Assembly: GCF_000426045.1 (NCBI RefSeq)
Contig: NZ_AUEP01000008.1
Location: 62,001-126,000 of the forward strand
Reading direction: 5' to 3'
From: Marmoricola sp. URHB0036
GTDB lineage: Bacteria > Actinomycetota > Actinomycetes > Propionibacteriales > Nocardioidaceae
Length of the DNA stretch: 64,000 bases
A program made the position numbers and the translations under genes. The notes under the pieces were generated by a model. That model saw only the letters and a program-made list of their open reading frames with translations. It ran no database searches and was not told the origin of the DNA. This document shows, piece by piece, positions 1-64,000 of this stretch (positions are counted from its first letter, which is position 1; every line of letters starts with the position of its first letter).

Positions 1-1303
1 CGCCGACCACGGCCACGTCGTTGACCCCCTCCAGGCGCATCAGTGCCTGCTCGACCTCGGCCGGGTAGACGTTGAAGCCGCCGGAGATGTACATGTCCTT
101 GAGCCGGTCGGTGATCGTCAGGTTGCCGTGCTCGTCGAGGGTCCCGACGTCTCCGGTGTGCAGCCAGCCGTCCTCGTCGATCGCCTCGCGCGTGGCCTCC
201 GGGTCGTCGAGGTAGCCGAGCATCACGTACTCGCCGCGGAGCAGCAGCTCACCGGAGTCACCGATGCTGGCCTCCATGCCCGGGACGGCCCGCCCGCAGG
301 TGTTGGCCACGGTGTCGGCCGAGTCACCCTCGCGACACATCGTGGCGACCACGGCCTCGGTCATGCCGAAGGCCGTGACCACGTTGTCGATGGCCAGACC
401 GTCGGGAGCATCGGCCCGCATCCGTTCGATGAGCACGACGGGCACCACCGCGGCGCCGGTCACGGCCAGCCGCAGGGAGGACAGGTCGTAGGACGCCCGC
501 CCGGGCGCCGTGAGCAACGACTGGTAGAGGGTCGGCGCGCCGGGGAAGACGGTGATCCGTGCGTCCTGGATCAGCCGCATCGTCCCCTCGACGTCGAAGG
601 AGGCCACCGGGTAGAGCGTGCAGCCGGTCAGCAGCCCGACCACGATGCCGATCTTGTAGCCGAACGAGTGGAAGAACGGGTTCACCACCAGGTAGCGGTC
701 GTCGGCGGCGACCCCGCCGAGGCCGGCCCACGCGTCGGCCACGCCGATCGTCTGGCGGTGGGCACTCATCGCTCCCTTGGGCCGCCCGGTGGTGCCCGAG
801 GTGAAGAGGATGTCGGCGACGTCGTCCGCCGCGACCCGGTCGGCGACATCGTCGATCTCGGTGGGATCGGCCGCCACCTGCGCCAGGTCGGCGATGTCGA
901 TCACCCGAAGCACCGACGTCAGGCCGCCGGCCGCCTCGAGGTCCGCGATCTGGGTCCGGCCCAGGAAGCCGTCCGCCACCACGACCAGTCGGGCAGCGGT
1001 GCGCTCGACGAGGTCGGCCACCTCGTGCCCGGTGTAGCGGCTGTTGGCGGGGACGAGCACGCCGCCGGCGTACGACACGGCGAGCGCAGCGACCGCCCAG
1101 TCGGTGCTGTTCGGCGCCCACACCACGACCCGGTCGCCGGCGCCGAACCCGAGCGAGCGGTAGCCGGCCGCGGTCTCGCGGACGCGCTGCAGGAGGTCCC
1201 GGTAGGAGAGGGTGCGCCCGTCCTCGACGTACGCCGCCCGGTCGCCGTGGGCCTCCGCAGCGGCGCGCAGCAATGCCGGGAGCGTGCGCGGTGAGGACGA
1301 CAT
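1..1303 (-). CDS. fadD3: HIP-CoA ligase FadD3-like (acyl-CoA synthetase), partial at window edge
   Basis: Adenylate-forming acyl-CoA ligase. In the steroid pathway FadD3 charges the C/D-ring propionate HIP with CoA in the cytoplasm. About 434 residues are present and the C-terminal lid domain lies beyond position 1. The P-loop LFTSGTTGRPKGAM, the FGMTEA motif, the GWLHTGD motif and the hinge ITDRLKDMYISGGFNVYP are all visible. The start ATG at 1303 follows an AGGAG ribosome binding site. The gene diverges from fadE30 across a KstR2-type palindrome. The specific FadD3 assignment rests on this neighbourhood (fadE30, ipdF, kstR2, fadA6); the ligase family call is certain. Confidence 0.88.
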   Translation of the reverse strand, partial: MSSSPRTLPALLRAAAEAHGDRAAYVEDGRTLSYRDLLQRVRETAAGYRSLGFGAGDRVVVWAPNSTDWAVAALAVSYAGGVLVPANSRYTGHEVADLVERTAARLVVVADGFLGRTQIADLEAAGGLTSVLRVIDIADLAQVAADPTEIDDVADRVAADDVADILFTSGTTGRPKGAMSAHRQTIGVADAWAGLGGVAADDRYLVVNPFFHSFGYKIGIVVGLLTGCTLYPVASFDVEGTMRLIQDARITVFPGAPTLYQSLLTAPGRASYDLSSLRLAVTGAAVVPVVLIERMRADAPDGLAIDNVVTAFGMTEAVVATMCREGDSADTVANTCGRAVPGMEASIGDSGELLLRGEYVMLGYLDDPEATREAIDEDGWLHTGDVGTLDEHGNLTITDRLKDMYISGGFNVYPAEVEQALMRLEGVNDVAVVG

Positions 1304-1335
1304 CGAGGCTCCTGGCTCGTCGGTCGCGGACAGAT

Positions 1336-1353
1336 ACCAAGCAAGTGCTTGGT
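1336..1353. promoter_or_regulatory. KstR2-type operator between fadD3 and fadE30
   Basis: ACCAAGCAAGTGCTTGGT is a palindrome with 8-bp arms ACCAAGCA/TGCTTGGT around AG. It also contains AGCAAGTGCTTGGT, which fits the published mycobacterial KstR2 consensus AnCAAGnnCTTGnT. Its final T begins a TAGGTT -10 candidate (1353-1358) reading toward fadE30. The same arms recur at 13629-13646. Confidence 0.85.
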
Positions 1354-1363
1354 AGGTTACCCT

Positions 1364-2560
1364 ATGGGCATGGATCTCTCCTACAGCTCCGAGGACGAGG
1401 CGTTCCGCGTCGAGGTCCGCTCGTGGCTGGAGGAGCACCTCGTCGGCGAGTTCGCCGAGCTGCGCGGCAAGGGTGGTCCGGGACGCGAGCACGAGGCCTA
1501 CGACGAGCGCGTGGCCTGGGACCGACATCTCGCCCGGCACGGCTGGACCTGCATCGGCTGGCCGCAGGAGTACGGCGGGCGTGGGCTGTCGCTGTTCCAG
1601 CAGGTGATCTTCCACGAGGAGTACGCCCGTGCCAACGCCCCGGCACGGGTCAACCACCTCGGTGAGGAGCTGCTCGGGCCGACGCTCATCGCCCTCGGCA
1701 CCGACGAGCAGAAGCAGCGTTTCCTGCCGAGGATCGTGGCCGTCGAGGAGCTCTGGTGCCAGGGCTACTCCGAGCCGGGCGCCGGCTCCGACCTCGCCAA
1801 CGTCGCCACGAGGGCACGCCTCGACGGCGACACGTGGGTCATCGACGGCCAGAAGGTCTGGACCTCGCTCGCGCACCTCTCCGACTGGTGCTTCGTGGTG
1901 GCCCGCACCGAGCCCGGCTCGAAGCGCCACCACGGGCTGTCCTACCTGCTCGTGCCCATGGACCAGGAGGGCGTCGAGGTCCGCCCGATCATCCAGACCA
2001 CCGGGACCTCGGAGTTCAACGAGGTGTTCTTCAACGGCGCCACCACCGATGCCGCGAACGTCGTGGGGGACGAGGGCGACGGCTGGAAGGTAGCGATGGC
2101 CACCCTCGGCTTCGAGCGTGGCGTGTCCACCCTCGGCCAGCAGGTCGGCTTCCAGCGCGAGCTCGATGCCCTGCTCGAGGTGGCCCGTGACAACGGGGCG
2201 TACGACGACCCGGTGATCCGTGACCGGTTGGCGAAGGCCCAGGTCGAGCTCGAGGTCATCCGCCTCAACGCACTGCGCACCCTCAGTACATCTCCGGGCG
2301 AGGACCAGGCGCCCCAGCAGGCGAGCATCGCCAAGCTGCTCTGGGCCGGCTGGCACCGCGCCCTCGGTGACCTCGCCATGCAGGTGCGCGGCGCCGCCTC
2401 ACTCACGACCGGTCCCGACTACGACCTCGACGAGTGGCAGCGGCTCTACCTGTTCACCCGGGCCGACACCATCTACGGCGGCTCCGACGAGGTCCAGCGC
2501 AACGTCCTGGCCGAGCGCGTGCTCGGGCTGCCCAGAGAACAACGGAGCGAGGCACGATGA
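1364..2560 (+). CDS. fadE30: Acyl-CoA dehydrogenase FadE30-like
   Basis: FAD-dependent acyl-CoA dehydrogenase of 398 aa. FadE30 is known to desaturate the propionyl-CoA side chain of HIP-CoA. Family marks are the N-terminal helical domain ending near GWPQEYGGRG, the flavin/substrate segment QGYSEPGAGSDLA, QKVWTS, and the C-terminal YGGSDEVQRNVLAERVLGLP. ATGs occur at 1364 and 1370. The first is preferred because the -10 candidate TAGGTT places the transcription start on it and there is no Shine-Dalgarno, so the mRNA is probably leaderless. It is first in an overlapping operon; its TGA overlaps the ipdF ATG. Confidence 0.88.
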   Translation: MGMDLSYSSEDEAFRVEVRSWLEEHLVGEFAELRGKGGPGREHEAYDERVAWDRHLARHGWTCIGWPQEYGGRGLSLFQQVIFHEEYARANAPARVNHLGEELLGPTLIALGTDEQKQRFLPRIVAVEELWCQGYSEPGAGSDLANVATRARLDGDTWVIDGQKVWTSLAHLSDWCFVVARTEPGSKRHHGLSYLLVPMDQEGVEVRPIIQTTGTSEFNEVFFNGATTDAANVVGDEGDGWKVAMATLGFERGVSTLGQQVGFQRELDALLEVARDNGAYDDPVIRDRLAKAQVELEVIRLNALRTLSTSPGEDQAPQQASIAKLLWAGWHRALGDLAMQVRGAASLTTGPDYDLDEWQRLYLFTRADTIYGGSDEVQRNVLAERVLGLPREQRSEAR

Positions 2561-3360
2561 CGACTGTCCGTCCAGAACAGCCGACACCGGAGTACGTGCC
2601 GGCGCACGGCCTGCTCCGCGACAGGGTCGTGGTGATCACGGCCGCAGCCGGTGCCGGCATCGGAGCGGCGGTGGCGCGTCGGGTGCTCGAGGAGGGTGCC
2701 ACGGGCGTCGTGCTCGGTGACACCCACGAGCGTCGCCTCGGCGAGGCCGAGGCGTCCTTGGGCCAGGAGTTCGGTGCCGACCGCGTCCGCACGCTCCTGT
2801 GCGACGTGACGGTCGAGGAACAGGTGCAGGCACTCATCGACACCGCTGACGAGCTCGGTGGTGTCGACGTGATGATCAACAACGCCGGCCTCGGTGGCAC
2901 CGCCGCCGTCACGGAGATGACCGACGACCAGTGGGGCAGGGTCATCGACATCACCCTCACCGGCACCTTCCGCTGCATCCGCGCCGCCAGCAACAAGATG
3001 ATCGCGTCCGGAAAGCGCGGAGTCATCGTCAACAACGCCTCGGTGATCGGCTGGCGCGCGCAGGAAGGTCAGGCCCACTACGCCGCCGCGAAGGCCGGAG
3101 TGATGGCGCTGACCAGGTGTGCCGCCCTCGACGTCGCACCGCACGGCATCCGCGTCAACGCCGTGTCGCCCAGCCTGGCGATGCATCCGTTCCTCGCCAA
3201 GGTGACCTCCGACGAGCTGCTCGCGGAGCTCAAGCAGCGTGAAGCGTTCGGTCGGGCGGCCGAGCCCTGGGAGGTGGCCAACGTGATGGTCTTCCTGGCC
3301 AGTGACTACTCGTCCTACCTCACCGGCGAGGTCATCTCCGTGAGCAGCCAGCATGACTGA
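2557..3360 (+). CDS. ipdF: SDR dehydrogenase IpdF-like
   Basis: Short-chain dehydrogenase of 267 aa. In M. tuberculosis IpdF (Rv3559c) acts in HIP-CoA catabolism on a ring hydroxyl or beta-oxidation intermediate. The nucleotide-binding segment near residues 28-40 reads TAAAGAGIGAA, NNAG is near 107-110, the catalytic Ser is in NNASVIGW, and the YxxxK pair is in HYAAAKAG. The C-terminus has FLASDYSSYLTGEV. The start overlaps fadE30 by four bases (ATGA), implying coupling. The steroid role is inferred from position between fadE30 and kstR2, the mycobacterial gene set. Confidence 0.86.
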   Translation: MTTVRPEQPTPEYVPAHGLLRDRVVVITAAAGAGIGAAVARRVLEEGATGVVLGDTHERRLGEAEASLGQEFGADRVRTLLCDVTVEEQVQALIDTADELGGVDVMINNAGLGGTAAVTEMTDDQWGRVIDITLTGTFRCIRAASNKMIASGKRGVIVNNASVIGWRAQEGQAHYAAAKAGVMALTRCAALDVAPHGIRVNAVSPSLAMHPFLAKVTSDELLAELKQREAFGRAAEPWEVANVMVFLASDYSSYLTGEVISVSSQHD

Positions 3361-3937
3361 AGCCACCCAGACGCGTCGCGCCGAGCTGCTCGACATCGCC
3401 GCGAAGCTGTTCGCCGAGCGCGGGTTCAAGAACACGACGGTGCGCGACATCGCCGACGCCGCCGGGATCCTGTCCGGCAGCCTGTACCACCACTTCGACT
3501 CCAAGGAGGCGATGGTCGACGAGCTGCTCGACTCCTTCCAGAACGCCCTCTGGGAGGAGTACGACGCGATCGAGGCCTCCGACCGGACTCCGAAGGAGAA
3601 GCTCGAGGCTGTCGTGCACGCCTCGTTCGACGCCATCGACCAGCACCACAGCGAGGTGGCGATCTTCCAGACCGACGCGGCCTACCTGTCGGGCTTCGAC
3701 CGGTTCGCCTACCTCCAGGAGCGCAACGTGCGCTTCCGCGACCTCTGGACGGGCCTGCTGCGCGACGGTGTCACCGCCGGTGAGCTGCGCGCCGACCTCG
3801 ACGTCGAGCTGGTCTACCGGTTCCTGCGCGACACCGTCTGGGTCGCCGTCCGCTGGTACCGCCCCGGCGGTGACCTCACCCCCACTCAGGTCGCCGACCA
3901 GTACCTGCACATCCTCCTCGAAGGGATCTCGCAATGA
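3353..3937 (+). CDS. kstR2: TetR-family repressor KstR2-like
   Basis: TetR regulator of 194 aa. KstR2 represses the HIP genes and is released by HIP-CoA. The N-terminal HTH includes TTVRDIADAAGILSGSLYHH followed by FDSKEAMV, a typical TetR recognition helix. The C-terminal domain is helical. The ATG lies inside the end of ipdF (8-bp overlap) and the stop overlaps the fadA6 ATG, so the regulator is embedded in the operon it should control through the palindrome at 1336-1353. That predicts autoregulation. Confidence 0.87.
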   Translation: MTEATQTRRAELLDIAAKLFAERGFKNTTVRDIADAAGILSGSLYHHFDSKEAMVDELLDSFQNALWEEYDAIEASDRTPKEKLEAVVHASFDAIDQHHSEVAIFQTDAAYLSGFDRFAYLQERNVRFRDLWTGLLRDGVTAGELRADLDVELVYRFLRDTVWVAVRWYRPGGDLTPTQVADQYLHILLEGISQ

Positions 3938-5094
3938 GCTCGAGGCCTGAGGCCTACATCGTCGACGCGGTCCGCACCCCCGTCGGCAAGCGCGGCGGCT
4001 CGCTGGCGTCGATGCACTCGGCCGACCTCGGCGCCCATGTGCTGAAGGCGCTCGTCGAACGCACGGGCATCGACCCGGGTGCCGTCGACGACGTGGTCAT
4101 GGGGTGCTGCGACACCATCGGCTCGCAGGCCGGCGACGTCGCTCGCACGTCCTGGCTGGTGGCCGGGCTGCCCGACCACGTGCCGGGTGTGACCATCGAC
4201 CGTCAGTGCGGTTCCTCCCAGCAGGCGGTCCACTTCGCCGCCCAGGGGGTCATGTCCGGCACCCAGGACCTCGTCGTCGCGGGCGGACTCCAGAACATGT
4301 CGGCCATCCCGATCTCGGCGGCGATGCTCGTGGCGCAGCAGTACGGCTTCTCGACGCCGTTCGCCGAGTCACCCGGCTGGCTCGAGCGGTACGGCGACCA
4401 GGAGGTCTCGCAGTTCCGCTCGGCCGAGATGATCGCCGAGAAGTGGGACATCAGCCGCGAGGAGATGGAGGAGTTCGCGCTGTCCTCGCACACGCGGGCT
4501 CGTGCCGCCATCGACGAGGGCCGGTTCAAGAACGAGATCGCCCCGGTGGGCGACTTCGAGACCGACGAGTGCCCGCGCGACACCTCACTCGAGAAGATGG
4601 CCGGGCTCAAGCCGCTGGCCGAGGGCGGCCGGATCACGGCGGCGGTGGCCTCCCAGATCTGCGACGCGTCGTCGGCCCTGCTGATCGCGGGGGAGCGGGC
4701 CGTCGAGCAGCACGGACTGACCCCACGGGCGCGCATCCACCATCTCTCGGTGCGGGGCGACGACCCCGTCTGGATGCTGACCGGCCCGATCCGGGCGACC
4801 CGGCACGCGCTCGAGAAGACCGGCCTCTCCGTCGACGACATCGACCTGTTCGAGTGCAACGAGGCGTTCGCGTCCGTCGTACTCGCCTGGGCGCGGGAGC
4901 TCGACGTCCCGCTCGACAAGGTCAACGTCAACGGCGGCGGCATCGCGCTCGGTCACCCCATCGGTGCCACCGGCACCCGCATCATGTCCACGCTGCTCAA
5001 CGAGCTCGAGCGCACCGGCGGCCGCTACGGCCTGCAGACCATGTGCGAGGGCGGCGGCCAGGCCAACGTGACCATCATCGAGCGGCTCGGCTGA
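3934..5094 (+). CDS. fadA6: Thiolase FadA6-like
   Basis: Acetyl-CoA acetyltransferase of 386 aa. FadA6 carries out a late thiolytic step after opening of steroid rings C and D. The nucleophile is Cys92 in DRQCGSSQQA, the GHPIG histidine is near 341, and the second cysteine is near 371 in MCEGGG; NEAFASV is also present. The ATG overlaps kstR2 by four bases. Thiolase family and active residues are seen directly. The FadA6 identity is inferred from context. Confidence 0.87.
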   Translation: MSSRPEAYIVDAVRTPVGKRGGSLASMHSADLGAHVLKALVERTGIDPGAVDDVVMGCCDTIGSQAGDVARTSWLVAGLPDHVPGVTIDRQCGSSQQAVHFAAQGVMSGTQDLVVAGGLQNMSAIPISAAMLVAQQYGFSTPFAESPGWLERYGDQEVSQFRSAEMIAEKWDISREEMEEFALSSHTRARAAIDEGRFKNEIAPVGDFETDECPRDTSLEKMAGLKPLAEGGRITAAVASQICDASSALLIAGERAVEQHGLTPRARIHHLSVRGDDPVWMLTGPIRATRHALEKTGLSVDDIDLFECNEAFASVVLAWARELDVPLDKVNVNGGGIALGHPIGATGTRIMSTLLNELERTGGRYGLQTMCEGGGQANVTIIERLG

Positions 5095-5097
5095 CGG

Positions 5098-5856
5098 ATG
5101 GCGCCTCGCGCCACGTGGGTGTGGGACCGGCCCGCGCCCGAGGAACTGCTGGCCTGGGTCGTGGCCGAGGACGTCGGCGACATCTTCCTGGGTGTCGGGG
5201 AGGACTTCGAGAGCTCGGCCGACGCGATGTGGGCGCGCGTGGTCGTCGAGCTGATGCACCGACACGGTGTGCGTGTGGCGGCGCTGGGCGGCGATCCCGG
5301 CTGGGTGACGGACACGTCGTCGGCACTCGCGTGGCAGCGTGCGGTCACCGCGACCCGGCTGTTCGACGGCATCCATCTCGACGTGGAGGTGTGGACGCGC
5401 CCCGACTGGACCACGCGGCCCCGGCCGCTCGGTGCGGCGTACCTGTTCCTGCTCCAGCACCTGGCCAGGGAGAGCCCGCTGCCCATCGAGGCCGACATCG
5501 CCTTCCACCTGCACGAGGTGCCGGGGGACTCCGGCGCCTCGCTCGAGGCCGAGGTGATGACGGTCGTCGATGCGGTGACCGTGCTGAGCTACCGCAACAC
5601 GGTGACCGGTCCGGACAGCATCACCGGTGTGGCGGCCTCTGCACTCGCCTCGGCCGGCAACGCGGGCGTCCCGTGCCGCCTCGCCGTCGAGACCCAGGAC
5701 CTCGGCGCCGACCCCGTCGCCCGCAAGCAGACCTTCCACGGACTCGGCAAGGCCGCCCTCGACCGCGCGCTGGGCGAGGTCGACCGAGACCTCGCCGACG
5801 TGCCTGCGTACGCCGGCATTGCCGTGCACGACTACCAGCACTGGCGACTCCTCTAG
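5098..5856 (+). CDS. Hypothetical protein, glycoside-hydrolase-like barrel pattern
   Basis: Protein of 252 aa without signal peptide. I do not recognise a named family. Alternating strand and helix segments (DIFLGVGED, RVAALGGDPGW, GIHLDVEVWTR, VTVLSYRNT, VETQDL, IAVHDY) look like a TIM barrel, and the LDVE strand end resembles the acidic motif of GH18-like proteins. The ATG is three bases after the fadA6 stop, so it is probably the last gene of the fadE30 operon. Its stop overlaps the stop of the convergent RIO kinase gene. A role in steroid use is only suggested by position. Confidence 0.8.
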   Translation: MAPRATWVWDRPAPEELLAWVVAEDVGDIFLGVGEDFESSADAMWARVVVELMHRHGVRVAALGGDPGWVTDTSSALAWQRAVTATRLFDGIHLDVEVWTRPDWTTRPRPLGAAYLFLLQHLARESPLPIEADIAFHLHEVPGDSGASLEAEVMTVVDAVTVLSYRNTVTGPDSITGVAASALASAGNAGVPCRLAVETQDLGADPVARKQTFHGLGKAALDRALGEVDRDLADVPAYAGIAVHDYQHWRLL

Positions 5857-6710
5857 AAAGCGGTCGCCAGCACGTCGCCGAACAGGGCGTGCTCGTCGGC
5901 CACGGCCGGGTCGAGTCCCCGTGCGCGGAACCAGGCACACACGTTGGCGCAGTCGCGGAGCAGGAAGTCCATGCCCTGCGGGTTGCCTACGAGGTCCAGC
6001 ACCTGCGGCAGGTCGATGATGACGAGCCGGTCGCCGGCGGCGAGCAGGTTGTACGCCGACAGGTCGCCGTGCACGATCCCGTGCTGGGCCATCAGGGCGA
6101 GTGCCTCGCGCAGCTGCTCGAAGTACCAGCGCAACAGCTCCGGCTCGGGCCTGGTCTGTGCCAGCCGTGGGGCCGTCTCGTCGTCGTACCGCACCCACTC
6201 CATCAGGATCTCGGTGCCGTCGATCTGCACCGGGTAGGGGACCGGCAGGCCGACCTGCCAGCAGCGCTTGAGCGACTCCCACTCGGCGTTCGCCCACTGC
6301 CCGGCGGCGACTGCCCGTCCGAACGTCGAGCTCTTGGAGACCGCACGGGCCTCGCGGCTGTCCCGACCGCGCCTGCCCTCGGTGTACACGGCGTTCCGGT
6401 GGAAGTTGCGGTGCTCGGGGTCGCGGTAGCGCTTGGCGGCCATCACCACCGACGGGCCGTCCTCGACGGCACGCTCGAGCAGGAGGACGTCAGCCTCCTT
6501 GCCGGTCTTCAGGACGCCGAGCTCGGTGTCGACGGCGGCGCGGTCGGTGATCACCCAGTCGGGTCGGGGTTCGGGACCGCGACAGAGCGGCTCGACGTCG
6601 TACCAGGTGGTCCAGCGTTGGTTCTCGCCGTCGGGTTCGTCGTAGGACCGGAAGTCGAAGACGAAGGTGGGGTCGAGATCAGAGGCAGGAAGGTGGTGCG
6701 GGGAGTTCAT
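5853..6710 (-). CDS. RIO-family serine protein kinase
   Basis: Atypical protein kinase of 285 aa (RIO1-like). The ATP-binding region is KTGKEADVLLLER and the phosphate-anchoring lysine is in MAAKRY. The catalytic loop is GIVHGDLSAYNLL and the metal-binding motif is IIDLPQ. All key residues are present, so the kinase should be active; bacterial substrates are poorly known. The ATG at 6710 has GGAG about seven bases upstream. The longer in-frame opening to 6851 lacks RIO similarity and is not used. A small upstream ORF overlaps this start. Confidence 0.88.
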   Translation of the reverse strand: MNSPHHLPASDLDPTFVFDFRSYDEPDGENQRWTTWYDVEPLCRGPEPRPDWVITDRAAVDTELGVLKTGKEADVLLLERAVEDGPSVVMAAKRYRDPEHRNFHRNAVYTEGRRGRDSREARAVSKSSTFGRAVAAGQWANAEWESLKRCWQVGLPVPYPVQIDGTEILMEWVRYDDETAPRLAQTRPEPELLRWYFEQLREALALMAQHGIVHGDLSAYNLLAAGDRLVIIDLPQVLDLVGNPQGMDFLLRDCANVCAWFRARGLDPAVADEHALFGDVLATAF

Positions 6711-6768
6711 GGGTGCTCCGGGTGTGAGAGAGATGGTCTGCGGACAGGCCAAGGACAGTCGTGGACAT
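6679..6768 (-). CDS. Possible 29-aa upstream ORF overlapping the RIO kinase start
   Basis: An ATG at 6768 is preceded by a strong AGAGGAGG ribosome binding site with good spacing. It opens a 29-codon frame that ends at 6679, inside the RIO kinase gene and out of frame with it. It begins MSTTVLGLSADH. The kinase has a weaker GGAG site, so translation of this leader could couple to or compete with kinase synthesis. No homology is recognised, and chance occurrence is possible. Confidence 0.35.
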   Translation of the reverse strand: MSTTVLGLSADHLSHTRSTHELPAPPSCL

Positions 6769-6894
6769 GCCGCACCTCCTCTGGTCACGTGCCGGAGCAC
6801 TGAGCTCTTCTGCACAGATCGTGGGCGCCTGCGCGCCGACGCGCAATCCATTTATTGGTTCGACAGGCCGTCCGACTCGGCGCACGCTGAGCCC

Positions 6895-7896
6895 ATGCAG
6901 ACCCTGGACGCCGTTCGCGTCGACGAGTACGACGCCGACGACGCCGCGTCGGTGGAGGCGAGTCGGCAGGTCCTCAACGCCGCCCACGCCGTGGACGCGC
7001 CCTTCGTGCCTACGCTGACACCGTTCCGCCGGACGATGAACCTGCGGCACGGCTGGGACGGCAGCCCCGAGCGTCACCTCCTGCTGAGGGTGGACGACCA
7101 GCCGGTGGCAGTCGTCGACATCGAGCTGGGGGAGTGGGACAACCGCGATCTCGCCTGGTTCGACCTGCTGGTCCACCCCGCCCACCGCAGTCGCGGCTAC
7201 GGCTCACGGCTGCTGACGGAGGCACTCGACCTCGCGAAGCAGCAGCGTCGGACGAAGTTCGGTGGCGCCGGGTGGGAGACTCCCGCGACCGAGCCGTTCG
7301 CGGCGCGGCACGGCTTCCACCGCGCCGCGCAGGAGATCTGTCGCCGGCAGTCGCCTCGCGAGATGCCGCCGGGGTTCGTCGAGACCGTGTGTGCCGAGGC
7401 TGCGCCGTACGCCGCTGACTACGAGCTGGTGCGTCTCGAGGGTCCGGTGCCCGACGAGATGCTCCCGATGCTGGCCGAGCTCACGGCCGCCATCAACGAC
7501 GCACCGATCGACGACCTGGACATCGAGGACGAGGTCTTCACCGCCGACCGGATCCGCGACTACGACCACGCCCAGGTCAGCTCCGGACATCGGCTCCGAC
7601 GGATCATCGCCCGCCACCGTCCTACCGGGGAGCCGGCCGGTCACACCGCCGTCGTGGTCGACACCGAGCGGCCGGAGCTGGCCGACCAGCACGACACCTC
7701 CGTGGTGCGCGCCCACCGCGGACACCGGCTGGGGCTGCTGCTGAAGGCCGAGATGCTGCGGTGGCTGGCCGAGGCCGAGCCGCAGGTGACGTCGATCGAC
7801 ACCTGGAACGCGGAGTCCAACCGTCAGATGATCGCCGTCAACGAGCGGCTGGGGTACCGCGCTCTTGGTCGGGTCGTGGCGTTCCAGCGGCGGTGA
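6895..7896 (+). CDS. Tandem GNAT acetyltransferase
   Basis: Protein of 333 aa with two GNAT-like halves. The first carries the acetyl-CoA loop HPAHRSRGYGSRLL (about residues 98-111). The second carries HRGHRLGLLLKAEMLRWL followed by TWNAESNRQMIAVNERLGYR. This layout resembles actinobacterial double-GNAT proteins such as mycothiol-synthase relatives. The substrate is unknown. The ATG at 6895 starts the conserved region. The 3' end overlaps the convergent membrane-protein gene by 59 bp. Confidence 0.85.
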   Translation: MQTLDAVRVDEYDADDAASVEASRQVLNAAHAVDAPFVPTLTPFRRTMNLRHGWDGSPERHLLLRVDDQPVAVVDIELGEWDNRDLAWFDLLVHPAHRSRGYGSRLLTEALDLAKQQRRTKFGGAGWETPATEPFAARHGFHRAAQEICRRQSPREMPPGFVETVCAEAAPYAADYELVRLEGPVPDEMLPMLAELTAAINDAPIDDLDIEDEVFTADRIRDYDHAQVSSGHRLRRIIARHRPTGEPAGHTAVVVDTERPELADQHDTSVVRAHRGHRLGLLLKAEMLRWLAEAEPQVTSIDTWNAESNRQMIAVNERLGYRALGRVVAFQRR

Positions 7897-8338
7897 CGTC
7901 CTGGCGCCGTTGCGCCAGGAGGAGCACCAGCAGCACGATCCAGGCAACGACCGTGGCCAGCGTGCACAGAGCCGTCATCGTCCAGCTGATCGAGAGGGTC
8001 GCGTCGTTGCGTCCGACGACCTGGGTGAAGGCCGAGACATCGCTGTCCTCCATGTCACCGAAGTCGACGAGGAAGAACCCGAACCCGAGCATCGCGCCCC
8101 ACATCACCACCTGCACGACCGCCTGAGCCCCGGTCAGGGCACGAGGTCGCCCTGGTTGGGTGAACGCGAGCACAGTGGTGATCACCAGCGCCGCGAGGAC
8201 GAAGGGCAGCACGTAGAACAGAATCAGCAGGAACCACCCGCCGGCACCGAAGAAGATCCGGCCGAACCAGACCCACGCGAGCAGGACCAGGTTGAGCGGG
8301 ATCATCATCAGCAGGACGCGTCGCCCCGGGGTGCTCAT
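7838..8338 (-). CDS. Four-helix integral membrane protein, unknown function
   Basis: Protein of 166 aa with four hydrophobic segments: about residues 9-27, 35-60, 74-93 and 115-142. The C-terminal tail is short, charged and probably cytoplasmic. No enzyme motif is seen. Its last 59 bases overlap the end of the GNAT gene on the other strand. The ATG is at 8338. Confidence 0.75.
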   Translation of the reverse strand: MSTPGRRVLLMMIPLNLVLLAWVWFGRIFFGAGGWFLLILFYVLPFVLAALVITTVLAFTQPGRPRALTGAQAVVQVVMWGAMLGFGFFLVDFGDMEDSDVSAFTQVVGRNDATLSISWTMTALCTLATVVAWIVLLVLLLAQRRQDVTAAGTPRPDQERGTPAAR

Positions 8339-8347
8339 GCGCAGAAC

Positions 8348-9286
8348 CTAGACGACGGACCGCCACCAGGTGACGGTTTCCTTGGCCGCCACGTCGAGCG
8401 GGGTGGGCGCCTGTCCCAGCAACGCTTCGCTGCGGCTGGAGTCGAGCACGAACGGCGCCGAGAACTGGTAGGAGGTCTCGGCCAGCTCACGGGCCTCCCC
8501 GGAGACCAGGCCGGAGACCTTCAGCACCCACGCGGGCAGCGCCCACATCCGCGGCGCCGGCACCCCAGCGGCCGCAGCCAGCGCCCGGACCATCTCCCGC
8601 TGGGTGACCGCCGGCGCGGTCGGCGCGTGCAGGAAGCTGTTCCACAGCTCCGGCGTCCGGGCAGCCGTGATCATCGCCCGCGCAAGATCCGGCACGTAGG
8701 TGAACGAGTGCGGCTGGTCGAGGCTGCCGACGACGTTGACGGTCTTGCCGTCGAGCACCTTGGGCACCACGCGGTCGCCGGCGTGCGCCATCAGCACCGA
8801 CGGGCCGAAGAAGTCGGAGGCGGCCACGCTGACCGTCGGGGTGGGCGAGGCGTCGCGGGCGCGGAGCAGTTCGGCGCGGATCCCGAGCTTGCCGCGGGTG
8901 GCGTCGCGAGGCAGGTCCTCGGTCATCGGGGCCTCGACCTCGCCGTAGGAGTAGAGGCTCTCGGGGAAGACGACCACTGCCCCGGCGCGTCCGGCCGCGT
9001 CGAGGACGACCGCCTCGGTGGCCGGCAGCTCGGCACGCCAGACCTTGGCGTCGTACGCCGAACCGTGCGCGCAGTGGTAGACGGCCACAGCACCGGCGAG
9101 CTGCTCGTCGAGCCCCTCCGCCCGGGAGACGTCGACGCTGCGTCGGTCGATCATCGGGTGCTCGGGACCGCTGCCGGAGCGGGTGAGCAGTCGGACCTGG
9201 TGTCCCTGCTCGGCCAGCTGGAGGGCGACCGTGGCACCGACCGGACCGGCACCGACGACGACGTGGAGCTCGGATGTGTGGGACAT
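8348..9286 (-). CDS. NAD(P)-dependent epimerase/reductase-like protein
   Basis: Extended-SDR-type protein of 312 aa. The Rossmann motif VVGAGPVGATVALQLAEQG starts at residue 8, but the usual YxxxK is replaced by a YSYGE segment, so catalysis may be atypical. FFGPSVLM and SFTYVPDLARAM match NAD-dependent epimerase proteins. The ATG at 9286 has GAAAGG upstream. It diverges from a TetR gene, and two AGAGCAsTGCTCT palindromes lie between, so it is probably that regulator's target. Confidence 0.82.
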   Translation of the reverse strand: MSHTSELHVVVGAGPVGATVALQLAEQGHQVRLLTRSGSGPEHPMIDRRSVDVSRAEGLDEQLAGAVAVYHCAHGSAYDAKVWRAELPATEAVVLDAAGRAGAVVVFPESLYSYGEVEAPMTEDLPRDATRGKLGIRAELLRARDASPTPTVSVAASDFFGPSVLMAHAGDRVVPKVLDGKTVNVVGSLDQPHSFTYVPDLARAMITAARTPELWNSFLHAPTAPAVTQREMVRALAAAAGVPAPRMWALPAWVLKVSGLVSGEARELAETSYQFSAPFVLDSSRSEALLGQAPTPLDVAAKETVTWWRSVV

Positions 9287-9311
9287 GGCATGACCTTTCG
9301 TGGGAGGAAGC

Positions 9312-9326
9312 GAGAGCACTGCTCTC
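9312..9326. promoter_or_regulatory. Palindromic TetR operator, copy 1
   Basis: GAGAGCACTGCTCTC is a 15-bp palindrome with one central base, located 25 bp upstream of the oxidoreductase start. It shares the core AGAGCA-s-TGCTCT with a second copy at 9362-9374. The two sites flank the promoters of the divergent oxidoreductase and tetR genes. Confidence 0.7.
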
Positions 9327-9361
9327 TGAACCAAGAGTGACAAGGGCGAGACACAAAGTCA

Positions 9362-9374
9362 AGAGCAGTGCTCT
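9362..9374. promoter_or_regulatory. Palindromic TetR operator, copy 2
   Basis: AGAGCAGTGCTCT repeats the core of the palindrome at 9312-9326, with centres 49 bp apart. It lies 40 bp before the tetR ATG and suggests autoregulation. A further TGCTC half-site follows at 9381. Confidence 0.68.
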
Positions 9375-9414
9375 CTTTCGTGCTCATTGCTCTCGGTTCT
9401 GTCATGATGGCGTC

Positions 9415-10125
9415 ATGCCGGACTCAGCAACGCCACGCCAGCGGGCCCGCGCCCAGACCCTCGCGGACATCACCCGGATCGGTCGCAGCCACCTCGCGAC
9501 CGAAGGGGCAGCCGCGCTGTCCGTCCGTGCGGTGGCCCGCGATCTCGGGGTGGTCTCCTCGGCGATCTACCGCTACGTGCGCAGTCGCGACGACCTGCTC
9601 ACCCTGCTGGTCGTCGACGGGTACGACGAGCTGGGGGATGCCGTCGACGCGGCGGAGGGGGCGGTCGCCCGGGACGACCTCCGCGGACGTTTCCTGGCGA
9701 TCGGGCGCGCCGTGCGCGCGTGGGCGTTGCGCGAGCCGGCGACCTACGCCCTCCTCTTCGGAAGCCCGGTGCCCGGCTACCAGGCGCCCGCCGAGCGCAC
9801 CACCGGCCCGGGGACGCGCGTCATCGGCGCCCTGGTGCGGGTGTGGGAGGACGCCTACGTCGCAGGCGTCGTCGAGGCTGCCGTCCCCGCGCCGCGCATC
9901 CCGCGTGCCCTGGCGACCGACGCCAGACGCGTGCGCAAGGAGCTGGACCTGACCGCCCCCGACGACCTGCTGCTGCGCGGGGTGCTCGGCTGGGCTGCGC
10001 TGTTCGGCTGCGTCAGCTTCGAGGTCTTCGGCCAGTACGGCGCCGACACGTTCAGTGCCCCGAACGACCTGTTCGAGCACCAGCTGGAGCTGTTGGCCAG
10101 CACCATGGGCCTGCCGGCTGCGTGA
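9415..10125 (+). CDS. TetR-family regulator
   Basis: Protein of 236 aa. The N-terminal HTH reads LSVRAVARDLGVVSSAIYRY followed by VRSRDDLL. The C-terminal half, with a WALREPATYALLFGSPVPGY segment, is the WHG-type ligand domain common in actinobacterial TetR proteins. The ATG at 9415 starts the conserved region. It should control itself and the divergent oxidoreductase through the paired palindromes. It ends immediately before the convergent ipdC stop. Confidence 0.84.
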   Translation: MPDSATPRQRARAQTLADITRIGRSHLATEGAAALSVRAVARDLGVVSSAIYRYVRSRDDLLTLLVVDGYDELGDAVDAAEGAVARDDLRGRFLAIGRAVRAWALREPATYALLFGSPVPGYQAPAERTTGPGTRVIGALVRVWEDAYVAGVVEAAVPAPRIPRALATDARRVRKELDLTAPDDLLLRGVLGWAALFGCVSFEVFGQYGADTFSAPNDLFEHQLELLASTMGLPAA

Positions 10126-11193
10126 TCAGGCCAGCAGGTTCGACGTACGACGCAGGCAGTCGGCCGCCTCGGTGACGACCCGGTCGAGCAGCTGCTCGCA
10201 GGAGGGCAGGTCGTCGATCACGCCGACCACCTGGCCGCTGGCCAGCACCCCGGCCGAGGTGTCGCCCTCGACCAGACCAGCCCTCAGCATCATCGGCGTG
10301 TTGGCCGCGAGCGTCATCTGCGCCAGCGAACGCCCCTGTTCCTTGCGCATCGCGCGCCCGTCGGAGGCCAGCTGGCGCCAGGACATGCCGCTCATCTTCT
10401 TGAACTCCAGCGTGCGTCGCACGGTCGGTCCCAGGCGCCTGACCGCACGGGACTCCTCGACCTCCTCGACCAGCTCGGTGCGCAGCATCCGGTGCGGCAT
10501 GCCGTCGACCTTGGCGGTGACGACGGTGCCGTTGAGGTCGGCCTGGAGGTAGCGCTGCTTGACCGCCTCGGGGACCGTCGAGTCCTGGGTCAGCAGGAAG
10601 CGGGTGCCCATGCCGATCCCCGCGGCGCCGTAGGACAGGGCGGCGGCCAGCCCGCGGCCGTCGAAGAAGCCGCCAGCAGCCACGACCGGGATGTCGACGG
10701 CGTCGAGCACGGTCGGCAGCAACAGGGTCGTCGGGACGGTGCCGGTGTGGCCGCCGCCCTCGCCGCCCTGGATCATCACCGCGTCGGCGCCCCAGGCCGC
10801 GACCTTCTCGGCGTGCCGGGCCAGTCCGACGCTCGGCATCACCACGATGCCGTGGTCCTTGAGCTTGGCGATCAGCTCCTGCTTGGGCGCGAGGGCGAAC
10901 GATGCGACCTTGACGCCGTGCTTGATGAGCACGTCCACGCGCTGGGGCGCATCGCCGGCATCGGCACGCAGGTTGACCCCGAAGGGCTGGTCTGTGCGGC
11001 TCTTCACCTCGATGATCGCGTGCTCGAGCTCGTCGATGGTCATGGTGGCGCTGGCCAGGATGCCGAGTCCGCCGGCGTTGGCGGTGCCCACGACCAGCCG
11101 CGGTCCGGCCACCCAGCCCATGCCGGTCTGCACGACGGGGTGGCGTACGCCGGCCAGCTCGGTCAGCGGCGTACGAAGCAGCTGCTCGATCAT
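10126..11193 (-). CDS. ipdC: FMN-dependent IpdC-like oxidoreductase
   Basis: Protein of 355 aa in the nitronate monooxygenase/2-nitropropane dioxygenase fold. IpdC (Rv3553) is an FMN oxidoreductase needed to process the CoA-thioester of the C/D-ring indane intermediate before ring opening. The barrel begins PVVQTGMGWVAG; FMN phosphate contacts are likely in QGGEGGGHTG, VAAGGFFDGRG and GIGMGTRF. The start overlaps the ipdB stop by four bases. This is the last gene of echA20-ipdA-ipdB-ipdC. Confidence 0.87.
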   Translation of the reverse strand: MIEQLLRTPLTELAGVRHPVVQTGMGWVAGPRLVVGTANAGGLGILASATMTIDELEHAIIEVKSRTDQPFGVNLRADAGDAPQRVDVLIKHGVKVASFALAPKQELIAKLKDHGIVVMPSVGLARHAEKVAAWGADAVMIQGGEGGGHTGTVPTTLLLPTVLDAVDIPVVAAGGFFDGRGLAAALSYGAAGIGMGTRFLLTQDSTVPEAVKQRYLQADLNGTVVTAKVDGMPHRMLRTELVEEVEESRAVRRLGPTVRRTLEFKKMSGMSWRQLASDGRAMRKEQGRSLAQMTLAANTPMMLRAGLVEGDTSAGVLASGQVVGVIDDLPSCEQLLDRVVTEAADCLRRTSNLLA

Positions 11194-11966
11194 CTCGGGG
11201 TCCCTGCGGACGGCACCTCGCGCTCGCGCAGCATCTTCGGGTCGAGCATCTCCCGGATCAGCATCAGCTCACCTTGGGAGGGCTCGCGCGTCGTGGGCAC
11301 GTCGCCCGACGCGTGGATCTCAAAGGACGACGCCGCCTGCACGTCCTCGACGGTGACGCCGGGGTGCACGGACACGAACTGCATGGTGTGGCCGGGTCCG
11401 CTGAAGTCGAAGACGCCGAGGTCACTGACCACGCGGTGCACCTGGTGGAAGCGAGTGGCAGCCGGGCCGGCCGCCTCGGCGCGGGTGCGGCCGACGCCGG
11501 AGACGATGTCCACGTGCTCGACGAAGACGCGTGGGGAGTGCTTGGGCACCCAGTAGGAGGTCTTGTTGTTGACGGTGTTGCCGGGGGCACCGCGGACCCC
11601 GAGGAGCTGGCGCTTCGGCTTCGCCCACTCGCCGATGGCCGAGATGTTCTGGTTGCCCTCCCGGTCCACCTGGGTGGCGCCCATCATCACGTGCCGCTTG
11701 CCGTAGGGGACCACCGACTCGAGGACCAGCCGGAACGGCATCCAGCCCTCCACCACGTCCTGGGTCACGCCGAGCGGGGGAGCACCCTGCAGGATCCGCG
11801 ACTCGCCGTCGGTGATCATCAGCAGTGGGTTGGAGGTCAGCTTGGCGAGTCGGGCGCCGAGGCTCGGCAGCAGCCCCATCGGGCTGCCCATGATCTCGCC
11901 GTCGTCGGCGAAGCAGTCGGCGATGGCGACGGCGCAGTACTCCGCGCGGCTGACCTCGTCGCTCAT
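11190..11966 (-). CDS. ipdB: IpdB-like subunit of the ring-cleaving CoA-transferase-family hydrolase
   Basis: Protein of 258 aa in the CoA-transferase family I beta fold. IpdAB hydrolyses the last steroid ring (COCHEA-CoA) rather than transferring CoA. Visible segments are GSPMGLLPSLGARLA, GATQVDREGNQN, the glycine-rich GVRGAPGNTVNN, and SDLGVFDF. Its ATG overlaps the ipdA stop by four bases, consistent with a 1:1 complex. Confidence 0.88.
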   Translation of the reverse strand: MSDEVSRAEYCAVAIADCFADDGEIMGSPMGLLPSLGARLAKLTSNPLLMITDGESRILQGAPPLGVTQDVVEGWMPFRLVLESVVPYGKRHVMMGATQVDREGNQNISAIGEWAKPKRQLLGVRGAPGNTVNNKTSYWVPKHSPRVFVEHVDIVSGVGRTRAEAAGPAATRFHQVHRVVSDLGVFDFSGPGHTMQFVSVHPGVTVEDVQAASSFEIHASGDVPTTREPSQGELMLIREMLDPKMLREREVPSAGTPR

Positions 11967-12826
11967 GCCTCCTCCTTCGCGAACGCATTCACGGCGTCCT
12001 GGTAGTCCTGCTCGCTCCCTGACAAGAAGCGCTCCTCGAAGGCCGCCCAGTCCTCAGGGGTCTTCGCTGCAGTCGCGTAGGCCTTCTGGAACTTCTCGTC
12101 GCGCTCGTAGGTCGGCGTGCAGGTGGTGAAGTGCGCGCCGTGGGGAGTCTCGACGACGCCGTCGACCATGGTGCGGTTGAGCAGCATCGTCTGGATCGCG
12201 GCGTCGACGGTCATGCCGGCGGTGTCGATGATCTGCTCGGCCGACACGTAGGCCTGCTTGGCCGCCATGCAGAACAGGTCGTCGAAGTAGGGGTCGGGAC
12301 CGAGGTACTGCGCGTTGCCGTACTGGTCGGCGCGGTTCATGTGCACCAGTGCGACGTCCAGCTCGAGGGCGGGTACGGCGACCAGCTCCTCGCGATCGTC
12401 GTACGGACTCGAGACCGTCCTGAGCGTCGGGTCGTTCTCGAGCACGGCGGATCCCAGCCCGGCGCGCATCGGCAGGAAGGGCACTCGTTGGGCCGCGGCG
12501 CGGAGCCCGGTCTGGAACATGCCCTCGTCCCACTCGCGGAACGACGCGGTCGCCTCCTGACGTGCCCGGGAGAACAGCGGCTCCAGCGGGATCGAGTCGA
12601 GCGTGGCGAACGCGAACACGACGCGACTCGCCTTGCCGGCCTGGAGGAGCAGGCCGACGTCAGGGCCGGCGTACGACACGACCGTCAGGTCCCTCAGGTC
12701 GCTGCGCAAGATCTCGCGGACCAGTGCCATCGGCTTTCGCCGCGACCCCCAGCCGCCGATGCCGACGGTCATCCCGTCCTCGATGCGACCGACCACCTCG
12801 GCGGCGGTCAGCACCTTGCTGGGCAT
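11963..12826 (-). CDS. ipdA: IpdA-like subunit of the ring-cleaving CoA-transferase-family hydrolase
   Basis: Protein of 287 aa in the CoA-transferase alpha fold: VGIGGWGSRRKPM near residues 21-33 and MNRADQYGNAQYLGPDPYFDDL. Work on the M. tuberculosis enzyme places a catalytic glutamate in IpdA (Glu105 there). Glu101 in the EWDEGMFQTGL segment is a plausible equivalent by position, not proven here. The ATG at 12826 is two bases after the echA20 stop. The longer in-frame opening into echA20 is rejected. Confidence 0.88.
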   Translation of the reverse strand: MPSKVLTAAEVVGRIEDGMTVGIGGWGSRRKPMALVREILRSDLRDLTVVSYAGPDVGLLLQAGKASRVVFAFATLDSIPLEPLFSRARQEATASFREWDEGMFQTGLRAAAQRVPFLPMRAGLGSAVLENDPTLRTVSSPYDDREELVAVPALELDVALVHMNRADQYGNAQYLGPDPYFDDLFCMAAKQAYVSAEQIIDTAGMTVDAAIQTMLLNRTMVDGVVETPHGAHFTTCTPTYERDEKFQKAYATAAKTPEDWAAFEERFLSGSEQDYQDAVNAFAKEEA

Positions 12827-12828
12827 GC

Positions 12829-13608
12829 TCACTTGTTGCCTCCCCGCGCCTTGTCGGTCCCAGCGCCCTGCCCATTGACAAACGTGTCGCGCAGCTCGTC
12901 GGAGACGCCGGCCAGGTTGAGCTCCATGGTGAAGCCCTGCTCGAACCGGTAGCTCTTGTTGACGTCGATCGGGTCGATGCCGTTGAGCGCTTCCTTGGCC
13001 ATCCGGATCACGCGGGTGTCCTTGCGGGCGATCTCGCGGGCGACGACCAGGGCGGCCTCGTCGAGCTCGTCCCGAGGGACCACCTCGAGCACCGACCCGT
13101 GCTGGACCAGGTCGACGGCCTTGATGTTGCGCCCGGTGAAGTAGAGCGTGCGCATCAGGTGGGGCGGCACCATCCGGGCCAGGTGGGTGGCGGCGCCGAG
13201 CGCCCCGCGGTCCACCTCGGGGATGCCGAAGTAGGCGTCGTCGCTGGCCACGATGCAGTCGGCATTGCCGACCAGGCCGACCCCGCCACCGACGCAGAAC
13301 CCCTGAACCGCCGCGATGACCGGCACGCTGCACTCGTAGACGGCCCGGAAGGCGGCGAAGCAGCCCCGGTTGGCGCCGATCAGCGCGTCGAACCCCTCGG
13401 TGTTCTGCATCTCCTTGATGTCGACGCCGGCGTTGAAGCCCTTGCCCTCGGCGCGCAGCACCAGCACGTGGGTGGCCTGGTCACGGCTGGCCTCGTCGAG
13501 GGCGGCGGCGACGTCGTACCACCCCTGGACCGGGAGCGCGTTCACCGGCGGGAAGTCCATCGTGACCACGCGGACCCCGTCGTCATGGAGCGCGGATGTC
13601 ACGCTCAT
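12829..13608 (-). CDS. echA20: Enoyl-CoA hydratase-family ring hydrolase EchA20-like
   Basis: Crotonase-fold protein of 259 aa. EchA20 opens the steroid D ring of the CoA-thioester indenone by hydrolysis. The CoA/oxyanion segments are RAEGKGFNAGVDIKEM and VQGFCVGGGVGLVGNADCIVA. First gene of echA20-ipdA-ipdB-ipdC, with GAGGAGG just upstream of the ATG at 13608. It diverges from an SDR gene across the second KstR2-type palindrome. Confidence 0.87.
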   Translation of the reverse strand: MSVTSALHDDGVRVVTMDFPPVNALPVQGWYDVAAALDEASRDQATHVLVLRAEGKGFNAGVDIKEMQNTEGFDALIGANRGCFAAFRAVYECSVPVIAAVQGFCVGGGVGLVGNADCIVASDDAYFGIPEVDRGALGAATHLARMVPPHLMRTLYFTGRNIKAVDLVQHGSVLEVVPRDELDEAALVVAREIARKDTRVIRMAKEALNGIDPIDVNKSYRFEQGFTMELNLAGVSDELRDTFVNGQGAGTDKARGGNK

Positions 13609-13628
13609 GAAGCCTCCTCAGCCGGACA

Positions 13629-13646
13629 ACCAAGCATTTGCTTGGT
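13629..13646. promoter_or_regulatory. KstR2-type operator between echA20 and the SDR operon
   Basis: ACCAAGCATTTGCTTGGT has the same 8-bp arms as the site at 1336-1353, around TT. It does not match the narrower AnCAAGnnCTTGnT pattern because the centre differs, so the arms ACCAAGCA/TGCTTGGT look like the better local consensus. Its last T begins the -10 candidate TACTCT (13646-13651), whose predicted start point is 13658. Confidence 0.82.
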
Positions 13647-13657
13647 ACTCTACACGG

Positions 13658-14422
13658 GTGCCGATCTCCGTGGACCTCTCCGACCGTGTCGCCCTCGTCA
13701 CGGGTGGCAGCCAGGGCATCGGCGCCGGCATCGCCGAGGTGCTCGTGCGGGCCGGCGCCACCGTGGTCACCTGCGCCCGGTCCGCGGTGGAGGCTCCCGC
13801 GCCCGGCACCACTCACGTGCAGTGCGACGTGCGCGATCCCGAGGCGGTGGCTGCCATGGTCGACGCCGTCGTCGCCGAGCACGGTCGACTCGACTTCCTG
13901 GTCAACAACGCGGGTGGTTCGCCGTACGCCCTGGCTGCGGACGCCTCGCCGCGCCTCCTCGAGAAGGTCCTCGGCCTGAACCTCACGGCCCCTCTCGTCG
14001 TCGCCCGGGCTGCCAACGCGGTCATGCAACGGCAGGGCGGCGGTGCCATCGTGAACATCTCCTCGGTCTCGGCGTTGCGCCCCTCGCCCGGCACCGCGGC
14101 GTACGGCGCCGCCAAGGCCGGTGTGGACAGCCTCACCCGCTCGCTGGCCGTCGAGTGGGGTCCGAACGTGCGCGTCAACACCGTCGACGTGGGCCTGTGC
14201 CGCACCGAGCAGACCGCCGACCACTACGGCAGCGACGAGACCGTGCGGGCCATCGAGCAGACCATCCCGCTCGGGCGGATGGCCGAACCGGCCGAGGTCG
14301 GTCAGGTCGTGGCCTTCCTCGCCTCCGACCTCGCCAGCTATGTCTCCGGCGCCTGCGTGGAGTGCCACGGCGGCGGCGAACCCCCCGTCTTCTCGCACGT
14401 CGTCCAGAAGGAGAACCAGTGA
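13658..14422 (+). CDS. SDR dehydrogenase (Rv3549c-like)
   Basis: Short-chain dehydrogenase of 254 aa. The TGGSQGIGAG motif is near residue 15, NNAGGSP in the middle, the Ser is in VNISSVSAL, and YGAAKAG holds the Tyr-Lys pair; FLASDLASYVSG closes the fold. The GTG at 13658 coincides with the transcription start predicted from TACTCT, so translation is probably leaderless. Shared regulation and synteny with echA20/ipdAB suggest a role in the HIP pathway; its exact step is not established. Confidence 0.83.
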   Translation: MPISVDLSDRVALVTGGSQGIGAGIAEVLVRAGATVVTCARSAVEAPAPGTTHVQCDVRDPEAVAAMVDAVVAEHGRLDFLVNNAGGSPYALAADASPRLLEKVLGLNLTAPLVVARAANAVMQRQGGGAIVNISSVSALRPSPGTAAYGAAKAGVDSLTRSLAVEWGPNVRVNTVDVGLCRTEQTADHYGSDETVRAIEQTIPLGRMAEPAEVGQVVAFLASDLASYVSGACVECHGGGEPPVFSHVVQKENQ

Positions 14423-15324
14423 CCGGCATCCTCGAAGGTCGCATTGCGATCGTCACCGGCGCGGGGCGCGGCATCGGTCGCGCCCACGCCCTCGAGCTCG
14501 CCCGGCAGGGCGCGAGCGTGGTGGTCAACGACCTCGGCACCTCCGGCTCCGGTGAGGGAGCGGCGTCCGAGGTCGCGCACGAGGTCGTGGCCGAGATCGA
14601 GGCGCTCGGAGGTCGAGCGGTCGCCAACGGGGCGGACGTCGCGGACTTCGAGCAGGCGGCGGCGATGGTGCAGCAGGCGATCGACACCTTCGGCGGGCTG
14701 GACATCCTCGTCAACAACGCCGGCTTCGTGCGCGACCGGATGCTGGTGAACACCTCCGAGGAGGAGTGGGACGCCGTCATCCGCGTCCACCTCAAGGGCC
14801 ACTTCGCGCCGCTGCGGCACGCCGGTGCCTGGTGGCGCGCCGAGGCCAAGGACGGTCGTCAACGAGCCGCACGCGTCATCAACACCTCCTCCGGCGCGGG
14901 GATGCAGGGCTCGATCGGCCAGACGACGTACTCCGCCGCCAAGGCAGGTATCGTCGGCATGACGCTGGTGGCGGCCGCCGAGCTCGGTCGCTACGGCGTA
15001 CATGTCAACGCGATCGCACCCGTCGCGCGCACCCGGATGACCGAGGGCGCCTTTCCCGAGATGATGGCGGACGCAGACGGGGATGCCTTCGACGCCATGG
15101 ATCCGGCCAACAACTCACCGATCGTCGCCTGGCTGGCCTCCGAGGACTGCGACGTCACCGGTCGGGTCCTCGAGATCGAGGGCGGGCAGATCTGCGTCGA
15201 GGAGGGCTGGCGGCACGGACCCCGGCGCGACCTCGGACGGCGCTGGGAGGCCGACGAGGTCGGGACAGCCGTGCGCGAGCTCATCGCGCAGGCCGCCGTA
15301 CCAGATCCGGTCTACGGGACCTGA
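14419..15324 (+). CDS. SDR dehydrogenase (Rv3548c-like)
   Basis: Protein of 301 aa of the multifunctional-enzyme-type-2 SDR branch. It has TGAGRGIGRAHALELARQGA, NDLGTSGSG, NNAGFVRDRML and INTSSGAGMQG, with YSAAKAG carrying Tyr and Lys. The GTG start overlaps the preceding stop (GTGA), so the two SDR genes are coupled. The C-terminal extension after EIEGGQICVEEGW is longer than in classical SDRs. A steroid-ring beta-oxidation role is inferred from synteny. Confidence 0.83.
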   Translation: MTGILEGRIAIVTGAGRGIGRAHALELARQGASVVVNDLGTSGSGEGAASEVAHEVVAEIEALGGRAVANGADVADFEQAAAMVQQAIDTFGGLDILVNNAGFVRDRMLVNTSEEEWDAVIRVHLKGHFAPLRHAGAWWRAEAKDGRQRAARVINTSSGAGMQGSIGQTTYSAAKAGIVGMTLVAAAELGRYGVHVNAIAPVARTRMTEGAFPEMMADADGDAFDAMDPANNSPIVAWLASEDCDVTGRVLEIEGGQICVEEGWRHGPRRDLGRRWEADEVGTAVRELIAQAAVPDPVYGT

Positions 15325-15328
15325 GGCC

Positions 15329-15523
15329 TCAGAAGCCGCCCAGCGGAGTGGTGCTGTTCGGCCCGCTGCCGTCGCGACGGATCGACGCCTCCCGGTGGGC
15401 CTCGTGGCTCAGCTTGTCGAAGTCGGGGATCGGCTTCTTGCCGCGGCGGATCTCCCGGACCGTGAAGAAGGCGAGCGTCGCGATGGCAACGCCCCAGATG
15501 ACGAGCCAGACAATGGGCGACAT
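15329..15523 (-). CDS. Small single-span membrane protein
   Basis: Protein of 64 aa. Residues 3-22 form one hydrophobic helix (IVWLVIWGVAIATLAFFTV), followed by a basic EIRRGKK stretch and a polar tail. The ATG at 15523 has a strong GGAGGGGG site. The longer in-frame opening to 15706 covers the upstream gene's leader and lacks a ribosome site. It ends five bases from the convergent SDR gene. Function unknown. Confidence 0.72.
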   Translation of the reverse strand: MSPIVWLVIWGVAIATLAFFTVREIRRGKKPIPDFDKLSHEAHREASIRRDGSGPNSTTPLGGF

Positions 15524-15629
15524 GTCGTTCCCCCTCCAGTAGGTGCCGCCAGCGTACGCCTCCAGGCACCCGATACGTTTGTGTTCGGCGGCCCCCCTGC
15601 GCCCGGCACGGGCGATGACGAGGAGACCC

Positions 15630-16091
15630 ATGACCCGCTTCACCGCAAGCAACCAGTCCACCGCGACCCTCAAGTCGTCCCGCAAGGACGTCTGGGCGGC
15701 GCTCACCGACCCCGAGCTGTTGCCGAAGCTGACGCCCTACCTGCAGCGCATCGACGTCCAGGACGATCGCTGGACCTGGAACGTCACCAAGGTGCCGGTC
15801 CTGGGCAAGTCGATCGGCACCACCTTCACCGAGGTGATGACCTTCGAGGAGCCCGACCGGATCACGTTCACCCACGATCCCGCGTGCACCGAGGAGAACA
15901 GCGGCGTCGAGGGTGAGTACCTCCTCGAGGAGGCCGGCTCGGGCTGTCGCGTGTCGATCGACCTGGGTGTCACGGTCGACCTGCCGTTCCCCAAGGCGAC
16001 CCGGCGGGCTGTCGAGGGCACCATGAAGGGCGTGATGGCCGCGATGGGTCGCCGCTTCGGGCACAACCTGCTCAAGCACCTGGGGGAGTGA
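15630..16091 (+). CDS. SRPBCC-fold (polyketide-cyclase-like) protein
   Basis: Protein of 153 aa. The N-terminus with SSRKDVWAALTDPELLPKL, the central strands ending ITFTHDP and the C-terminal amphipathic helix GTMKGVMAAMGRRFGHNLLKH fit the START/SRPBCC hydrophobic-ligand fold. The ATG at 15630 has GAGGAG upstream. Ligand unknown. The stop overlaps the GTG of the next gene, so the two are co-translated. Confidence 0.78.
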   Translation: MTRFTASNQSTATLKSSRKDVWAALTDPELLPKLTPYLQRIDVQDDRWTWNVTKVPVLGKSIGTTFTEVMTFEEPDRITFTHDPACTEENSGVEGEYLLEEAGSGCRVSIDLGVTVDLPFPKATRRAVEGTMKGVMAAMGRRFGHNLLKHLGE

Positions 16092-17152
16092 ACGTGCGGA
16101 TCCTCGTCCTCGGGGCCACCGGGTACGTCGGCTCGCGCGTCGTACCAGCGCTCCTGGACGCCGGGCACGAGGTGGTCGCTGCCTCGTCGTCGTCGCCGGA
16201 CCCCGACCGCTTCGCGTGGGGCCACGAGGTCGAGTGGCGGCGCTGCGACGTCACCGATGCCCTGGCCGTCCGGGCAGCCGTGAGCGGCGTCGACGGCGTC
16301 TGCTACCTCGTGCACTCGCTCAACGTCCGCGGGTTCGCCGACCGCGACCGGATCGGCGCCGAGGCGGTGCGCGACGCGGTGCTGGACGGCGACGTACGCC
16401 GGGTCGTCTACCTCTCGGGCCTGGTGCCGGACGCCCCGGTGGACGAGCTGTCGGCCCACATCTCCTCGCGCCTCGAGGTCGAGCAGGTGCTGGAGGAGGC
16501 AGCGAGTGAACGTTGCTCGGTGCTGTCGCTCCGGGCGGGGGTCGTGGTCGGTGCCGGATCGACGTCGTTCGAGGTGATCCGCCAGCTGGCGACGCTGCTG
16601 CTCGTGCAGCCGGTGCCGAGCTGGCTGGAGAATCGCGTCCAGCCGATCGCGGTCAGCGACGTCCTCCGCGCGATGGTCGAGGCCTTCGCCGACGACCACC
16701 TCACCGGCGCGGTCGACATCGGCGGTCCCAACGTGCTGCCGTACTCCCGGCTGCTGGCCGAGTGCGCCCGCGCCGCCGGCCTGCTCCGTGTCCGGATCCC
16801 CACCCTGCCCGTGCCGACGCCGCTCGTCAGCCTCGGCACCGCGGCCATGGTCGCGGCCCCGTTCTGGACCGTGAACGCCCTGATCGAGAGCCTGCGCCAC
16901 GAGATGGTCTGCCGGCCGGGGGAGACCTGGGTGCCCAAGGACGGCCAGCCGCTGCTCGGCGTACGCGAAGCGATGGCACGTTCCTTCGGTGCCCCCGGCA
17001 GCGGCCCCGAGGCGCCCCTGCCCAGCGACCCCGACTGGACCCGCATGCGCGCCCCGATCCTCGACGAGCTGCACGCCCCGGCCACCGTCCGCGCCGGCGC
17101 CAGCCTGGCGTTGCGGCGGGTGCGCGCGCTGAGGTCACTCCTCCCGGGCTAG
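16088..17152 (+). CDS. NAD(P)-binding atypical SDR
   Basis: Protein of 354 aa. The N-terminal Rossmann motif is VLGATGYVGSRVVPALLDAG, then RCDVTD and VCYLVHSLN; VVYLSGLVPD follows. This resembles YbjT/NmrA-type atypical SDRs that may bind rather than turn over NAD(P). The GTG at 16088 overlaps the preceding stop by four bases. The 3' end overlaps the convergent acyl-CoA dehydrogenase gene by four bases. Confidence 0.8.
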   Translation: MNVRILVLGATGYVGSRVVPALLDAGHEVVAASSSSPDPDRFAWGHEVEWRRCDVTDALAVRAAVSGVDGVCYLVHSLNVRGFADRDRIGAEAVRDAVLDGDVRRVVYLSGLVPDAPVDELSAHISSRLEVEQVLEEAASERCSVLSLRAGVVVGAGSTSFEVIRQLATLLLVQPVPSWLENRVQPIAVSDVLRAMVEAFADDHLTGAVDIGGPNVLPYSRLLAECARAAGLLRVRIPTLPVPTPLVSLGTAAMVAAPFWTVNALIESLRHEMVCRPGETWVPKDGQPLLGVREAMARSFGAPGSGPEAPLPSDPDWTRMRAPILDELHAPATVRAGASLALRRVRALRSLLPG

Positions 17153-18345
17153 CGCCGCAGCAACCCCTTGGCCACATGGGTCACCTGCACCTCGTTGGAG
17201 CCGGCGTAGATCATCAGGCTCTTGGCGTCGCGGGCCAGCTGCTCGACGCGGTACTCCGCCATGTAGCCGTTGCCGCCGAAGAGCTGGACGGCCTCCATGG
17301 CCACCTCCGTCGCGGCGCGGGAGGAGTAGAGCTTCATCGCAGAGGCTTCCGCGAGGTCCATCGACACCTCGCCTCGACGGGCCGCGATGCCCTTGAAGAC
17401 CATGTTCTGCACGTTGATGCGGGCCACCTCCATCTCGGCCAGCTTGAGCTGGATCAGCTGGAGGTCGCCGATCGGCTTGCCCCAGAGGGTGCGCTGCTTG
17501 GCGTAGTCGACGCACAGCCGCAGGCACTCCTCGATGACGCCCAGCGCGAGGGTGGCGATGCCGACCCGTTCGACCATGAAGTTGGAGCGCGCCGAGTCGC
17601 GGCCATCCGTTCCGGGTCGCCCCTCGAGGAGTCGGTCGCGGCCGAGCCGGACGCCGTCGAAGAACAGCTGTCCGGTGGGTGAGGAGTGCATGCCCATCTT
17701 CTTCAACGGCGCGGACTGCTCGAGGCCGTCCATCCCCCTGTCGAGCACGAACGTCAGGACGGGCTGGGCGCGTCGGTCGAGGCCGGAGCCGTCGTCGAGC
17801 TTGGCGTAGACGACCAGCGTGTCGGCGTACGGCCCGTTGGTGATGAAGGTCTTCTGGCCGTTGAGCACGAACTCCTCGCCGTCGGGCTTGACCGTCGTAC
17901 GCATGCCGCCGAAGGCGTCGGACCCCGCGTCGGGCTCGGTGATCGCCCACGCCCCGACCTTCTCGAAGGTCATCAGGTCGCGGGCCCAGCGCTTGCGCTG
18001 CTCGACCGTGCCGTGCGCGTTGATGGTGCCGGCGGCCAGCCCGATGGACACCCCGATCGCGGCCGGGATGCCCATGGACACCTTCACCAGCTCGATCTGG
18101 GGAAGTACGGCGAGCGCGGGATCCATCCCTGGTCCGGACGACGAGGTGTCCTCGCCGGACACGGACCGGTCGAAGCTCTCCGCGGCCATCGTGTCGAGCC
18201 CGAAGGTGGCGAAGAACTTCCGGATCAGGTCGTACGGCGGCAGGTCACCGTGCTCGAGCTCGTCCTGGTGGGGACGGATCTCCTGGTCCACGAAGGACCG
18301 CACCGCGTCCCGGATGGCCAGCTGCTCGTCGGTCCACGTGAACAT
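17149..18345 (-). CDS. Acyl-CoA dehydrogenase
   Basis: FAD-dependent dehydrogenase of 398 aa. Segments are AWAITEPDAGSDAFGG, NGQKTFITNG, YAKQRTLWGKPIGDLQ, QLFGGNGYMAEYRVEQLARD and IYAGSNEVQVTHVAKGLL. It follows the FadA5-like thiolase on the same strand with ten bases between, so it is probably in the KstR-controlled unit and may act in sterol side-chain beta-oxidation. Many mycobacterial steroid dehydrogenases need two different subunits; no partner gene sits next to this one. Confidence 0.83.
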   Translation of the reverse strand: MFTWTDEQLAIRDAVRSFVDQEIRPHQDELEHGDLPPYDLIRKFFATFGLDTMAAESFDRSVSGEDTSSSGPGMDPALAVLPQIELVKVSMGIPAAIGVSIGLAAGTINAHGTVEQRKRWARDLMTFEKVGAWAITEPDAGSDAFGGMRTTVKPDGEEFVLNGQKTFITNGPYADTLVVYAKLDDGSGLDRRAQPVLTFVLDRGMDGLEQSAPLKKMGMHSSPTGQLFFDGVRLGRDRLLEGRPGTDGRDSARSNFMVERVGIATLALGVIEECLRLCVDYAKQRTLWGKPIGDLQLIQLKLAEMEVARINVQNMVFKGIAARRGEVSMDLAEASAMKLYSSRAATEVAMEAVQLFGGNGYMAEYRVEQLARDAKSLMIYAGSNEVQVTHVAKGLLRR

Positions 18346-18355
18346 GCGCCGAACG

Positions 18356-19531
<1,176 letters not shown>

Positions 19532-19532
19532 C

Positions 19533-19546
19533 TAGAACACGTTCTG
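19533..19546. promoter_or_regulatory. KstR operator upstream of fadA5
   Basis: TAGAACACGTTCTG fits the KstR palindrome TAGAACnnGTTCTA with one end mismatch. On the minus strand its end forms the TA of the -10 candidate TAGTTT (19533-19528), placing the start of transcription on the fadA5 ATG. Confidence 0.85.
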
Positions 19547-19622
19547 ATTCTGGGCAACGCCACGCTGATTTTCTGGTGGCCCACTCTTCCAAAACAAACC
19601 GAGAGTATGTAACGATCAACAC

Positions 19623-19636
19623 TAGAACGTGTTCCA
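19623..19636. promoter_or_regulatory. KstR operator upstream of the CYP125-like gene
   Basis: TAGAACGTGTTCCA matches the KstR motif TnnAACnnGTTnnA. It lies 20 bp upstream of the P450 start. Its right end is CCA rather than CTA, so the -10 candidate is the weaker CAGATT (19635-19640). Confidence 0.82.
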
Positions 19637-19656
19637 GATTCGTGGAGGTTTCCGCT

Positions 19657-20889
19657 GTGACCGCTTCGCCCACCGTGCCCGCCGGGTTCGACCCGACCGA
19701 CCCCTTGCTCTGTGAGGCGGCGATCCCCCTGGAACAGTTCATGGAGCTGCGCCAGACGGCCCCGGTCTGGTGGGTGGAACAGGAGCCGGACGGCTACGCC
19801 GGCTTCCTGGACACCGGCTACTGGGCAGTGAGCCGGCACGCCGACGTCGCTGCCGTGTCCAAGAACAGCAAGGACTTCTCCAGCCAGGAGAACGGCGCGA
19901 TCATCCGCTTCGGCGCAGACATGACGCGCGACCAGGTGGAGATGCAGCAGATCATGCTGATCAACCAGGATCCGCCGATCCACACCAAGACCCGCCAGCT
20001 GATCAGCCGCGGGTTCACGCCGCGTTCGATCGGTGCGCTCCACGAGGTGCTCATCCAGCGCGCCGACAAGATCATCGACGACGCCCTGGCCAAGGGTGAG
20101 GGCGACTTCGTCGAGGACGTGGCGGCCGAGCTGCCGCTCCAGGCGATCGCCGACCTGCTCGGCGTACCGTTCGAGGACCGGCGCAAGCTCTTCGACTGGT
20201 CCAACCAGATGCTGGCCGGCGAGGACCCGGAGTACGGCGGTCAGCCCGACGTCGCCGCCGCCGAGATCCTCGGCTACGCGATGGAGATGGCGGCCGACCG
20301 CAAGCTCAACCCGCGCGACGACCTCATCACCAAGCTCGTCCAGGGCGACATCGACGGGCAGCCGCTGGCCGAGGACGAGTTCGGCTACTTCGTGATCATG
20401 CTGGCGGTGGCCGGCAACGAGACCACCCGCAACGCGATCACCCACGGCATGAAGGCCTTCTTCGACCACCCCGACCAGTGGGAGCTGTTCAAGAGGGACC
20501 GGCCGAAGGCGGCCACCGACGAGATCATCCGCTGGGCCACTCCCGTGACCGTCTTCCAGCGCACCGCCCTCAACGACGTGCTGGTCGGCGACCAGGAGGT
20601 CAAGAAGGGCCAGCGGGTGGGGCTGTTCTACGCCAGCGGCAACAACGACGAGTCCGTCTTCGAGGACCCCCGCTCGTTCAACGTGCTGCGCGACCCCAAC
20701 CCGCACCTGTCCTTCGGTGGGCACGGCGCCCACTACTGCATCGGTGCCAACCTGGCCCGCCTCGAGGTCGAGGTGATGTTCAACGCGATCGCCGACCGGA
20801 TGCCCGACATCACCCGCACCGGCGACGCGATCCGACTCCGCCACGGCTGGATCAACGGGATCAAGCACCTGCCGGTCAGGTACGCCTGA
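19657..20889 (+). CDS. cyp125: Cytochrome P450, CYP125-like steroid C26/C27 monooxygenase
   Basis: P450 of 410 aa. CYP125 oxidises the terminal side-chain carbon of cholesterol or cholestenone. I-helix AGNETT is at residues 252-257, ExxR is Glu289-Arg292, and the haem ligand Cys361 is in FGGHGAHYCIG. No membrane anchor, as in soluble bacterial P450s needing ferredoxin. The GTG at 19657 follows GGAGG with nine bases spacing; an in-frame GTG at 19642 is less likely. KstR control and the divergent FadA5 match the mycobacterial cyp125-fadA5 arrangement. Confidence 0.86.
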   Translation: MTASPTVPAGFDPTDPLLCEAAIPLEQFMELRQTAPVWWVEQEPDGYAGFLDTGYWAVSRHADVAAVSKNSKDFSSQENGAIIRFGADMTRDQVEMQQIMLINQDPPIHTKTRQLISRGFTPRSIGALHEVLIQRADKIIDDALAKGEGDFVEDVAAELPLQAIADLLGVPFEDRRKLFDWSNQMLAGEDPEYGGQPDVAAAEILGYAMEMAADRKLNPRDDLITKLVQGDIDGQPLAEDEFGYFVIMLAVAGNETTRNAITHGMKAFFDHPDQWELFKRDRPKAATDEIIRWATPVTVFQRTALNDVLVGDQEVKKGQRVGLFYASGNNDESVFEDPRSFNVLRDPNPHLSFGGHGAHYCIGANLARLEVEVMFNAIADRMPDITRTGDAIRLRHGWINGIKHLPVRYA

Positions 20890-21796
20890 GGGCCATCTCC
20901 CGCACGCGCTCCCGGACGCTTCGTCCGTGGAGCACCAGGCCCACGCCGACGGCACTGATCGCCAGCCCGACCAGCCCGACGAGCGTCACGGGCACGCCGA
21001 ACATGAGGTAGACCCACAGCATCGTCGTGGGCGGGGTCAGGTAGAGCAGGGTGCTCACCACGGTCGCGCCCTGTGTGCGCGCGACGTGCACGTACATCAC
21101 GTACCCGCCCAGGCTGGCCAGCACCAGCAGCCACAGCACGGCACCCCAGAATCCCCAGGACGACGGCGCCGATGCCCGGCCGAACACGACGGCCAGGGTG
21201 CTCAGCACCACGGCACTGACGACGGCCTGCATCATGATCGTCTCGAGGATGCTCTCGGGTGGGCGGAGCCGGCGCTCGAGGACCGTGCCCGAGGCCAGGC
21301 ACAGCATCCCGACCGTCGGCAGCAGGTAGGCCCACGCGGGCGCGGTGGACGAACCGAGATCGCCCGAGACCACGACGGCGACGCCGACCAGGCCGAGCGC
21401 CATCCCGATCCACATCCGTGGCGTGGTGAACTCGCCGAGGAGCCGGCCGGCGACCGTGGCGACGAGCAGCGGCTGGACGGCCGCGATCAGGGCAGCGGTG
21501 CCGCCCGGCACGCCGTGGCGCACGCCCTCGAAGACCAGCAACAGGTAGGCCGGCTGGCAGAGCACCCCGATGGCGGTCTGTCGTCGCCAGGCAGCCAGCG
21601 AGGGCCACGGGACGCGACGGATCCGCGTGACCACGACGAGTAGCGCGGCGAGCAGCGCGAACCGCCAGCCGAGCACGGTCAGCGGATCGGCCTCCGCCCG
21701 GCTGGACAGCTCGGCACCGATGAATCCCGAGCTCCACGTGACGACCATGGCCGCGTCGGCGACGATGGGGGAGCGGAGGCGGACCGGCAGCTGCAT
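20876..21796 (-). CDS. EamA/DMT-family transporter
   Basis: Protein of 306 aa with about ten hydrophobic helices in two EamA repeats, for example LGWRFALLAALLVVV, TAALIAAVQPLLVATVAGRLL and TPPTTMLWVYLMFGVPVTLV. Probably an inner-membrane exporter of small metabolites. The ATG at 21796 starts just before the first helix. It diverges from a TetR gene across a short operator-like palindrome, so the TetR is the likely repressor. The 3' end overlaps the P450 gene by 14 bp. Confidence 0.82.
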   Translation of the reverse strand: MQLPVRLRSPIVADAAMVVTWSSGFIGAELSSRAEADPLTVLGWRFALLAALLVVVTRIRRVPWPSLAAWRRQTAIGVLCQPAYLLLVFEGVRHGVPGGTAALIAAVQPLLVATVAGRLLGEFTTPRMWIGMALGLVGVAVVVSGDLGSSTAPAWAYLLPTVGMLCLASGTVLERRLRPPESILETIMMQAVVSAVVLSTLAVVFGRASAPSSWGFWGAVLWLLVLASLGGYVMYVHVARTQGATVVSTLLYLTPPTTMLWVYLMFGVPVTLVGLVGLAISAVGVGLVLHGRSVRERVREMALRRT

Positions 21797-21812
21797 GACG
21801 GATGGTAAACAC

Positions 21813-21822
21813 ACCGGTCGGT
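21813..21822. promoter_or_regulatory. TetR operator core between the EamA transporter and tetR
   Basis: ACCGGTCGGT (ACCG-GT-CGGT) overlaps a near-consensus -10 TATACT (21822-21827) for the tetR gene. Position in a 59-bp divergent gap and the inverted repeat suggest an autoregulatory operator. Confidence 0.55.
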
Positions 21823-21855
21823 ATACTCGCAAGGTACTTCGGAGGTGCAGCAGCC

Positions 21856-22446
21856 ATGACGACCACGATCTCTGGGACCGCTGACGAGCCCACCCTGACC
21901 CCCGCCGCCCGACGCATCTTGGACGCGGCGACCGACCTCTTCTACAGCCGCGGCATCAACAGCGTCGGCGTCGAGCTGGTCGCCGAGCAGGCGGGCACCA
22001 CCAAGAAGACGATCTACGACCGGTTCGGGTCCAAGGAGGGACTCGTGGTCGCCTACCTCGAGGCACGGGCTCGCCGGTGGCAGGCGCACGTGACCGACCA
22101 CGTCGAGCAGGTCGACGGCCCAGCGAGCGACCGCGTGGTCGCGGTGATCGACGCGTTGGAGTCCTGGCTGGAGATGGCCGACCGGGGCTGCGGCTTCGTC
22201 GCGGCGTACGCCGAGCTCTCGACGTCCTCCGAGAGAGCCACGGCCGTCGTACGGGCCGAGAAGGAGTGGATGCGGGGACTCTTCGGCCGTCTCCTCGCGC
22301 AGGGCGGCATCGAGGACGACGGACTGCTGGCTCGTCAGCTCGCCCTGGTGCAGGAGGGCGCGGTGGTCGAGTCGACGGCCGGCGGGTCGTCGTACGCCCT
22401 CGACGACGCGCGCGCGGTCATGCGGGCGCTCGTCGAGGGACGCTGA
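21856..22446 (+). CDS. TetR-family regulator
   Basis: Protein of 196 aa. HTH region is RILDAATDLFYSRGINSVGV followed by ELVAEQAGTTKKTIYDRFGSKEGL's recognition helix, a pattern of efflux-linked TetR proteins. The C-terminal part is helical with GCGFVAAYAEL. The ATG at 21856 has GGAGG ten bases upstream. Divergent from an EamA transporter, its likely target. Confidence 0.83.
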   Translation: MTTTISGTADEPTLTPAARRILDAATDLFYSRGINSVGVELVAEQAGTTKKTIYDRFGSKEGLVVAYLEARARRWQAHVTDHVEQVDGPASDRVVAVIDALESWLEMADRGCGFVAAYAELSTSSERATAVVRAEKEWMRGLFGRLLAQGGIEDDGLLARQLALVQEGAVVESTAGGSSYALDDARAVMRALVEGR

Positions 22447-22447
22447 G

Positions 22448-22969
22448 TCAGGCCGCGGGCGGACCCTCGTCGCGCAGCTTCTGCACGCTCGTCATGGCTT
22501 CCCGCAGCTGGGCCAGCCAGTCCTCGGTGTGCTCGCCGACCAGGCGCACGCACCACGCGAGCGCGTCGGCCCGGCTGCGGGCCACCCCGGACTCGACGAG
22601 CGTGTCCAGCACGACACGCTCGGGCTGACGCAGCCGCGTCATCACGGGTACGGCGAGATGGGTGAAGACCGCCGTGGCGGAGCCGCACTCGGCGCCCCAC
22701 GCGACCTTCTTGCCGAACCGGTGCTCGGCCTCGCGGGCGATCGAGATCCGCTCGTCGCGAGTCTCCTCGCGGAACCGGGAGATCCGGCCCCGGGCCGCCT
22801 CGGTGGCCTCCGGACCGTCGGCGTCGCCGGTCACGCCTTCAGGGGCGGCCAACGTGCCGACGACCATGATCTCCTCGCGGTCGACGGTGACCTCGGCCGG
22901 TCCGGTGAACCACCCGTCGGGCAGCCGCCCCTGCAGCCAGCCGGCCACCTGTCCTTGATCTGCTCCCAT
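22448..22969 (-). CDS. Conserved-looking hypothetical protein
   Basis: Soluble protein of 173 aa with no recognised domain. It has an acidic N-terminal half, RISRFREETRDERISIAREAE (a charged helix) in the middle, and a C-terminal part with ARSRADALAWCVRLVGEHTE that resembles the ribbon-helix or helix segment of small DNA-binding proteins; this is a weak impression. The ATG at 22969 has AGGAG upstream. It is divergent from the clpP pair, whose promoter region it shares. Confidence 0.6.
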   Translation of the reverse strand: MGADQGQVAGWLQGRLPDGWFTGPAEVTVDREEIMVVGTLAAPEGVTGDADGPEATEAARGRISRFREETRDERISIAREAEHRFGKKVAWGAECGSATAVFTHLAVPVMTRLRQPERVVLDTLVESGVARSRADALAWCVRLVGEHTEDWLAQLREAMTSVQKLRDEGPPAA

Positions 22970-23035
22970 GACGCGCTCCTCTGCAACGTTGTAATGAAGT
23001 AATCATGCGTCCTCCTCGCGCTCGGCACAAGGTCC

Positions 23036-23050
23036 TCTGCTGAGGGCAGA
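23036..23050. promoter_or_regulatory. PopR-like operator, copy 1, upstream of the clpP pair
   Basis: TCTGCT-GAG-GGCAGA matches the Streptomyces PopR site TCTGCC-3N-GGCAGA with one mismatch. It is immediately followed by a second match at 23051-23065 and lies about 90 bp before the first clpP gene. Confidence 0.75.
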
Positions 23051-23065
23051 TCCGCCGCAGGCAGA
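23051..23065. promoter_or_regulatory. PopR-like operator, copy 2, abutting copy 1
   Basis: TCCGCC-GCA-GGCAGA matches TCTGCC-3N-GGCAGA with one mismatch. Both copies keep a perfect GGCAGA half-site and sit exactly 15 bp apart. Confidence 0.73.
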
Positions 23066-23127
23066 AACGCTGGAACGCCCGATCACGGAGCCGGAGTCTG
23101 GGAGCACCACGACCCAGGAGGTGTCCG

Positions 23128-23757
23128 ATGCCACCATCGAACTCCGGCCCGCTGCCGGCAGGTTCGCTCGACGACCAGCTGACCGCACGACTGCTGCACC
23201 AGCGCATCATCGTGCTCGGCCAGGAGGTCGACGACCCGATCGCCAACCGGCTCTGTGCCGAGCTGCTGCTCCTGTCCGCCGAGGACCCGCACAGCGACAT
23301 CAGCCTCTACATCAACTCACCCGGGGGCTCGGTCTCGGCCGGGCTCGCCATCTACGACACGATGCGGCTGATCCCCAACGACGTCAGCACGCTGGCGATG
23401 GGGCTGGCCGCCAGCATGGGCCAGTTCCTGCTCTCGGCCGGCACTCCCGGCAAGCGCTACGCACTGCCGCACTCGCGGGTGCTGATGCACCAGGGCTCTG
23501 CCGGCATCGGCGGCACTGCTGTCGACATCGAGATCCAGGCCGAGAACCTCGAGCACACCAAGAACGTCATGATGCGCCTCATCGCCGAGCACACCGGCCA
23601 GCCCGTCGAGAAGGTCGAGCACGACGCCGACCGCGACCGGTGGTTCACCGCCGAGGAGGCGCGCGACTACGGGTTCGTCGACCAGATCATCAGCGACGTC
23701 GCCGCCGTCACCCCGGCACGACAGTCGCGCACGGTCGGTCTGGGGGTACGGCGATGA
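23128..23757 (+). CDS. ClpP protease subunit (clpP3/clpP4-type pair, first gene)
   Basis: ATP-dependent Clp protease proteolytic subunit of 209 aa. The triad is Ser96 in GLAASMGQ, His121 in RVLMHQ and Asp170 in [15 protein letters not shown] and GLAIYDTM are the usual ClpP signatures. Cytoplasmic, assembling into a heptameric ring and depending on a ClpX/ClpC unfoldase that is not encoded here. GGAGG precedes the ATG. The stop overlaps the second clpP start. PopR-like operators upstream suggest this is the regulated second pair rather than the housekeeping one. Confidence 0.9.
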
Positions 23758-24350
23758 GCAGCTACACCATCCCGAGCGTCATCGAGAAGACCCTGCGCGG
23801 CGAGCGAGCCGTCGACATCTACAGCCGGCTCCTCACCGACCGGATCATCTACATCGGCACCGAGATCGACGACGGCGTCGCCAACGTGGTGATCGCGCAG
23901 CTGCTGCACCTCGAGTCCGACCGTCCGGAGGTCCCGATCAGCCTCTACCTCAACTCGCCCGGCGGCTCGGTCACCGCCAGTCTGGCCATCTACGACACCA
24001 TGCAGTTCGTCAGCTCGCCGGTGCACACGACCTGTGTCGGTCAGGCGGCGAGCAGCGCCGCACTGCTCCTGGCCGGTGGTACGCCGGGTAACCGGACGCT
24101 GCTGCCGCACGCGCGCGTCGTCCTCCACCAGCCGTCGACCGGCGGGCAGGGAGCACTGCCCGACCTCGCCCTCCAGGCCAAGGAGATCGTCCGGCTGCGC
24201 GCGGAGATGGAGTCGATCCTGGCCCGGCACACCGGCCAGAGCGCCGAGCGCCTGCGCGAGGACACCGGCCGAGACCTCGTCCTCAACGCGCGGGAGTCGG
24301 TCGACTACGGCCTGGTCGACGCGATCCTGGACAGCCGGAAGGCTGCCTAG
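23754..24350 (+). CDS. ClpP protease subunit (clpP3/clpP4-type pair, second gene)
   Basis: ClpP subunit of 198 aa, translationally coupled to the first (ATGA overlap). The triad is Ser100 in [11 protein letters not shown], His125 in RVVLHQPS and Asp174 in DTGRDLVLN. The sequence around the Ser carries an extra Ser in place of the usual Met or Gly, and the handle region is SGGQGALP-like and distinct from the first subunit, as expected for a hetero-tetradecamer. Both subunits look catalytically competent. Confidence 0.9.
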
Positions 24351-24406
24351 CGATCCCGGGAGTCTCATCCGGGAAGAACGGGTCCGGGTCCGGTGTTGCC
24401 GCCCAT

Positions 24407-25189
24407 ATGACGGACCTTCTCGACGCCTCGATCGTCGCCCTGCGCACCAACCACGACCAGCTCGAGAAGGTGATCACCCCGCTGTCACCCGAGGACCTGA
24501 CTCGTCGGAGTGGCGCCACCGACTGGACGGTGGCCCAGGTGCTCTCGCACCTCGGCAGCGGTTCGGAGCTCACCTACGCACGGCTGGCCCCGGCCGTGGC
24601 GGGCGAGCCCGTCCCGGACATCGACAACCAGGCGGTCTGGGACCGGTGGAACGCGATGTCGCCGGAGGACCAGGCCGCGGGATTCCTCCAGCGGCACGGT
24701 GAGCTGGTCGAGGTGCTCGAGGGGCTCGACGACGAGCAGCGCAAGACGATCACGGTGGACCTCGGGTTCCTGCCCGAGCCGAGCACCCTGGAGACCTTCG
24801 TCGGCATGCGGCTCAACGAGACCGCGGCCCACGCCTGGGACGTGCGGGTCGCGTTCGATCCCACGGCAGGTATCGAGCCGACCTCGTCCGCCCTCGTGGT
24901 CGAGCACCTGGCCAACGGGCTCGGCTTCATGCTCGACTTCGCCGCCCGGCCGCAGTCGCTGCAGCAACCGGCCACGCTCGCGCTGGACGGCTACGGCATC
25001 TCGTTCGCCGACACCGTCACCCTGACCGTCGGCACGCCGCAGGACGCGACCGCCACCTTCCACGGTCCCCTCGAGGCGGCCGTGCGGATGCTCAGCGGCC
25101 GGCTGCGCCCGGAGGTCACTCCTGCAGGCGTCGAGGTCACCGGCAACGTCACTCTGGACGACCTGCGACCGGTCTTCCCGGGCTACTAG
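24407..25189 (+). CDS. Maleylpyruvate isomerase family mycothiol-dependent enzyme
   Basis: Protein of 260 aa. The N-terminal DinB-like four-helix domain includes DWTVAQVLSHLGSGSEL and a later MRLNETAAHAWDVRVA segment; the metal-ligand histidines His in LSHLGS and in AAHAWD are present. The C-terminal SCP2-like segment ends GNVTLDDLRPVFPGY. Such proteins are usually mycothiol-dependent transferases or isomerases; the substrate is unknown. It follows the clpP genes on the same strand but has its own spacing of 56 bp. Confidence 0.8.
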   Translation: MTDLLDASIVALRTNHDQLEKVITPLSPEDLTRRSGATDWTVAQVLSHLGSGSELTYARLAPAVAGEPVPDIDNQAVWDRWNAMSPEDQAAGFLQRHGELVEVLEGLDDEQRKTITVDLGFLPEPSTLETFVGMRLNETAAHAWDVRVAFDPTAGIEPTSSALVVEHLANGLGFMLDFAARPQSLQQPATLALDGYGISFADTVTLTVGTPQDATATFHGPLEAAVRMLSGRLRPEVTPAGVEVTGNVTLDDLRPVFPGY

Positions 25190-25198
25190 ACGCGTACG

Positions 25199-25513
25199 TC
25201 AGGCGGCGAGAGCGAGCGGCCCGCGGGGGACGGCGGCAAGGGTCCGGGTGATGCGTGCCGTCAGGTCGACGAGCCGGAGCCCGAGGGCGCCGGCGACGGC
25301 GCCGAGGATCTCTGAGCTGGGTTCCTTGCGGCCGCGCTCGATCTCGGAGAGGTACTGGGTGGAGACCCCGGACTCCTCGGAGACGTCGGCGAGCGTCCGC
25401 TCCTGGCGCTGGCGCTCCTCGCGGAGCTCGTGGCCGACGGCCTCGCGCCACAGGGGCTCGGCCTCGTTGTCCTCGGGCCGCTCCTGCGGCGGGAACGCGA
25501 TCACTTCTCCCAT
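25199..25513 (-). CDS. PopR/ClgR-like XRE-family regulator
   Basis: Protein of 104 aa with an XRE HTH at about residues 28-85: REERQRQERTLADVSEESGV then QYLSEIERGRKEPSSEIL, closely resembling ClgR and PopR. The C-terminus is LALAA. In Streptomyces, PopR activates clpP3clpP4 and is degraded by ClpP through two terminal alanines, so this gene is the likely activator of the clpP pair 0.8 kb away. The ATG is at 25513. An extra 25-residue N-terminal segment precedes the HTH. Confidence 0.85.
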   Translation of the reverse strand: MGEVIAFPPQERPEDNEAEPLWREAVGHELREERQRQERTLADVSEESGVSTQYLSEIERGRKEPSSEILGAVAGALGLRLVDLTARITRTLAAVPRGPLALAA

Positions 25514-25522
25514 GGAGCGAGA

Positions 25523-26743
25523 CTACTCCGCGCCGAACTCGCTGAGTGGCACCTTCTCGTCGGCCAGCCGGTCGCCGTCCACCTCGGCGCCCACGATGCG
25601 GCGTACGTCGGAGATCGCGTCCCAGTCGTTGGCATGCATGCCGGCGACGACCCGACCGTCGCGCAGCCACCACGCCGTGAAGACCCGGTCTCCGACGCGG
25701 TGGCCCCGGACGACCACGCGGTCGTAGCCATCGGGGCCAGGGCTCCCGACGTACTCCATGCCGAGGTCGTACTGGTCGGTGAAGAAGTACGGCAGCGCCT
25801 CGGCCTTCGCCTCCTCGCCCAGGATGTTGCGCGCCACGACCTTGCCGTGCTGGATGGCGGTGTCCCAGTGCTCGACCCGCACCGGCCGGCCCAGCACCGG
25901 ATGGTCGGCGTTGGCGACGTCGCCGGCGGCGTAGACGTCGCGGGAGCTGGTGCGCAGCCGCTCGTCGGTGCGGATGCCGTTGTCGACGGTCAGCCCGGCA
26001 GCGCTCGCGAGCTCGGTGACCGGTTCGATGCCGATGCCCACGACGACGAGGTCGCAGGGGACGGGATCGGCCCCCGCCACCTCCAGCACGCCGCGGTCAC
26101 CGTCGCGGGAGAGGCCGGTCAGCGAGGCACCGAGCCGGAGGTCGACCCCGTGCTCGCGGTGCAGCTCGGCGAAGATCGTGGACACCTCGGGACCGAGCAC
26201 GCGGAGCAACGGCTGGTCGAGCGACTCGACGAGGGTGACCTCGGCATCGGCGTTGCGGGCAGCAGAGGCGACCTCGAGACCGATCCAGCCGCCGCCGACG
26301 ATCCCGATGCGCGAGCCCGCGGTCAGCGCCGACTTGATGCGGCGCGAGTCCTCCAAGGTGCGCAGGTAGACGACCGGCGCACCGCTCTCGTCGGCCAGCC
26401 GCAGGTGTCGTGGCCGAGAGCCGGTCGCGAGCACCAGATGGTCGTACGGCGTGCGGTCGGCGCCGGCGACGACCTCGCGGGCAGCGAGGTCCAGCGACGT
26501 GACGGCGGTGCCGATCCGGAGGTCCACGTCGTTCTCGGCGTACCAGTCCGCCTGCTGGACCAGCGCCTTCTCCTCGGTGCCCGTGCCGAGCAGCAGGTCC
26601 TTGGACAGCGGCGGCCGTTCGTACGGCGGTCGCGGCTCCTCGGTGAAGACCGTGATGGACCCGTCGTGGCCGCCCTCGCGAAGCTGGGTCACCACGGTGC
26701 CGGCGGCGAGCCCACCACCGACGACCACCACCCGCCCGCTCAT
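25523..26743 (-). CDS. FAD-dependent ferredoxin/rubredoxin reductase-type oxidoreductase
   Basis: Protein of 406 aa. FAD motif VVVGGGLAAGTVVTQLREGG is at the N-terminus, PPYERPPLSKDLL follows, the NAD motif IGIVGGGWIGLEVASAA is in the middle, and DVYAAGDVAN is the second FAD site; the C-terminal domain has HWDTAIQHG. This is the BphA4/FdR type that passes electrons from NADH to a ferredoxin, for instance for a P450. The ATG at 26743 overlaps the folE stop by four bases, so it is co-transcribed with folE. Confidence 0.86.
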   Translation of the reverse strand: MSGRVVVVGGGLAAGTVVTQLREGGHDGSITVFTEEPRPPYERPPLSKDLLLGTGTEEKALVQQADWYAENDVDLRIGTAVTSLDLAAREVVAGADRTPYDHLVLATGSRPRHLRLADESGAPVVYLRTLEDSRRIKSALTAGSRIGIVGGGWIGLEVASAARNADAEVTLVESLDQPLLRVLGPEVSTIFAELHREHGVDLRLGASLTGLSRDGDRGVLEVAGADPVPCDLVVVGIGIEPVTELASAAGLTVDNGIRTDERLRTSSRDVYAAGDVANADHPVLGRPVRVEHWDTAIQHGKVVARNILGEEAKAEALPYFFTDQYDLGMEYVGSPGPDGYDRVVVRGHRVGDRVFTAWWLRDGRVVAGMHANDWDAISDVRRIVGAEVDGDRLADEKVPLSEFGAE

Positions 26744-27339
26744 GACCGTCCACCCCGCTCGCGGGTGAGGGCAAGGAACTCGGCCCTGGTCGCGGGGTTC
26801 TCGCGGAGCTGGCCGAGCAGCCGTGCGGTGACAGTGCGCGCCCCGTCGGCGCGGGCGCCACGGACGCTCATGCAGGTGTGCTCGGCCTCGATCACGACGC
26901 CGACCCCGAGCGGGTCCAGCTGGCGTTGCAGGTCGTCGGCGACCTGGCTGGTGAGCCGTTCCTGGGTCTGCACCCGCCGCGCGTGGAAGTCCACCGTGCG
27001 AGCCAGCTTGGACAAGCCGACGATGCGCTGGCCGGGCAGGTACCCGACGTGCGCGACGCCGATGAACGGCAGCATGTGGTGCTCGCACAACGACCGCACC
27101 GGGATGTCGCGCACGAGCACCAGCTCGTCGTACTCCTCGCGGTTGGGGAAGGTGGTCATCTCGAACGGGCCGGGGGTGAGCAGCTCGGCGTAGGCGTGCA
27201 CCAGGCGTCGGGGAGTCTCGGCCAGGTCGTCCTCGTGGACCGGCACGCCCAGGGCGGCGAGCATCTCGGAAGCGGCGGCGGTGGCCTGCTCGAGTCGGTC
27301 CAGCCGGTGCTCGAGGATGGGGGTGACGGTCTGGCTCAT
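26740..27339 (-). CDS. folE: GTP cyclohydrolase I
   Basis: Protein of 199 aa forming dihydroneopterin triphosphate from GTP, the first step of folate or pterin synthesis. Zinc ligands are visible in SLCEHHMLPF and EAEHTCMSVRG; VGLSKLARTVDFHARR and QERLTSQVAD are family signatures. The ATG at 27339 has AGGAGA upstream. It sits outside a folate operon and is coupled to an FAD oxidoreductase, so it may be a second, regulated copy. The regulator candidate is the divergent HTH gene. Confidence 0.9.
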   Translation of the reverse strand: MSQTVTPILEHRLDRLEQATAAASEMLAALGVPVHEDDLAETPRRLVHAYAELLTPGPFEMTTFPNREEYDELVLVRDIPVRSLCEHHMLPFIGVAHVGYLPGQRIVGLSKLARTVDFHARRVQTQERLTSQVADDLQRQLDPLGVGVVIEAEHTCMSVRGARADGARTVTARLLGQLRENPATRAEFLALTRERGGRS

Positions 27340-27431
27340 GGACTCTCCTGCTGGACGGGCGGCTCTAAAAGACAGTAATCTGCACGTTAGTGAGTGCGAC
27401 CGCATCGGTCAAGACAGGAACGGGGTGGGGG

Positions 27432-28136
27432 ATGGACGAGTTCACCGCAGTCGGATCGCTCGCCGACCCGGTGCGCCGCCAGGTCTACGAGTTCGTCGCC
27501 ACGCACGACGAGCCGGTCGGGCGTGAGCAGACCGCCGCCGGCACCGGCCTGGCCCTGCACACCGCGCGCTTCCACCTCGAGCGCCTCGTCGACGAAGGGC
27601 TGCTCAGCACGGAGTTCCGGCGCCTCTCCGGCAGGACCGGGCCCGGCGCAGGCCGCCCGGCCAAGCTCTACTGTCGCGCCGCCGTCGAGGTGTCGGTCTC
27701 GGTGCCCCCTCGCAACTACGACCTGGTCGGCTCGGTGCTGGCCGGAGCCGTGGCCTCCTCGCTCGACGGGAAGCCGCTGGAGGAGGCGCTCCGTCACGAG
27801 GCCCGCCGTCGTGGCCGCGAGGCGGGGTCGTCGTACGACGGGACCGGCGACGGGCTCGAGCGGGTCCGCGGGCTGATGCACTCCGAAGGCTTCGAACCGA
27901 CGCTCGAGGAGGACAACCTCACCCTGAGGAACTGCCCCTTCGACGCCCTGGCCAAGGAGCAGCCGGCCCTGGTCTGCGGGGTCAACCTCGACTACGTCGG
28001 CGGTGCCCTCGAGGGTCTCGGGTGTCCCGGCCTGCGAGCCCGGCTGGAGCCCTCGGAGACCCACTGCTGTGTCCGCGTGGGTCATGATGACGAGCATGAG
28101 CACCTCAGTCGTCGTACGCCCGATCGAGCCCGGTGA
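27432..28136 (+). CDS. Winged-helix regulator with conserved cysteines (SufR-like)
   Basis: Protein of 234 aa. The N-terminal winged helix reads SLADPVRRQVYEFVATHDEP and ALHTARFHLERLVDEGLL, then GRPAKLY. The C-terminal part carries cysteines in RNCPFDALAKEQPALVC, GLGCPGL and THCCVRV, spacing reminiscent of the Fe-S regulator SufR, so a metal or Fe-S sensor is plausible but not shown. It diverges from folE and probably controls it. The ATG at 27432 is chosen; an upstream GTG at 27390 is possible. Its end overlaps the next GNAT gene by 41 bp. Confidence 0.72.
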   Translation: MDEFTAVGSLADPVRRQVYEFVATHDEPVGREQTAAGTGLALHTARFHLERLVDEGLLSTEFRRLSGRTGPGAGRPAKLYCRAAVEVSVSVPPRNYDLVGSVLAGAVASSLDGKPLEEALRHEARRRGREAGSSYDGTGDGLERVRGLMHSEGFEPTLEEDNLTLRNCPFDALAKEQPALVCGVNLDYVGGALEGLGCPGLRARLEPSETHCCVRVGHDDEHEHLSRRTPDRAR

Positions 28137-28545
28137 CCACGAGGCGTGGCAGCGGCTCTTCCACGCCTACCGCACCTTCTACGAGTACGACGAGGAACAA
28201 GATGTCGTCGACCGCGTCTGGGGATGGATCAACGACGACACCCACGAGACCAACGCACTCGTGGCGCTCGTCGACGACGAGGTGGTCGGGTTCGCCCACC
28301 ACCGTGAGTTCGCGCGACCGTCCTCCGGCAAGCGCGGTCTCTACCTCGACGACCTGTTCACCGAGCCCGACGCGCGCGGAAAGGGCGTCGGCCGGGCGCT
28401 GATCAGCGCGTTGGGCGAGATGGCGCAGTGGCGTGGCTACAACAAGGTCCGGTGGATCACCGCCGAGGACAACCACACCGCCCAGCGGCTCTACGACGAC
28501 CTGGCCGAGAAGACCACCTGGGTCACCTACGACTACCGGGTCTGA
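28096..28545 (+). CDS. GNAT acetyltransferase
   Basis: Protein of 149 aa, a complete single GNAT domain: VVRPIEPGDHEAWQRLFHAY, LYLDDLFTEPDARGKGVGRALI (the acetyl-CoA loop is ARGKGVGRAL), and NHTAQRLYDDL. The substrate is unknown. The ATG at 28096 lies within the end of the HTH gene; earlier in-frame ATGs at 28084 and 28087 are possible. Confidence 0.83.
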   Translation: MSTSVVVRPIEPGDHEAWQRLFHAYRTFYEYDEEQDVVDRVWGWINDDTHETNALVALVDDEVVGFAHHREFARPSSGKRGLYLDDLFTEPDARGKGVGRALISALGEMAQWRGYNKVRWITAEDNHTAQRLYDDLAEKTTWVTYDYRV

Positions 28546-28550
28546 GACTG

Positions 28551-28593
28551 CTCAGCTGACGACGTCCCAGACGGGCGCAACACTCAGCTGACG
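28551..28593. repeat. Short direct repeat CTCAGCTGACG at the ltp3/GNAT junction
   Basis: CTCAGCTGACG occurs at 28551-28561 and 28583-28593, the second copy covering the ltp3 stop codon. The 32-bp offset is not a multiple of three, so it looks like a small duplication at the convergent gene ends. No hairpin terminator is seen here. Confidence 0.45.
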
Positions 28594-29747
28594 GGCTGCT
28601 CGGAGCCGACGATCCACATCGAGAAGAACTGCGAGCCGCCACCGTAGGCGTGGCCGAGGGCGCGGCGGGCTCCGTCGACCTGGTGCTCGCCGGCGGCACC
28701 CCGCACCTGGAGGGCGGCCTCGGCGAAGCGCAACATGCCGCTGGCGCCGATCGGGTTCGAGGAGAGCACCCCGCCGCTCATGTTGACCGGCATCGTCCCG
28801 TCCAGGGCCGTCGCTCCCGACTCGGTGAGCTTCCAGCCGTCGCCCTCGGCCGCGAAGCCGAGGCTCTCCAGCCACATCGGCTCGAACCACGAGAACGGCA
28901 CGTAGATCTCGGCCGCGTCGATCTCCTCGATCGGATTGGTGATGCCGGCCTGCTTGTAGATGGCAGCGGCCGCGTCCCGGGAGGCCTGCGGGTTCACCTG
29001 GTCGCGCTCGGCAGCCGTGGTGGCCTCCGAGCGCATCACGGTGCCGTGGATCCAGGCCGGGTTGGGGGAGGCCTTCGCGGTGTCCTCGTCGGCGATGACG
29101 AGCGCACAGGCGCCGTCGGAGGAGGGGCAGGTCTCGTCGTACCGGATCGGGTCCCAGAGCATCTGTGAGGCCAGCACCGTCTCGACGGTGGTGTCCTTGT
29201 TCTTCAGGTGCGCGTAGGGGTTCTTCAAGGCGTTCTGCCGGTCCTTGGCCGCGACGATCGCACCGACGTGGGTGGGCGCCCCGGAACGACGGATGTAGGA
29301 GCGGACGTGGGGGGCGAAGTAACCGCCCGCGCCGGCGTGCACCGGCATGTTGAACGGGACCGGCACCGACAGCGCCCACATGGCGTTGGACTCCGACTGC
29401 TTCTCGAAGGCCACGGTGAGCACCCGCTTGTGGACACCCGCCTGCACCAACGACGAGGCCACGATCGCGGTGGAACCACCGACGGAGCCGGCCGTGTGCA
29501 CCCGGATCAGCGGCTTGCCCGCGGCACCGAGCGAGTCGGCCAGGAACAGCTCGGGCATCATCACGCCCTCGAACAGGTCGGGCGCCTTGCCGACCACGAT
29601 CGCGTCGATGTCGTCGAAGCCGACGTTGGCGTCGGCCATCGCGCGGTCGATGGCCTCACGGCACAGACCCGCCATCGAGACGTCCTCGCGCTTGGCCCGG
29701 TGGTGGGTCTGGCCCACGCCGATCACGGCTGCCGGCTGCTTCGCCAT
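28584..29747 (-). CDS. ltp3: Thiolase-fold lipid-transfer protein Ltp3-like
   Basis: Protein of 387 aa with the SCP-x thiolase fold but without a standard thiolase CxS nucleophile motif (HTAGSVGG occupies that region). In mycobacteria Ltp3/Ltp4 neighbours of DUF35 proteins belong to the sterol side-chain aldolase type. Segments are IGVGQTHHRAKR, HAGAGGYFAPHVRSYIR, AAEIYVPFSWFEP and NMSGGVLSSNPIGASGMLRFAE. Start and ltp4 stop share one base (TGATG). Gene order ltp3-ltp4-DUF35-LLM equals Rv3523-Rv3520c. Confidence 0.83.
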   Translation of the reverse strand: MAKQPAAVIGVGQTHHRAKREDVSMAGLCREAIDRAMADANVGFDDIDAIVVGKAPDLFEGVMMPELFLADSLGAAGKPLIRVHTAGSVGGSTAIVASSLVQAGVHKRVLTVAFEKQSESNAMWALSVPVPFNMPVHAGAGGYFAPHVRSYIRRSGAPTHVGAIVAAKDRQNALKNPYAHLKNKDTTVETVLASQMLWDPIRYDETCPSSDGACALVIADEDTAKASPNPAWIHGTVMRSEATTAAERDQVNPQASRDAAAAIYKQAGITNPIEEIDAAEIYVPFSWFEPMWLESLGFAAEGDGWKLTESGATALDGTMPVNMSGGVLSSNPIGASGMLRFAEAALQVRGAAGEHQVDGARRALGHAYGGGSQFFSMWIVGSEQPVS

Positions 29748-30805
29748 CAGGACCGTCCTTCCATCGTGCACACGAGGTTCTGCTGCAGGGCCGGTCCGCT
29801 GGTGGCATGGCCGAGCACCTTGGTGTTCTCGCCTGCCCACACCTTCCTGGCGGCCTCGCCGAAGCGGATCAGGCCGCCGGTGAACATCGGGTTCCCGGCG
29901 AGCGGGCCGCCGGACGGGTTGACCGCCACATCGTCGGCCAGCCCGAGCTCGGTGCGCAGGATCAGCTCCTGGTGGCTGAACGGCGCGTGCAGCTCGGCCA
30001 CCTCGAGCCCGTCGAGGTCGAGTCCCCTGGCCGCGTTGGCGGTCGAGGGGGAGCGGGTCAGGTCACGGGTGCCCATGCTGATCGGGTCGACGTACGTCGA
30101 GATGCCGGTGATCCACGCCGGTCGCTCCGCCACGTCCCGGGCCTGGTCGTCGGCCGCCAGCACGATCGCGGCGGCTCCGTCGGTGACGGGGGCGCAGTCG
30201 TGCTTGCGCAGCGGGTCGGCGTACATCGGCCGGGCGAGGAGCTCCTCGACCGACGAGCCGCCCTTGCGGATGGCGTAGTCGTTCTTCTCGGCGTCGGTCA
30301 GCGACCGGTTGACCACCTCAGCCATCGCACGCTCGTCCCACAGTCCGGCGTCGATGCCGGCGCGGGCCTGGAGGCCGGCGAGGGACACGGTGTCGGGCCA
30401 CAGCGGCGTCATCGTGTAGGGGTCCAGCTGGAGCGCGAGCGTACGACGCAGCACACCGGCCGAGCTCTTCCCGAAGCCGTAGACCAGCGCGGTGTCGACC
30501 TCGCCGGTCTGGATCTTCACCCAGGCCTCGTAGAGCGCCCAGGCGGCGTCCATCTCGACGTGCGACTCGTTGACCGGCGGGATCACACCGATCGCGTCGA
30601 CCGCCTGCACGAACGAGAACGACCGGCCGGCCAGGTAGTCCGAGGACCCCGAGCACCAGAAGCCGATGTCCCGACGGGTCCAGCCGGTCTGCTCGTAGCA
30701 CTCGGCGAAGAGCGGGACGAGCATCTCCACGCAGGTGGGCGACCCGTCGAACTCCTCCATCTGTCGCTGGGCGAACCCGACGACGGCAACGTCTCTCATC
30801 TTCAT
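29747..30805 (-). CDS. ltp4: Thiolase-fold lipid-transfer protein Ltp4-like
   Basis: Protein of 352 aa with the SCP-x thiolase-like fold. It begins VAVVGFAQRQMEEFDG and has SGSSDYLAGRSFSF, CAPVTDGAAAIVLA, ELHAPFSHQELIL and NPSGGPLAGNPMFTGGLIRFGE. In the Ltp2-type steroid aldolase the partner is a DUF35 protein; here the DUF35 gene is the next upstream gene, six bases away. Likely role is retro-aldol cleavage or thiolysis of sterol side-chain CoA esters (inference from synteny). Confidence 0.83.
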   Translation of the reverse strand: MKMRDVAVVGFAQRQMEEFDGSPTCVEMLVPLFAECYEQTGWTRRDIGFWCSGSSDYLAGRSFSFVQAVDAIGVIPPVNESHVEMDAAWALYEAWVKIQTGEVDTALVYGFGKSSAGVLRRTLALQLDPYTMTPLWPDTVSLAGLQARAGIDAGLWDERAMAEVVNRSLTDAEKNDYAIRKGGSSVEELLARPMYADPLRKHDCAPVTDGAAAIVLAADDQARDVAERPAWITGISTYVDPISMGTRDLTRSPSTANAARGLDLDGLEVAELHAPFSHQELILRTELGLADDVAVNPSGGPLAGNPMFTGGLIRFGEAARKVWAGENTKVLGHATSGPALQQNLVCTMEGRS

Positions 30806-30810
30806 CCGTC

Positions 30811-31779
30811 CTAGAGGTGCTGCTTGTAGGTGTCGTAGTCCGCGTCCGGTTCACCGGTCGGGCGGAAGTGGCTGATGTTCTCGATCGTGGTGCTCCACTC
30901 CTCGCGGGGCTTCCAGACCGCTTCGACCCGCATGCCCATGCGGACCTCCTCGGCCGGGATGTCCAGGATCAGGTGCAGGAAGGCGATGTCCGCACCGTCG
31001 AGCAGGACGTACGCCGACACGTAGGGCGGCGTGATCTTCTGGCCCATGAACGGCACGTTCACGATGCAGAAGGTCGTCACCGTGCCCTTGTCGGGCAGCT
31101 CGATCTCCTCGTTGGTCGGCGTGCCGTCGGACGGGCAGGCCGAGCGCGGCGGCACGTAGACCTTCTGGCACGTCGGGCAGCACTGGCCCAGGATCCGGCC
31201 CTCCGCCAGCCCCCGGTAGAAGGCCGACTCCTCCGGCGAGGCGGCGTAGAGGTAGTCGAGCTCGACCGGGGTGATCACGCCGGTGACCGCTTCCTCATCG
31301 CGTGGTCTCGACTGATCACTCGCTTCGCTCGCTGCTCGACCACCTTGTTCCGGCTCAAAGCACTGGATGTCCGTGATCGCCCCGACGCGCTCCTCCGCCC
31401 AGCGGATCTGCACCCGCATGCCGGTGCTGACCTCGTCGGCGGATGCGACGTCGAGGGCGTGCAGCAGGGGAGTGTCGGCGCCGTCGAGGGTGACCAGGGC
31501 GAACGCGAACGGGCGGTCCAGCGGCTGGTGCTTCACCGGCTCGCTCACCCAGGACCACGACGTGACGGTGCCGGTCGAGGCGACCTCGACGAAGTCGGTG
31601 ACGGCCTCGTGGGTGACCGGGTCGAACTCCGGTGGCGGTACGACGACCGTGCCCTCCGACGTACGACCGCCGATGACGACGCCGTCGCGCAGTCCGGTGA
31701 GGAACCGGCCGAGGACGGGCCCGGTCGAGCGGGTGTAGTCGAACGCTACGGTGACCGGGGCTGACAGAGTTCGTGTCAT
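30811..31779 (-). CDS. Double DUF35 OB-fold/zinc-ribbon protein (Rv3521-like), with repeat-derived linker
   Basis: Protein of 322 aa with two DUF35-like halves, joined by a linker. The second half has the rubredoxin-like zinc ribbon CCPTCQKVYVPPRSACP (near residue 200) followed by an OB fold; the first half is an OB fold lacking the zinc cysteines. Such proteins partner the Ltp-type aldolases. Residues 146-160 are encoded by a palindromic repeat, giving a longer linker than I recall for Rv3521. The ATG at 31779 matches the start predicted from a leaderless promoter overlapping the KstR box. Confidence 0.83.
   Translation of the reverse strand: MTRTLSAPVTVAFDYTRSTGPVLGRFLTGLRDGVVIGGRTSEGTVVVPPPEFDPVTHEAVTDFVEVASTGTVTSWSWVSEPVKHQPLDRPFAFALVTLDGADTPLLHALDVASADEVSTGMRVQIRWAEERVGAITDIQCFEPEQGGRAASEASDQSRPRDEEAVTGVITPVELDYLYAASPEESAFYRGLAEGRILGQCCPTCQKVYVPPRSACPSDGTPTNEEIELPDKGTVTTFCIVNVPFMGQKITPPYVSAYVLLDGADIAFLHLILDIPAEEVRMGMRVEAVWKPREEWSTTIENISHFRPTGEPDADYDTYKQHL
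31302..31344. repeat. REP-like palindromic element inside the DUF35 gene
   Basis: The segment opens GTGGTCTCGA, contains CGCTTCGCTCGCTGCTCG, and closes GACCACC; the ends GTGGTC/GACCAC are inverted. This is the design of a palindromic repeat I associate with Nocardioides chromosomes. It is read in frame as GGRAASEASDQSRPR between two domains. A degenerate match may lie near 34626-34652. Confidence 0.65.
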
Positions 31780-31789
31780 GGTCCGAAAG

Positions 31790-31803
31790 TAGAACACGTT
31801 CTA
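31790..31803. promoter_or_regulatory. Perfect KstR operator serving two divergent promoters
   Basis: TAGAACACGTTCTA is a perfect KstR palindrome. Its right end starts the -10 TACTAT (31802-31807) for the LLM gene, and its left end starts TACTTT (31791-31786 on the minus strand) for the DUF35-ltp operon. Confidence 0.92.
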
Positions 31804-31844
31804 CTATTTGGGCAAGCACCCACCCACGCCGAAGGAGACATGCG

Positions 31845-32888
31845 ATGAAACTGGGACTGCAGCTCGGCTACTGGGGAGCGCAGCCGCCCGACGGCGTGGG
31901 GGAGCTCGTCGCCGCTGCCGAGGACGCCGGTTTCGACGCGATCTTCTCGGCCGAGGCCTGGGGGTCGGATGCCTTCACGCCGTTGGCGTGGTGGGGCAGG
32001 GAGACCAGCCGGGTACGGCTCGGCACCTCGATCGTGCAGATGTCCGGCCGCACTCCGACCTCGATCGCCATGCACGCCCTCACCCTCGACCACCTCTCCC
32101 ACGGCCGGGTCGTTCTTGGCATGGGCGTCAGCGGCCCGCAGGTCGTCGAGGGTTGGTACGGCCAGCCGTTCTCCAAGCCGCTCGCCCGGACCCGCGAGGT
32201 CGTCGAGATCGTCCGCAAGGTGCTGGCCCGCGAGGGGCCGGTGACCAACGACGGCCCCCACTACCCCCTGCCGTACGACGGACCGGGTGCCGTCGGCCTC
32301 GGCAAGCCGCTGAAGCCGATCGTGCACCCGCTGCGTGCGGACATCCCGATCTGGCTCGGAGCCGAAGGTCCCAGGAACGTCGCCCAGACCGCCGAGATCG
32401 CCGACGGATGGATCCCGATCTTCTACACGCCCAAGTCGGCCGGGATGTACCAGCCGTGGCTCGACGAGGGGTTCGCCCGCGAGGGCGCCCGGCGTACCCG
32501 TGCGGACTTCGAGATCGCGGCGACCTGTCACCTCCAGATCACCAGCAACGAGGAGGAGCGCCGCGGCGTCATCGAGATGCTGAAGCCGTCGATCGCGCTG
32601 TACATGGGCGGCATGGGCGCCAAGGAGCAGAACTTCCACAAGAACGTCTTCGACCGGATGGGCTACGACGCCATCACCGAACGCGTGCAGGAGCTGTTCC
32701 TCGACGGCAAGCGCGAGGAGGCCACGGCACTGATCCCCGACGACCTCGTCGAGGAGATGCACATCGTCGGGGACGCCGGCTACGTCAAGGAGCGTGCGGC
32801 GGCGTGGGAGGAGACCGGCGTGACCACGCTCCTGCTCAGCTGTCGGTCGGCCGACGAGGTGCGCCAGGTCGCGGAGACGGTGGCGTGA
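31845..32888 (+). CDS. F420-dependent LLM-class oxidoreductase (Rv3520c-like)
   Basis: Luciferase-like TIM-barrel oxidoreductase of 347 aa. It begins LGLQLGYWGAQPP and has RVRLGTSIVQMSGRTPTSIA, GRVVLGMGVSGPQVVEGWYG and IWLGAEGPRNV, the F420-binding type pattern of actinobacteria. The ATG at 31845 follows GAAGGAGA. It is under the perfect KstR box shared with the DUF35-ltp4-ltp3 operon, so it belongs to sterol catabolism, although its reaction is not known. Confidence 0.85.
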   Translation: MKLGLQLGYWGAQPPDGVGELVAAAEDAGFDAIFSAEAWGSDAFTPLAWWGRETSRVRLGTSIVQMSGRTPTSIAMHALTLDHLSHGRVVLGMGVSGPQVVEGWYGQPFSKPLARTREVVEIVRKVLAREGPVTNDGPHYPLPYDGPGAVGLGKPLKPIVHPLRADIPIWLGAEGPRNVAQTAEIADGWIPIFYTPKSAGMYQPWLDEGFAREGARRTRADFEIAATCHLQITSNEEERRGVIEMLKPSIALYMGGMGAKEQNFHKNVFDRMGYDAITERVQELFLDGKREEATALIPDDLVEEMHIVGDAGYVKERAAAWEETGVTTLLLSCRSADEVRQVAETVA

Positions 32889-33292
32889 CCCAGGAGGAGA
32901 CGCAGCAGCGCAACGTCCTGGGCCAGGAGCTGCAGGAGTGCGGCACCGAACCGGTGACCGGGTTCTACCGCGACGGCTGCTGCACGGTGGGACCGGAGGA
33001 CCTCGGCAGTCACAGCATCTGCGCCGTCGTGACGGCGGAGTTCCTCGAGCACCAGCGCAGCATCGGCAACGACCTGTCGACGCCCAACCCGGTCTACGGG
33101 TTCGCCGGACTGCAGCCCGGCGACCGCTGGTGCGTCACCGCGACCAACTGGGCTCGGGCCCACGACGACGGCGCCGCGGCTCCGGTCGTGCTGGCCTCGA
33201 CCAACGAGGCCGTGCTCGAGCTGGTGCCGCTCGACGTGCTGCAGAGGTACGCCGTCGACGTACCCGGTGACCTGAGCGGGCTCGACGCCTAG
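32885..33292 (+). CDS. DUF2237 family protein
   Basis: Protein of 135 aa. The conserved cores NVLGQELQECGTEPVTGFYR, DGCCTVGPEDLGSH, GNDLSTPNP and LQPGDRWCVTA are typical of DUF2237, a family with several invariant cysteines and no settled function. The GTG start overlaps the stop of the LLM gene (GTGA), so it is translationally coupled and should be in the KstR unit. Confidence 0.83.
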   Translation: MTQEETQQRNVLGQELQECGTEPVTGFYRDGCCTVGPEDLGSHSICAVVTAEFLEHQRSIGNDLSTPNPVYGFAGLQPGDRWCVTATNWARAHDDGAAAPVVLASTNEAVLELVPLDVLQRYAVDVPGDLSGLDA

Positions 33293-33303
33293 CCTCCCGG
33301 CGC

Positions 33304-33945
33304 TCAGTCGCGGAGCAGCTCGTCGATCGCCCAGACGATCGCGGCGGCCAGGACGGGGTCGACGTCGTCGGCGACCTCGATCCGGCACGAGTCGCGGATC
33401 TGTACCTGCTTCTGGGCCACCTCGATGACCGGTCCGTCGACCGTGACGAGGGAGTACTGCCGCTTCGCGAGCGACCCGGTCGTCTCCCACTCCGTGCCGT
33501 CCGCGAGGCGCACCTTGACCGGCGAGACCAGGGGCGCGCGCCACTTCGCGCGCACTCGCGCTGCCCTCGTCCCGTCGGCTGCCCGGATCACGATCTCCAT
33601 CGGGAGGTCCAGCACCCGGCCGCGCAGGACGAAGACCCTCTCGCCGTCGCGGTCACGCCGGCGCACCTCGGCCTTGCTGCGCAGGAAGAAGCCGGAGGAG
33701 ACGTGCAGAACCTGCTGCTTGCCGGCGTCGAGGACGGTGCAGTCACGGTCCACGCCGTGCCGTGTCCGCAGGACGAGGCTCTGCCACCCCGGCCTCGGTG
33801 CCGGCGTCGACCGCGGCTTGCGGGTCCGACGAGGGCGCACCTTCGGCCCCTCTGCCGGCGGGCGCTGGCGGACGAGCGGTGTCCGCGGCTCGACGGTGCC
33901 CGGAGCGCGCAGCTCGCCAGCCTGGTCCGCTCCTGTCTCACCCAC
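33304..33945 (-). CDS. LURP-one-related (tubby-like fold) protein
   Basis: Protein of 213 aa. A basic, proline-rich N-terminal third precedes the LURP-one domain, with the core starting CTVLDAGKQQVLHVSSGFFL and YSLVTVDGPVIEVAQ near its end. The fold resembles phospholipid scramblase and tubby; the bacterial role is unknown. The start is uncertain: GTG at 33945 is taken, while a TTG opening at 34011 is also in frame. Confidence 0.65.
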   Translation of the reverse strand: MGETGADQAGELRAPGTVEPRTPLVRQRPPAEGPKVRPRRTRKPRSTPAPRPGWQSLVLRTRHGVDRDCTVLDAGKQQVLHVSSGFFLRSKAEVRRRDRDGERVFVLRGRVLDLPMEIVIRAADGTRAARVRAKWRAPLVSPVKVRLADGTEWETTGSLAKRQYSLVTVDGPVIEVAQKQVQIRDSCRIEVADDVDPVLAAAIVWAIDELLRD

Positions 33946-34114
33946 CCCACCAGTGTGCTGGGGTGAGGGCGCTGTCACCAGCCGTGCGTTCCCCCACGAA
34001 CCGGGACGCAACCGACCAGGCGACGCTGGTCGTTGCCCTCGTCGGGGGACTTTCGCTGGGTCGGAGGGGTGCTCTGGGACCTCTCCGACGGCTGGGGTCG
34101 GCTGCCGAGCAGGA

Positions 34115-34594
34115 TCATGCCGTCACCATCTCGAGACGTCGGTGCGACGAGAGCGTGCGCAGTGCACGCTCGAGGTCGCGGAAGAAGCAACCGGTGATGT
34201 GGCCACCGGCCACGGTCAGGGGTGCCCGGCCGAGCCGGGCGACCAGACCGCCGACACGGGCATCGGCGTCGTAGGCCAGTGCTGTCGTACCGCGGCTGCG
34301 GCCCTCGTCGAGGCGGACGCGCAGGTCGAGGTCGAGGGAGCCGCAGCGACCCTTGCTGCTGACGGAGACCACGAGCTCCGAGCCGGGAGTCGTATCCATG
34401 ATGGCGAAGGTGCCCCGGTAGGTGTCGGAGAGTCGACCGACCCGCGCGGCCAGCGTCGCGGCGTACTGCCCTGCGCTCACCGGAGTGAGCCGCTCGCAGC
34501 CGGGGATGGCCATCCGCAGCACCTCGCGGTCGTGCAGGGCCTTCCAGACGTCCTCGGCCGGCGCCGGCACGTGTCGTACGTCGGTGAACCGCAT
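34115..34594 (-). CDS. CoxG-like SRPBCC protein
   Basis: Protein of 159 aa. MRFTDVRHVPAPAEDVWKAL, MAIPGCERLTPV and the repeated-strand pattern are the hallmark of the CoxG (CO dehydrogenase subunit G) SRPBCC family. No CO dehydrogenase genes are present, so it is a lone ligand-binding member. The ATG at 34594 has GGAGG upstream. Confidence 0.8.
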   Translation of the reverse strand: MRFTDVRHVPAPAEDVWKALHDREVLRMAIPGCERLTPVSAGQYAATLAARVGRLSDTYRGTFAIMDTTPGSELVVSVSSKGRCGSLDLDLRVRLDEGRSRGTTALAYDADARVGGLVARLGRAPLTVAGGHITGCFFRDLERALRTLSSHRRLEMVTA

Positions 34595-34684
34595 GGTCCT
34601 CACCTCCCTCGTCCTCCAGCGCTCAAGGAGACCGCTCGCTGCTCGCTGATACACGACGGCCCGGATCGGGTGCAGACTCGTGCC

Positions 34685-35161
34685 ATGGCGCAGATCAGGA
34701 AGGGACGCTGGACGGCCAGGATCGAAGGTGACTTCGTGGTCTTCATCATCGGAGCCCGCTTCGACCTGCGGAACCCGGTGCGCAGCCTGGCCGACCTCGG
34801 TGGCCGGATGAGCCTGCCGCAGATGCTGAAGTACCTGATGCAGCATCCCGAGAAGGGCCTCCTCGGCTACGAGCAGGCCGGCCTGACGACGACCATCCAG
34901 TACTGGCGCTCCTTCGAGCACCTCGAGCGGTTCGCCAAGGACGAGGACGACCCGCACCTCGCCGTCTGGCGCAACTACTGGAAACGCCTCGGCTCCTCGG
35001 AGCGCACCGGCATCTGGCACGAGACCTTCCTGGTCCGCGCGGGGGAGTGGGAAGCGATCTACGGCAACATGCCGCCGCGCGGCCTGGCCAAGGCGACCGA
35101 GCTGATCCCGTTGTCGGAGGACACGACCGCCCGGAAACGACTCAGGAACCTGCCCGACTGA
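34685..35161 (+). CDS. DUF4188-like protein
   Basis: Protein of 158 aa. It starts QIRKGRWTARIEGDFVVFII with IGARFDLRNPVRSLA, then LLGYEQAGLTTTIQYWRSFE and YWKRLGSS, GIWHETFLV, EWEAIYGNMPPRGLA, matching DUF4188 (haem-thiolate or monooxygenase-like). The ATG at 34685 coincides with the start predicted from CAGACT at 34673-34678. The following KstR box controls the next gene, not this one. Confidence 0.75.
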   Translation: MAQIRKGRWTARIEGDFVVFIIGARFDLRNPVRSLADLGGRMSLPQMLKYLMQHPEKGLLGYEQAGLTTTIQYWRSFEHLERFAKDEDDPHLAVWRNYWKRLGSSERTGIWHETFLVRAGEWEAIYGNMPPRGLAKATELIPLSEDTTARKRLRNLPD

Positions 35162-35172
35162 TTGCTCATTTC

Positions 35173-35186
35173 TGTAACACGTTCTA
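35173..35186. promoter_or_regulatory. KstR operator upstream of the FadD8-like ligase
   Basis: TGTAACACGTTCTA matches TnnAACnnGTTnnA. Its last TA begins the -10 candidate TAGTCT (35185-35190), and the start of transcription would be the ATG at 35197 itself. Confidence 0.82.
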
Positions 35187-35196
35187 GTCTCGCGGC

Positions 35197-36798
35197 ATGA
35201 CGGTCACGCCCTCCGACGACACCCTCCGCCTCGGCACGCACAACGGTCACACGATGGTCGCCGCGCTCAAGCGCCACCGCGAGAAGCCGGTCATGTTCCT
35301 CGGCGACACCACCCTGACCGGCGGCGAGGTGGCGGCTCGCATCAGCCGGTACGTCCAGGCCTTCGAGGCGCTCGGGGCCGGCCGGGACACCCCCGGCGCG
35401 CTGCTCGCGCTGAACCGGCCCGAGGTGCTGTTCATCCTCGGTGCCGGCCAGACCCAGGGCTACCGGCGTACGTCGCTGCACCCGCTCGGATCGCTCGACG
35501 ACCACGCCTACGTGCTCAACGACGCCGAGATCACCACGCTGATCATCGACCCGGTGCCCATGTTCGTGGAGCGCGCGCTCGGGCTGCTCGAGAAGGTGCC
35601 CGGGCTCACCCAGGTCCTGACCATCGGGCCGGTCCCCGAGGAGCTCGCGCACATCGGCCAGGACCTCGCCGCGACCGCCGAGACCTTCTCGCCGCAGCCC
35701 CTCGAGGCCGTGCTCCTCCAGCCCGACCACATCGTCTCGATCACCTACACCGGCGGCACCACCGGCAAGCCGAAGGGCGTCATCGGCACCGCCCAGGCGA
35801 TGTCGACGATGACCCAGGTACAGCTCGCGGAGTGGGAGTGGCCGGAGTCACCGCGCTTCTTGATGTGTACGCCGCTCTCGCACGCGGGTGCGGCCTTCTT
35901 CGCGCCCACCGTCATCAAGGGCGGCTCCCTCTACGTGCTGCCGCGCTTCGACCCTGCCGAGGTGCTGAGGACGATCGAGGAGCAGAAGATCACCGCGACG
36001 ATGCTGGTGCCGTCGATGCTCTACGCGCTGATGGACCACCCCGACTCGCACACCCGCGACCTGTCCTCGCTCGAGACGGTCTACTACGGCGCGTCCGCGA
36101 TCAACCCGGTCCGGCTGCAGGAGGCGATCGACCGCTTCGGTCCGATCTTCGCCCAGTACTACGGGCAGTCTGAGGCCCCGATGGTGATCAGCTACCTCGC
36201 CAAGGGCGACCACGACAAGGCGCGACTGTCCTCGTGCGGACGGCCGTCGGCCTTCCTGCGCACGGCGCTGCTCGACGAGGACGGCAAGCCCGTGCCGCAG
36301 GGGGAGCCGGGGGAGATCTGTGTGTCCGGCCCCTTGCTCGCGGGCGGGTACTGGAAGCTGCCCGACGAGACGGCCGAGACCTTCCGCGACGGGTGGATGC
36401 ACACCGGCGACGTCGCCCGCGAGGACGAGGACGGCTTCTGGTTCATCGTCGACCGCACCAAGGACATGATCGTCACCGGCGGCTTCAACGTGTTCCCGCG
36501 CGAGGTCGAGGACGTCGTCGCCGAGCACCCGGCGATCGCCCAGGTGGGCGTCATCGGCGTGCCCGACGAGCGTTGGGGCGAGGCGGTCACGGCGATCGTC
36601 GTACTGCGTGAGGGAGCGGAGCTGACCGACGACGTGGTCGCCGAGATCAAGGAGTCGGTCAAGCAGCGCAAGGGCGCGGTGCAGGCACCCAAGCAGGTGA
36701 TCGCCACCGACGCGCTGCCGTTGACTCCTCTCGGCAAGCCGGACAAGAAGGCGCTGCGGGCGGAGTACTGGGGCGACCGGGAGCGCAGCGTCGGCTAG
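35197..36798 (+). CDS. Acyl-CoA synthetase, FadD8-like
   Basis: Adenylate-forming ligase of 533 aa. P-loop SITYTGGTTGKPKGVIG, YYGQSEAP, DGWMHTGDVARED, the hinge VDRTKDMIVTGGFNVFPRE and the catalytic Lys of PLGKPDKKALRAEY are all present, so it should be active. The N-terminus LRLGTHNGHTMVAALKRH resembles M. tuberculosis FadD8. A KstR box overlaps its promoter, so a steroid acid or fatty acid substrate is probable. It has no Shine-Dalgarno, consistent with leaderless translation. Confidence 0.86.
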   Translation: MTVTPSDDTLRLGTHNGHTMVAALKRHREKPVMFLGDTTLTGGEVAARISRYVQAFEALGAGRDTPGALLALNRPEVLFILGAGQTQGYRRTSLHPLGSLDDHAYVLNDAEITTLIIDPVPMFVERALGLLEKVPGLTQVLTIGPVPEELAHIGQDLAATAETFSPQPLEAVLLQPDHIVSITYTGGTTGKPKGVIGTAQAMSTMTQVQLAEWEWPESPRFLMCTPLSHAGAAFFAPTVIKGGSLYVLPRFDPAEVLRTIEEQKITATMLVPSMLYALMDHPDSHTRDLSSLETVYYGASAINPVRLQEAIDRFGPIFAQYYGQSEAPMVISYLAKGDHDKARLSSCGRPSAFLRTALLDEDGKPVPQGEPGEICVSGPLLAGGYWKLPDETAETFRDGWMHTGDVAREDEDGFWFIVDRTKDMIVTGGFNVFPREVEDVVAEHPAIAQVGVIGVPDERWGEAVTAIVVLREGAELTDDVVAEIKESVKQRKGAVQAPKQVIATDALPLTPLGKPDKKALRAEYWGDRERSVG

Positions 36799-36853
36799 GA
36801 GCATTCGCCGGATCCACCTGTCCGAAACGCCCAAACCGGGCTAGGTTGTCGGT

Positions 36854-36932
36854 GAGGGCTCGCACCGTTCTCGGAAAGTGTGAGTAGGGAGGCACGCCGT
36901 GAGGGTGGCGTGCCTGGATCGAGAGAACGGTC
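36854..36932 (+). promoter_or_regulatory. Candidate pseudoknotted structured leader before the HTH/histidine-kinase gene
   Basis: From a TAGGTT -10 candidate (36842-36847) the 79-nt leader can form hairpin 1 CTCGCAC/GTGTGAG (36859-36865 with 36878-36884, one G-U pair). Its loop CGTTCTC (36866-36872) is complementary to GAGAACG (36923-36929), forming a pseudoknot. Hairpin 2 AGGCACGCC/GGCGTGCCT (36890-36898 with 36907-36915) lies between. The pseudoknot would occupy the purine-rich stretch just before the ATG at 36933, the likely ribosome site. No known riboswitch class is recognised. Confidence 0.45.
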
Positions 36933-37841
36933 ATGACCGACTTGCCGAAGCGGCCGCACCAGCTGCGCAGCGCGCCCACGTCCACCTCCGAGCCGGTCGA
37001 CCCGCGCGTCTCCATGGTGCTGTCCGTGCTGGGTGGGCGAGCGGTCGACGACGTGGCCCGCGAGTGGAGCATCGACGCCACGCTCCTGCACCGGTGGGTG
37101 CGTGACTTCCTGGTCGCCGGGTCGAGCGTGGTCACCAACCGGCCCGACCCCGACGAGGCGCGCCAGCGAGACCGTTTCCTGGCAGCCTTCGCCCACGAGC
37201 TGCGCACGCCGGTCGCAGTGGCCAAGGGATGGGCCATGGTCCTCTCGGAGGGCGACGTCCCCGAGGACGAGGTCACCGAGTCGATGGAGCGGTTGACCGA
37301 TGCGCTCACCCGGTTGTCCGAGCACATCCTCGACATCGAGCTGGCCACCTCGGCCTCACTGGGACGCATGCGCGTCAACGTCGAACCCGTCCACGTCGCC
37401 GAGCTGTGCCGCGCGCTCGCGGGCAACCCCGAGGTGCGCGACGGCGGCGACCTGACGGTGTACGCCGACCCGCGGCTGCTCGCCCGCGTCCTCCGCGACC
37501 TCTGGGCCACCGCTCACCAGGAGCCGGTGCCCGACCGCGTCGACATCGATGTCGTCGAGACCGGTTCGTGGCACGAGATCCGCGTCGTACGCGAGGGCAA
37601 CCCGATCAGCCCGATGGTCGTCAAGGCGTTGTTCGACCCGTTCGACGCCAACGACGACGCGACCGGCGTGACGGTCGGCCTCTACCTCGCCCGGGCCATG
37701 GTCGTGGCCCATGGTGGCTTCCTCGGGGCCGAGGGCGACGACCAGACCACCGTGCTGCTGGCGCGACTGCCCCGGGAGCCAGCACTCGATCCGGAGTCGT
37801 CCGACAACGAACCAGGCAGTGACAAGGGAGGAAACCCATGA
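36933..37841 (+). CDS. HTH plus degenerate histidine-kinase-like protein
   Basis: Protein of 302 aa. Residues 25-70 look like a transposase/IS630-type HTH (VDDVAREWSIDATLLHRWVR). Residues 80-130 are a HisKA domain, with His88 in FAHELRTPVAVAKGW. The ATPase half is divergent: the N-box region reads LARVLRDLWATAH instead of an Asn-rich helix, and the G2-like segment is GVTVGLYLARAMV. It may bind rather than hydrolyse ATP. No response regulator is adjacent; the stop overlaps the next small gene. Confidence 0.72.
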   Translation: MTDLPKRPHQLRSAPTSTSEPVDPRVSMVLSVLGGRAVDDVAREWSIDATLLHRWVRDFLVAGSSVVTNRPDPDEARQRDRFLAAFAHELRTPVAVAKGWAMVLSEGDVPEDEVTESMERLTDALTRLSEHILDIELATSASLGRMRVNVEPVHVAELCRALAGNPEVRDGGDLTVYADPRLLARVLRDLWATAHQEPVPDRVDIDVVETGSWHEIRVVREGNPISPMVVKALFDPFDANDDATGVTVGLYLARAMVVAHGGFLGAEGDDQTTVLLARLPREPALDPESSDNEPGSDKGGNP

Positions 37842-38017
37842 AGTATCAGCTCAGCTGCGGCGACGCCGTACCCGGCTGCTCGGCCCGTTTCGAGGAGGAC
37901 AGCCGCGACAGGCTCCTCGAGCTGGTCTCGGCGCACGCCCGCGAGGACCACGGCGTCGCCGAGGTCACCCCGGAGATGCTCGAGGCCATCGGGGCCAACA
38001 TCGTCGTCTCCGCCTGA
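37838..38017 (+). CDS. DUF1059-like small protein
   Basis: Protein of 59 aa, coupled to the HTH/kinase gene (its ATG overlaps that stop, ATGA). It starts MKYQLSCGDAVPGCSARFEE and has two cysteines near residues 7 and 14 and HAREDHGV later, as in DUF1059, a family predicted to bind metal. GGAGG precedes the ATG. Confidence 0.75.
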   Translation: MKYQLSCGDAVPGCSARFEEDSRDRLLELVSAHAREDHGVAEVTPEMLEAIGANIVVSA

Positions 38018-38046
38018 CGCGCGCCTAACAGATGAGGCGCGCGCGA

Positions 38047-38838
38047 TCAGGCGCGGGCGACCACCAGCATCGCGCCGAGCAGGCCCGCCTTCGTCGCCTG
38101 CACGTTGTTGCCGATGCGTTCGACGAACGCCGGTCCGAACACCACGGCGTTGCTGACCGGACCGGCCGGCGGTGGACCCATCGTCGAGGAGGTGCGGTCC
38201 TCGACGTCCTGGACCATGAAGCCCGCGGCCTCGAGGTGCCGGCCGTAGTCCTCGGCGGACTCGACGAAGGACGAACGCTCGTCCTCGGCCCAGGGGAGCG
38301 GATAGACGAGATCGCCGTCACGGGTGCGCATCTGGTCGTAGACGGCGAAACGTGCACCCGGGACCAGGACCCGGTGCACCTCCGCGAACACCGACTTCTT
38401 GTCGGGGATGTTCATGCCGACGTGCACCATCACCGCGGCGTCGTAGGACGCGTCCTCGAGTGGCAACGACTCGCCCGGCGTGGTCACGAAGCGAGCCCGG
38501 TCGGCCAGGCCGACGAGCTCGGTGAGCCTGGTCGCCGTCTCGACGAATTCAGGGCTCAGGTCGATCCCGGTCACCTCGGCGCCGGCCATCGCCGCCATCC
38601 GCGAGGTGCCCCCGATGCCGCAGCCGACATCGAGCAACCGGGTGCCCGGACCGACCTCGAGACGGTCGAGCGCGTGCTTCGCGGCGTCGGGCCCACCGGC
38701 GTGCAGCTGGTCGAGCGGGAACAGGTCTGCCGGAGCGAAGTGCTCGGGGTCGAGGCCGGCCCCGGCCAGGGCGTTGACGATCGTCGCCGTCAGGCCGGAG
38801 TTCCCGTAGTGGTCGGCAACGATCTCGCGTACGTCCAT
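38047..38838 (-). CDS. Class I SAM-dependent methyltransferase
   Basis: Protein of 263 aa. The SAM-binding motif LLDVGCGIGGTSRMAAMAGA begins near residue 69 and TGIDLSPEFVE follows; YDAAVMVHVGMNIPD and FAEVHRVLVPGARF are the usual core. This resembles UbiE-like or sterol/phenol methyltransferases; the substrate is not evident. The ATG is at 38838; the longer in-frame opening upstream is out of keeping with the family. Confidence 0.82.
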   Translation of the reverse strand: MDVREIVADHYGNSGLTATIVNALAGAGLDPEHFAPADLFPLDQLHAGGPDAAKHALDRLEVGPGTRLLDVGCGIGGTSRMAAMAGAEVTGIDLSPEFVETATRLTELVGLADRARFVTTPGESLPLEDASYDAAVMVHVGMNIPDKKSVFAEVHRVLVPGARFAVYDQMRTRDGDLVYPLPWAEDERSSFVESAEDYGRHLEAAGFMVQDVEDRTSSTMGPPPAGPVSNAVVFGPAFVERIGNNVQATKAGLLGAMLVVARA

Positions 38839-38863
38839 GTCACGGGACGCTAGACCCCGAAGG

Positions 38864-40108
38864 TCACAGGCGCGAGGTGCCTTCCCAACCGGTCTGGGGC
38901 GGCTTGACCCCGAAGTACGCCCCCAGGGTCGGGGCGACGTCCATCGTGTGCGCCCTGGCCGAACGTGCGATGCCCTTCCTGACAGCGGCGGAGCCACCGG
39001 TGACGAAGAACGGGATCGGCTCGGTGGCGGGGTGCCCGTGGTTGCCGGGAATCGGGTTGCTCTGCGGACCCGGGTCGCTGAACCGCCAGCCGGCCTTGCA
39101 GTAGACGAGCAGGTCGCCGGCCTTCGGCCCCAGTCGCAGTGAGGGCGTCTGGTCGATGACGTGGGCCTGGAAGACGCCGGTGGTGGCGAGTGCGAGGGTG
39201 CGCATCTTCGTGAGGGCGGTGCTGCGTTCGGACGCAGGACCGGTCCAGTAGACGAGGTCGGCGCCACCGTTCTGGGCGATCTGGAAGTTGCCCGTCAGCG
39301 TCGCATCGGCGTCGAAGGCCGAGGTGAGGCTGATCGTCTGCTCCGGGAGCGACCAGTCCATGGAGTGGTCGGCCAGCACGATCACCATCGAGGAAGCCCA
39401 TCTGCCGGTCGATTTCAGCTTGTCCACGAACCGTCCGACCTGGATGTTGGTCGAGGCGAGGGCCGCGGTGCGGGCGGCCTTGAGGGTGGTGCCGGTCAGG
39501 TCGGCGTGTCCGACCCGGTCGACGTCGCCGAGGTTGACGAACAGCATCGCCGGGTCGAACTCGTCGATCATGGTGAGAGCGGCGTCCATGGTGGCCGCGT
39601 CCGGTGCGTGCTCGGTGATCGGGAGCAGCGGGAACGGCTCCCACCGGTGCGTGGCCCGGTCGCCGAAGACCGAGTAGAGGTACTCCTTGGACAGCACGGT
39701 GCCCGTCGTACGCCCCGACGCGTTGAGCTGCTCGATGATCGTCGTGACCGCGATGTCGGTCGGCCGGCTGCAGTCGCGGACGGCACCGTCGGTGCGGTCG
39801 TAGATGCTGTTGGCCGGTACGCCGTTCCGGGCCGGCCGGCAGCCGGTCATCATCATCACGTGGTTGGGGATGGTCTCCATCACGGGCAGCGATCGGGCAG
39901 CGGGGTACCAGGTGCCGCCGTCGCGCAAGGCCTTGAGGTTGGCCATCTCGTCGATCTCACCGGGACGGCAGCCGTCGACCACGATCACGTAGGCACGCTT
40001 CGTCGTGGTGGCGGCCTGGGCCGCGCCGAGCTTGCTCGAGAAGGCGAGGGTGGCGCCGGACACGCCAGCCACCTTGAGGACCGTACGACGGTCGGTCATG
40101 GGGGTCAT
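38864..40108 (-). CDS. Secreted type I phosphodiesterase (alkaline phosphatase superfamily)
   Basis: Protein of 414 aa. The N-terminus has a Tat-like signal: RRTVLK followed by a hydrophobic stretch to about residue 32. Metal and active sites are visible in VIVVDGCRPGEI, ETIPNHVMMMTGCRP, GDVDRVGHAD and VLADHSMDW. The enzyme should hydrolyse phosphodiester or pyrophosphate substrates outside the membrane. Its start shares one base with the stop of the PhoD gene, so the two are co-expressed. Confidence 0.84.
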   Translation of the reverse strand: MTPMTDRRTVLKVAGVSGATLAFSSKLGAAQAATTTKRAYVIVVDGCRPGEIDEMANLKALRDGGTWYPAARSLPVMETIPNHVMMMTGCRPARNGVPANSIYDRTDGAVRDCSRPTDIAVTTIIEQLNASGRTTGTVLSKEYLYSVFGDRATHRWEPFPLLPITEHAPDAATMDAALTMIDEFDPAMLFVNLGDVDRVGHADLTGTTLKAARTAALASTNIQVGRFVDKLKSTGRWASSMVIVLADHSMDWSLPEQTISLTSAFDADATLTGNFQIAQNGGADLVYWTGPASERSTALTKMRTLALATTGVFQAHVIDQTPSLRLGPKAGDLLVYCKAGWRFSDPGPQSNPIPGNHGHPATEPIPFFVTGGSAAVRKGIARSARAHTMDVAPTLGAYFGVKPPQTGWEGTSRL

Positions 40109-41670
40109 CACGCCACCGGCCCGTCGACCGCGTGGATGGTCTGGCTGCCGGCCGTGGTGGCCCAGGAGACGGACCAGGTGACCCCGGCGTTCTTGTCGGC
40201 GCGGTCGCCGATGACGAACCAGTCCATCTGCGCTCGCTTCGCGGTGATGTCGAGGACCGAGAAGCCGTGGTCGTCGAAGTCGATGTACTTGAGGTGCGGG
40301 TTGTTGGCCTTGAGGATCTCCTCGACGCCGATGCTCGTGGTCCGCGGCGGCGTGCCGGTGATGTCGCACAGGTTGTTGGACGTCACCGAGGTCCCCACGA
40401 ACTCCACTCCCACCGAGTTGCGGGTGCCGGCATAGGTCGCCTTGTCGGCCGGCAGGTCAGCGGCCCACCCGGAGTGGATGTCGCCGGTGACGAACAACGC
40501 GTCGGTCACGCCGTTGTCCCGCAGGTGCTCGAACACCTCGCGCCGGTCGTCGGTGTAGCCGTCCCACTGGTCGACGTTGTACGGCACGCCCTCGGGAGGA
40601 AGCAGCCCGGCGGTGTCGTTGATCGGCTTGACCAGGTCGCGAGGGACTCCGGCGAAGGTGACCGGGGAGATCATCACCGGGTTGCCGACCAGCTTCCACT
40701 GCGTGGCCTGCCGGGTGAGCGAGTCCTTGAGCCAGTCGAGCTGGGCGCGGCCGGTGATGGTGCGGTCGGGATCGGCGGTGGCCGGGTCGGCCTGGACGGC
40801 CAGCTGCTGGTCGCGGTAGGTGCGCAGGTCGAGCAGGCTGATCTCGACGAGGTCGCCGTACTGCAGCCGGCGGTAGATCTGGGTGCCGTCGCCGAGCGCC
40901 GCGGTTCCGCTCAGGCGGACGGGCTGCCACTCGTCGTACGCCTGGTAGGCGGCGGCCCGTCGGGTCGCCCAGGCCGGCTCGCCGGGATTCTCGTTGACCG
41001 CACCTCCCTTCCACGCGTCGTCGGCGACCTCGTGGTCGTCCCAGGTGGCGATGAAGGCGTACTTGGCGTGCAGGCGTTGCAGGTCCGGGTCGAGCTTGTA
41101 CTGCGCGTGTCGTTGCCGGTAGTCGGCCAGTGTCAGCACCTCGTGGGCCGGGCTGTGCTTGCGGATGTCGACGTCGTTCTGGCCGTAGCCGTACTCACCG
41201 GGGCCGTACTCGTAGATGTAGTCGCCCAGGTGCAGGATCGCGTGCAGGTCGTTGCGGTTGCCCAGGTGCCGGTAAGCACTGAACCAGCCGGCCTGGTAGT
41301 TGGCGCAGGACACGACGCCGAGGCGGACGTTGGCCGGTGACGAGGTGTTGCCCGGCGCCGTGCGGGCGCGACCGGACGCGCTGCGGGCGCTGCCGTAGAC
41401 GAAGCGGTAGTAGTAGGTCGTGTCCGCCAGGAGGCCGGTCACGTCCACCTTGATGGTGTGGTCACGGGCAGGGCCGGTGCGGACGTCGCCCGAGCGCACG
41501 ACGCTGGTGAAGGTGCTGGTGGTCGACACCTGCCAGCGCACGGTGACGTCGGGACCGACCCCGGAGCCGGGCTTGCTGGCCGAGGTCGGGGTGACCCGGG
41601 TCCAGATGATCACGGAGCTCGGGCGGGGATCGCCGCTGGCGACGCCGTGAGCGAATTGGGCGATGGGCAT
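40108..41670 (-). CDS. phoD: PhoD-like alkaline phosphatase without visible signal peptide
   Basis: Phosphatase of 520 aa. The N-terminal fibronectin-like domain starts FAHGVASGDPRPSSVIIWTR. The metallophosphatase core has VSCANYQAGWFSAYRHL, HLGDYIYEYGPGEYGYG, TWDDHEVADDAWKGGA and VTGDIHSGWAADLP. The family is usually Tat-exported, but here the conserved domain begins within six residues of the ATG and an in-frame stop lies two codons upstream. Either it is cytoplasmic, it is exported in another way, or the signal has been lost. Confidence 0.85.
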   Translation of the reverse strand: MPIAQFAHGVASGDPRPSSVIIWTRVTPTSASKPGSGVGPDVTVRWQVSTTSTFTSVVRSGDVRTGPARDHTIKVDVTGLLADTTYYYRFVYGSARSASGRARTAPGNTSSPANVRLGVVSCANYQAGWFSAYRHLGNRNDLHAILHLGDYIYEYGPGEYGYGQNDVDIRKHSPAHEVLTLADYRQRHAQYKLDPDLQRLHAKYAFIATWDDHEVADDAWKGGAVNENPGEPAWATRRAAAYQAYDEWQPVRLSGTAALGDGTQIYRRLQYGDLVEISLLDLRTYRDQQLAVQADPATADPDRTITGRAQLDWLKDSLTRQATQWKLVGNPVMISPVTFAGVPRDLVKPINDTAGLLPPEGVPYNVDQWDGYTDDRREVFEHLRDNGVTDALFVTGDIHSGWAADLPADKATYAGTRNSVGVEFVGTSVTSNNLCDITGTPPRTTSIGVEEILKANNPHLKYIDFDDHGFSVLDITAKRAQMDWFVIGDRADKNAGVTWSVSWATTAGSQTIHAVDGPVA

Positions 41671-41741
41671 GCCTCACCCAACGACGACCACGTCGCCGCG
41701 TCATGGCTTTTCGGCAGGACGTGAGTGAATTCACCCGTGGT

Positions 41742-42266
41742 TCACCCGGGCTCGGGGCCCCGGTCCTTCTTGGCCTCGAGGCGCTTGCGCTCCTTCTTCT
41801 CCAGCTCGCGCTCGATCGAGGCGATGCTCTCCGCGGGTGTCGTGACGAGCTGGAGGAACTTCGCGCCGCTGGCGATGGTCACGATGAGCGGCCACGGAAA
41901 TCCGCCTCCGATCGCGAACCAGATCGCCCAGCAGATCAGGGTCGGCGTCAGGAACCCCCAGAAGGCGTTCGCCCGTTGCTGGCGGTAGCGAGTCTCGGCC
42001 TCGGCCCGATGACCTCCGCGCTGTGTCAGCGCCGGCGAGGTCGCGACGAGGTCGTCGATGATCGGGGGAAGGTCGCCCAGCGTCCGGGACCTCGTCACCT
42101 GGTCGGTGCGCTCGTCGAGCTCCTCCGGGGTGAGGCGGCCTTCGGCGTACGCCGTGCCGAGGAGGTCGTTGACGATGTCCCGGTCGGCGTCGGACGCACG
42201 CAGGCGTGCGTGGTCCGCGTGGCGGGGATCGAGGCTGAACCGATCCCAGACAGTTCCTCCGGGCAT
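41742..42266 (-). CDS. DUF1707 plus two-helix membrane protein
   Basis: Protein of 174 aa. The DUF1707 domain ADHARLRASDADRDIVNDLL, AYAEGRLTPEELDERTDQ is at residues 16-65, followed by a two-helix membrane segment (ANAFWGFLTPTLICWAIWFA and GGFPWPLIVTIASGAKF) and a charged C-terminal coil rich in Glu and Lys. The function of DUF1707 is unknown; these proteins are frequent in Actinobacteria. Confidence 0.8.
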   Translation of the reverse strand: MPGGTVWDRFSLDPRHADHARLRASDADRDIVNDLLGTAYAEGRLTPEELDERTDQVTRSRTLGDLPPIIDDLVATSPALTQRGGHRAEAETRYRQQRANAFWGFLTPTLICWAIWFAIGGGFPWPLIVTIASGAKFLQLVTTPAESIASIERELEKKERKRLEAKKDRGPEPG

Positions 42267-42276
42267 GGCCGCAAGC

Positions 42277-42792
42277 CTATGACGGGGGGTGTGGCGCAGG
42301 CAGTTCGCCCGGGAGGATCGACCAGCTCTCGAGGTCCTCACGGAGGTCTCCGCGATGGTGCATCGAGCGCAGCACGCCCTCGAAGGTGTAGCCCGCCTTC
42401 CGGGCGACCCGCGACGACGCCGGGTTGTCCACCGAGATCATGGCGACAACCCGCTTCATGCCCTCGTCGAAGGCCCACTGGGTGAGCTGGCGCAGGGTCT
42501 CGGTGGCGATGCCACGCCCGCGGGCCCACGGGGAGACGGCGTACCCGAGCTCGACCTCGAGCCCGTCGCGGTCGATGGGCCCGGTGACGGCGTACCCGAC
42601 GAACTCCTCGCCGTCCAGGATGGCCCAGCCCCCGCGGTCCTCGGTCCGGAAGCGTTCGACGTACTCGTGCACCCAGCCCGCGGGCATCGGGTCGGGCGTG
42701 CGGGTGAAGCGGAGCACGTCGGGGTCGCGCATCGTCTCGAGCAGGGCGTGCTCGTGCTCCTCGGCCAGCGGCACGAGCCGGATCGTGGTCAC
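42277..42792 (-). CDS. GNAT acetyltransferase, RimJ/RimL type
   Basis: Protein of 171 aa. TTIRLVPLAEEHEHALLETM at the start, VELGYAVSPWARGRGIATETL and MISVDNPASSRVARKAGYT are standard RimJ/RimL marks. The GTG at 42792 lies seven bases after TAGCGT (minus strand 42804-42799), so translation looks leaderless. Substrate unknown. Confidence 0.84.
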   Translation of the reverse strand: MTTIRLVPLAEEHEHALLETMRDPDVLRFTRTPDPMPAGWVHEYVERFRTEDRGGWAILDGEEFVGYAVTGPIDRDGLEVELGYAVSPWARGRGIATETLRQLTQWAFDEGMKRVVAMISVDNPASSRVARKAGYTFEGVLRSMHHRGDLREDLESWSILPGELPAPHPPS

Positions 42793-42876
42793 CGCATGAC
42801 GCTAGAACAGGTGGGCACCCGTGGCCCGTGGGCGCGCGCAACGGGGAGGACGGGTGATCGTCCTAGGCTCGGGTCC

Positions 42877-43344
42877 ATGGCGGAGATCGCGACGCGCCTG
42901 GCGAACCCGGATGACCTCGATGCCCTGCGCGCCATCTATCGACGCGCGTCGTTGAGCAACGAGGGCGACCGCGCCAACCTGCTCGACTCACCGGAGACCC
43001 TGCACTGGGCCGGTGACGACCTCGCTGCCGGCGGCACGCGCGTCGCCACCGACCCGACCGGCCGGGTCCTGGGCTTCGCGACCGTCGTGCCGATCGAGGG
43101 CGGTCTCGAGCTCGAGGACCTGTTCGTCGACCCCGATGCCATGCGGCAGGGTGTCGCCACCCGGCTGATCCTCGACCTGGTCGCCGCGGCAGCGGGCGAG
43201 GGCGTCGCCTGGATCGAGGTCACGGCCAACGACCACGCGGCGGAGTTCTACGCCTCGGCCGGGTTCGTGCGCGTGGGCGAGGAGCAGACCTTGTTCGGAC
43301 CCGCCCCGAGGCTCCGGCGCGAGGTCGCGAGGACCACGGCATGA
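42877..43344 (+). CDS. GNAT acetyltransferase
   Basis: Protein of 155 aa with a complete GNAT fold: TRLANPDDLDALRAIYRRAS, LEDLFVDPDAMRQGVATRLI and EVTANDHAAEFYASAGFVRV. The ATG at 42877 is one base after the start predicted from TAGGCT at 42864-42869, and there is no Shine-Dalgarno. Its promoter region is shared with the divergent GNAT gene at 42277. Confidence 0.83.
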   Translation: MAEIATRLANPDDLDALRAIYRRASLSNEGDRANLLDSPETLHWAGDDLAAGGTRVATDPTGRVLGFATVVPIEGGLELEDLFVDPDAMRQGVATRLILDLVAAAAGEGVAWIEVTANDHAAEFYASAGFVRVGEEQTLFGPAPRLRREVARTTA

Positions 43345-43371
43345 CGTCGTCCGGCCCGAGGACTGATCGGG

Positions 43372-44730
43372 TCAGCCCAGGAAGCTGCCCGACAACGGCT
43401 GATGACGTCCGTCGAGGTGCTGGCTGTCGACGTTGCCGTAGGTCCAGCGGAAGCCGTGCGAACGCCAGATCTTCACGACCGGGTGGGAGCTGGACCTCCA
43501 GGCGTACCTGGGGTTGCTGTGCGAGGCCCACCACGTGTTCGGGACGAGGCCGGTGGCCGAGCGGTAGGGGTTCTCCCACGTGTTCACGTCAACGGCGCGG
43601 CCACGGGCGTGAGGGGAGAGCACCGACGGCTTGTTCACCACGCTGCGGCAGTTGAAGGCCGAGGTGTTGTCGGCTCGCATCGACGCGTAGTCGTTGGCGC
43701 CGTGCACGCGCTTGCTCCAGCCGAACCGGTCGACGCGGTACATCCGGCGGATCGGGAAGCGGCCGTCGTACATGTCTCGCAGCGCGGCCGCGGCACGGCG
43801 CGCGATGGCCGAGCTGAGCACCATCTCGCCGCGGTAGCGGTAGCCGTCGAACCCCCAGTAATTGATCCGCAGCAGCCGCAGCCCCGATCGGCCGACCGGG
43901 CAGCCGGCGTGCCAGGTGCGGCCGGTCATGGAGCGCCAGACGGCAGTCGGGATGGTGGTGATGACAGGGTTGGCGCCGACGCCGGTGGCGCGCGACTGCG
44001 CCCTCGTCCCGACCGGGCGCGGTGCAGCCTTCGGGTACGACGCCGGAGCGACCTGCGGGACGTTGTCGATGGGGAGGATCGAGGAGGCGCTCGCCAGCCA
44101 CCACGTGCCGGCCGCTCCGACAGCCCGCCACTGGGAGTCGACGCGGGGCGCCACGAGGAAGGCGGCCCGGCCGGCGCTGGACGTGCGCACCTTCCGCGCC
44201 ACCGTCCATCTTCCCGCGCCGAGCCGGCGCTGGACGGTGACGATGCCGCTCACCGGCGAGCCGTCCGAGGCCTTCCAGAGGATCGACAGAGTGGCCGAGT
44301 GCTCGTCGACCAGTCGGCGTGGGCCGGTGAGCTGCACGGTGCTGGCGAACCGGAGGCCCACCACGCTCCTGGTCTCGGACGTGGCGGGTGCGAAGCTCGC
44401 GTCCCCGGCGTACGACGCCCGCCAGGTCGTCGTGCCGGCCGGGAGGGAGGCGTTGAACGACACGGTGCCGTCGTCGGCGGTGATGCCGGTGGCCGGTGCA
44501 CCACCGGTGCGTTGCAGGGTGACGGTCGCGCCGGCGACCGGCGTGGCACCGGCCTGGTTGGTCAGCGTCGCCGTGAACGTGGCCAGGACACCGGCCTTGC
44601 CCGAGGCCGGAGCCGTCAGGGTCAACGTCGTCGGGGCCGGAGCGGCCATCGCCGGGCCGGGGAGTGCTGCCAGGGCAGCCGCGACCGCGAGTGGCAGCAC
44701 GAGCCGGCGGACCAGGGTGGGGAAGTGCAC
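43372..44730 (-). CDS. Secreted M15 (D-Ala-D-Ala carboxypeptidase-like) peptidase with Ig-like repeats
   Basis: Protein of 452 aa. A signal peptide (LVRRLVLPLAVAAALAALPG, cleavage near AMA) is followed by an Ig-like domain at about 33-125 (Ser/Thr-rich strands, VAGATVTLQRTGG) and a second one to 215. The peptidase M15 domain at about 285-450 carries the metal ligands in LSPHARGRAVDVNTW and NVDSQHLDGRH. It should act on peptidoglycan at the cell wall. The GTG start has GGAGG upstream. Confidence 0.82.
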   Translation of the reverse strand: MHFPTLVRRLVLPLAVAAALAALPGPAMAAPAPTTLTLTAPASGKAGVLATFTATLTNQAGATPVAGATVTLQRTGGAPATGITADDGTVSFNASLPAGTTTWRASYAGDASFAPATSETRSVVGLRFASTVQLTGPRRLVDEHSATLSILWKASDGSPVSGIVTVQRRLGAGRWTVARKVRTSSAGRAAFLVAPRVDSQWRAVGAAGTWWLASASSILPIDNVPQVAPASYPKAAPRPVGTRAQSRATGVGANPVITTIPTAVWRSMTGRTWHAGCPVGRSGLRLLRINYWGFDGYRYRGEMVLSSAIARRAAAALRDMYDGRFPIRRMYRVDRFGWSKRVHGANDYASMRADNTSAFNCRSVVNKPSVLSPHARGRAVDVNTWENPYRSATGLVPNTWWASHSNPRYAWRSSSHPVVKIWRSHGFRWTYGNVDSQHLDGRHQPLSGSFLG

Positions 44731-44812
44731 GTTGCCTCCGAGAAGCTGGGCCGCGCCCGTCGCGGCCCGTTCAGGCTAGGGCAGCACCGAGGCTTCCCCT
44801 AGGGTTTCGCCC

Positions 44813-45073
44813 GTGGCGCGCGCGAAGGTCTCTCCGTGGGGATTCGTGGGCATGGGCGCGATGGCCTGCCTGCTGTTCCTCGACCTCGGTACGGCGAACA
44901 TCGCGCCGTGGTGGGTGACCGTCCTGTTCGTGCTGCTCTGGCTGGTGCTGTTCGCGATCGCCACCCGCTGGTTCGTGCCCCACCCCGATCGGGTGCCCTA
45001 CCTCGCGCTGGTCGGCTTCCTGGTGTGGCTGCCGACGGTCGTGGTCGGCAGCAGCCAGCTCGGCTGGGGCTGA
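44813..45073 (+). CDS. Small three-helix membrane protein
   Basis: Protein of 86 aa with three hydrophobic segments: about residues 10-27, 32-50 and 62-80. The GTG at 44813 lies one base after the start predicted from TAGGGT (44800-44805), so it looks leaderless. No function is apparent. It ends five bases from the convergent dehydrogenase gene. Confidence 0.68.
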   Translation: MARAKVSPWGFVGMGAMACLLFLDLGTANIAPWWVTVLFVLLWLVLFAIATRWFVPHPDRVPYLALVGFLVWLPTVVVGSSQLGWG

Positions 45074-45077
45074 GACC

Positions 45078-46223
45078 TCAGCGGTTCGGGTGGACCCGGA
45101 GCACCGAGTCCGTGCCGCCCCCGTTGGAGGTCGTCACCAGCAGGTCGCCGTTCGGCAGGTTGGTCACCGAGCGCAGCCGTCCGTAGCGCGTGAGGGCCGG
45201 TGGCGTCCGCATCCCCACGAAGGCCCCGCCCTTGTCGAAGTGCATGAACATCAGCTTCGAGGCCTTGAGGGCGGCCACGGCGAGGAATCCCCGGTAGCCC
45301 TGCCACTGGGCGCCGCGGACCCAGGCGATGCCGGAGGTCGCGAGGGTGGGCGCGCCCGAGCTCCAGCGTGCGTTGACCTGGGTGCCGGGCAGGCTCTGGT
45401 CGGTCATCGGCACGCCCTGGTTGTAGCCGGGGACCGGGTTCCAGCCGTAGTCACCACCGTCGACGAGGCGGTTGATCTCGTCGTCGCGGTCGGGTCCGTG
45501 CTCGGCGGACCACACCGTGCCGTCGTACCGCTGCGCCAGGCCCTGCACGTTGCGGTGGCCGTACGACGTCACGTAGCGACGGTTGCGGTTCGACGACGTG
45601 TAGTAGGGGTTGAGCTTCGAGGGCGCACCCGTGAACCGGTTGAGGCGCAGCGTCTTGCCGCCGAGCGAGTCGAGGTTGCGGGGGTTGGTGCCGGTGGCGG
45701 CGTCGCCGGTGCCGACGAACATGGTCCCGTTGCTGGCGATCAGGAGCCGGCAGCCGCCGTGCTGGCCGGTCGTCGAGGGGATCCCGGTGAGCAGTCGGCG
45801 GACGAAGACAGCGCGGGCGGGGTTCTTCGCGAACCGCCACGCCATCACGCGTACGTCGTGCCCGCCACCCGCGGTGTGGCCCCCCTGGCAGGTGTAGAAG
45901 CGCTTGTTCTTGCGGAACCCGGGGTCCACGGCCAGCCCCATCAGGCCGGTCTCGCCTCCGGCCCAGACCGACGCGGCCGGGAACCGCACTCGTTGCTTGC
46001 GGTGACCCGGTGTCCAGAGGAAGAGCCGCTTGGTGCTGCGTTCGGTGATCAGCAGTCGACCGCGGGTGATCGGCTTGACGTCCCACGGGATGTCGAGGCC
46101 GCCGACGACGCGGGTGACCTTCAGCGTCGGGTACGACGCGGCGGCGGACGAGGCGGGCACGGACGTGAGGGTGAGGGCAGCAGCACCGACGGCCGCTGCC
46201 ACCCCGAGAAGGATGGGTCGCAT
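45078..46223 (-). CDS. Secreted PQQ-type glucose/sorbosone dehydrogenase-like protein
   Basis: Protein of 381 aa. A signal peptide of about 28 residues precedes the six-bladed beta-propeller segments: ITRGRLLITERSTKRLFLW, GETGLMGLAVDPGFRKNKRFY, TGQHGGCRLLIASNG, LRLNRFTGAP, WSAEHGPDRDDEINRL and GDYGWNPVPGYN. These are typical of the GDH/sorbosone or aldose sugar dehydrogenase family (PQQ cofactor). The gene follows DUF1501 on the same strand. Confidence 0.84.
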   Translation of the reverse strand: MRPILLGVAAAVGAAALTLTSVPASSAAASYPTLKVTRVVGGLDIPWDVKPITRGRLLITERSTKRLFLWTPGHRKQRVRFPAASVWAGGETGLMGLAVDPGFRKNKRFYTCQGGHTAGGGHDVRVMAWRFAKNPARAVFVRRLLTGIPSTTGQHGGCRLLIASNGTMFVGTGDAATGTNPRNLDSLGGKTLRLNRFTGAPSKLNPYYTSSNRNRRYVTSYGHRNVQGLAQRYDGTVWSAEHGPDRDDEINRLVDGGDYGWNPVPGYNQGVPMTDQSLPGTQVNARWSSGAPTLATSGIAWVRGAQWQGYRGFLAVAALKASKLMFMHFDKGGAFVGMRTPPALTRYGRLRSVTNLPNGDLLVTTSNGGGTDSVLRVHPNR

Positions 46224-46275
46224 GCGCGACGGTAACCCGGCCCGACCGTCAACGGGATGAGGCAGTCGGGCCTTC

Positions 46276-47550
46276 TCAGTTCATGAAGCCGACCGGGTTG
46301 TAGGAGAGGCCGGGGAACAGCGAGCTGACCGAGCGATCCGGGAAGCGGCTCGAGACGATCTCGCCGAGCACGTTGCGGTAGTCCGTGGTGACGGCGAGGT
46401 CGGCGTCGACGCTGGTCTGCAGCGGCGTCCAGGTGCCGTAGTACTGCTGACCCTTCACCCCGGCGCCGGCGACCAGCATCATGTTGCCCCAGCCGTGGTC
46501 GAAGCCACGGCTTCCGTTCTCCGCCACGCGTCGGCCGAACTCGCTGATCGTCACCACGGTCACGTTCGAACGACGAGTGCCGAGGTCGGCGAAGAAGGCG
46601 GCCAGCGAGGTGGCGAGCCCGGAGATGTTCTGCTGCATGGTGCCCGAGGTGATGTTGCCGTAGCCGGTGTGCAGGTCCCAGCTGCCGGCGTCGATGGCGA
46701 TCACGTCGGTGCCGAGGTCGGCCTTGATCAGCTTGGCCGCGCTCTCCAGGGGTTCCGCGAACGACGTCGCGTACCACTGCGTGGGGTAGGCCACCGTCGA
46801 GTCGGCCATGCTCGACAGCGTGGCGCCGGCGCCCTTGGAGATCGACACCGCCTCCGCGGCGCCCGAGGCCAGCGAGCCGGTGGCTCCGGTCCACGCGGTG
46901 GCCAGGGAGGCGTAGCGGCGACTGGCGTAGTCGTCGTCGGTCGCGCTGATCCGGAGCCCGTCGAGGTCGGTGGTGGCCAGCAGCTGCCGCGGGCCGATCA
47001 TGGCGCTGGTCGGGAAGTTCATGCCCAGCTGTACGCCGTCCAGCGTGCCGGCGCCCTGGCCCAGCCCGATCATCCGGTTGATCCATCCCGAACGAGCGGT
47101 CGAGCCGGGATCGGCGTCCTCGACCGCCTCGATGGCCGAGAAGTGCGAGCGGTTGGGCACGGCGAGGCCGACGGCCTGGATGGCGGCCAGCTCGCCGGCG
47201 TCCCACAAGGGCTTGAGCGGCGCCAGGTTGGGGTGCAGCCCGAACATCGAGTCCGCCGCCAGCAGCGAGGCCTTTGGTACCGCCGTGCTGGTGCGGGCCG
47301 TGTAGTAGCCGGGGTCTCCGTGCGGCACCACGACGCCGAGTCCGTCGATCCCGCCACGCAGGGAGAGCACGACCAGGGTGTTCCCACCCTTGGTGCCGGC
47401 GAAGGTGGCCTGCATCATCGCGTCGCCGAACATCTGGGTGACGGCCATGGTGCCGCCAGCCATCAGGGCACCCTTGAGGAGGGTGCGGCGCGAGGCGGAG
47501 ACGCGGGCGAAGTCGCGGCAGCACTCGGGCTGGGGAGTGTTCTCGGTCAT
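46276..47550 (-). CDS. DUF1501 secreted protein
   Basis: Protein of 424 aa. A Tat signal is visible: SRRTLLKGALMAGGTMAV at about 19-36. The DUF1501 core has TLVVLSLRGGIDGLGVVVP, IQAVGLAVPNRSHFSAIE, DLHTGYGN, TVVTISEFGRRVAENGSRGFDHGWG and GEIVSSRFPD; the family is related to sulfatase/alkaline phosphatase-like folds. It nearly abuts the DUF1800 gene upstream (nine bases), and these two families are usually paired. Function unknown. Confidence 0.86.
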   Translation of the reverse strand: MTENTPQPECCRDFARVSASRRTLLKGALMAGGTMAVTQMFGDAMMQATFAGTKGGNTLVVLSLRGGIDGLGVVVPHGDPGYYTARTSTAVPKASLLAADSMFGLHPNLAPLKPLWDAGELAAIQAVGLAVPNRSHFSAIEAVEDADPGSTARSGWINRMIGLGQGAGTLDGVQLGMNFPTSAMIGPRQLLATTDLDGLRISATDDDYASRRYASLATAWTGATGSLASGAAEAVSISKGAGATLSSMADSTVAYPTQWYATSFAEPLESAAKLIKADLGTDVIAIDAGSWDLHTGYGNITSGTMQQNISGLATSLAAFFADLGTRRSNVTVVTISEFGRRVAENGSRGFDHGWGNMMLVAGAGVKGQQYYGTWTPLQTSVDADLAVTTDYRNVLGEIVSSRFPDRSVSSLFPGLSYNPVGFMN

Positions 47551-47559
47551 CTCGGGGCC

Positions 47560-49209
47560 TCAGGTGGTCATGTGGTCAGGGGTGTCGAGCAGGGCGATCA
47601 CCAGTCGTGGGAAGAGCCAGCGGGCCAGGCTGTGGTCCTTGTCGACGATGGTCGACGCGGTGATCACCGCCCACTTCTCGGGTCCGGTGACTGCGGTGGT
47701 GGCGACCTTCTGGAGCCGGACGTCGGCGGACCGGCCCAGCCAAGTCCGGCTCAGGTGCTCGACGTAGTCGTCGAACCGCACGGACGAGGCGGGCAGCCAC
47801 GACACAGCGCTGCGGTAGGTCGCGCCCTTCGGCCACCAACCGCCGGCGTGGCTGAGGTGCATGTCGAAGGACGCGAACACTCGTGAGGCTGAGGACCACA
47901 TCGGGCCGACCACGGGCGGGCCGTCTGGTCGTGGCCAGGAGAACAACGCCGGCCCGCCGTTGGCCCAGTTGGCGTTGTAGGCGTAGGAGCCGTCGACATC
48001 GGGGGGCAACGCGTCGAGGTCGAGCACCCGAGCGGTGGCGACCATGTCCGCGACCGGCGTACGGACCCTCTGGCCCTGGCTGGTCAGGAACTCCGGGTGG
48101 GCCGCGAGCGCGCGGAGCACGGCCTTCAGGTCGGTGCCGGAGTCGAGGTACACCTGCGCGAGGCTGGCGACCAGACCGTCGGAGGGGGAGTCGGAGACGA
48201 AGTAGGTGGCCAGCTTGCGGCACAGGTTCGAGGCCGTGGCCGGGTGGTTGGCGAGGTACTTCAGGTAGGCCACGGTCAGGGACTGCCCCTCGGGTGCAGC
48301 GTTGGGGTCGCTGAAGCCGAGCACGCTCACGGCCCCGGTGGTGTGCCGGGCGGAGTCGTACTTCTCGGCGTAGGTCTTGCCCCAGTCGACGGTGTAGCCG
48401 GAGAGGATCTTGGCCGAGTCCTTGACCATCGCCTCGGTGTAGCCGGCGCCACGACCGACCGTGTGCAGCTCGAGGAGCTCACGGCCCTGGTTCTCGTTGG
48501 GCTTGTTCTTCACCGAGGACCAGTTGTCCAGGTAGAGGCGCATCGCCGGGTGCAGCGAGAGGGCGACGAGCAGGTCCTCGAAGGTGCCGAAGGCGTGCTG
48601 CCGGATCGTCGCGTCGTAGTCGGCACGGTAGAGCCAGGCCCGGTCGTGCCCGACGGGGATGTGCAGGTTGGTCAACCAGAAGTCGGTCATCGTCTCCAGC
48701 ACCGAGCGCCGGGAGTAGATGCGCCGGAGGATGGTCCAGTTACCGAGGTTGTGGCCGTACTTCCAGGCCGGCATCGAGCCGTCGCCGTTGGCCGCGACCT
48801 TGGCCGTGACCGGCGCCCACAGGTAGGAGAACCATCCGTCGACCTCGGCCACCTTCGCTGCCTCGGCCACCGATGACGGGGTCATCTGCTGCTCCAGCCA
48901 CGCCTCGGTGGTCCCAGCCGCGCGCAGCTGCTTCAGCGCGTCCTGGGTGAAGCCGGTGCCGAAGCGGTTGAGGAACAGCCGCTCACGCGCGGTGGCGACG
49001 AGCGCGGTCGTCTTCCCGGCCGTGCCGGTGCCGCCGCTCCCGGTACCGGGCGTCGGTGACGGGGCATGCGGTTGGGTCGGGGGCTTGGGGGCCGGCTGCG
49101 GCGGGGGACTGGGCTTGCGCTTCTTCGGGGCAGGGTGCTTCTTGGCAGCGTGGTGGCGCTTCTTTTTCTTCTTGCGCTTCTTGCGTGCGGAGACGCTGAA
49201 GATGGCCAT
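47560..49209 (-). CDS. DUF1800 protein with long Lys/His/Pro-rich N-terminus
   Basis: Protein of 549 aa. Residues 8-60 are very basic and proline-rich (RKKRKKKKKRHH then PAPKKRKPSPPPQPAPKP), with no signal peptide or transmembrane helix. The DUF1800 domain follows: RFGTGFTQDALKQLRAAGT, MTDFWLTNLHIPVGHD, NENQGRELLELHTVGRGAGY and KLATYFVSDSPSDG. It is the first gene of the DUF1800-DUF1501 unit. Why the partner has a Tat signal and this one starts with a polybasic stretch is unclear. Confidence 0.82.
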   Translation of the reverse strand: MAIFSVSARKKRKKKKKRHHAAKKHPAPKKRKPSPPPQPAPKPPTQPHAPSPTPGTGSGGTGTAGKTTALVATARERLFLNRFGTGFTQDALKQLRAAGTTEAWLEQQMTPSSVAEAAKVAEVDGWFSYLWAPVTAKVAANGDGSMPAWKYGHNLGNWTILRRIYSRRSVLETMTDFWLTNLHIPVGHDRAWLYRADYDATIRQHAFGTFEDLLVALSLHPAMRLYLDNWSSVKNKPNENQGRELLELHTVGRGAGYTEAMVKDSAKILSGYTVDWGKTYAEKYDSARHTTGAVSVLGFSDPNAAPEGQSLTVAYLKYLANHPATASNLCRKLATYFVSDSPSDGLVASLAQVYLDSGTDLKAVLRALAAHPEFLTSQGQRVRTPVADMVATARVLDLDALPPDVDGSYAYNANWANGGPALFSWPRPDGPPVVGPMWSSASRVFASFDMHLSHAGGWWPKGATYRSAVSWLPASSVRFDDYVEHLSRTWLGRSADVRLQKVATTAVTGPEKWAVITASTIVDKDHSLARWLFPRLVIALLDTPDHMTT

Positions 49210-49316
49210 CGGGATCCCTGCGCGGCGTGGGTGGTCGGTGCGCACCCAGTCTGGCCAGCAATCGCCCCCGATGATGGCGAAACAGGAGAAATAGTCTAAA
49301 ACGGACTAAAAGACCC

Positions 49317-50189
49317 TCAGAAGGTGTGCTCGGCCCCCGGGAAGGCCCCGGAGCGGACCTCGTCGGCGTAGCTGCGTGCCCCCTCGAGGAGTACGCCGCG
49401 CAGGTGGGCGTACTGCTTGACGAAGCGGGCCATCTTCCCGCTCCTCATGCCGAAGGCGTCCTGCCAGACCAGGACCTGGCCGTCGCAGTCGACCCCGGCG
49501 CCGATGCCGATCGTCGGGATGGCCAGCTCCCTGGTGACCTGGCCGGCCACGTCGCCGGGCACCATCTCCATCACCACGGCGAACGCGCCGGCGGCCTCGA
49601 CCGCCTTGGCGTCCGCCAGGATCCGCTCGGCCGTCTCGCCGCGGCCCTGCACCCGGTAGCCGCCGAGGGCGTGCTCGCTCTGCGGGGTGAAGCCGATGTG
49701 CGCCATGACGGGTACGCCGCCACGGCTGAGCAGCTCGATCTGGGGGGCCATCTCGCGCCCGCCCTCGAGCTTCACGGCGTGGGCGCCGCCCTCCTTCATG
49801 AACCGCACAGCCGTGTCGTAGGCCTGCTCGGGGGAGCGCTGGTAGGAGCCGAAGGGCAGGTCGCCGACCACCAGCGACCTCGTCACCGAGCGCGAGACGG
49901 CGCGCGTCAGCGGGATCAGCTCGTCGACCGTGACGGGCAGCGAGGTCTCGTTGCCGTAGACGTTGTTGGAGGCACTGTCGCCGACGAGCAGGACCTCGAT
50001 GCCGGCCTCGTCGAAGATCTGCGCGGTGTACATGTCGTACGCCGTGAGCATCGCGAACCGCTCACCACGGCCCTTCATCTCGCGCAGGTGCTGGGTGCGG
50101 ATCCGCTTCACCGGCGCGACCGGCGTGGTCGACTCCCGGGCCGCTCCCGATCCGTACGGCGCGGTCTCCTCGCTGGGTGAGTTGCTCAT
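49317..50189 (-). CDS. panB: 3-methyl-2-oxobutanoate hydroxymethyltransferase
   Basis: Protein of 290 aa making ketopantoate for pantothenate and Co[76 protein letters not shown] and [19 protein letters not shown] cover the metal and active-site residues. The start ATG at 50189 gives a 28-residue leader before the core. No panC or panD is adjacent. It diverges from a small membrane protein gene. Confidence 0.9.
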
Positions 50190-50207
50190 CGTCGAGCTCC
50201 TTGGGCT

Positions 50208-50660
50208 GTGACTCGAGGCTCCCGGTTGAGTCCCCGGACCTTGCTCAACGCTAGACCTCAGCGCACGCTCGCGCGGTGTCTTGTCGGTCACAGCGACCTG
50301 CGCGGCCGTGGTCGGCGAACACCGCTCGATGACCCGAGTGATGACCCGAGTGATGACCCGAGTGATGAGTTCGAGGTCCCCGACGGCGGCGAGGTGGTCC
50401 CGTTGCCCGGCTTCGTCGTCGCGACGGGGGTCTTCTCGGTCGTCGGCGTCGTGATCGCGGCCGCTCTCCTGGGTTGGAGCGATCGTCCGGCCGGGCGCTT
50501 CGTGTGGACGGCCGCGTCGCTCACGGCGATCTCGCTGGTGCCGCCCATGCTCTCCGGGGCACCTCCCGCCACGATCACGACCCTCATCGGACTGCACCTC
50601 GTCGCGGCGAGCGTGATGATCCCCTGCCTGTCGAGGAGCCTGCGCGGCCTGACGGAGTGA
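50208..50660 (+). CDS. Small membrane protein, DUF6069-like, possibly damaged at the 5' end
   Basis: The last 100 residues have three hydrophobic segments ([56 protein letters not shown]) and recall DUF6069 membrane proteins. The N-terminal part is low complexity with [14 protein letters not shown] encoded by a 12-bp tandem repeat. A first helix-like stretch ([13 protein letters not shown]) lies in another frame just before the repeat. The GTG at 50208 is the longest opening; the true start is uncertain. Confidence 0.4.
50328..50363. repeat. Three tandem copies of a 12-bp unit
   Basis: GATGACCCGAGT repeats three times (50328, 50340, 50352) and a partial fourth follows. It encodes DDPS repeats in the frame of the small membrane protein. 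Confidence 0.85.
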
Positions 50661-50661
50661 C

Positions 50662-51348
50662 TCAGCTGAGTGACGCGAGGTCGAAGACGTCTGCGGCCTT
50701 CGGCGGCTTGGCCGGCCGCACGCGGTCGTAGTCGAAGTTGAGTGCCTGTCCGTCGTCGGTCACGAGGCGCACGAGGGTCCCGTCGTCGGCGTTCACCCAC
50801 ACCGTTCCCGAGGCGTCGCGCAGCGGGATGCAGTCGACCCCTGCCACGCGACCTTCCTTGCCCTTCGAGAGGTTGCCTTTGAGCTGCTTGGTGAACCCTC
50901 CGAAGAACGTCTTCCGATTGATGAGATCTCCCATCTCCCGGAAGTCCTTGCTTCCCTCATCGATGAGGATCCACCGGCCGTGCACCACCTGCTTGAACTG
51001 CGTGAAGTTCTCCCCGGCAACCTGGCGGTAGAAGGCGTCGCTGCCCTTGAAGTACGAATGACCCTTGGACTTCAACAGCCGTATCCCGGCCCCGTTCAGG
51101 GCGACCGTGCCCGCGGCAGTCTTCCCGGCGTACGTCACGTCCAGCTTGATCTTGCTGCCCTTGTCTCTCACGGAGCCGCTGATCCGGACGGTGTTCTCGC
51201 GCGTCAGCTGTGACTTGGCGTTGCGCAACAGCTCCTGGGCGGACTGCCCCGAGACGCCCGAACCGCTGGAACCGGAGTCGGATCCGCAGGCTGCCGTCAC
51301 GAAGGCGAGCACGACGATGAGGGTGAACAGCTGGATCTTCGCGATCAC
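50662..51348 (-). CDS. Lipoprotein, LppX/LprG-type
   Basis: Protein of 228 aa. The signal ends in a lipobox VTAACGS near residue 23; the mature part resembles LppX/LprAFG lipid-carrier lipoproteins ([72 protein letters not shown]). It probably holds a hydrophobic ligand at the outer face of the membrane. The GTG at 51348 with GGAG upstream is preferred over a longer opening to 51525. Confidence 0.8.
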
Positions 51349-51464
51349 TACGTCTCCGAGACTTGATTGATGTGAGGTCAGGCGGGCAGCACTATCTCCC
51401 ACGATTGCCGTGCGGACGAATCGGTGAGACCCGGCTTTTCGAGGACTGAGATGCCCGTGGCTGC

Positions 51465-52052
51465 TCAGGCGCGGGAATCGGCGTCCCGGGCGGCCTCTTC
51501 GACCTTCGCCCGGTGTGCCTCCCACTCCGCGTCGTCGTCCGATGTCGTGACCGGGTCAGCACCGGTGGCACCGTCCAGCTGCTCGCGCAGGATGTCGGCA
51601 TGGCCGGCGTGCCGGTTGGTCTCGGTGAGCACGTGGACCAGCACGTTGAACAGCTGCACGTCGGGCTGGGGCCACCAGGGGACGACGCCGGGGGCGTCCA
51701 CCGGGAGAGCCTCGATCGTCGCATCGGCGTGCCGGCAGGCTCGTTGGTACGCCTCGACGACGTCGGTTCGTGACTCGTGCGGCGCGGCCCACATGTGGTC
51801 GCGGTTCGAGAAGCCCGGGTCGTCGAACCGCGGCAACCCCTCGGGATACGGCCGACCGAAGATGTCACCGAAGTACGTCGCCTCGGACAAGGTCAGGTGC
51901 TTGACCAGGCCGAGCACATTGGTACCGGTCCTCGTGAGCGGACGTCTGGCGTCGTACTCCGAGAGCCCGTCCAGCTTGGCCACGATCGACTGCCGGACCC
52001 AGCGCAGGTCGTCGTGGAGGTACGCCTTGGCGAAGTCATCGATCACAGGCAC
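51465..52052 (-). CDS. DinB-family (DUF664) protein
   Basis: Protein of 195 aa. DinB four-helix signatures: DDLRWVRQSIVAKLDGLSEY, VLGLVKHLTLSEATYFGDIF, and the later NVLVHVLTETNRHAGHADIL, with the histidines for a metal site (KHLT, HVLTE, HAGHAD). Probably a thiol-dependent or metal-dependent enzyme of unknown substrate. GTGs at 52052 and 52046 are both possible starts. Confidence 0.78.
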   Translation of the reverse strand: MPVIDDFAKAYLHDDLRWVRQSIVAKLDGLSEYDARRPLTRTGTNVLGLVKHLTLSEATYFGDIFGRPYPEGLPRFDDPGFSNRDHMWAAPHESRTDVVEAYQRACRHADATIEALPVDAPGVVPWWPQPDVQLFNVLVHVLTETNRHAGHADILREQLDGATGADPVTTSDDDAEWEAHRAKVEEAARDADSRA

Positions 52053-52229
52053 CAGCGTGGCAGAGCGATGACCGGGACGCTTCCGTTGGCAGTCGGCCGG
52101 TGGACTGGCCCACAGGGGAAAGACCCCCTTCGCGCGGGGGGATGGCCAATCCCCGTGGTTCACTGGGGACCTGCCCCGGACCTCGGCAGTGCGCATCATC
52201 AGCGAACTGCGGAAGTCGGGGGTTTTCTC
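52053..52229 (+). promoter_or_regulatory. GC-rich leader with several possible hairpins before the ANTAR gene
   Basis: This 177-bp gap holds runs of Gs and Cs that can pair, for example CCCCC/GGGGG around CTTCGCGCG near 52126-52140, and three GGGG/CCCC blocks to 52180. It probably includes the promoter of the ANTAR gene. No clear -10 or operator can be named. Confidence 0.3.
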
Positions 52230-52424
52230 TTGCCACGAGACGACGAGCAGGCGACCGACGCGCTTGGCGCGCGCGCGGTCATCGGGCGGGCCGTCGAACT
52301 GCTCATGGCCCGCGATGGTGTGAGCCGGGACGCCGCCTTCGAGCTGCTGGTCCAACGGTCCTCCGGCTCCCAGGCCAAGGTGCGCGAGATCGCTGCCGAG
52401 GTCGTCGAGCAGGAGAGCGCCTGA
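52230..52424 (+). CDS. Single-domain ANTAR RNA-binding protein
   Basis: Protein of 64 aa, nearly all ANTAR domain: ALGARAVIGRAVELLMARDG, VSRDAAFELLVQRSSGSQAK and VREIAAEVV, with the usual three helices. ANTAR proteins bind hairpin pairs in mRNA leaders to prevent termination. The start is a TTG at 52230 with a G-rich stretch upstream; other starts would add non-family residues. A PAS histidine kinase follows on the same strand. Confidence 0.75.
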   Translation: MPRDDEQATDALGARAVIGRAVELLMARDGVSRDAAFELLVQRSSGSQAKVREIAAEVVEQESA

Positions 52425-52562
52425 CCTGGCCGCCCGGTGGGCCACGAGCGCTGGCCCGGACCGAGCGACCTGGGCGAGGTGATTGCCGTGAGATGCAGCG
52501 AGGAGGACCATGAGCGGCGTGCGTTTCCCGCCACCTGTGGGCCGGCCACGGCGAGGGCTCGG

Positions 52563-53726
52563 GTGACCGCGATGACAGAGGGACCGAACGCCGACGCTGC
52601 CCTGAGCGCGTCTGAGCGTGCTCTGGCCGAGAAAGCCGACCGGTACCGGTCGCTGTTCGCCTACAGCCCGCACGGTGTCTTCTCCCTGGACCTGGACGGT
52701 CACCTCACCGACGCCAACAATGCCTTGGAGGAGCTCACCGGCCACAGCCTGGCCGAGCTGCTCGACATCGACTACCACGACATCGTCCATCCCGACGACG
52801 TCGAGGCCACCGAGAAGGCGTTCGCGGCGGTGAAGGAACGGGTCCCGCAGCTGCTCGAGGCCCGCTTGGTCACCGCGACCGGTACGGTCCGCGAGATCAA
52901 GCTGACGGCGGTCCCGGTGGTCGTCTCCGACCAGGTGGTCGGCGTGCACGGCATCACCGAAGACGTGACCGAGGCCAACGGCATGCACCGCAGCCTGGAG
53001 GCGGCGAACACCGCCAAGACGCTGTTCCTGGCCAACGTGAGCCACGAGGTCCGTACGCCGCTGACCATGATCATGGGTGCCACCGAGATGCTCCTCGAGA
53101 CCGACCTGGACCCCGACCAGGGGCAGCTCAGCGGCATGGTGCAGCGCAACAGCAAGCGCTTGCTGCATCTCGTCAACGACATCCTCGACTTCTCCCGGCT
53201 CGAGGCCGGCAAGCTCTCCCTCCACCCTGCCCCGTTCCGGTTCGCCGAGATGTTCGAGGAGCTCCTGGAGTGGGCCCAGCCGCGCGCCACTGGCAGCGCT
53301 GTCGAGCTGCGGACCACCCTGGACGCGGCGCTGCCGACCAGCGCTGTGGGCGACGCGCTGCGCGTCTTCCAGATGCTCTCGAACCTGGTCGACAACGCGC
53401 TGAAGTTCACCGACTCCGGCACCGTGGACGTCACTGTGAGCCCGAGCGCTCCCACCGCACCCGGCGGTGGGGACGGTGCGGTCGGGGTGAGGTTCACCGT
53501 CACCGACACCGGCATCGGGATCTCCCCCGAGCACCTGGAGTTCCTCTTCGACTCCTTCACCCAGGTCGACCCGTCGGCGACCAGGGTCCACGACGGTGTC
53601 GGTCTCGGGCTGGCCATCTGCCGCGACCTGGTCGACCTCATGGGGGGTCACCTCGATGCGGTGAGCACGCCAGGAGTCGGGAGCACCTTCACGGCCGTGC
53701 TGCCTCTCGCCCGCGTGCCCGACTGA
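52563..53726 (+). CDS. PAS-domain sensor histidine kinase
   Basis: Soluble kinase of 387 aa. A PAS domain is at about 25-140 (YSPHGVFSLDLDGHLTDANN, DIVHPDDVEATEKAF, GVHGITEDVTE). HisKA has His161 in LANVSHEVRTPLTMIM. The ATPase domain has all boxes: LSNLVDNALKFT, DTGIGISPEH and HDGVGLGLAICRDLV. There is no membrane segment, so it probably senses a cytoplasmic signal. The GTG at 52563 with GAGGG upstream is preferred over ATG 52572. No response regulator is in the window. Confidence 0.85.
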   Translation: MTAMTEGPNADAALSASERALAEKADRYRSLFAYSPHGVFSLDLDGHLTDANNALEELTGHSLAELLDIDYHDIVHPDDVEATEKAFAAVKERVPQLLEARLVTATGTVREIKLTAVPVVVSDQVVGVHGITEDVTEANGMHRSLEAANTAKTLFLANVSHEVRTPLTMIMGATEMLLETDLDPDQGQLSGMVQRNSKRLLHLVNDILDFSRLEAGKLSLHPAPFRFAEMFEELLEWAQPRATGSAVELRTTLDAALPTSAVGDALRVFQMLSNLVDNALKFTDSGTVDVTVSPSAPTAPGGGDGAVGVRFTVTDTGIGISPEHLEFLFDSFTQVDPSATRVHDGVGLGLAICRDLVDLMGGHLDAVSTPGVGSTFTAVLPLARVPD

Positions 53727-53728
53727 CG

Positions 53729-54118
53729 TCACGCCAGCTCGGCGCCGTGCTCGGCGAGCAGCTCTCGCAGGACCGAGCGATGACAGCGCGTCTCGTCCTC
53801 GCAGTAGCAGCCGACGGCCATGTCCGAGTCCCGCGAGAGCGCGGCGACGAGGTCGAGCAGGTGCCGGGCCGTGGGAGTGGACATCTCCTTGCGGTAGCGG
53901 CGGGTGAAGGTCGCCCACTGCGCGTCGGTCTCGGCGGCCAGCGCGAACGACACCAGCTCTGCGCTCGGCGCCAGCTCCGGGAGCCAGGCGTCGTAGAAGT
54001 CGCGGCTGGCGAACTCCTTCTTGGGTACGCCGCGCGGCGGGCGTCGTACGGTCCCGATCCGTAGGCCTTCGTCCAGACCTCTCGGCGTGCCGAGGCGTAC
54101 GACGGACACCGCCATCAT
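53729..54118 (-). CDS. DUF488 family protein
   Basis: Protein of 129 aa. VVRLGTPRGLDEGLRIGTVR, RPPRGVPKKEFASRDFYDAWLP-type start, and the conserved CYCEDETRCHRSVLRELL near the C-terminus (two cysteines and a histidine) define DUF488. Function unknown. Its ATG overlaps the stop of the upstream monooxygenase gene. Confidence 0.82.
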   Translation of the reverse strand: MMAVSVVRLGTPRGLDEGLRIGTVRRPPRGVPKKEFASRDFYDAWLPELAPSAELVSFALAAETDAQWATFTRRYRKEMSTPTARHLLDLVAALSRDSDMAVGCYCEDETRCHRSVLRELLAEHGAELA

Positions 54119-54462
54119 TCGCTCCGCATCGGGTAGTCCCGGTCGACCGTGGCGATGCGGACCGTGTAGTCGGCGTACCACGTGGAGCGGCCGCGCTGCT
54201 GGGCGACGAGGTGCTCGGCCACCTGCTTCCACGCGGCGGCCGCGGCGTGGTCGACCCAGTAGGAGACGGTGATGCCGACGCCGTCGTCGCGGGCGGACTC
54301 GTGACCGAGGTAGCCGGGCTGCTGCCGAGCCAGCTCGTCCATGCGTGACGACATCTGGCCGTAGCCCTGGTCACCCTCGGTGCGGGTGCTGGTGAAGATG
54401 ACCGCGGTGTACGGCGGGTCCGGGGTCTGCGCGATCGGCTGCACGACCCCATTCTCGGACAT
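54115..54462 (-). CDS. Antibiotic biosynthesis monooxygenase (ABM) domain protein
   Basis: Protein of 115 aa with the ferredoxin-like ABM fold: YTAVIFTSTRTEGDQGYGQM, MDELARQQPGYLGHESAR, ITVSYWVDHAAAAAWKQV and HLVAQQRG. Such proteins are small oxygenases or haem-degrading enzymes; the substrate is unknown. The ATG at 54462 is only 21 bp from the divergent nadE start, so the two promoters overlap. Confidence 0.82.
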   Translation of the reverse strand: MSENGVVQPIAQTPDPPYTAVIFTSTRTEGDQGYGQMSSRMDELARQQPGYLGHESARDDGVGITVSYWVDHAAAAAWKQVAEHLVAQQRGRSTWYADYTVRIATVDRDYPMRSE

Positions 54463-54483
54463 CTCGTCTGTAACACTGGTGAC

Positions 54484-56535
54484 GTGGACTTCAACTCCGC
54501 CTATGCGCACGGCTTCGCGCGGGTCGCCGCCTGCACGGTGCCGGTGGCGATCGCCGACCCGGCGACCAACGCTGCGACGGTGCTGGCCGAGGCGCGCGCC
54601 TGCCACGACGAGGGCGTGGCCGTCGCGATCTTCCCCGAGCTGTGCCTGAGCGGGTACTCCGTCGACGACCTGTTCCTCCAGGACGTGCTGCTCGAGTCGG
54701 TCGACGCGGCCGTGGCCAACATCGTGGAGGCCAGCAAGGACCTGCGGCCGGTGCTGGTCGTGGGGGCACCGCTGCGCAAGGACAACCGGGTCTACAACTG
54801 CGCGGTCGTCATCCACCGTGGGGAGATCCTCGGGGTGCCCGCCAAGTCGCACCTGCCCAACTACCGGGAGTTCTACGAGCACCGCTACTTCGCTGCTGCC
54901 GAGGACCAGCTCGGCGGGACCATCACGGTGGCCGGCCACGACGAGCTGCCGTTCGGCCGCAACCTCGTCTTCCGGGCGAGTGACGTCCCGGGCCTGACGC
55001 TGTTCGTCGAGATCTGCGAGGACATGTGGGTGCCCATCCCTCCCAGCTCGCACGCCGCTCTGGCCGGCGCCACCGTGCTGGCCAACCTCTCCGGGTCGCC
55101 GATCACCGTCGCCCGGGCGGAGGACCGTCGGCTGCTCGTGCGCTCGGCCAGCGCGCGGTGCCTGGCGGCGTACGCCTTCAGCGCAGCCGGCGAGGGGGAG
55201 TCGTCGACCGATCTCTCCTGGGACGGCCAGACGATGGTCTACGAGTGCGGCGACCTGCTGGGCGAGACCGAGCGCTTCCCCCAGGGCTCGCGACGCACGG
55301 TCGTCGACGTGGACCTCGACCGGATCCGTCAGGAACGACTGCGTCAGGGCACCTTCGACGACAACCGCCGCGCGTTCGGCGTCGAGCTCGAGGAGTACGC
55401 CGAGATCGAGTTCGCTCTCGACGCGCCCGCGGGTGACATCGGACTGCGCCGCAAGGTCGACCGGTTCCCGTTCGTGCCCGACGACGTCGAGCGGCTGGCG
55501 CAGGACTGCTACGAGGCCTACAACATCCAGGTCTCGGGGCTCGAGCAGCGGCTACGGGCGATCGGCCACCCCAAGGTCGTCATCGGAGTGTCGGGCGGGC
55601 TCGACTCGACCCATGCGCTGATCGTCGCGGCCAAGGCGATGGACCGGCTGGATCGGCCGCGCAGCGACATCCTGGCTTTCACCATGCCGGGGTTCGCGAC
55701 CGGGGACGCCACCAAGTCCCTCGCCACCCGGCTCTCCAAGGCCCTCGGTGTCAGCTTCGAGGAGCTCGACATCCGCCCGGCCGCCCAGCAGATGCTGACC
55801 GACATGGGGCACCCGTTCGCCAACGGCGAGGAGGTCTACGACGTCACCTTCGAGAACGTCCAGGCCGGCCTGCGTACCGACTACCTGTTCCGGATCGCCA
55901 ACCAGCGTGGGGGAATCGTGCTCGGCACCGGCGACCTCTCTGAGCTCGCCCTCGGGTGGTGCACCTATGGCGTCGGCGACCAGATGTCGCACTACACCGT
56001 CAACGCCGGTGTCCCGAAGACCCTGATCCAGCACCTCATCCGGTGGGTGGTCGACAGCGAGCAGCTCGGCCAGACGGGCGACGAGGTGAACGAGCTGCTG
56101 ACCGGGATCGTCGGCCAGGAGATCACTCCCGAGCTGGTGCCGACGCGCGAGGGCGAGCAGCCGCAGTCGACCGAGGGGACGATCGGCCCCTACGCGCTGC
56201 ACGACTTCTCCCTCTTCCACGTGCTGCGCTACGGCGCCCGTCCGAGCAAGATCGCCTTCCTGGCCGAGCACGCCTGGTCAGACCCGGCGACGGGGGAGTG
56301 GCCCCCGAACTTCCCCGAGGATCGGCGACCGTCGTACGACCTCGGGGAGATCCGCGACTGGCTCGAGGTGTTCGTCAGGCGCTTCTTCGCCAGCCAGTTC
56401 AAGCGCTCGGCGTTGCCCAACGGCCCGAAGGTGAGCCCGGGCGGCACCATGTCGCCCCGCGGCGACTGGCGGATGCCGAGCGACGCCAGCCCCGCAGCCT
56501 GGCTGGCCGAGCTCGAGAACGTCCCGCGCGACTGA
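54484..56535 (+). CDS. nadE: Glutamine-dependent NAD+ synthetase
   Basis: Two-domain enzyme of 683 aa. The N-terminal nitrilase-fold glutaminase domain has Glu in IFPELCLSGYS, Lys in AKSHLPNY and Cys in FVEICEDMWVP. The C-terminal synthetase has the P-loop VIGVSGGLDSTHALIVAAKA, GTGDLSELALGWCTYG and the adenine-binding segment. It converts deamido-NAD to NAD using glutamine. The GTG at 54484 is the start; the length matches the actinobacterial long form. The GATase gene follows one base later. Confidence 0.92.
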   Translation: MDFNSAYAHGFARVAACTVPVAIADPATNAATVLAEARACHDEGVAVAIFPELCLSGYSVDDLFLQDVLLESVDAAVANIVEASKDLRPVLVVGAPLRKDNRVYNCAVVIHRGEILGVPAKSHLPNYREFYEHRYFAAAEDQLGGTITVAGHDELPFGRNLVFRASDVPGLTLFVEICEDMWVPIPPSSHAALAGATVLANLSGSPITVARAEDRRLLVRSASARCLAAYAFSAAGEGESSTDLSWDGQTMVYECGDLLGETERFPQGSRRTVVDVDLDRIRQERLRQGTFDDNRRAFGVELEEYAEIEFALDAPAGDIGLRRKVDRFPFVPDDVERLAQDCYEAYNIQVSGLEQRLRAIGHPKVVIGVSGGLDSTHALIVAAKAMDRLDRPRSDILAFTMPGFATGDATKSLATRLSKALGVSFEELDIRPAAQQMLTDMGHPFANGEEVYDVTFENVQAGLRTDYLFRIANQRGGIVLGTGDLSELALGWCTYGVGDQMSHYTVNAGVPKTLIQHLIRWVVDSEQLGQTGDEVNELLTGIVGQEITPELVPTREGEQPQSTEGTIGPYALHDFSLFHVLRYGARPSKIAFLAEHAWSDPATGEWPPNFPEDRRPSYDLGEIRDWLEVFVRRFFASQFKRSALPNGPKVSPGGTMSPRGDWRMPSDASPAAWLAELENVPRD

Positions 56536-56536
56536 G

Positions 56537-57268
56537 ATGGCTGCGCGAGTCCTCGTCGTCCAGCACCAGGACGACTGCCCACCGGCGCTGGTCGGGCAAT
56601 GGTTGGTCGAGGCCGGCTGCGCGCTCGACGTACGACGCCCGTACGCCGGTGACCAGCTGCCCGACGACCTCACCGGCCACGACGCGTTCCTGGTCCTCGG
56701 CGGCTCGATGGGCGCCGATGACGACGCGGAGCACCCCTGGCTCACTGCCACCAAGGCGCTGATCCGTGACGCCGCCGACCGCGGCACCCCCACCCTCGGG
56801 ATCTGCCTCGGCCACCAGCTGGCGGCGTCGGCCCTGGGTGGCGAGGTGGCCCGCAACCCGCACGGGCAGCAGCTCGGGCTCCTGCCGATGGGCTGGACCG
56901 CAGCGGCGCCCCGTGACGAGCTGACGGCCGGTCTCGTCGAAGCGGGGGTCGGCATCCACTGGAACGACGACATCGTGACGCGCGCGCCTGACGGCACCGA
57001 GACGCTGGCGACCGCTCCCGGCGGAGAGCTCCAGGTCGCCCGGTTCGCGACCCGGGTCTGGGGGGTGCAGCTGCACCCGGAGGTCGACGAGCAGATCCTC
57101 GCCACCTGGGCCGAGGAGGACCCGGACCGCTACGCCGAGGGCGTCCTCGACGACGTGCTCTCCAGGATCGTCGCCGCGCGGGCCCAGCTCGAGGCGGGCT
57201 GGCGACCGCTCGCGACGGCCCTGGCGACACTTGCCCAGAACTTGCTCCATAACGAATACTTGATCTAG
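56537..57268 (+). CDS. Class I glutamine amidotransferase-like protein
   Basis: Protein of 243 aa. The triad is Cys in LGICLGHQLA, His in GVQLHPE and Glu two residues on, with FLVLGGSMGADDD as the oxyanion strand. It resembles GMP-synthase-type GATase homologues of unknown partner; the acceptor subunit is not encoded here. It starts one base after the nadE stop, so it is in that operon. Confidence 0.83.
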   Translation: MAARVLVVQHQDDCPPALVGQWLVEAGCALDVRRPYAGDQLPDDLTGHDAFLVLGGSMGADDDAEHPWLTATKALIRDAADRGTPTLGICLGHQLAASALGGEVARNPHGQQLGLLPMGWTAAAPRDELTAGLVEAGVGIHWNDDIVTRAPDGTETLATAPGGELQVARFATRVWGVQLHPEVDEQILATWAEEDPDRYAEGVLDDVLSRIVAARAQLEAGWRPLATALATLAQNLLHNEYLI

Positions 57269-57272
57269 AGTA
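57257..57272. promoter_or_regulatory. Weak palindrome near the padR promoter
   Basis: TACTTGATCTAGAGTA has inverted ends TACT/AGTA and lies at the GATase stop, 32 bp before the padR start. It is a possible PadR autoregulatory site, with only four-base arms. Confidence 0.3.
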
Positions 57273-57303
57273 ATCGCAGTCCGAGCAGGTGAAGAGGTGA
57301 CCC

Positions 57304-57981
57304 GTGAAACGACCCGCGAACGCACTCGCGCTGGCCGTGCTCACCCTGCTCTACGAGAAGCCGATGCACCCCTACGAGATGTCCACCACGCTGCGCCACC
57401 GCAGCAAGGAGGAGAGCATCAAGCTCAACTACGGCTCGCTGTACGCCGTGGTCGAGTCGCTGCGCAAGAAGGGCCTGGTCGAGGCCGGCGAGACCCGGCG
57501 CGAGGGCAACCGTCCGGAGCGCACCATCTACGCGCTGACCCCCGAGGGAGAGCACGCCATGCGCGAGTGGCTGGCCGAGATGCTGCGCGACCCCTCGCCG
57601 CAGTTCACCGACTTCGAGGCAGCCCTCTCGCTGATGGGAGCGATCCCTCCCGATGTCGTCGAGGACATGCTGCGCCAGCGACTGGAGGCGCTGGCCAAGG
57701 AGTCCGCGAAGTCCAACGGGTTGCGCGCGATGATGCCGGAGGGGTTCCCCGAGATCTTCACCGTCGAGGGTGAGTACGCACAGCACATGCGCGAGGCCGA
57801 GTCGGCGTACGTCCGGTCCCTGCTCGAGAAGATCTCCTCGGGTCGCCTCGGTGGCCTCGAGGGTTGGGCCCGCCTGCACGAGCTCCGCGAGGCGGGGCAC
57901 TCGGGGGACGACCTCCAGCAGAAGCTCGCCGAGGAGTTCCCCGGGATCTTCGACTGGACCCTCGACGACGCAGGGGGCTAG
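57304..57981 (+). CDS. PadR-family regulator
   Basis: Protein of 225 aa. The PadR winged helix is at 1-85: ALAVLTLLYEKPMHPYEMST, LNYGSLYAVVESLRKKGLVE and ERTIYALTPEGEH. The C-terminal Vir_C-like helical domain is long (about 100-215). PadR proteins usually repress efflux or stress genes; here the MFS transporter gene begins 131 bp downstream and is the likely target. The GTG at 57304 has GAAGAGGTG upstream. Confidence 0.85.
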   Translation: MKRPANALALAVLTLLYEKPMHPYEMSTTLRHRSKEESIKLNYGSLYAVVESLRKKGLVEAGETRREGNRPERTIYALTPEGEHAMREWLAEMLRDPSPQFTDFEAALSLMGAIPPDVVEDMLRQRLEALAKESAKSNGLRAMMPEGFPEIFTVEGEYAQHMREAESAYVRSLLEKISSGRLGGLEGWARLHELREAGHSGDDLQQKLAEEFPGIFDWTLDDAGG

Positions 57982-58004
57982 CAGCACCCGTTCCACACAG
58001 CAGT

Positions 58005-58036
58005 GATCCCCGGCCGACTGCCATCGACCGGGGATC
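58005..58036 (+). terminator. Hairpin between padR and the MFS gene
   Basis: GATCCCCGG and CCGGGGATC form a perfect 9-bp stem around a 14-nt loop. There is no downstream U-tract, so it may be a weak terminator of padR or an mRNA-stability element of the MFS leader. Confidence 0.4.
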
Positions 58037-58111
58037 TCGAAACCGAGTCGCTCACGACCCAGGCTCGCACTCGCAAGGGTAGACGAGCGGCTCCTCATCC
58101 AAGGAGAACCC

Positions 58112-59578
58112 GTGTCCGTCATCGACCCGACCGTCCCGCAGGTCCAGGCGCCCCGGAGGGCCCTGGCCACCGGCATCCTCATCTTCGCCGCGTTCATGGA
58201 CCTCATCGACGTCACCATCGTCAACGTGGCCCTGCCCTCGATCCGGGACGACCTGCACGCCACGCCCGCGCACCTGGAATGGGTGCTGAGCGGCTACACC
58301 CTCACCTTCGCGGTGCTGCTCATCACCGGTGGCCGCCTCGGCGACAACGTCGGACGGCGCACCATGTTCCTGCTCGGAGTCGGCGGTTTCACCCTGGCGT
58401 CCCTGGGCGCGTGCCTCTCCACCAACGGCGACATGCTCGTCGTCGCCCGGGTCGTCCAGGGCGGCTTCGCGGCGATGATGGTCCCGCAGATGCTGTCCAG
58501 CGTGCAGGTGCTCTACCCACCGCGCGAGCGTGCGGCGGTGTTCGGCGTCGTCGGCGCCGTCAGCGGTACGGCGGCCGTGATCGGCCCGCTCCTCGGTGGT
58601 TGGCTGATCACCCACGACGCGTTCGGGATCGGCTGGCGCAGCATCTTCCTGATCAACATCCCCGTCGGCCTGGTGATCCTGGTGCTGGCCTGGATGTTCG
58701 TCCCGAACACCTCATCCGCGACCGCCAAGCGGATCGACCTGCCCGGCGTTCTGTTGGCCAGCGCGGCCCTCTTCCTGCTCGTGTTCCCGTTGATCGAGGG
58801 CCACAGCCAGGACTGGTCGGCGCGCATCTGGCTGATGCTCGCGGGGTCGGCGGTGCTGATGGTCCTGTTCGTGGCGGTGGAACGTCGTACCGAGCAGCAG
58901 ACCGGGTCGTCGTTGCTGCCGATGCACCTCTTCGCCAACCGCGGCTTCAGCGCGGGGCTGGTCACCCAGTCGGTGTTCCAGGGCTCGCTGGCCGGGTTCT
59001 CACTGGTGACGATCATCTACGTCCAGGCCGGCCTCGGCTTCAGCGCCTTCCACGCCGGGCTGATGCTGCTGCCCTTCAGCATCGGCGCCTTCGTCGGCAC
59101 CGGCATCTCGGTGCCGTTGGGGCTCAAGGTCGGCAAGACCGTCTGCCTCGCCGGGGCGTTGCTCCAGGCCGTCGGGGTCTGGTGGGTCGCGCGCATCATC
59201 CAGGACGTGGGCGACGACCTGACCTTCTGGAGCCTGGCGCTCCCGATGCTGCTGGCCGGGATCGGGTTGGGGCTGCTGGTGGTGCCACTGGTCGACATCG
59301 CGCTGGCCACCGTGCCGGAGACCGAGGCCGGTGCGGCCTCGGGCACCTACGGCACCTTCCAGCAGGTGGGTGCCGCGCTCGGCATCGCGGTGGTCGGGTC
59401 GGTCTTCTTCGGGGCGATCTCGTCGTTCACCCCGGCGGCCCTGCGTGACGCCGACATCACCGCCAGCTGGTGGGTGCTGGGCGGGTTCCTCGTCTGCGCC
59501 GTGTCGACGGCGTTCCTGCCCGACCGAGAGGCCGTCCAGGAGCACGCTCGAGCACAGGCCGAGATGTTGGAGTCCTAG
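58112..59578 (+). CDS. MFS transporter, DHA2 (14-TMS) family
   Basis: Drug/H+ antiporter of 488 aa with 14 predicted helices. DHA2 marks: AAFMDLIDVTIVNVALPSIR at helix 1, LITGGRLGDNVGRRTMFLLG between helices 2 and 3 and GAVSGTAAVIGPLLGGWLI in helix 5. It should export hydrophobic compounds. The GTG at 58112 has AAGGAGAA upstream. PadR regulation is likely. Its last four bases overlap the convergent NTF2-like gene. Confidence 0.87.
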   Translation: MSVIDPTVPQVQAPRRALATGILIFAAFMDLIDVTIVNVALPSIRDDLHATPAHLEWVLSGYTLTFAVLLITGGRLGDNVGRRTMFLLGVGGFTLASLGACLSTNGDMLVVARVVQGGFAAMMVPQMLSSVQVLYPPRERAAVFGVVGAVSGTAAVIGPLLGGWLITHDAFGIGWRSIFLINIPVGLVILVLAWMFVPNTSSATAKRIDLPGVLLASAALFLLVFPLIEGHSQDWSARIWLMLAGSAVLMVLFVAVERRTEQQTGSSLLPMHLFANRGFSAGLVTQSVFQGSLAGFSLVTIIYVQAGLGFSAFHAGLMLLPFSIGAFVGTGISVPLGLKVGKTVCLAGALLQAVGVWWVARIIQDVGDDLTFWSLALPMLLAGIGLGLLVVPLVDIALATVPETEAGAASGTYGTFQQVGAALGIAVVGSVFFGAISSFTPAALRDADITASWWVLGGFLVCAVSTAFLPDREAVQEHARAQAEMLES

Positions 59579-59967
59579 GCGCTGGCTGCGTGGGCGGGGT
59601 CGGGGGAGAGGTGCTCGTGGACGCACGTCCAGGTCCCGCCCTCTCGGCGCAGGACGATGGTCTCGCGCTCGAACACCTCGTCCTCGGCTCCGTCGATCTC
59701 ACGAACGGTGTGCACGTCGTGGGTGAAGACCGCCGTGTCGCCGTACTCCTGGACGCGCTGGTTGGTCGACTCGCAGGCCACCACGCGGAAGTCGTTGTCG
59801 CGCTCCCACTCCACCCACATCTGCTCGTACGCCGCCCGCGACTCGATCCGGCCAGGGGTGTCGTGGAACAGGAAGGTGGCATCGGGGTGGAAGTGCGCGA
59901 AGTACGACGTCGCGTCGCTCGCCGCGAAGGCGTCCACGAGCGACTCGGCGAAGGCGAGCGGGGTCAT
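59575..59967 (-). CDS. NTF2-like (SnoaL-type) protein
   Basis: Protein of 130 aa with the cone-shaped NTF2 fold: [62 protein letters not shown] and [12 protein letters not shown]. It may be a small isomerase or a binding protein. Its start overlaps the ureohydrolase stop by four bases, so it is the last gene of the permease-ureohydrolase operon. Confidence 0.8.
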
Positions 59968-60935
59968 GAGTCACTCCTCGGAGCCATCGCACTGAGCAGC
60001 TCGTAGGCCGTGTGGGACGCGGCGATGCCGGTGATCTCCGCGTGGTCGTAGGCCGGCGACACCTCGACGATGTCGGCACCGACGATGTCGAGCCCGGCCA
60101 GCTGTCGCAGCACAGCCAGCAGCTCGCGGCTGGTCATGCCTCCCGCCTCGGGCGTTCCGGTGCCGGGCGCGAAGGCCGGGTCGAGGACGTCGATGTCGAT
60201 CGACACGTAGACGGGCCGGTCACCCACGCGGGCCCGGATGCGCTCGGCGACGCCGTCGGCGCCGATGGAGTCGATCTCCGTGGACGGCACCATCGCGAAG
60301 CCGAGCTCCCTGTCGTCGACGAGGTCGCGGGCGCCGTACAACGGACCGCGCGTTCCGACGTGCACACAGGCCGAGGTGTCGAGCAGTCCCTCCTCAGAGG
60401 CGCGGCGGAACGGCGTGCCGTGCGTGTACGCCGCACCGAAGTAGCTGTCCCAGGTGTCGAGGTGGGCGTCGAAGTGGACCACCGCCACCGGCTCGTCGGT
60501 CGCCAACGCACGTAGCAGTGGCAGGGCGAGCGTGTGGTCGCCGCCGAGCACGAGCAGCCGATCGGCCCGCTCTCGCAGAGACCGTGCCGCGCGCTCGATA
60601 CCCGCCACGGCCTCCTCGAGCGAGAAGGGATTGGCCGAGATGTCGCCCGCGTCGGCCACCTGCTGGAGGCCGAACGGGGAGAGGTCGACGGCCGGGTTGT
60701 AGGGACGCAGCAGCTTGGACGCGGCACGGATGTGGGCCGGCCCGAACCGCGCGCCGGGTCGGTAGGAGACCCCCGCGTCGAAGGGGATCCCGACGACCGC
60801 GATGTCCGCCGAGCCGACCTCGTCGATCCGCGGCAGCTGGGCGAAGGTGGACGGCCCGGCAAAGCGCGGCACCTGGGTGTTGTCGACCTGGCCGACGTGG
60901 TCGCCCTCCACGATGCGAGGCAGGGAGTCAGGCAT
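59964..60935 (-). CDS. Ureohydrolase (agmatinase family)
   Basis: Protein of 323 aa. Mn-binding motifs are complete: [24 protein letters not shown] and [19 protein letters not shown]. Agmatinase-family enzymes split urea from agmatine, guanidinobutyrate or related guanidino compounds; the exact substrate is not determined. The ATG at 60935 lies inside the end of the NCS1 permease gene, so import and hydrolysis are co-expressed. A polyamine or guanidino catabolic role fits the GlnA2-like gene downstream. Confidence 0.85.
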
Positions 60936-62520
60936 GCGACTGGCCCTCCGTGAGCTCCTCGACGGCCTCCGCCTCGGCCTTGCGGTTGCGGATGATCTGC
61001 CGGTGGGACGAGGCGTTCGGGTCCTCGACAACCTCCGTCGGCGTGCCCTCCCGCGCCGGCACCAGGCGAGGTCCGTCGGGCCCGAAGACGTAGCGCGGCT
61101 CCGGGGCGAGGAACAGCATCGCGAGGTAGAGCACGGCGGCCAGGCCGATCGCCACCGGCAGGCTGATGTCCACGCCGCCGGCGGCGTTGCGGAACGGTCC
61201 CTCGATCAGCGGCGGGTAGTTGGCGAACAGCAGTCCGGCGATCGCCGCCGGGATCCAGGCCGCCATGCCGCGCCAGTTCACGCCGTTGTCGAACCAGTAC
61301 GGACCTCCGCGCAGGCCGAGGTTGAACACCTGCAGGTCGGCCGCGCTGTAGTGGCCGCGCCGGACGAAGTAGCCGAGCGTCATGATCACCATCCACGGCG
61401 TGGTGCAGATGACGATCGCGCCGATGAACGCGTTCACGCTGTCGATCAGGTCGAAGGCCAGCCGGCCAACGAGGATGAACAGGAACGCGAAGGCACCGAT
61501 GAAGAGCGAGGCCTGCACGCGGCTGAACCGCGGGAACACCGAGGAAAAGTCGAGGCCGGTGCCGTAGAGGGAGGTGATCCCGGTGGAGAGCCCTCCCAGG
61601 AACGCCACCCCGATCAGCAGCACGGCGTACCAGAGGGGAGAGGCGTTGATCAGCGCGACGATGTAGTCGGCCTCGCCCGCGACGAGCGTCGCAGTGATGA
61701 CCCCGAAGAAGAACGGCACCAGGGTGGCCGCCTGGGCGGCGAGCGTGGCCAGCATGAGCGAGCTGGGCTTGGTCCGCTCGGGGATGTAGCGCGTCCAGTC
61801 GCCCAGGAAGGCGCCGAACGAGATCGGGTTGCCCATCACGATCAGTGCGGAGAGCACGAACGTGGGCCAGAAGCTGCCCAGCGCGTAGGCGTCCGGACCC
61901 GGGTTGTAGGAGAGGTCGATCTTGCCGGAGTAGGCGAGCACGCCCAGCAGGATCATCACGGTGTTGCCGACCACGACGACCTTGTTGACCAGCAGCATGA
62001 ACACGTAGCCGTAGACGACCACGATGATCACGAGTGCGCCGAGGACGGCGTAGACGACCCCACGCAGCACGTCGGAGTCGGAGATGCCGAAGAGGCGGAT
62101 GAGCGCGCCGACGACCGCGTCGCCGCTGACCCAGACCGAGATCGAGTAGAACGCAATGGCGGTCAGCAACGACAGGAACGAACCCACCACCCGACCGCGG
62201 ACCCCGAAGTGGGCGCCGGAGGAGACGGCGTTGTTGGTGCCGGTCAACGGGCCGAAGAGTCCCATCGGCATCAAGAACAGCGACCCCACCAGCACGCCGA
62301 CCACCGTCGCCGCCAGCGCCTGCCACAGCGACAGGCCGAGCAGGATCGGGAAGGTCCCGAGGATGACCGTGGCGAAGGTGTTCGCGCCGCCGAACTGGAT
62401 CCGGAACAGGTCGAACGGGGTGGAGTGGCGGTGCTCTGCGGGAATCGTGTCGATCCCGTGCTGCTCGACCTCGGTGGCGCGGGGGCGGGCGATCGGGGAC
62501 TCGTCGAGAGGGATGCTCAT
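60928..62520 (-). CDS. NCS1-family permease (purine/cytosine type)
   Basis: Transporter of 530 aa with 12 predicted helices. [57 protein letters not shown] and [20 protein letters not shown] are NCS1 marks. Substrates in the family are nucleobases, allantoin or hydantoins. Here, in an operon with a ureohydrolase, a guanidino or amide compound is a plausible substrate. It is divergent from the cyclase gene. Confidence 0.85.
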
Positions 62521-62594
62521 CACGGCTCCAGGTGCTGGCGGGTGCCCGAGAGGAATCGGGTTGTCCGGGACCGTAGACCAAGGTTTACCCACAT

Positions 62595-62608
62595 GCAATA
62601 GTTGTTGC
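62595..62608. promoter_or_regulatory. Inverted repeat between the permease and cyclase genes
   Basis: GCAATAGTTGTTGC has arms GCAA/TTGC six bases apart and ends three bases before the cyclase ATG. It is a candidate site for the XRE-cupin regulator encoded downstream and could control both divergent operons. Confidence 0.4.
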
Positions 62609-62610
62609 CC

Positions 62611-63276
62611 ATGAGAGTCAATCGCGTGGTGGACCTGTCGGTGCCGGTGGACGGCTCGACCGTCGTCTACCCCGGTGACCCTTCCCCGAGGTTCGAGGTG
62701 CACAGCACCATCGAGCGCGACGGCTTCAACCTGCTGGAGATCCATCTCGGCAGCCAGTCGGGCACCCACGTCGATGCGCCGTACCACTTCGAGCCCGACG
62801 GCCTGCGGGTCGACGAGATCCCGCCGGAGCGGTTCGTCGGCCCGGGCGTCGTGGTCGACGCGACCGGCCTGGGGCCGCGCGGGGTGATCGGGCTCGAGCA
62901 CGTGGAGCCGGTCGCCGATCGGCTCGGACCCGGTGTGATCGTGCTCCTTCGCACCGGTTGGGGTCGTCACTACGGCACTCCGGCGTACTTCGAGCACCCC
63001 TATCTGGGCGCTGAGGCGTGCCGGCGGATGCTGGACCTCGGCGTGCGCGCCTTCTGCATCGAGGCGATCAACATCGACGAGACGCCTGATGACGACCACC
63101 CCGGGGTCGGCTTCCCGTGCCACCACCTGATCTCCCGCCTGGACGGGGTGATCGGCGAGAACTTCCGGCTCGACGTACTCCCCGAGGGCGACTTCCTGGT
63201 CGTGTGCACGCCGGTGCGGCTGACCGGTGCCGACGGCGGGCCGGTGCGGGCCGTTGCGATAGAACTTGGCGCATGA
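62611..63276 (+). CDS. Cyclase-family (kynurenine formamidase-like) hydrolase
   Basis: Protein of 221 aa. The metal-binding motif SQSGTHVDAPYHF (HxxxDAxxH type) near residues 49-61 and DLSVPVDGSTVVYPGDP at the N-terminus define the cyclase/KynB-like family of amide hydrolases. The ATG at 62611 has no Shine-Dalgarno and may be leaderless. It overlaps the regulator gene by four bases. The substrate is not known; it may open or trim an amide formed in the same pathway. Confidence 0.83.
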   Translation: MRVNRVVDLSVPVDGSTVVYPGDPSPRFEVHSTIERDGFNLLEIHLGSQSGTHVDAPYHFEPDGLRVDEIPPERFVGPGVVVDATGLGPRGVIGLEHVEPVADRLGPGVIVLLRTGWGRHYGTPAYFEHPYLGAEACRRMLDLGVRAFCIEAINIDETPDDDHPGVGFPCHHLISRLDGVIGENFRLDVLPEGDFLVVCTPVRLTGADGGPVRAVAIELGA

Positions 63277-63857
63277 GCAGCATCCGCACCCGCGTGGCCC
63301 ATCCCGTCGAGGAACGACCCGCCGTGCTGATCGGCGCCAAGCTCCGCGCCGCCCGCAAGCTGCGCTCCCTCACCCTCGACCAGGTGGCCCTCGCGGCCGG
63401 TCTGACCAAGGGCTTCGTGAGCCGGCTCGAGCGCGACGACGTCTCGCCCTCGGTCGCCTCGCTCGTCGCGGTCTGCGAGGTCCTCGGGCTGCGCGTCGGT
63501 GAGCTCTTCGACCCGCCGGTCACCTCGGTTCTCCGCAAGGGGGAGGGACGGCTGATCAACTTCGGCGGCCAGGGCGCCGTCGAGCGGCTGGTCACCCCGG
63601 GCACGCAGAGCGCGCTCGAGGTCATCCACTCCGTCATCGAGCCGGGAGGCAACGGTGGCGAGGAGCTCTACGCGCTGACCTCGGACGTCGAGTGCGCCTA
63701 CGTGCTCTCCGGCACCGTCGAGGTGGTGCTCCAGCACGGCCCGGAGACGCTGCACGCCGGCGACACGATGACCTTCCCCGGGAGCTCCCCGCACACGTGG
63801 CGGAACCCCGGTCCGGACACCTGCGAGGTGCTCTGGATCCTGGCACCGGCACCGTGA
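63273..63857 (+). CDS. XRE-family regulator with cupin domain
   Basis: Protein of 194 aa. HTH at residues 20-75 (AKLRAARKLRSLTLDQVALA, GLTKGFVSRLERDDVSPSVA) is joined to a C-terminal cupin (VIHSVIEPGGNGGEEL, LYALTSDVECAYVLSG, LHAGDTMTFPGSSPHTW). This is the PuuR-type layout, in which the cupin often senses a polyamine or amino compound. Its ATG overlaps the cyclase stop. It probably regulates the divergent permease-ureohydrolase operon as well. Confidence 0.85.
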   Translation: MSSIRTRVAHPVEERPAVLIGAKLRAARKLRSLTLDQVALAAGLTKGFVSRLERDDVSPSVASLVAVCEVLGLRVGELFDPPVTSVLRKGEGRLINFGGQGAVERLVTPGTQSALEVIHSVIEPGGNGGEELYALTSDVECAYVLSGTVEVVLQHGPETLHAGDTMTFPGSSPHTWRNPGPDTCEVLWILAPAP

Positions 63858-63894
63858 CCTGACGCCTTCGGCTCCTACCAATAGGCTCCGTCCC

Positions 63895-64000
63895 ATGGGT
63901 AAGCAGGAAGACTTCGTACTCCGCGCTCTCGAGGAGCGGGACGTCCGGTTCGTGCGGCTGTGGTTCACCGATGTCCTCGGCTACCTCAAGTCGGTCTCGG
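63895..64000 (+). CDS. glnA2: Glutamine synthetase family, GlnA2-like, N-terminal fragment (runs off window)
   Basis: Thirty-five residues are visible: MGKQEDFVLRALEERDVRFV then RLWFTDVLGYLKSVS, closely matching the start of actinobacterial GlnA2. In Streptomyces GlnA2 is reported as a gamma-glutamylpolyamine synthetase rather than a nitrogen-assimilation enzyme, which fits the ureohydrolase and permease operon next to it. The ATG at 63895 lies one base after the start predicted from TAGGCT (63882-63887). Confidence 0.82.
   Translation, partial: MGKQEDFVLRALEERDVRFVRLWFTDVLGYLKSVS

Follow-up and report, generated by a model that had tools for sequence, protein, structure and literature searches.

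Ahead of a histidine-kinase gene in the 64,000-nt stretch of the Marmoricola sp. URHB0036 genome analysed here (the window), an earlier note had proposed a riboswitch-like leader, in which the loop of a first hairpin would form a pseudoknot with the ribosome-binding site (RBS) and so hide it. The locus thus raises the question of whether this DNA specifies a structured leader at all and, if it does, whether the pseudoknot belongs to what has been conserved. The features concerned are collected in Table 1.

Table 1. Features of the leader and of the two genes behind it; positions are those of the window
Feature	Position	Strand	Basis or remark
Putative -10 box, TAGGTT	36842..36847	+	Read by eye
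Putative 5' leader, ~77 nt, transcript start near 36856	36856..36932	+	Onset of conservation
Hairpin 1	36858..36885	+	Core CUCGC/GYGRG and loop letters ...CUCGG conserved in four species
CGTTCTC, 5' arm of the putative pseudoknot	36866..36872	+	Letters present; pairing not conserved
Hairpin 2, inverted repeat with 6-nt loop	36891..36914	+	Predicted fold
GAGAACG, 3' arm of the putative pseudoknot	36923..36929	+	Overlaps the purine-rich likely Shine-Dalgarno stretch; pairing not conserved
Kinase, 302 aa (HTH-like, HisKA, HATPase_c)	36933..37841	+	Domain search
DUF1059 small protein, 59 aa	37838..38017	+	Overlaps the kinase stop by 4 nt

The elements described in the earlier note are present in the sequence. 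Hairpin 1 has arms GCTCGCAC (36858–36865) and GTGTGAGT (36878–36885), which form eight pairs including two G-U, around a 12-nt loop, CGTTCTCGGAAA; what had been called a 7-bp loop is 7 nt of these 12, CGTTCTC, complementary to GAGAACG ahead of the ATG at 36933. The complement extends to 9 nt as claimed (ACCGTTCTC versus GAGAACGGT). The 9-bp hairpin said to lie between loop and RBS is there as well, with arms GGCACGCCG (36891–36899) and TGGCGTGCC (36906–36914) and nine pairs including one G-U, to which the ViennaRNA fold adds a tenth, A36890-T36915. Both hairpins are predicted by ViennaRNA in the window leader, together with a small local hairpin that covers the RBS (36917–36932) in place of the pseudoknot, although the program cannot model pseudoknots and this last prediction was made under that limit. 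The 77-nt leader exceeds its shuffles in stability (z -2.62, 2 of 200 shuffles equally stable), and no clear excess is seen for the 131-nt stretch that surrounds it (z -1.17, 21 of 200). The leader DNA matches its own genome once at E up to 0.001; it is directly observed to be single copy, and we rejected a repeated element on these grounds.

The gene downstream encodes a protein with HisKA (residues 78–137) and HATPase_c (179–282) domains and an N-terminal HTH_Tnp_1 match that scores below the gathering score. Matches to the kinase at E up to 1e-30 number 45, in 43 of the 341 genomes of the family, Nocardioidaceae, and the named relatives are Nocardioides sp. and a Nocardioidaceae bacterium. 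In each of the 33 kinase loci that were checked, a DUF1059 gene lies just downstream on the kinase strand, no more than about 135 nt beyond the point where the kinase match ends. Of these loci 31 are distinct, as L033 and L035 are the same place, and likewise L005 and L034. The HTH-like histidine kinase and DUF1059 thus form a tight gene pair; our literature search found no publication treating DUF1059 together with a histidine kinase, and none combining Nocardioides, riboswitch and pseudoknot.

We read the DNA upstream of 31 of the 45 kinase matches, the remaining 14 being covered by a model scan of their genomes (model R1, described below). A related leader is present in four species among the stretches read, namely the window species and those of L002, L005 and L033 (identical to L035), and the kinases of these relatives are 68–72% identical to the window protein. 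Seven species, the window included, have a kinase at least 65% identical, and four of the seven carry the leader; in the other three (L003, L004 and L006) the kinase immediately follows a gene on its own strand that is a homologue of the DUF5995 gene of L033, and the leader model has no match in their genomes. In the upstream stretches read from more distant kinase relatives, the leader was not seen by eye. The DUF5995 homologue, directly upstream and on the kinase strand in L003, L004 and L006, is divergent in L033; neither the window nor the flanks retrieved for L002 and L005 yielded one. A conserved, structured 5' leader ahead of the HTH/histidine-kinase gene is supported in these four species.

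Aligned on hairpin 1, the four leaders share GGCTCGC-N-C...T-N-CTCGG and GYGRG. Over this block (0..32) pairwise identity exceeds that of all 200 shuffles in each of the six species pairs. No pair stands out over the -100..-25 stretch, where 29 to 159 of 200 shuffles equal the real identity across the six pairs, and two of the six (window/L005 and window/L002) beat all shuffles over the 32..80 stretch. Each of the four leaders has a TANNNT box 7 nt (9 nt in the window) ahead of GGCTCGC, reading TAGCGT, TACGGT and TACCGT in the relatives and TAGGTT in the window, and from this -10-like box we infer a transcript start at the conserved block. In the -20..0 stretch that contains it, L005/L002 alone of the six pairs beats all 200 shuffles, and two of the window's pairs are at shuffle level (75 of 200 shuffles as good for window/L002, 105 of 200 for window/L033). 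By these alignments the constrained island is hairpin 1, and the evidence from the promoter part is weaker. In L033 the block contains an indel of one base, which speaks against a coding explanation; as no common frame was seen by eye either, we rejected an upstream peptide (uORF).

Conservation of the island is a direct observation, and so is pairing of the stem-1 core, whose five pairs are intact in 20 of 20 cells across the four species: three pairs are invariant and two have wobble variants that keep pairing, against 30–60% pairing in slid controls. A 5-bp partner for the given 5' arm appears in 12–25% of shuffles per species. No pair of stem 1 is changed on both sides among the four species, and the shuffle control for this is uninformative. 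Hairpin 2 is more variable: it is kept in two species (window and L005), has two pairs broken in L002 and, judged by eye, is absent in L033. In the three species that have it, 25 of 27 stem-2 cells are paired (92.6%), with one pair changed on both sides, C-G to U-A in L005, and a covariation score that 160 of 500 shuffles reach. Folded singly, L005 is mildly more stable than its shuffles (z -1.61), and L002 (z 0.79) and L033 (z 0.54) are no more stable. RNA structure in the leader is plausible rather than proven; the same symmetry fits DNA palindromes.

To assess how unusual the complement between loop and RBS is, 20000 stretches of 77 nt were drawn at random from the window and each was scored for complements to its last 20 nt. 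At least 7 nt were complementary in 1539 of the 20000, at least 7 nt inside the loop of a stem of at least 6 bp in 203, and at least 9 nt in 98. Such a complement is about a 0.5–1% event per leader, which is unusual for a single leader, and at this rarity a chance encounter is to be expected now and then when every leader of a 64-kb window is scanned. The 9-nt complement alone is insufficient for calling a riboswitch.

Comparison among the relatives points the same way. The duplex of each loop with its own RBS has a predicted energy of -15.0 kcal/mol in the window (p 0.0015 versus shuffled loops), -14.7 in L005 (p 0.17), -11.3 in L033 (p 0.26) and -8.8 in L002 (p 0.89), and so the pairing is significant in one of the four species. 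The four own pairs average -12.45 kcal/mol versus -12.8 for the 12 mixed-species pairs (range -8.3 to -21.7), a comparison of four sequences with limited power and with means calculated by hand. A selected helix between loop and RBS should favour own pairs over mixed ones, and of this there is no sign; the general complementarity can be attributed to pyrimidine loops and purine-rich Shine-Dalgarno stretches, which give such pairing anyway. Compared by hand, two of the seven homologous pseudoknot pairs are broken without compensation in L005. The pseudoknot is probably a chance complement in the window species alone, and its proposed role in hiding the RBS is not supported by the comparison. 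The covariation that the earlier note had named as its test is divided in the same manner: the stem-1 core is paired in four of four species and stem 2 has its one C-G to U-A exchange, but stem 1 lacks two-sided changes and the pseudoknot is uncompensated. The note is thus partly supported, in its structured leader in front of the kinase gene and not in its pseudoknot or riboswitch.

The suggestion that the leader fits no known class agrees with our searches. Rfam gave no match in the whole window at the gathering score and none in 36790–37000 at E up to 10; in the relatives' stretches L054–L057, at E up to 5, it gave 12 sub-threshold matches, none of them over a leader, and known riboswitches and other Rfam classes were rejected accordingly. 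Stretch L055, from one of the relatives, holds a perfect inverted repeat at 695–745, whose arms of ~20 bp are ATGTGTGCGTGTGCACGCAT and the complement of this sequence and which lies ~750 nt ahead of that relative's leader; miRNA matches falling on this long repeat were below their cut-offs and were set aside. The 6C RNA of actinobacteria (RF01066), for which G-rich targets have been proposed, invites comparison with the hairpin-2 loop, which is G-rich in L005 and L002. It matched in none of four genomes, although the control was weak, one of 14 control genomes giving a match and that below the cut-off.

To look for the leader elsewhere we used model R1, a covariance model of hairpin 1 and the -10 region, which its four training members match by construction. 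They score 44.7–53.1 bits, and anything else in the 341 family genomes scores at most 29.9, with 72 genomes reaching E 0.1 (these E-values are rough, and the strict filters lose weak matches). In 391 genomes of the order, a set that overlaps the family set and marks the extent of our searches, three training members were recovered, G277 being absent from the matches, and no other match exceeded 32.4 bits. We looked at 29 of the weak matches (L058–L083 from the family genomes and L084–L086 from those of the order). The 26 in L058–L083, at 24.3–29.9 bits, were set aside for these scores and because the full block is absent by eye; all of them lie under a long open frame, as L084 and L085 also lie in open frames, a position which does not discriminate since the four true leaders share it in G+C-rich DNA. 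One of the 26, L064 (G011, from the same genus as the window; 1501–1552, 27.5 bits), does lie in a leader, 11 nt ahead of the ATG of a gene judged MerR-like by eye, and shares CGCTTCTCGG with the leader but without GGCTCGC; we take it, though without proof, as unrelated and due to chance.

Pattern searches in seven genomes gave a similar picture. The hairpin-2 pattern is found at two leaders, those of G000 and G006, and at a single other place, in G277, and its reversed control matches twice in G007. The hairpin-1 pattern, badly chosen in that it misses the window and L033, occurs at the leaders of G007 and G006 and has one further match in G018 and another in G006, with one match of its reversed control in each of G016, G004 and G018. 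In the genomes searched, the leader element was found before the kinase gene only, in four species. As neither model nor patterns gave other convincing copies, a site shared by a regulon was rejected.

We tentatively favour, at somewhat less than even confidence, a reading of the block as a 5' leader that is short, confined to this lineage and acts in cis on the kinase-DUF1059 operon, and in which hairpin 1 is probably the recognition site of a regulator. Transcription would start at or just before GGGCUCGC, as the -10-like box suggests, and the RNA would open with hairpin 1, followed in most of the four species by a second hairpin and then by the Shine-Dalgarno stretch. Hairpin 1 would most likely be bound by a regulator, perhaps the HTH protein that the operon itself encodes or a partner of that protein, and this putative regulator may tune expression of the operon at the 5' end of the transcript. 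Start site, RNA-level recognition and regulator are all inferred. Lineage-specific 5' UTR hairpins and autoregulatory leaders of single genes are of a known kind, and the present leader resembles them in being short, confined to a single operon and few species, and beginning at the presumed transcript start; compared with the autoregulatory leaders, its regulator and mechanism are putative.

Much of the same evidence could be read at the level of DNA, as an operator just downstream of the -10 box at which a bound protein blocks transcription, the hairpins being by-products of repeats. CTCG boxes recur at 11 bp (10 in L033) and are followed by an inverted GYGRG box, and direct repeats spaced by about a helical turn are a frequent target of OmpR-type response regulators. 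Conservation of the loop box CTCGG matches that of the stem, the kinase gene itself encodes an HTH-like domain, and in two species hairpin 2 makes a good palindrome at the DNA level too. We nevertheless consider an operator, though a real competitor, rather unlikely, since the variants in the stem keep wobble pairing, for which a DNA site would have no need, and the model and pattern searches gave no other convincing copies, though an autoregulator needs none. Somewhat less likely again, but likewise a competitor, is that the hairpins merely stabilise the 5' end of the mRNA or space the RBS without any regulation. That hairpin 1 begins at the presumed 5' end and that hairpin 2 is variable or lost would suit such a passive clamp, whose needs are exceeded by the conservation of the loop letters.

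A translational riboswitch that senses a ligand and conceals the RBS in a pseudoknot is the account we find least probable. It can draw on the significance of the window's 9-nt complement against shuffled loops and on best loop/RBS duplexes that are no weaker than -8.8 kcal/mol in any of the four species; against it are cognate pairs no stronger than mixed ones, the poor value of L002 and the uncompensated pairs of L005. SAM-II, preQ1-II and preQ1-III riboswitches are pseudoknots that sequester the RBS, and on paper the window loop could pair with its RBS likewise, with another hairpin between. Unlike those classes, the leader has no Rfam match, its pairing is not conserved and no metabolic gene is involved. 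Recurrence before several genes or in distant lineages is usual for riboswitches, though not strictly required, and here there are one gene and four species. It is only slightly less improbable that the leader is a new, narrow RNA element in which loop/RBS pairing in some species provides autoregulated or ligand-controlled translation of the HTH/histidine-kinase/DUF1059 operon. If the hairpin-1 block is instead a regulator site, as under the leader reading that we tentatively prefer, it would offer a handle on an uncharacterised HTH-histidine kinase paired with DUF1059.
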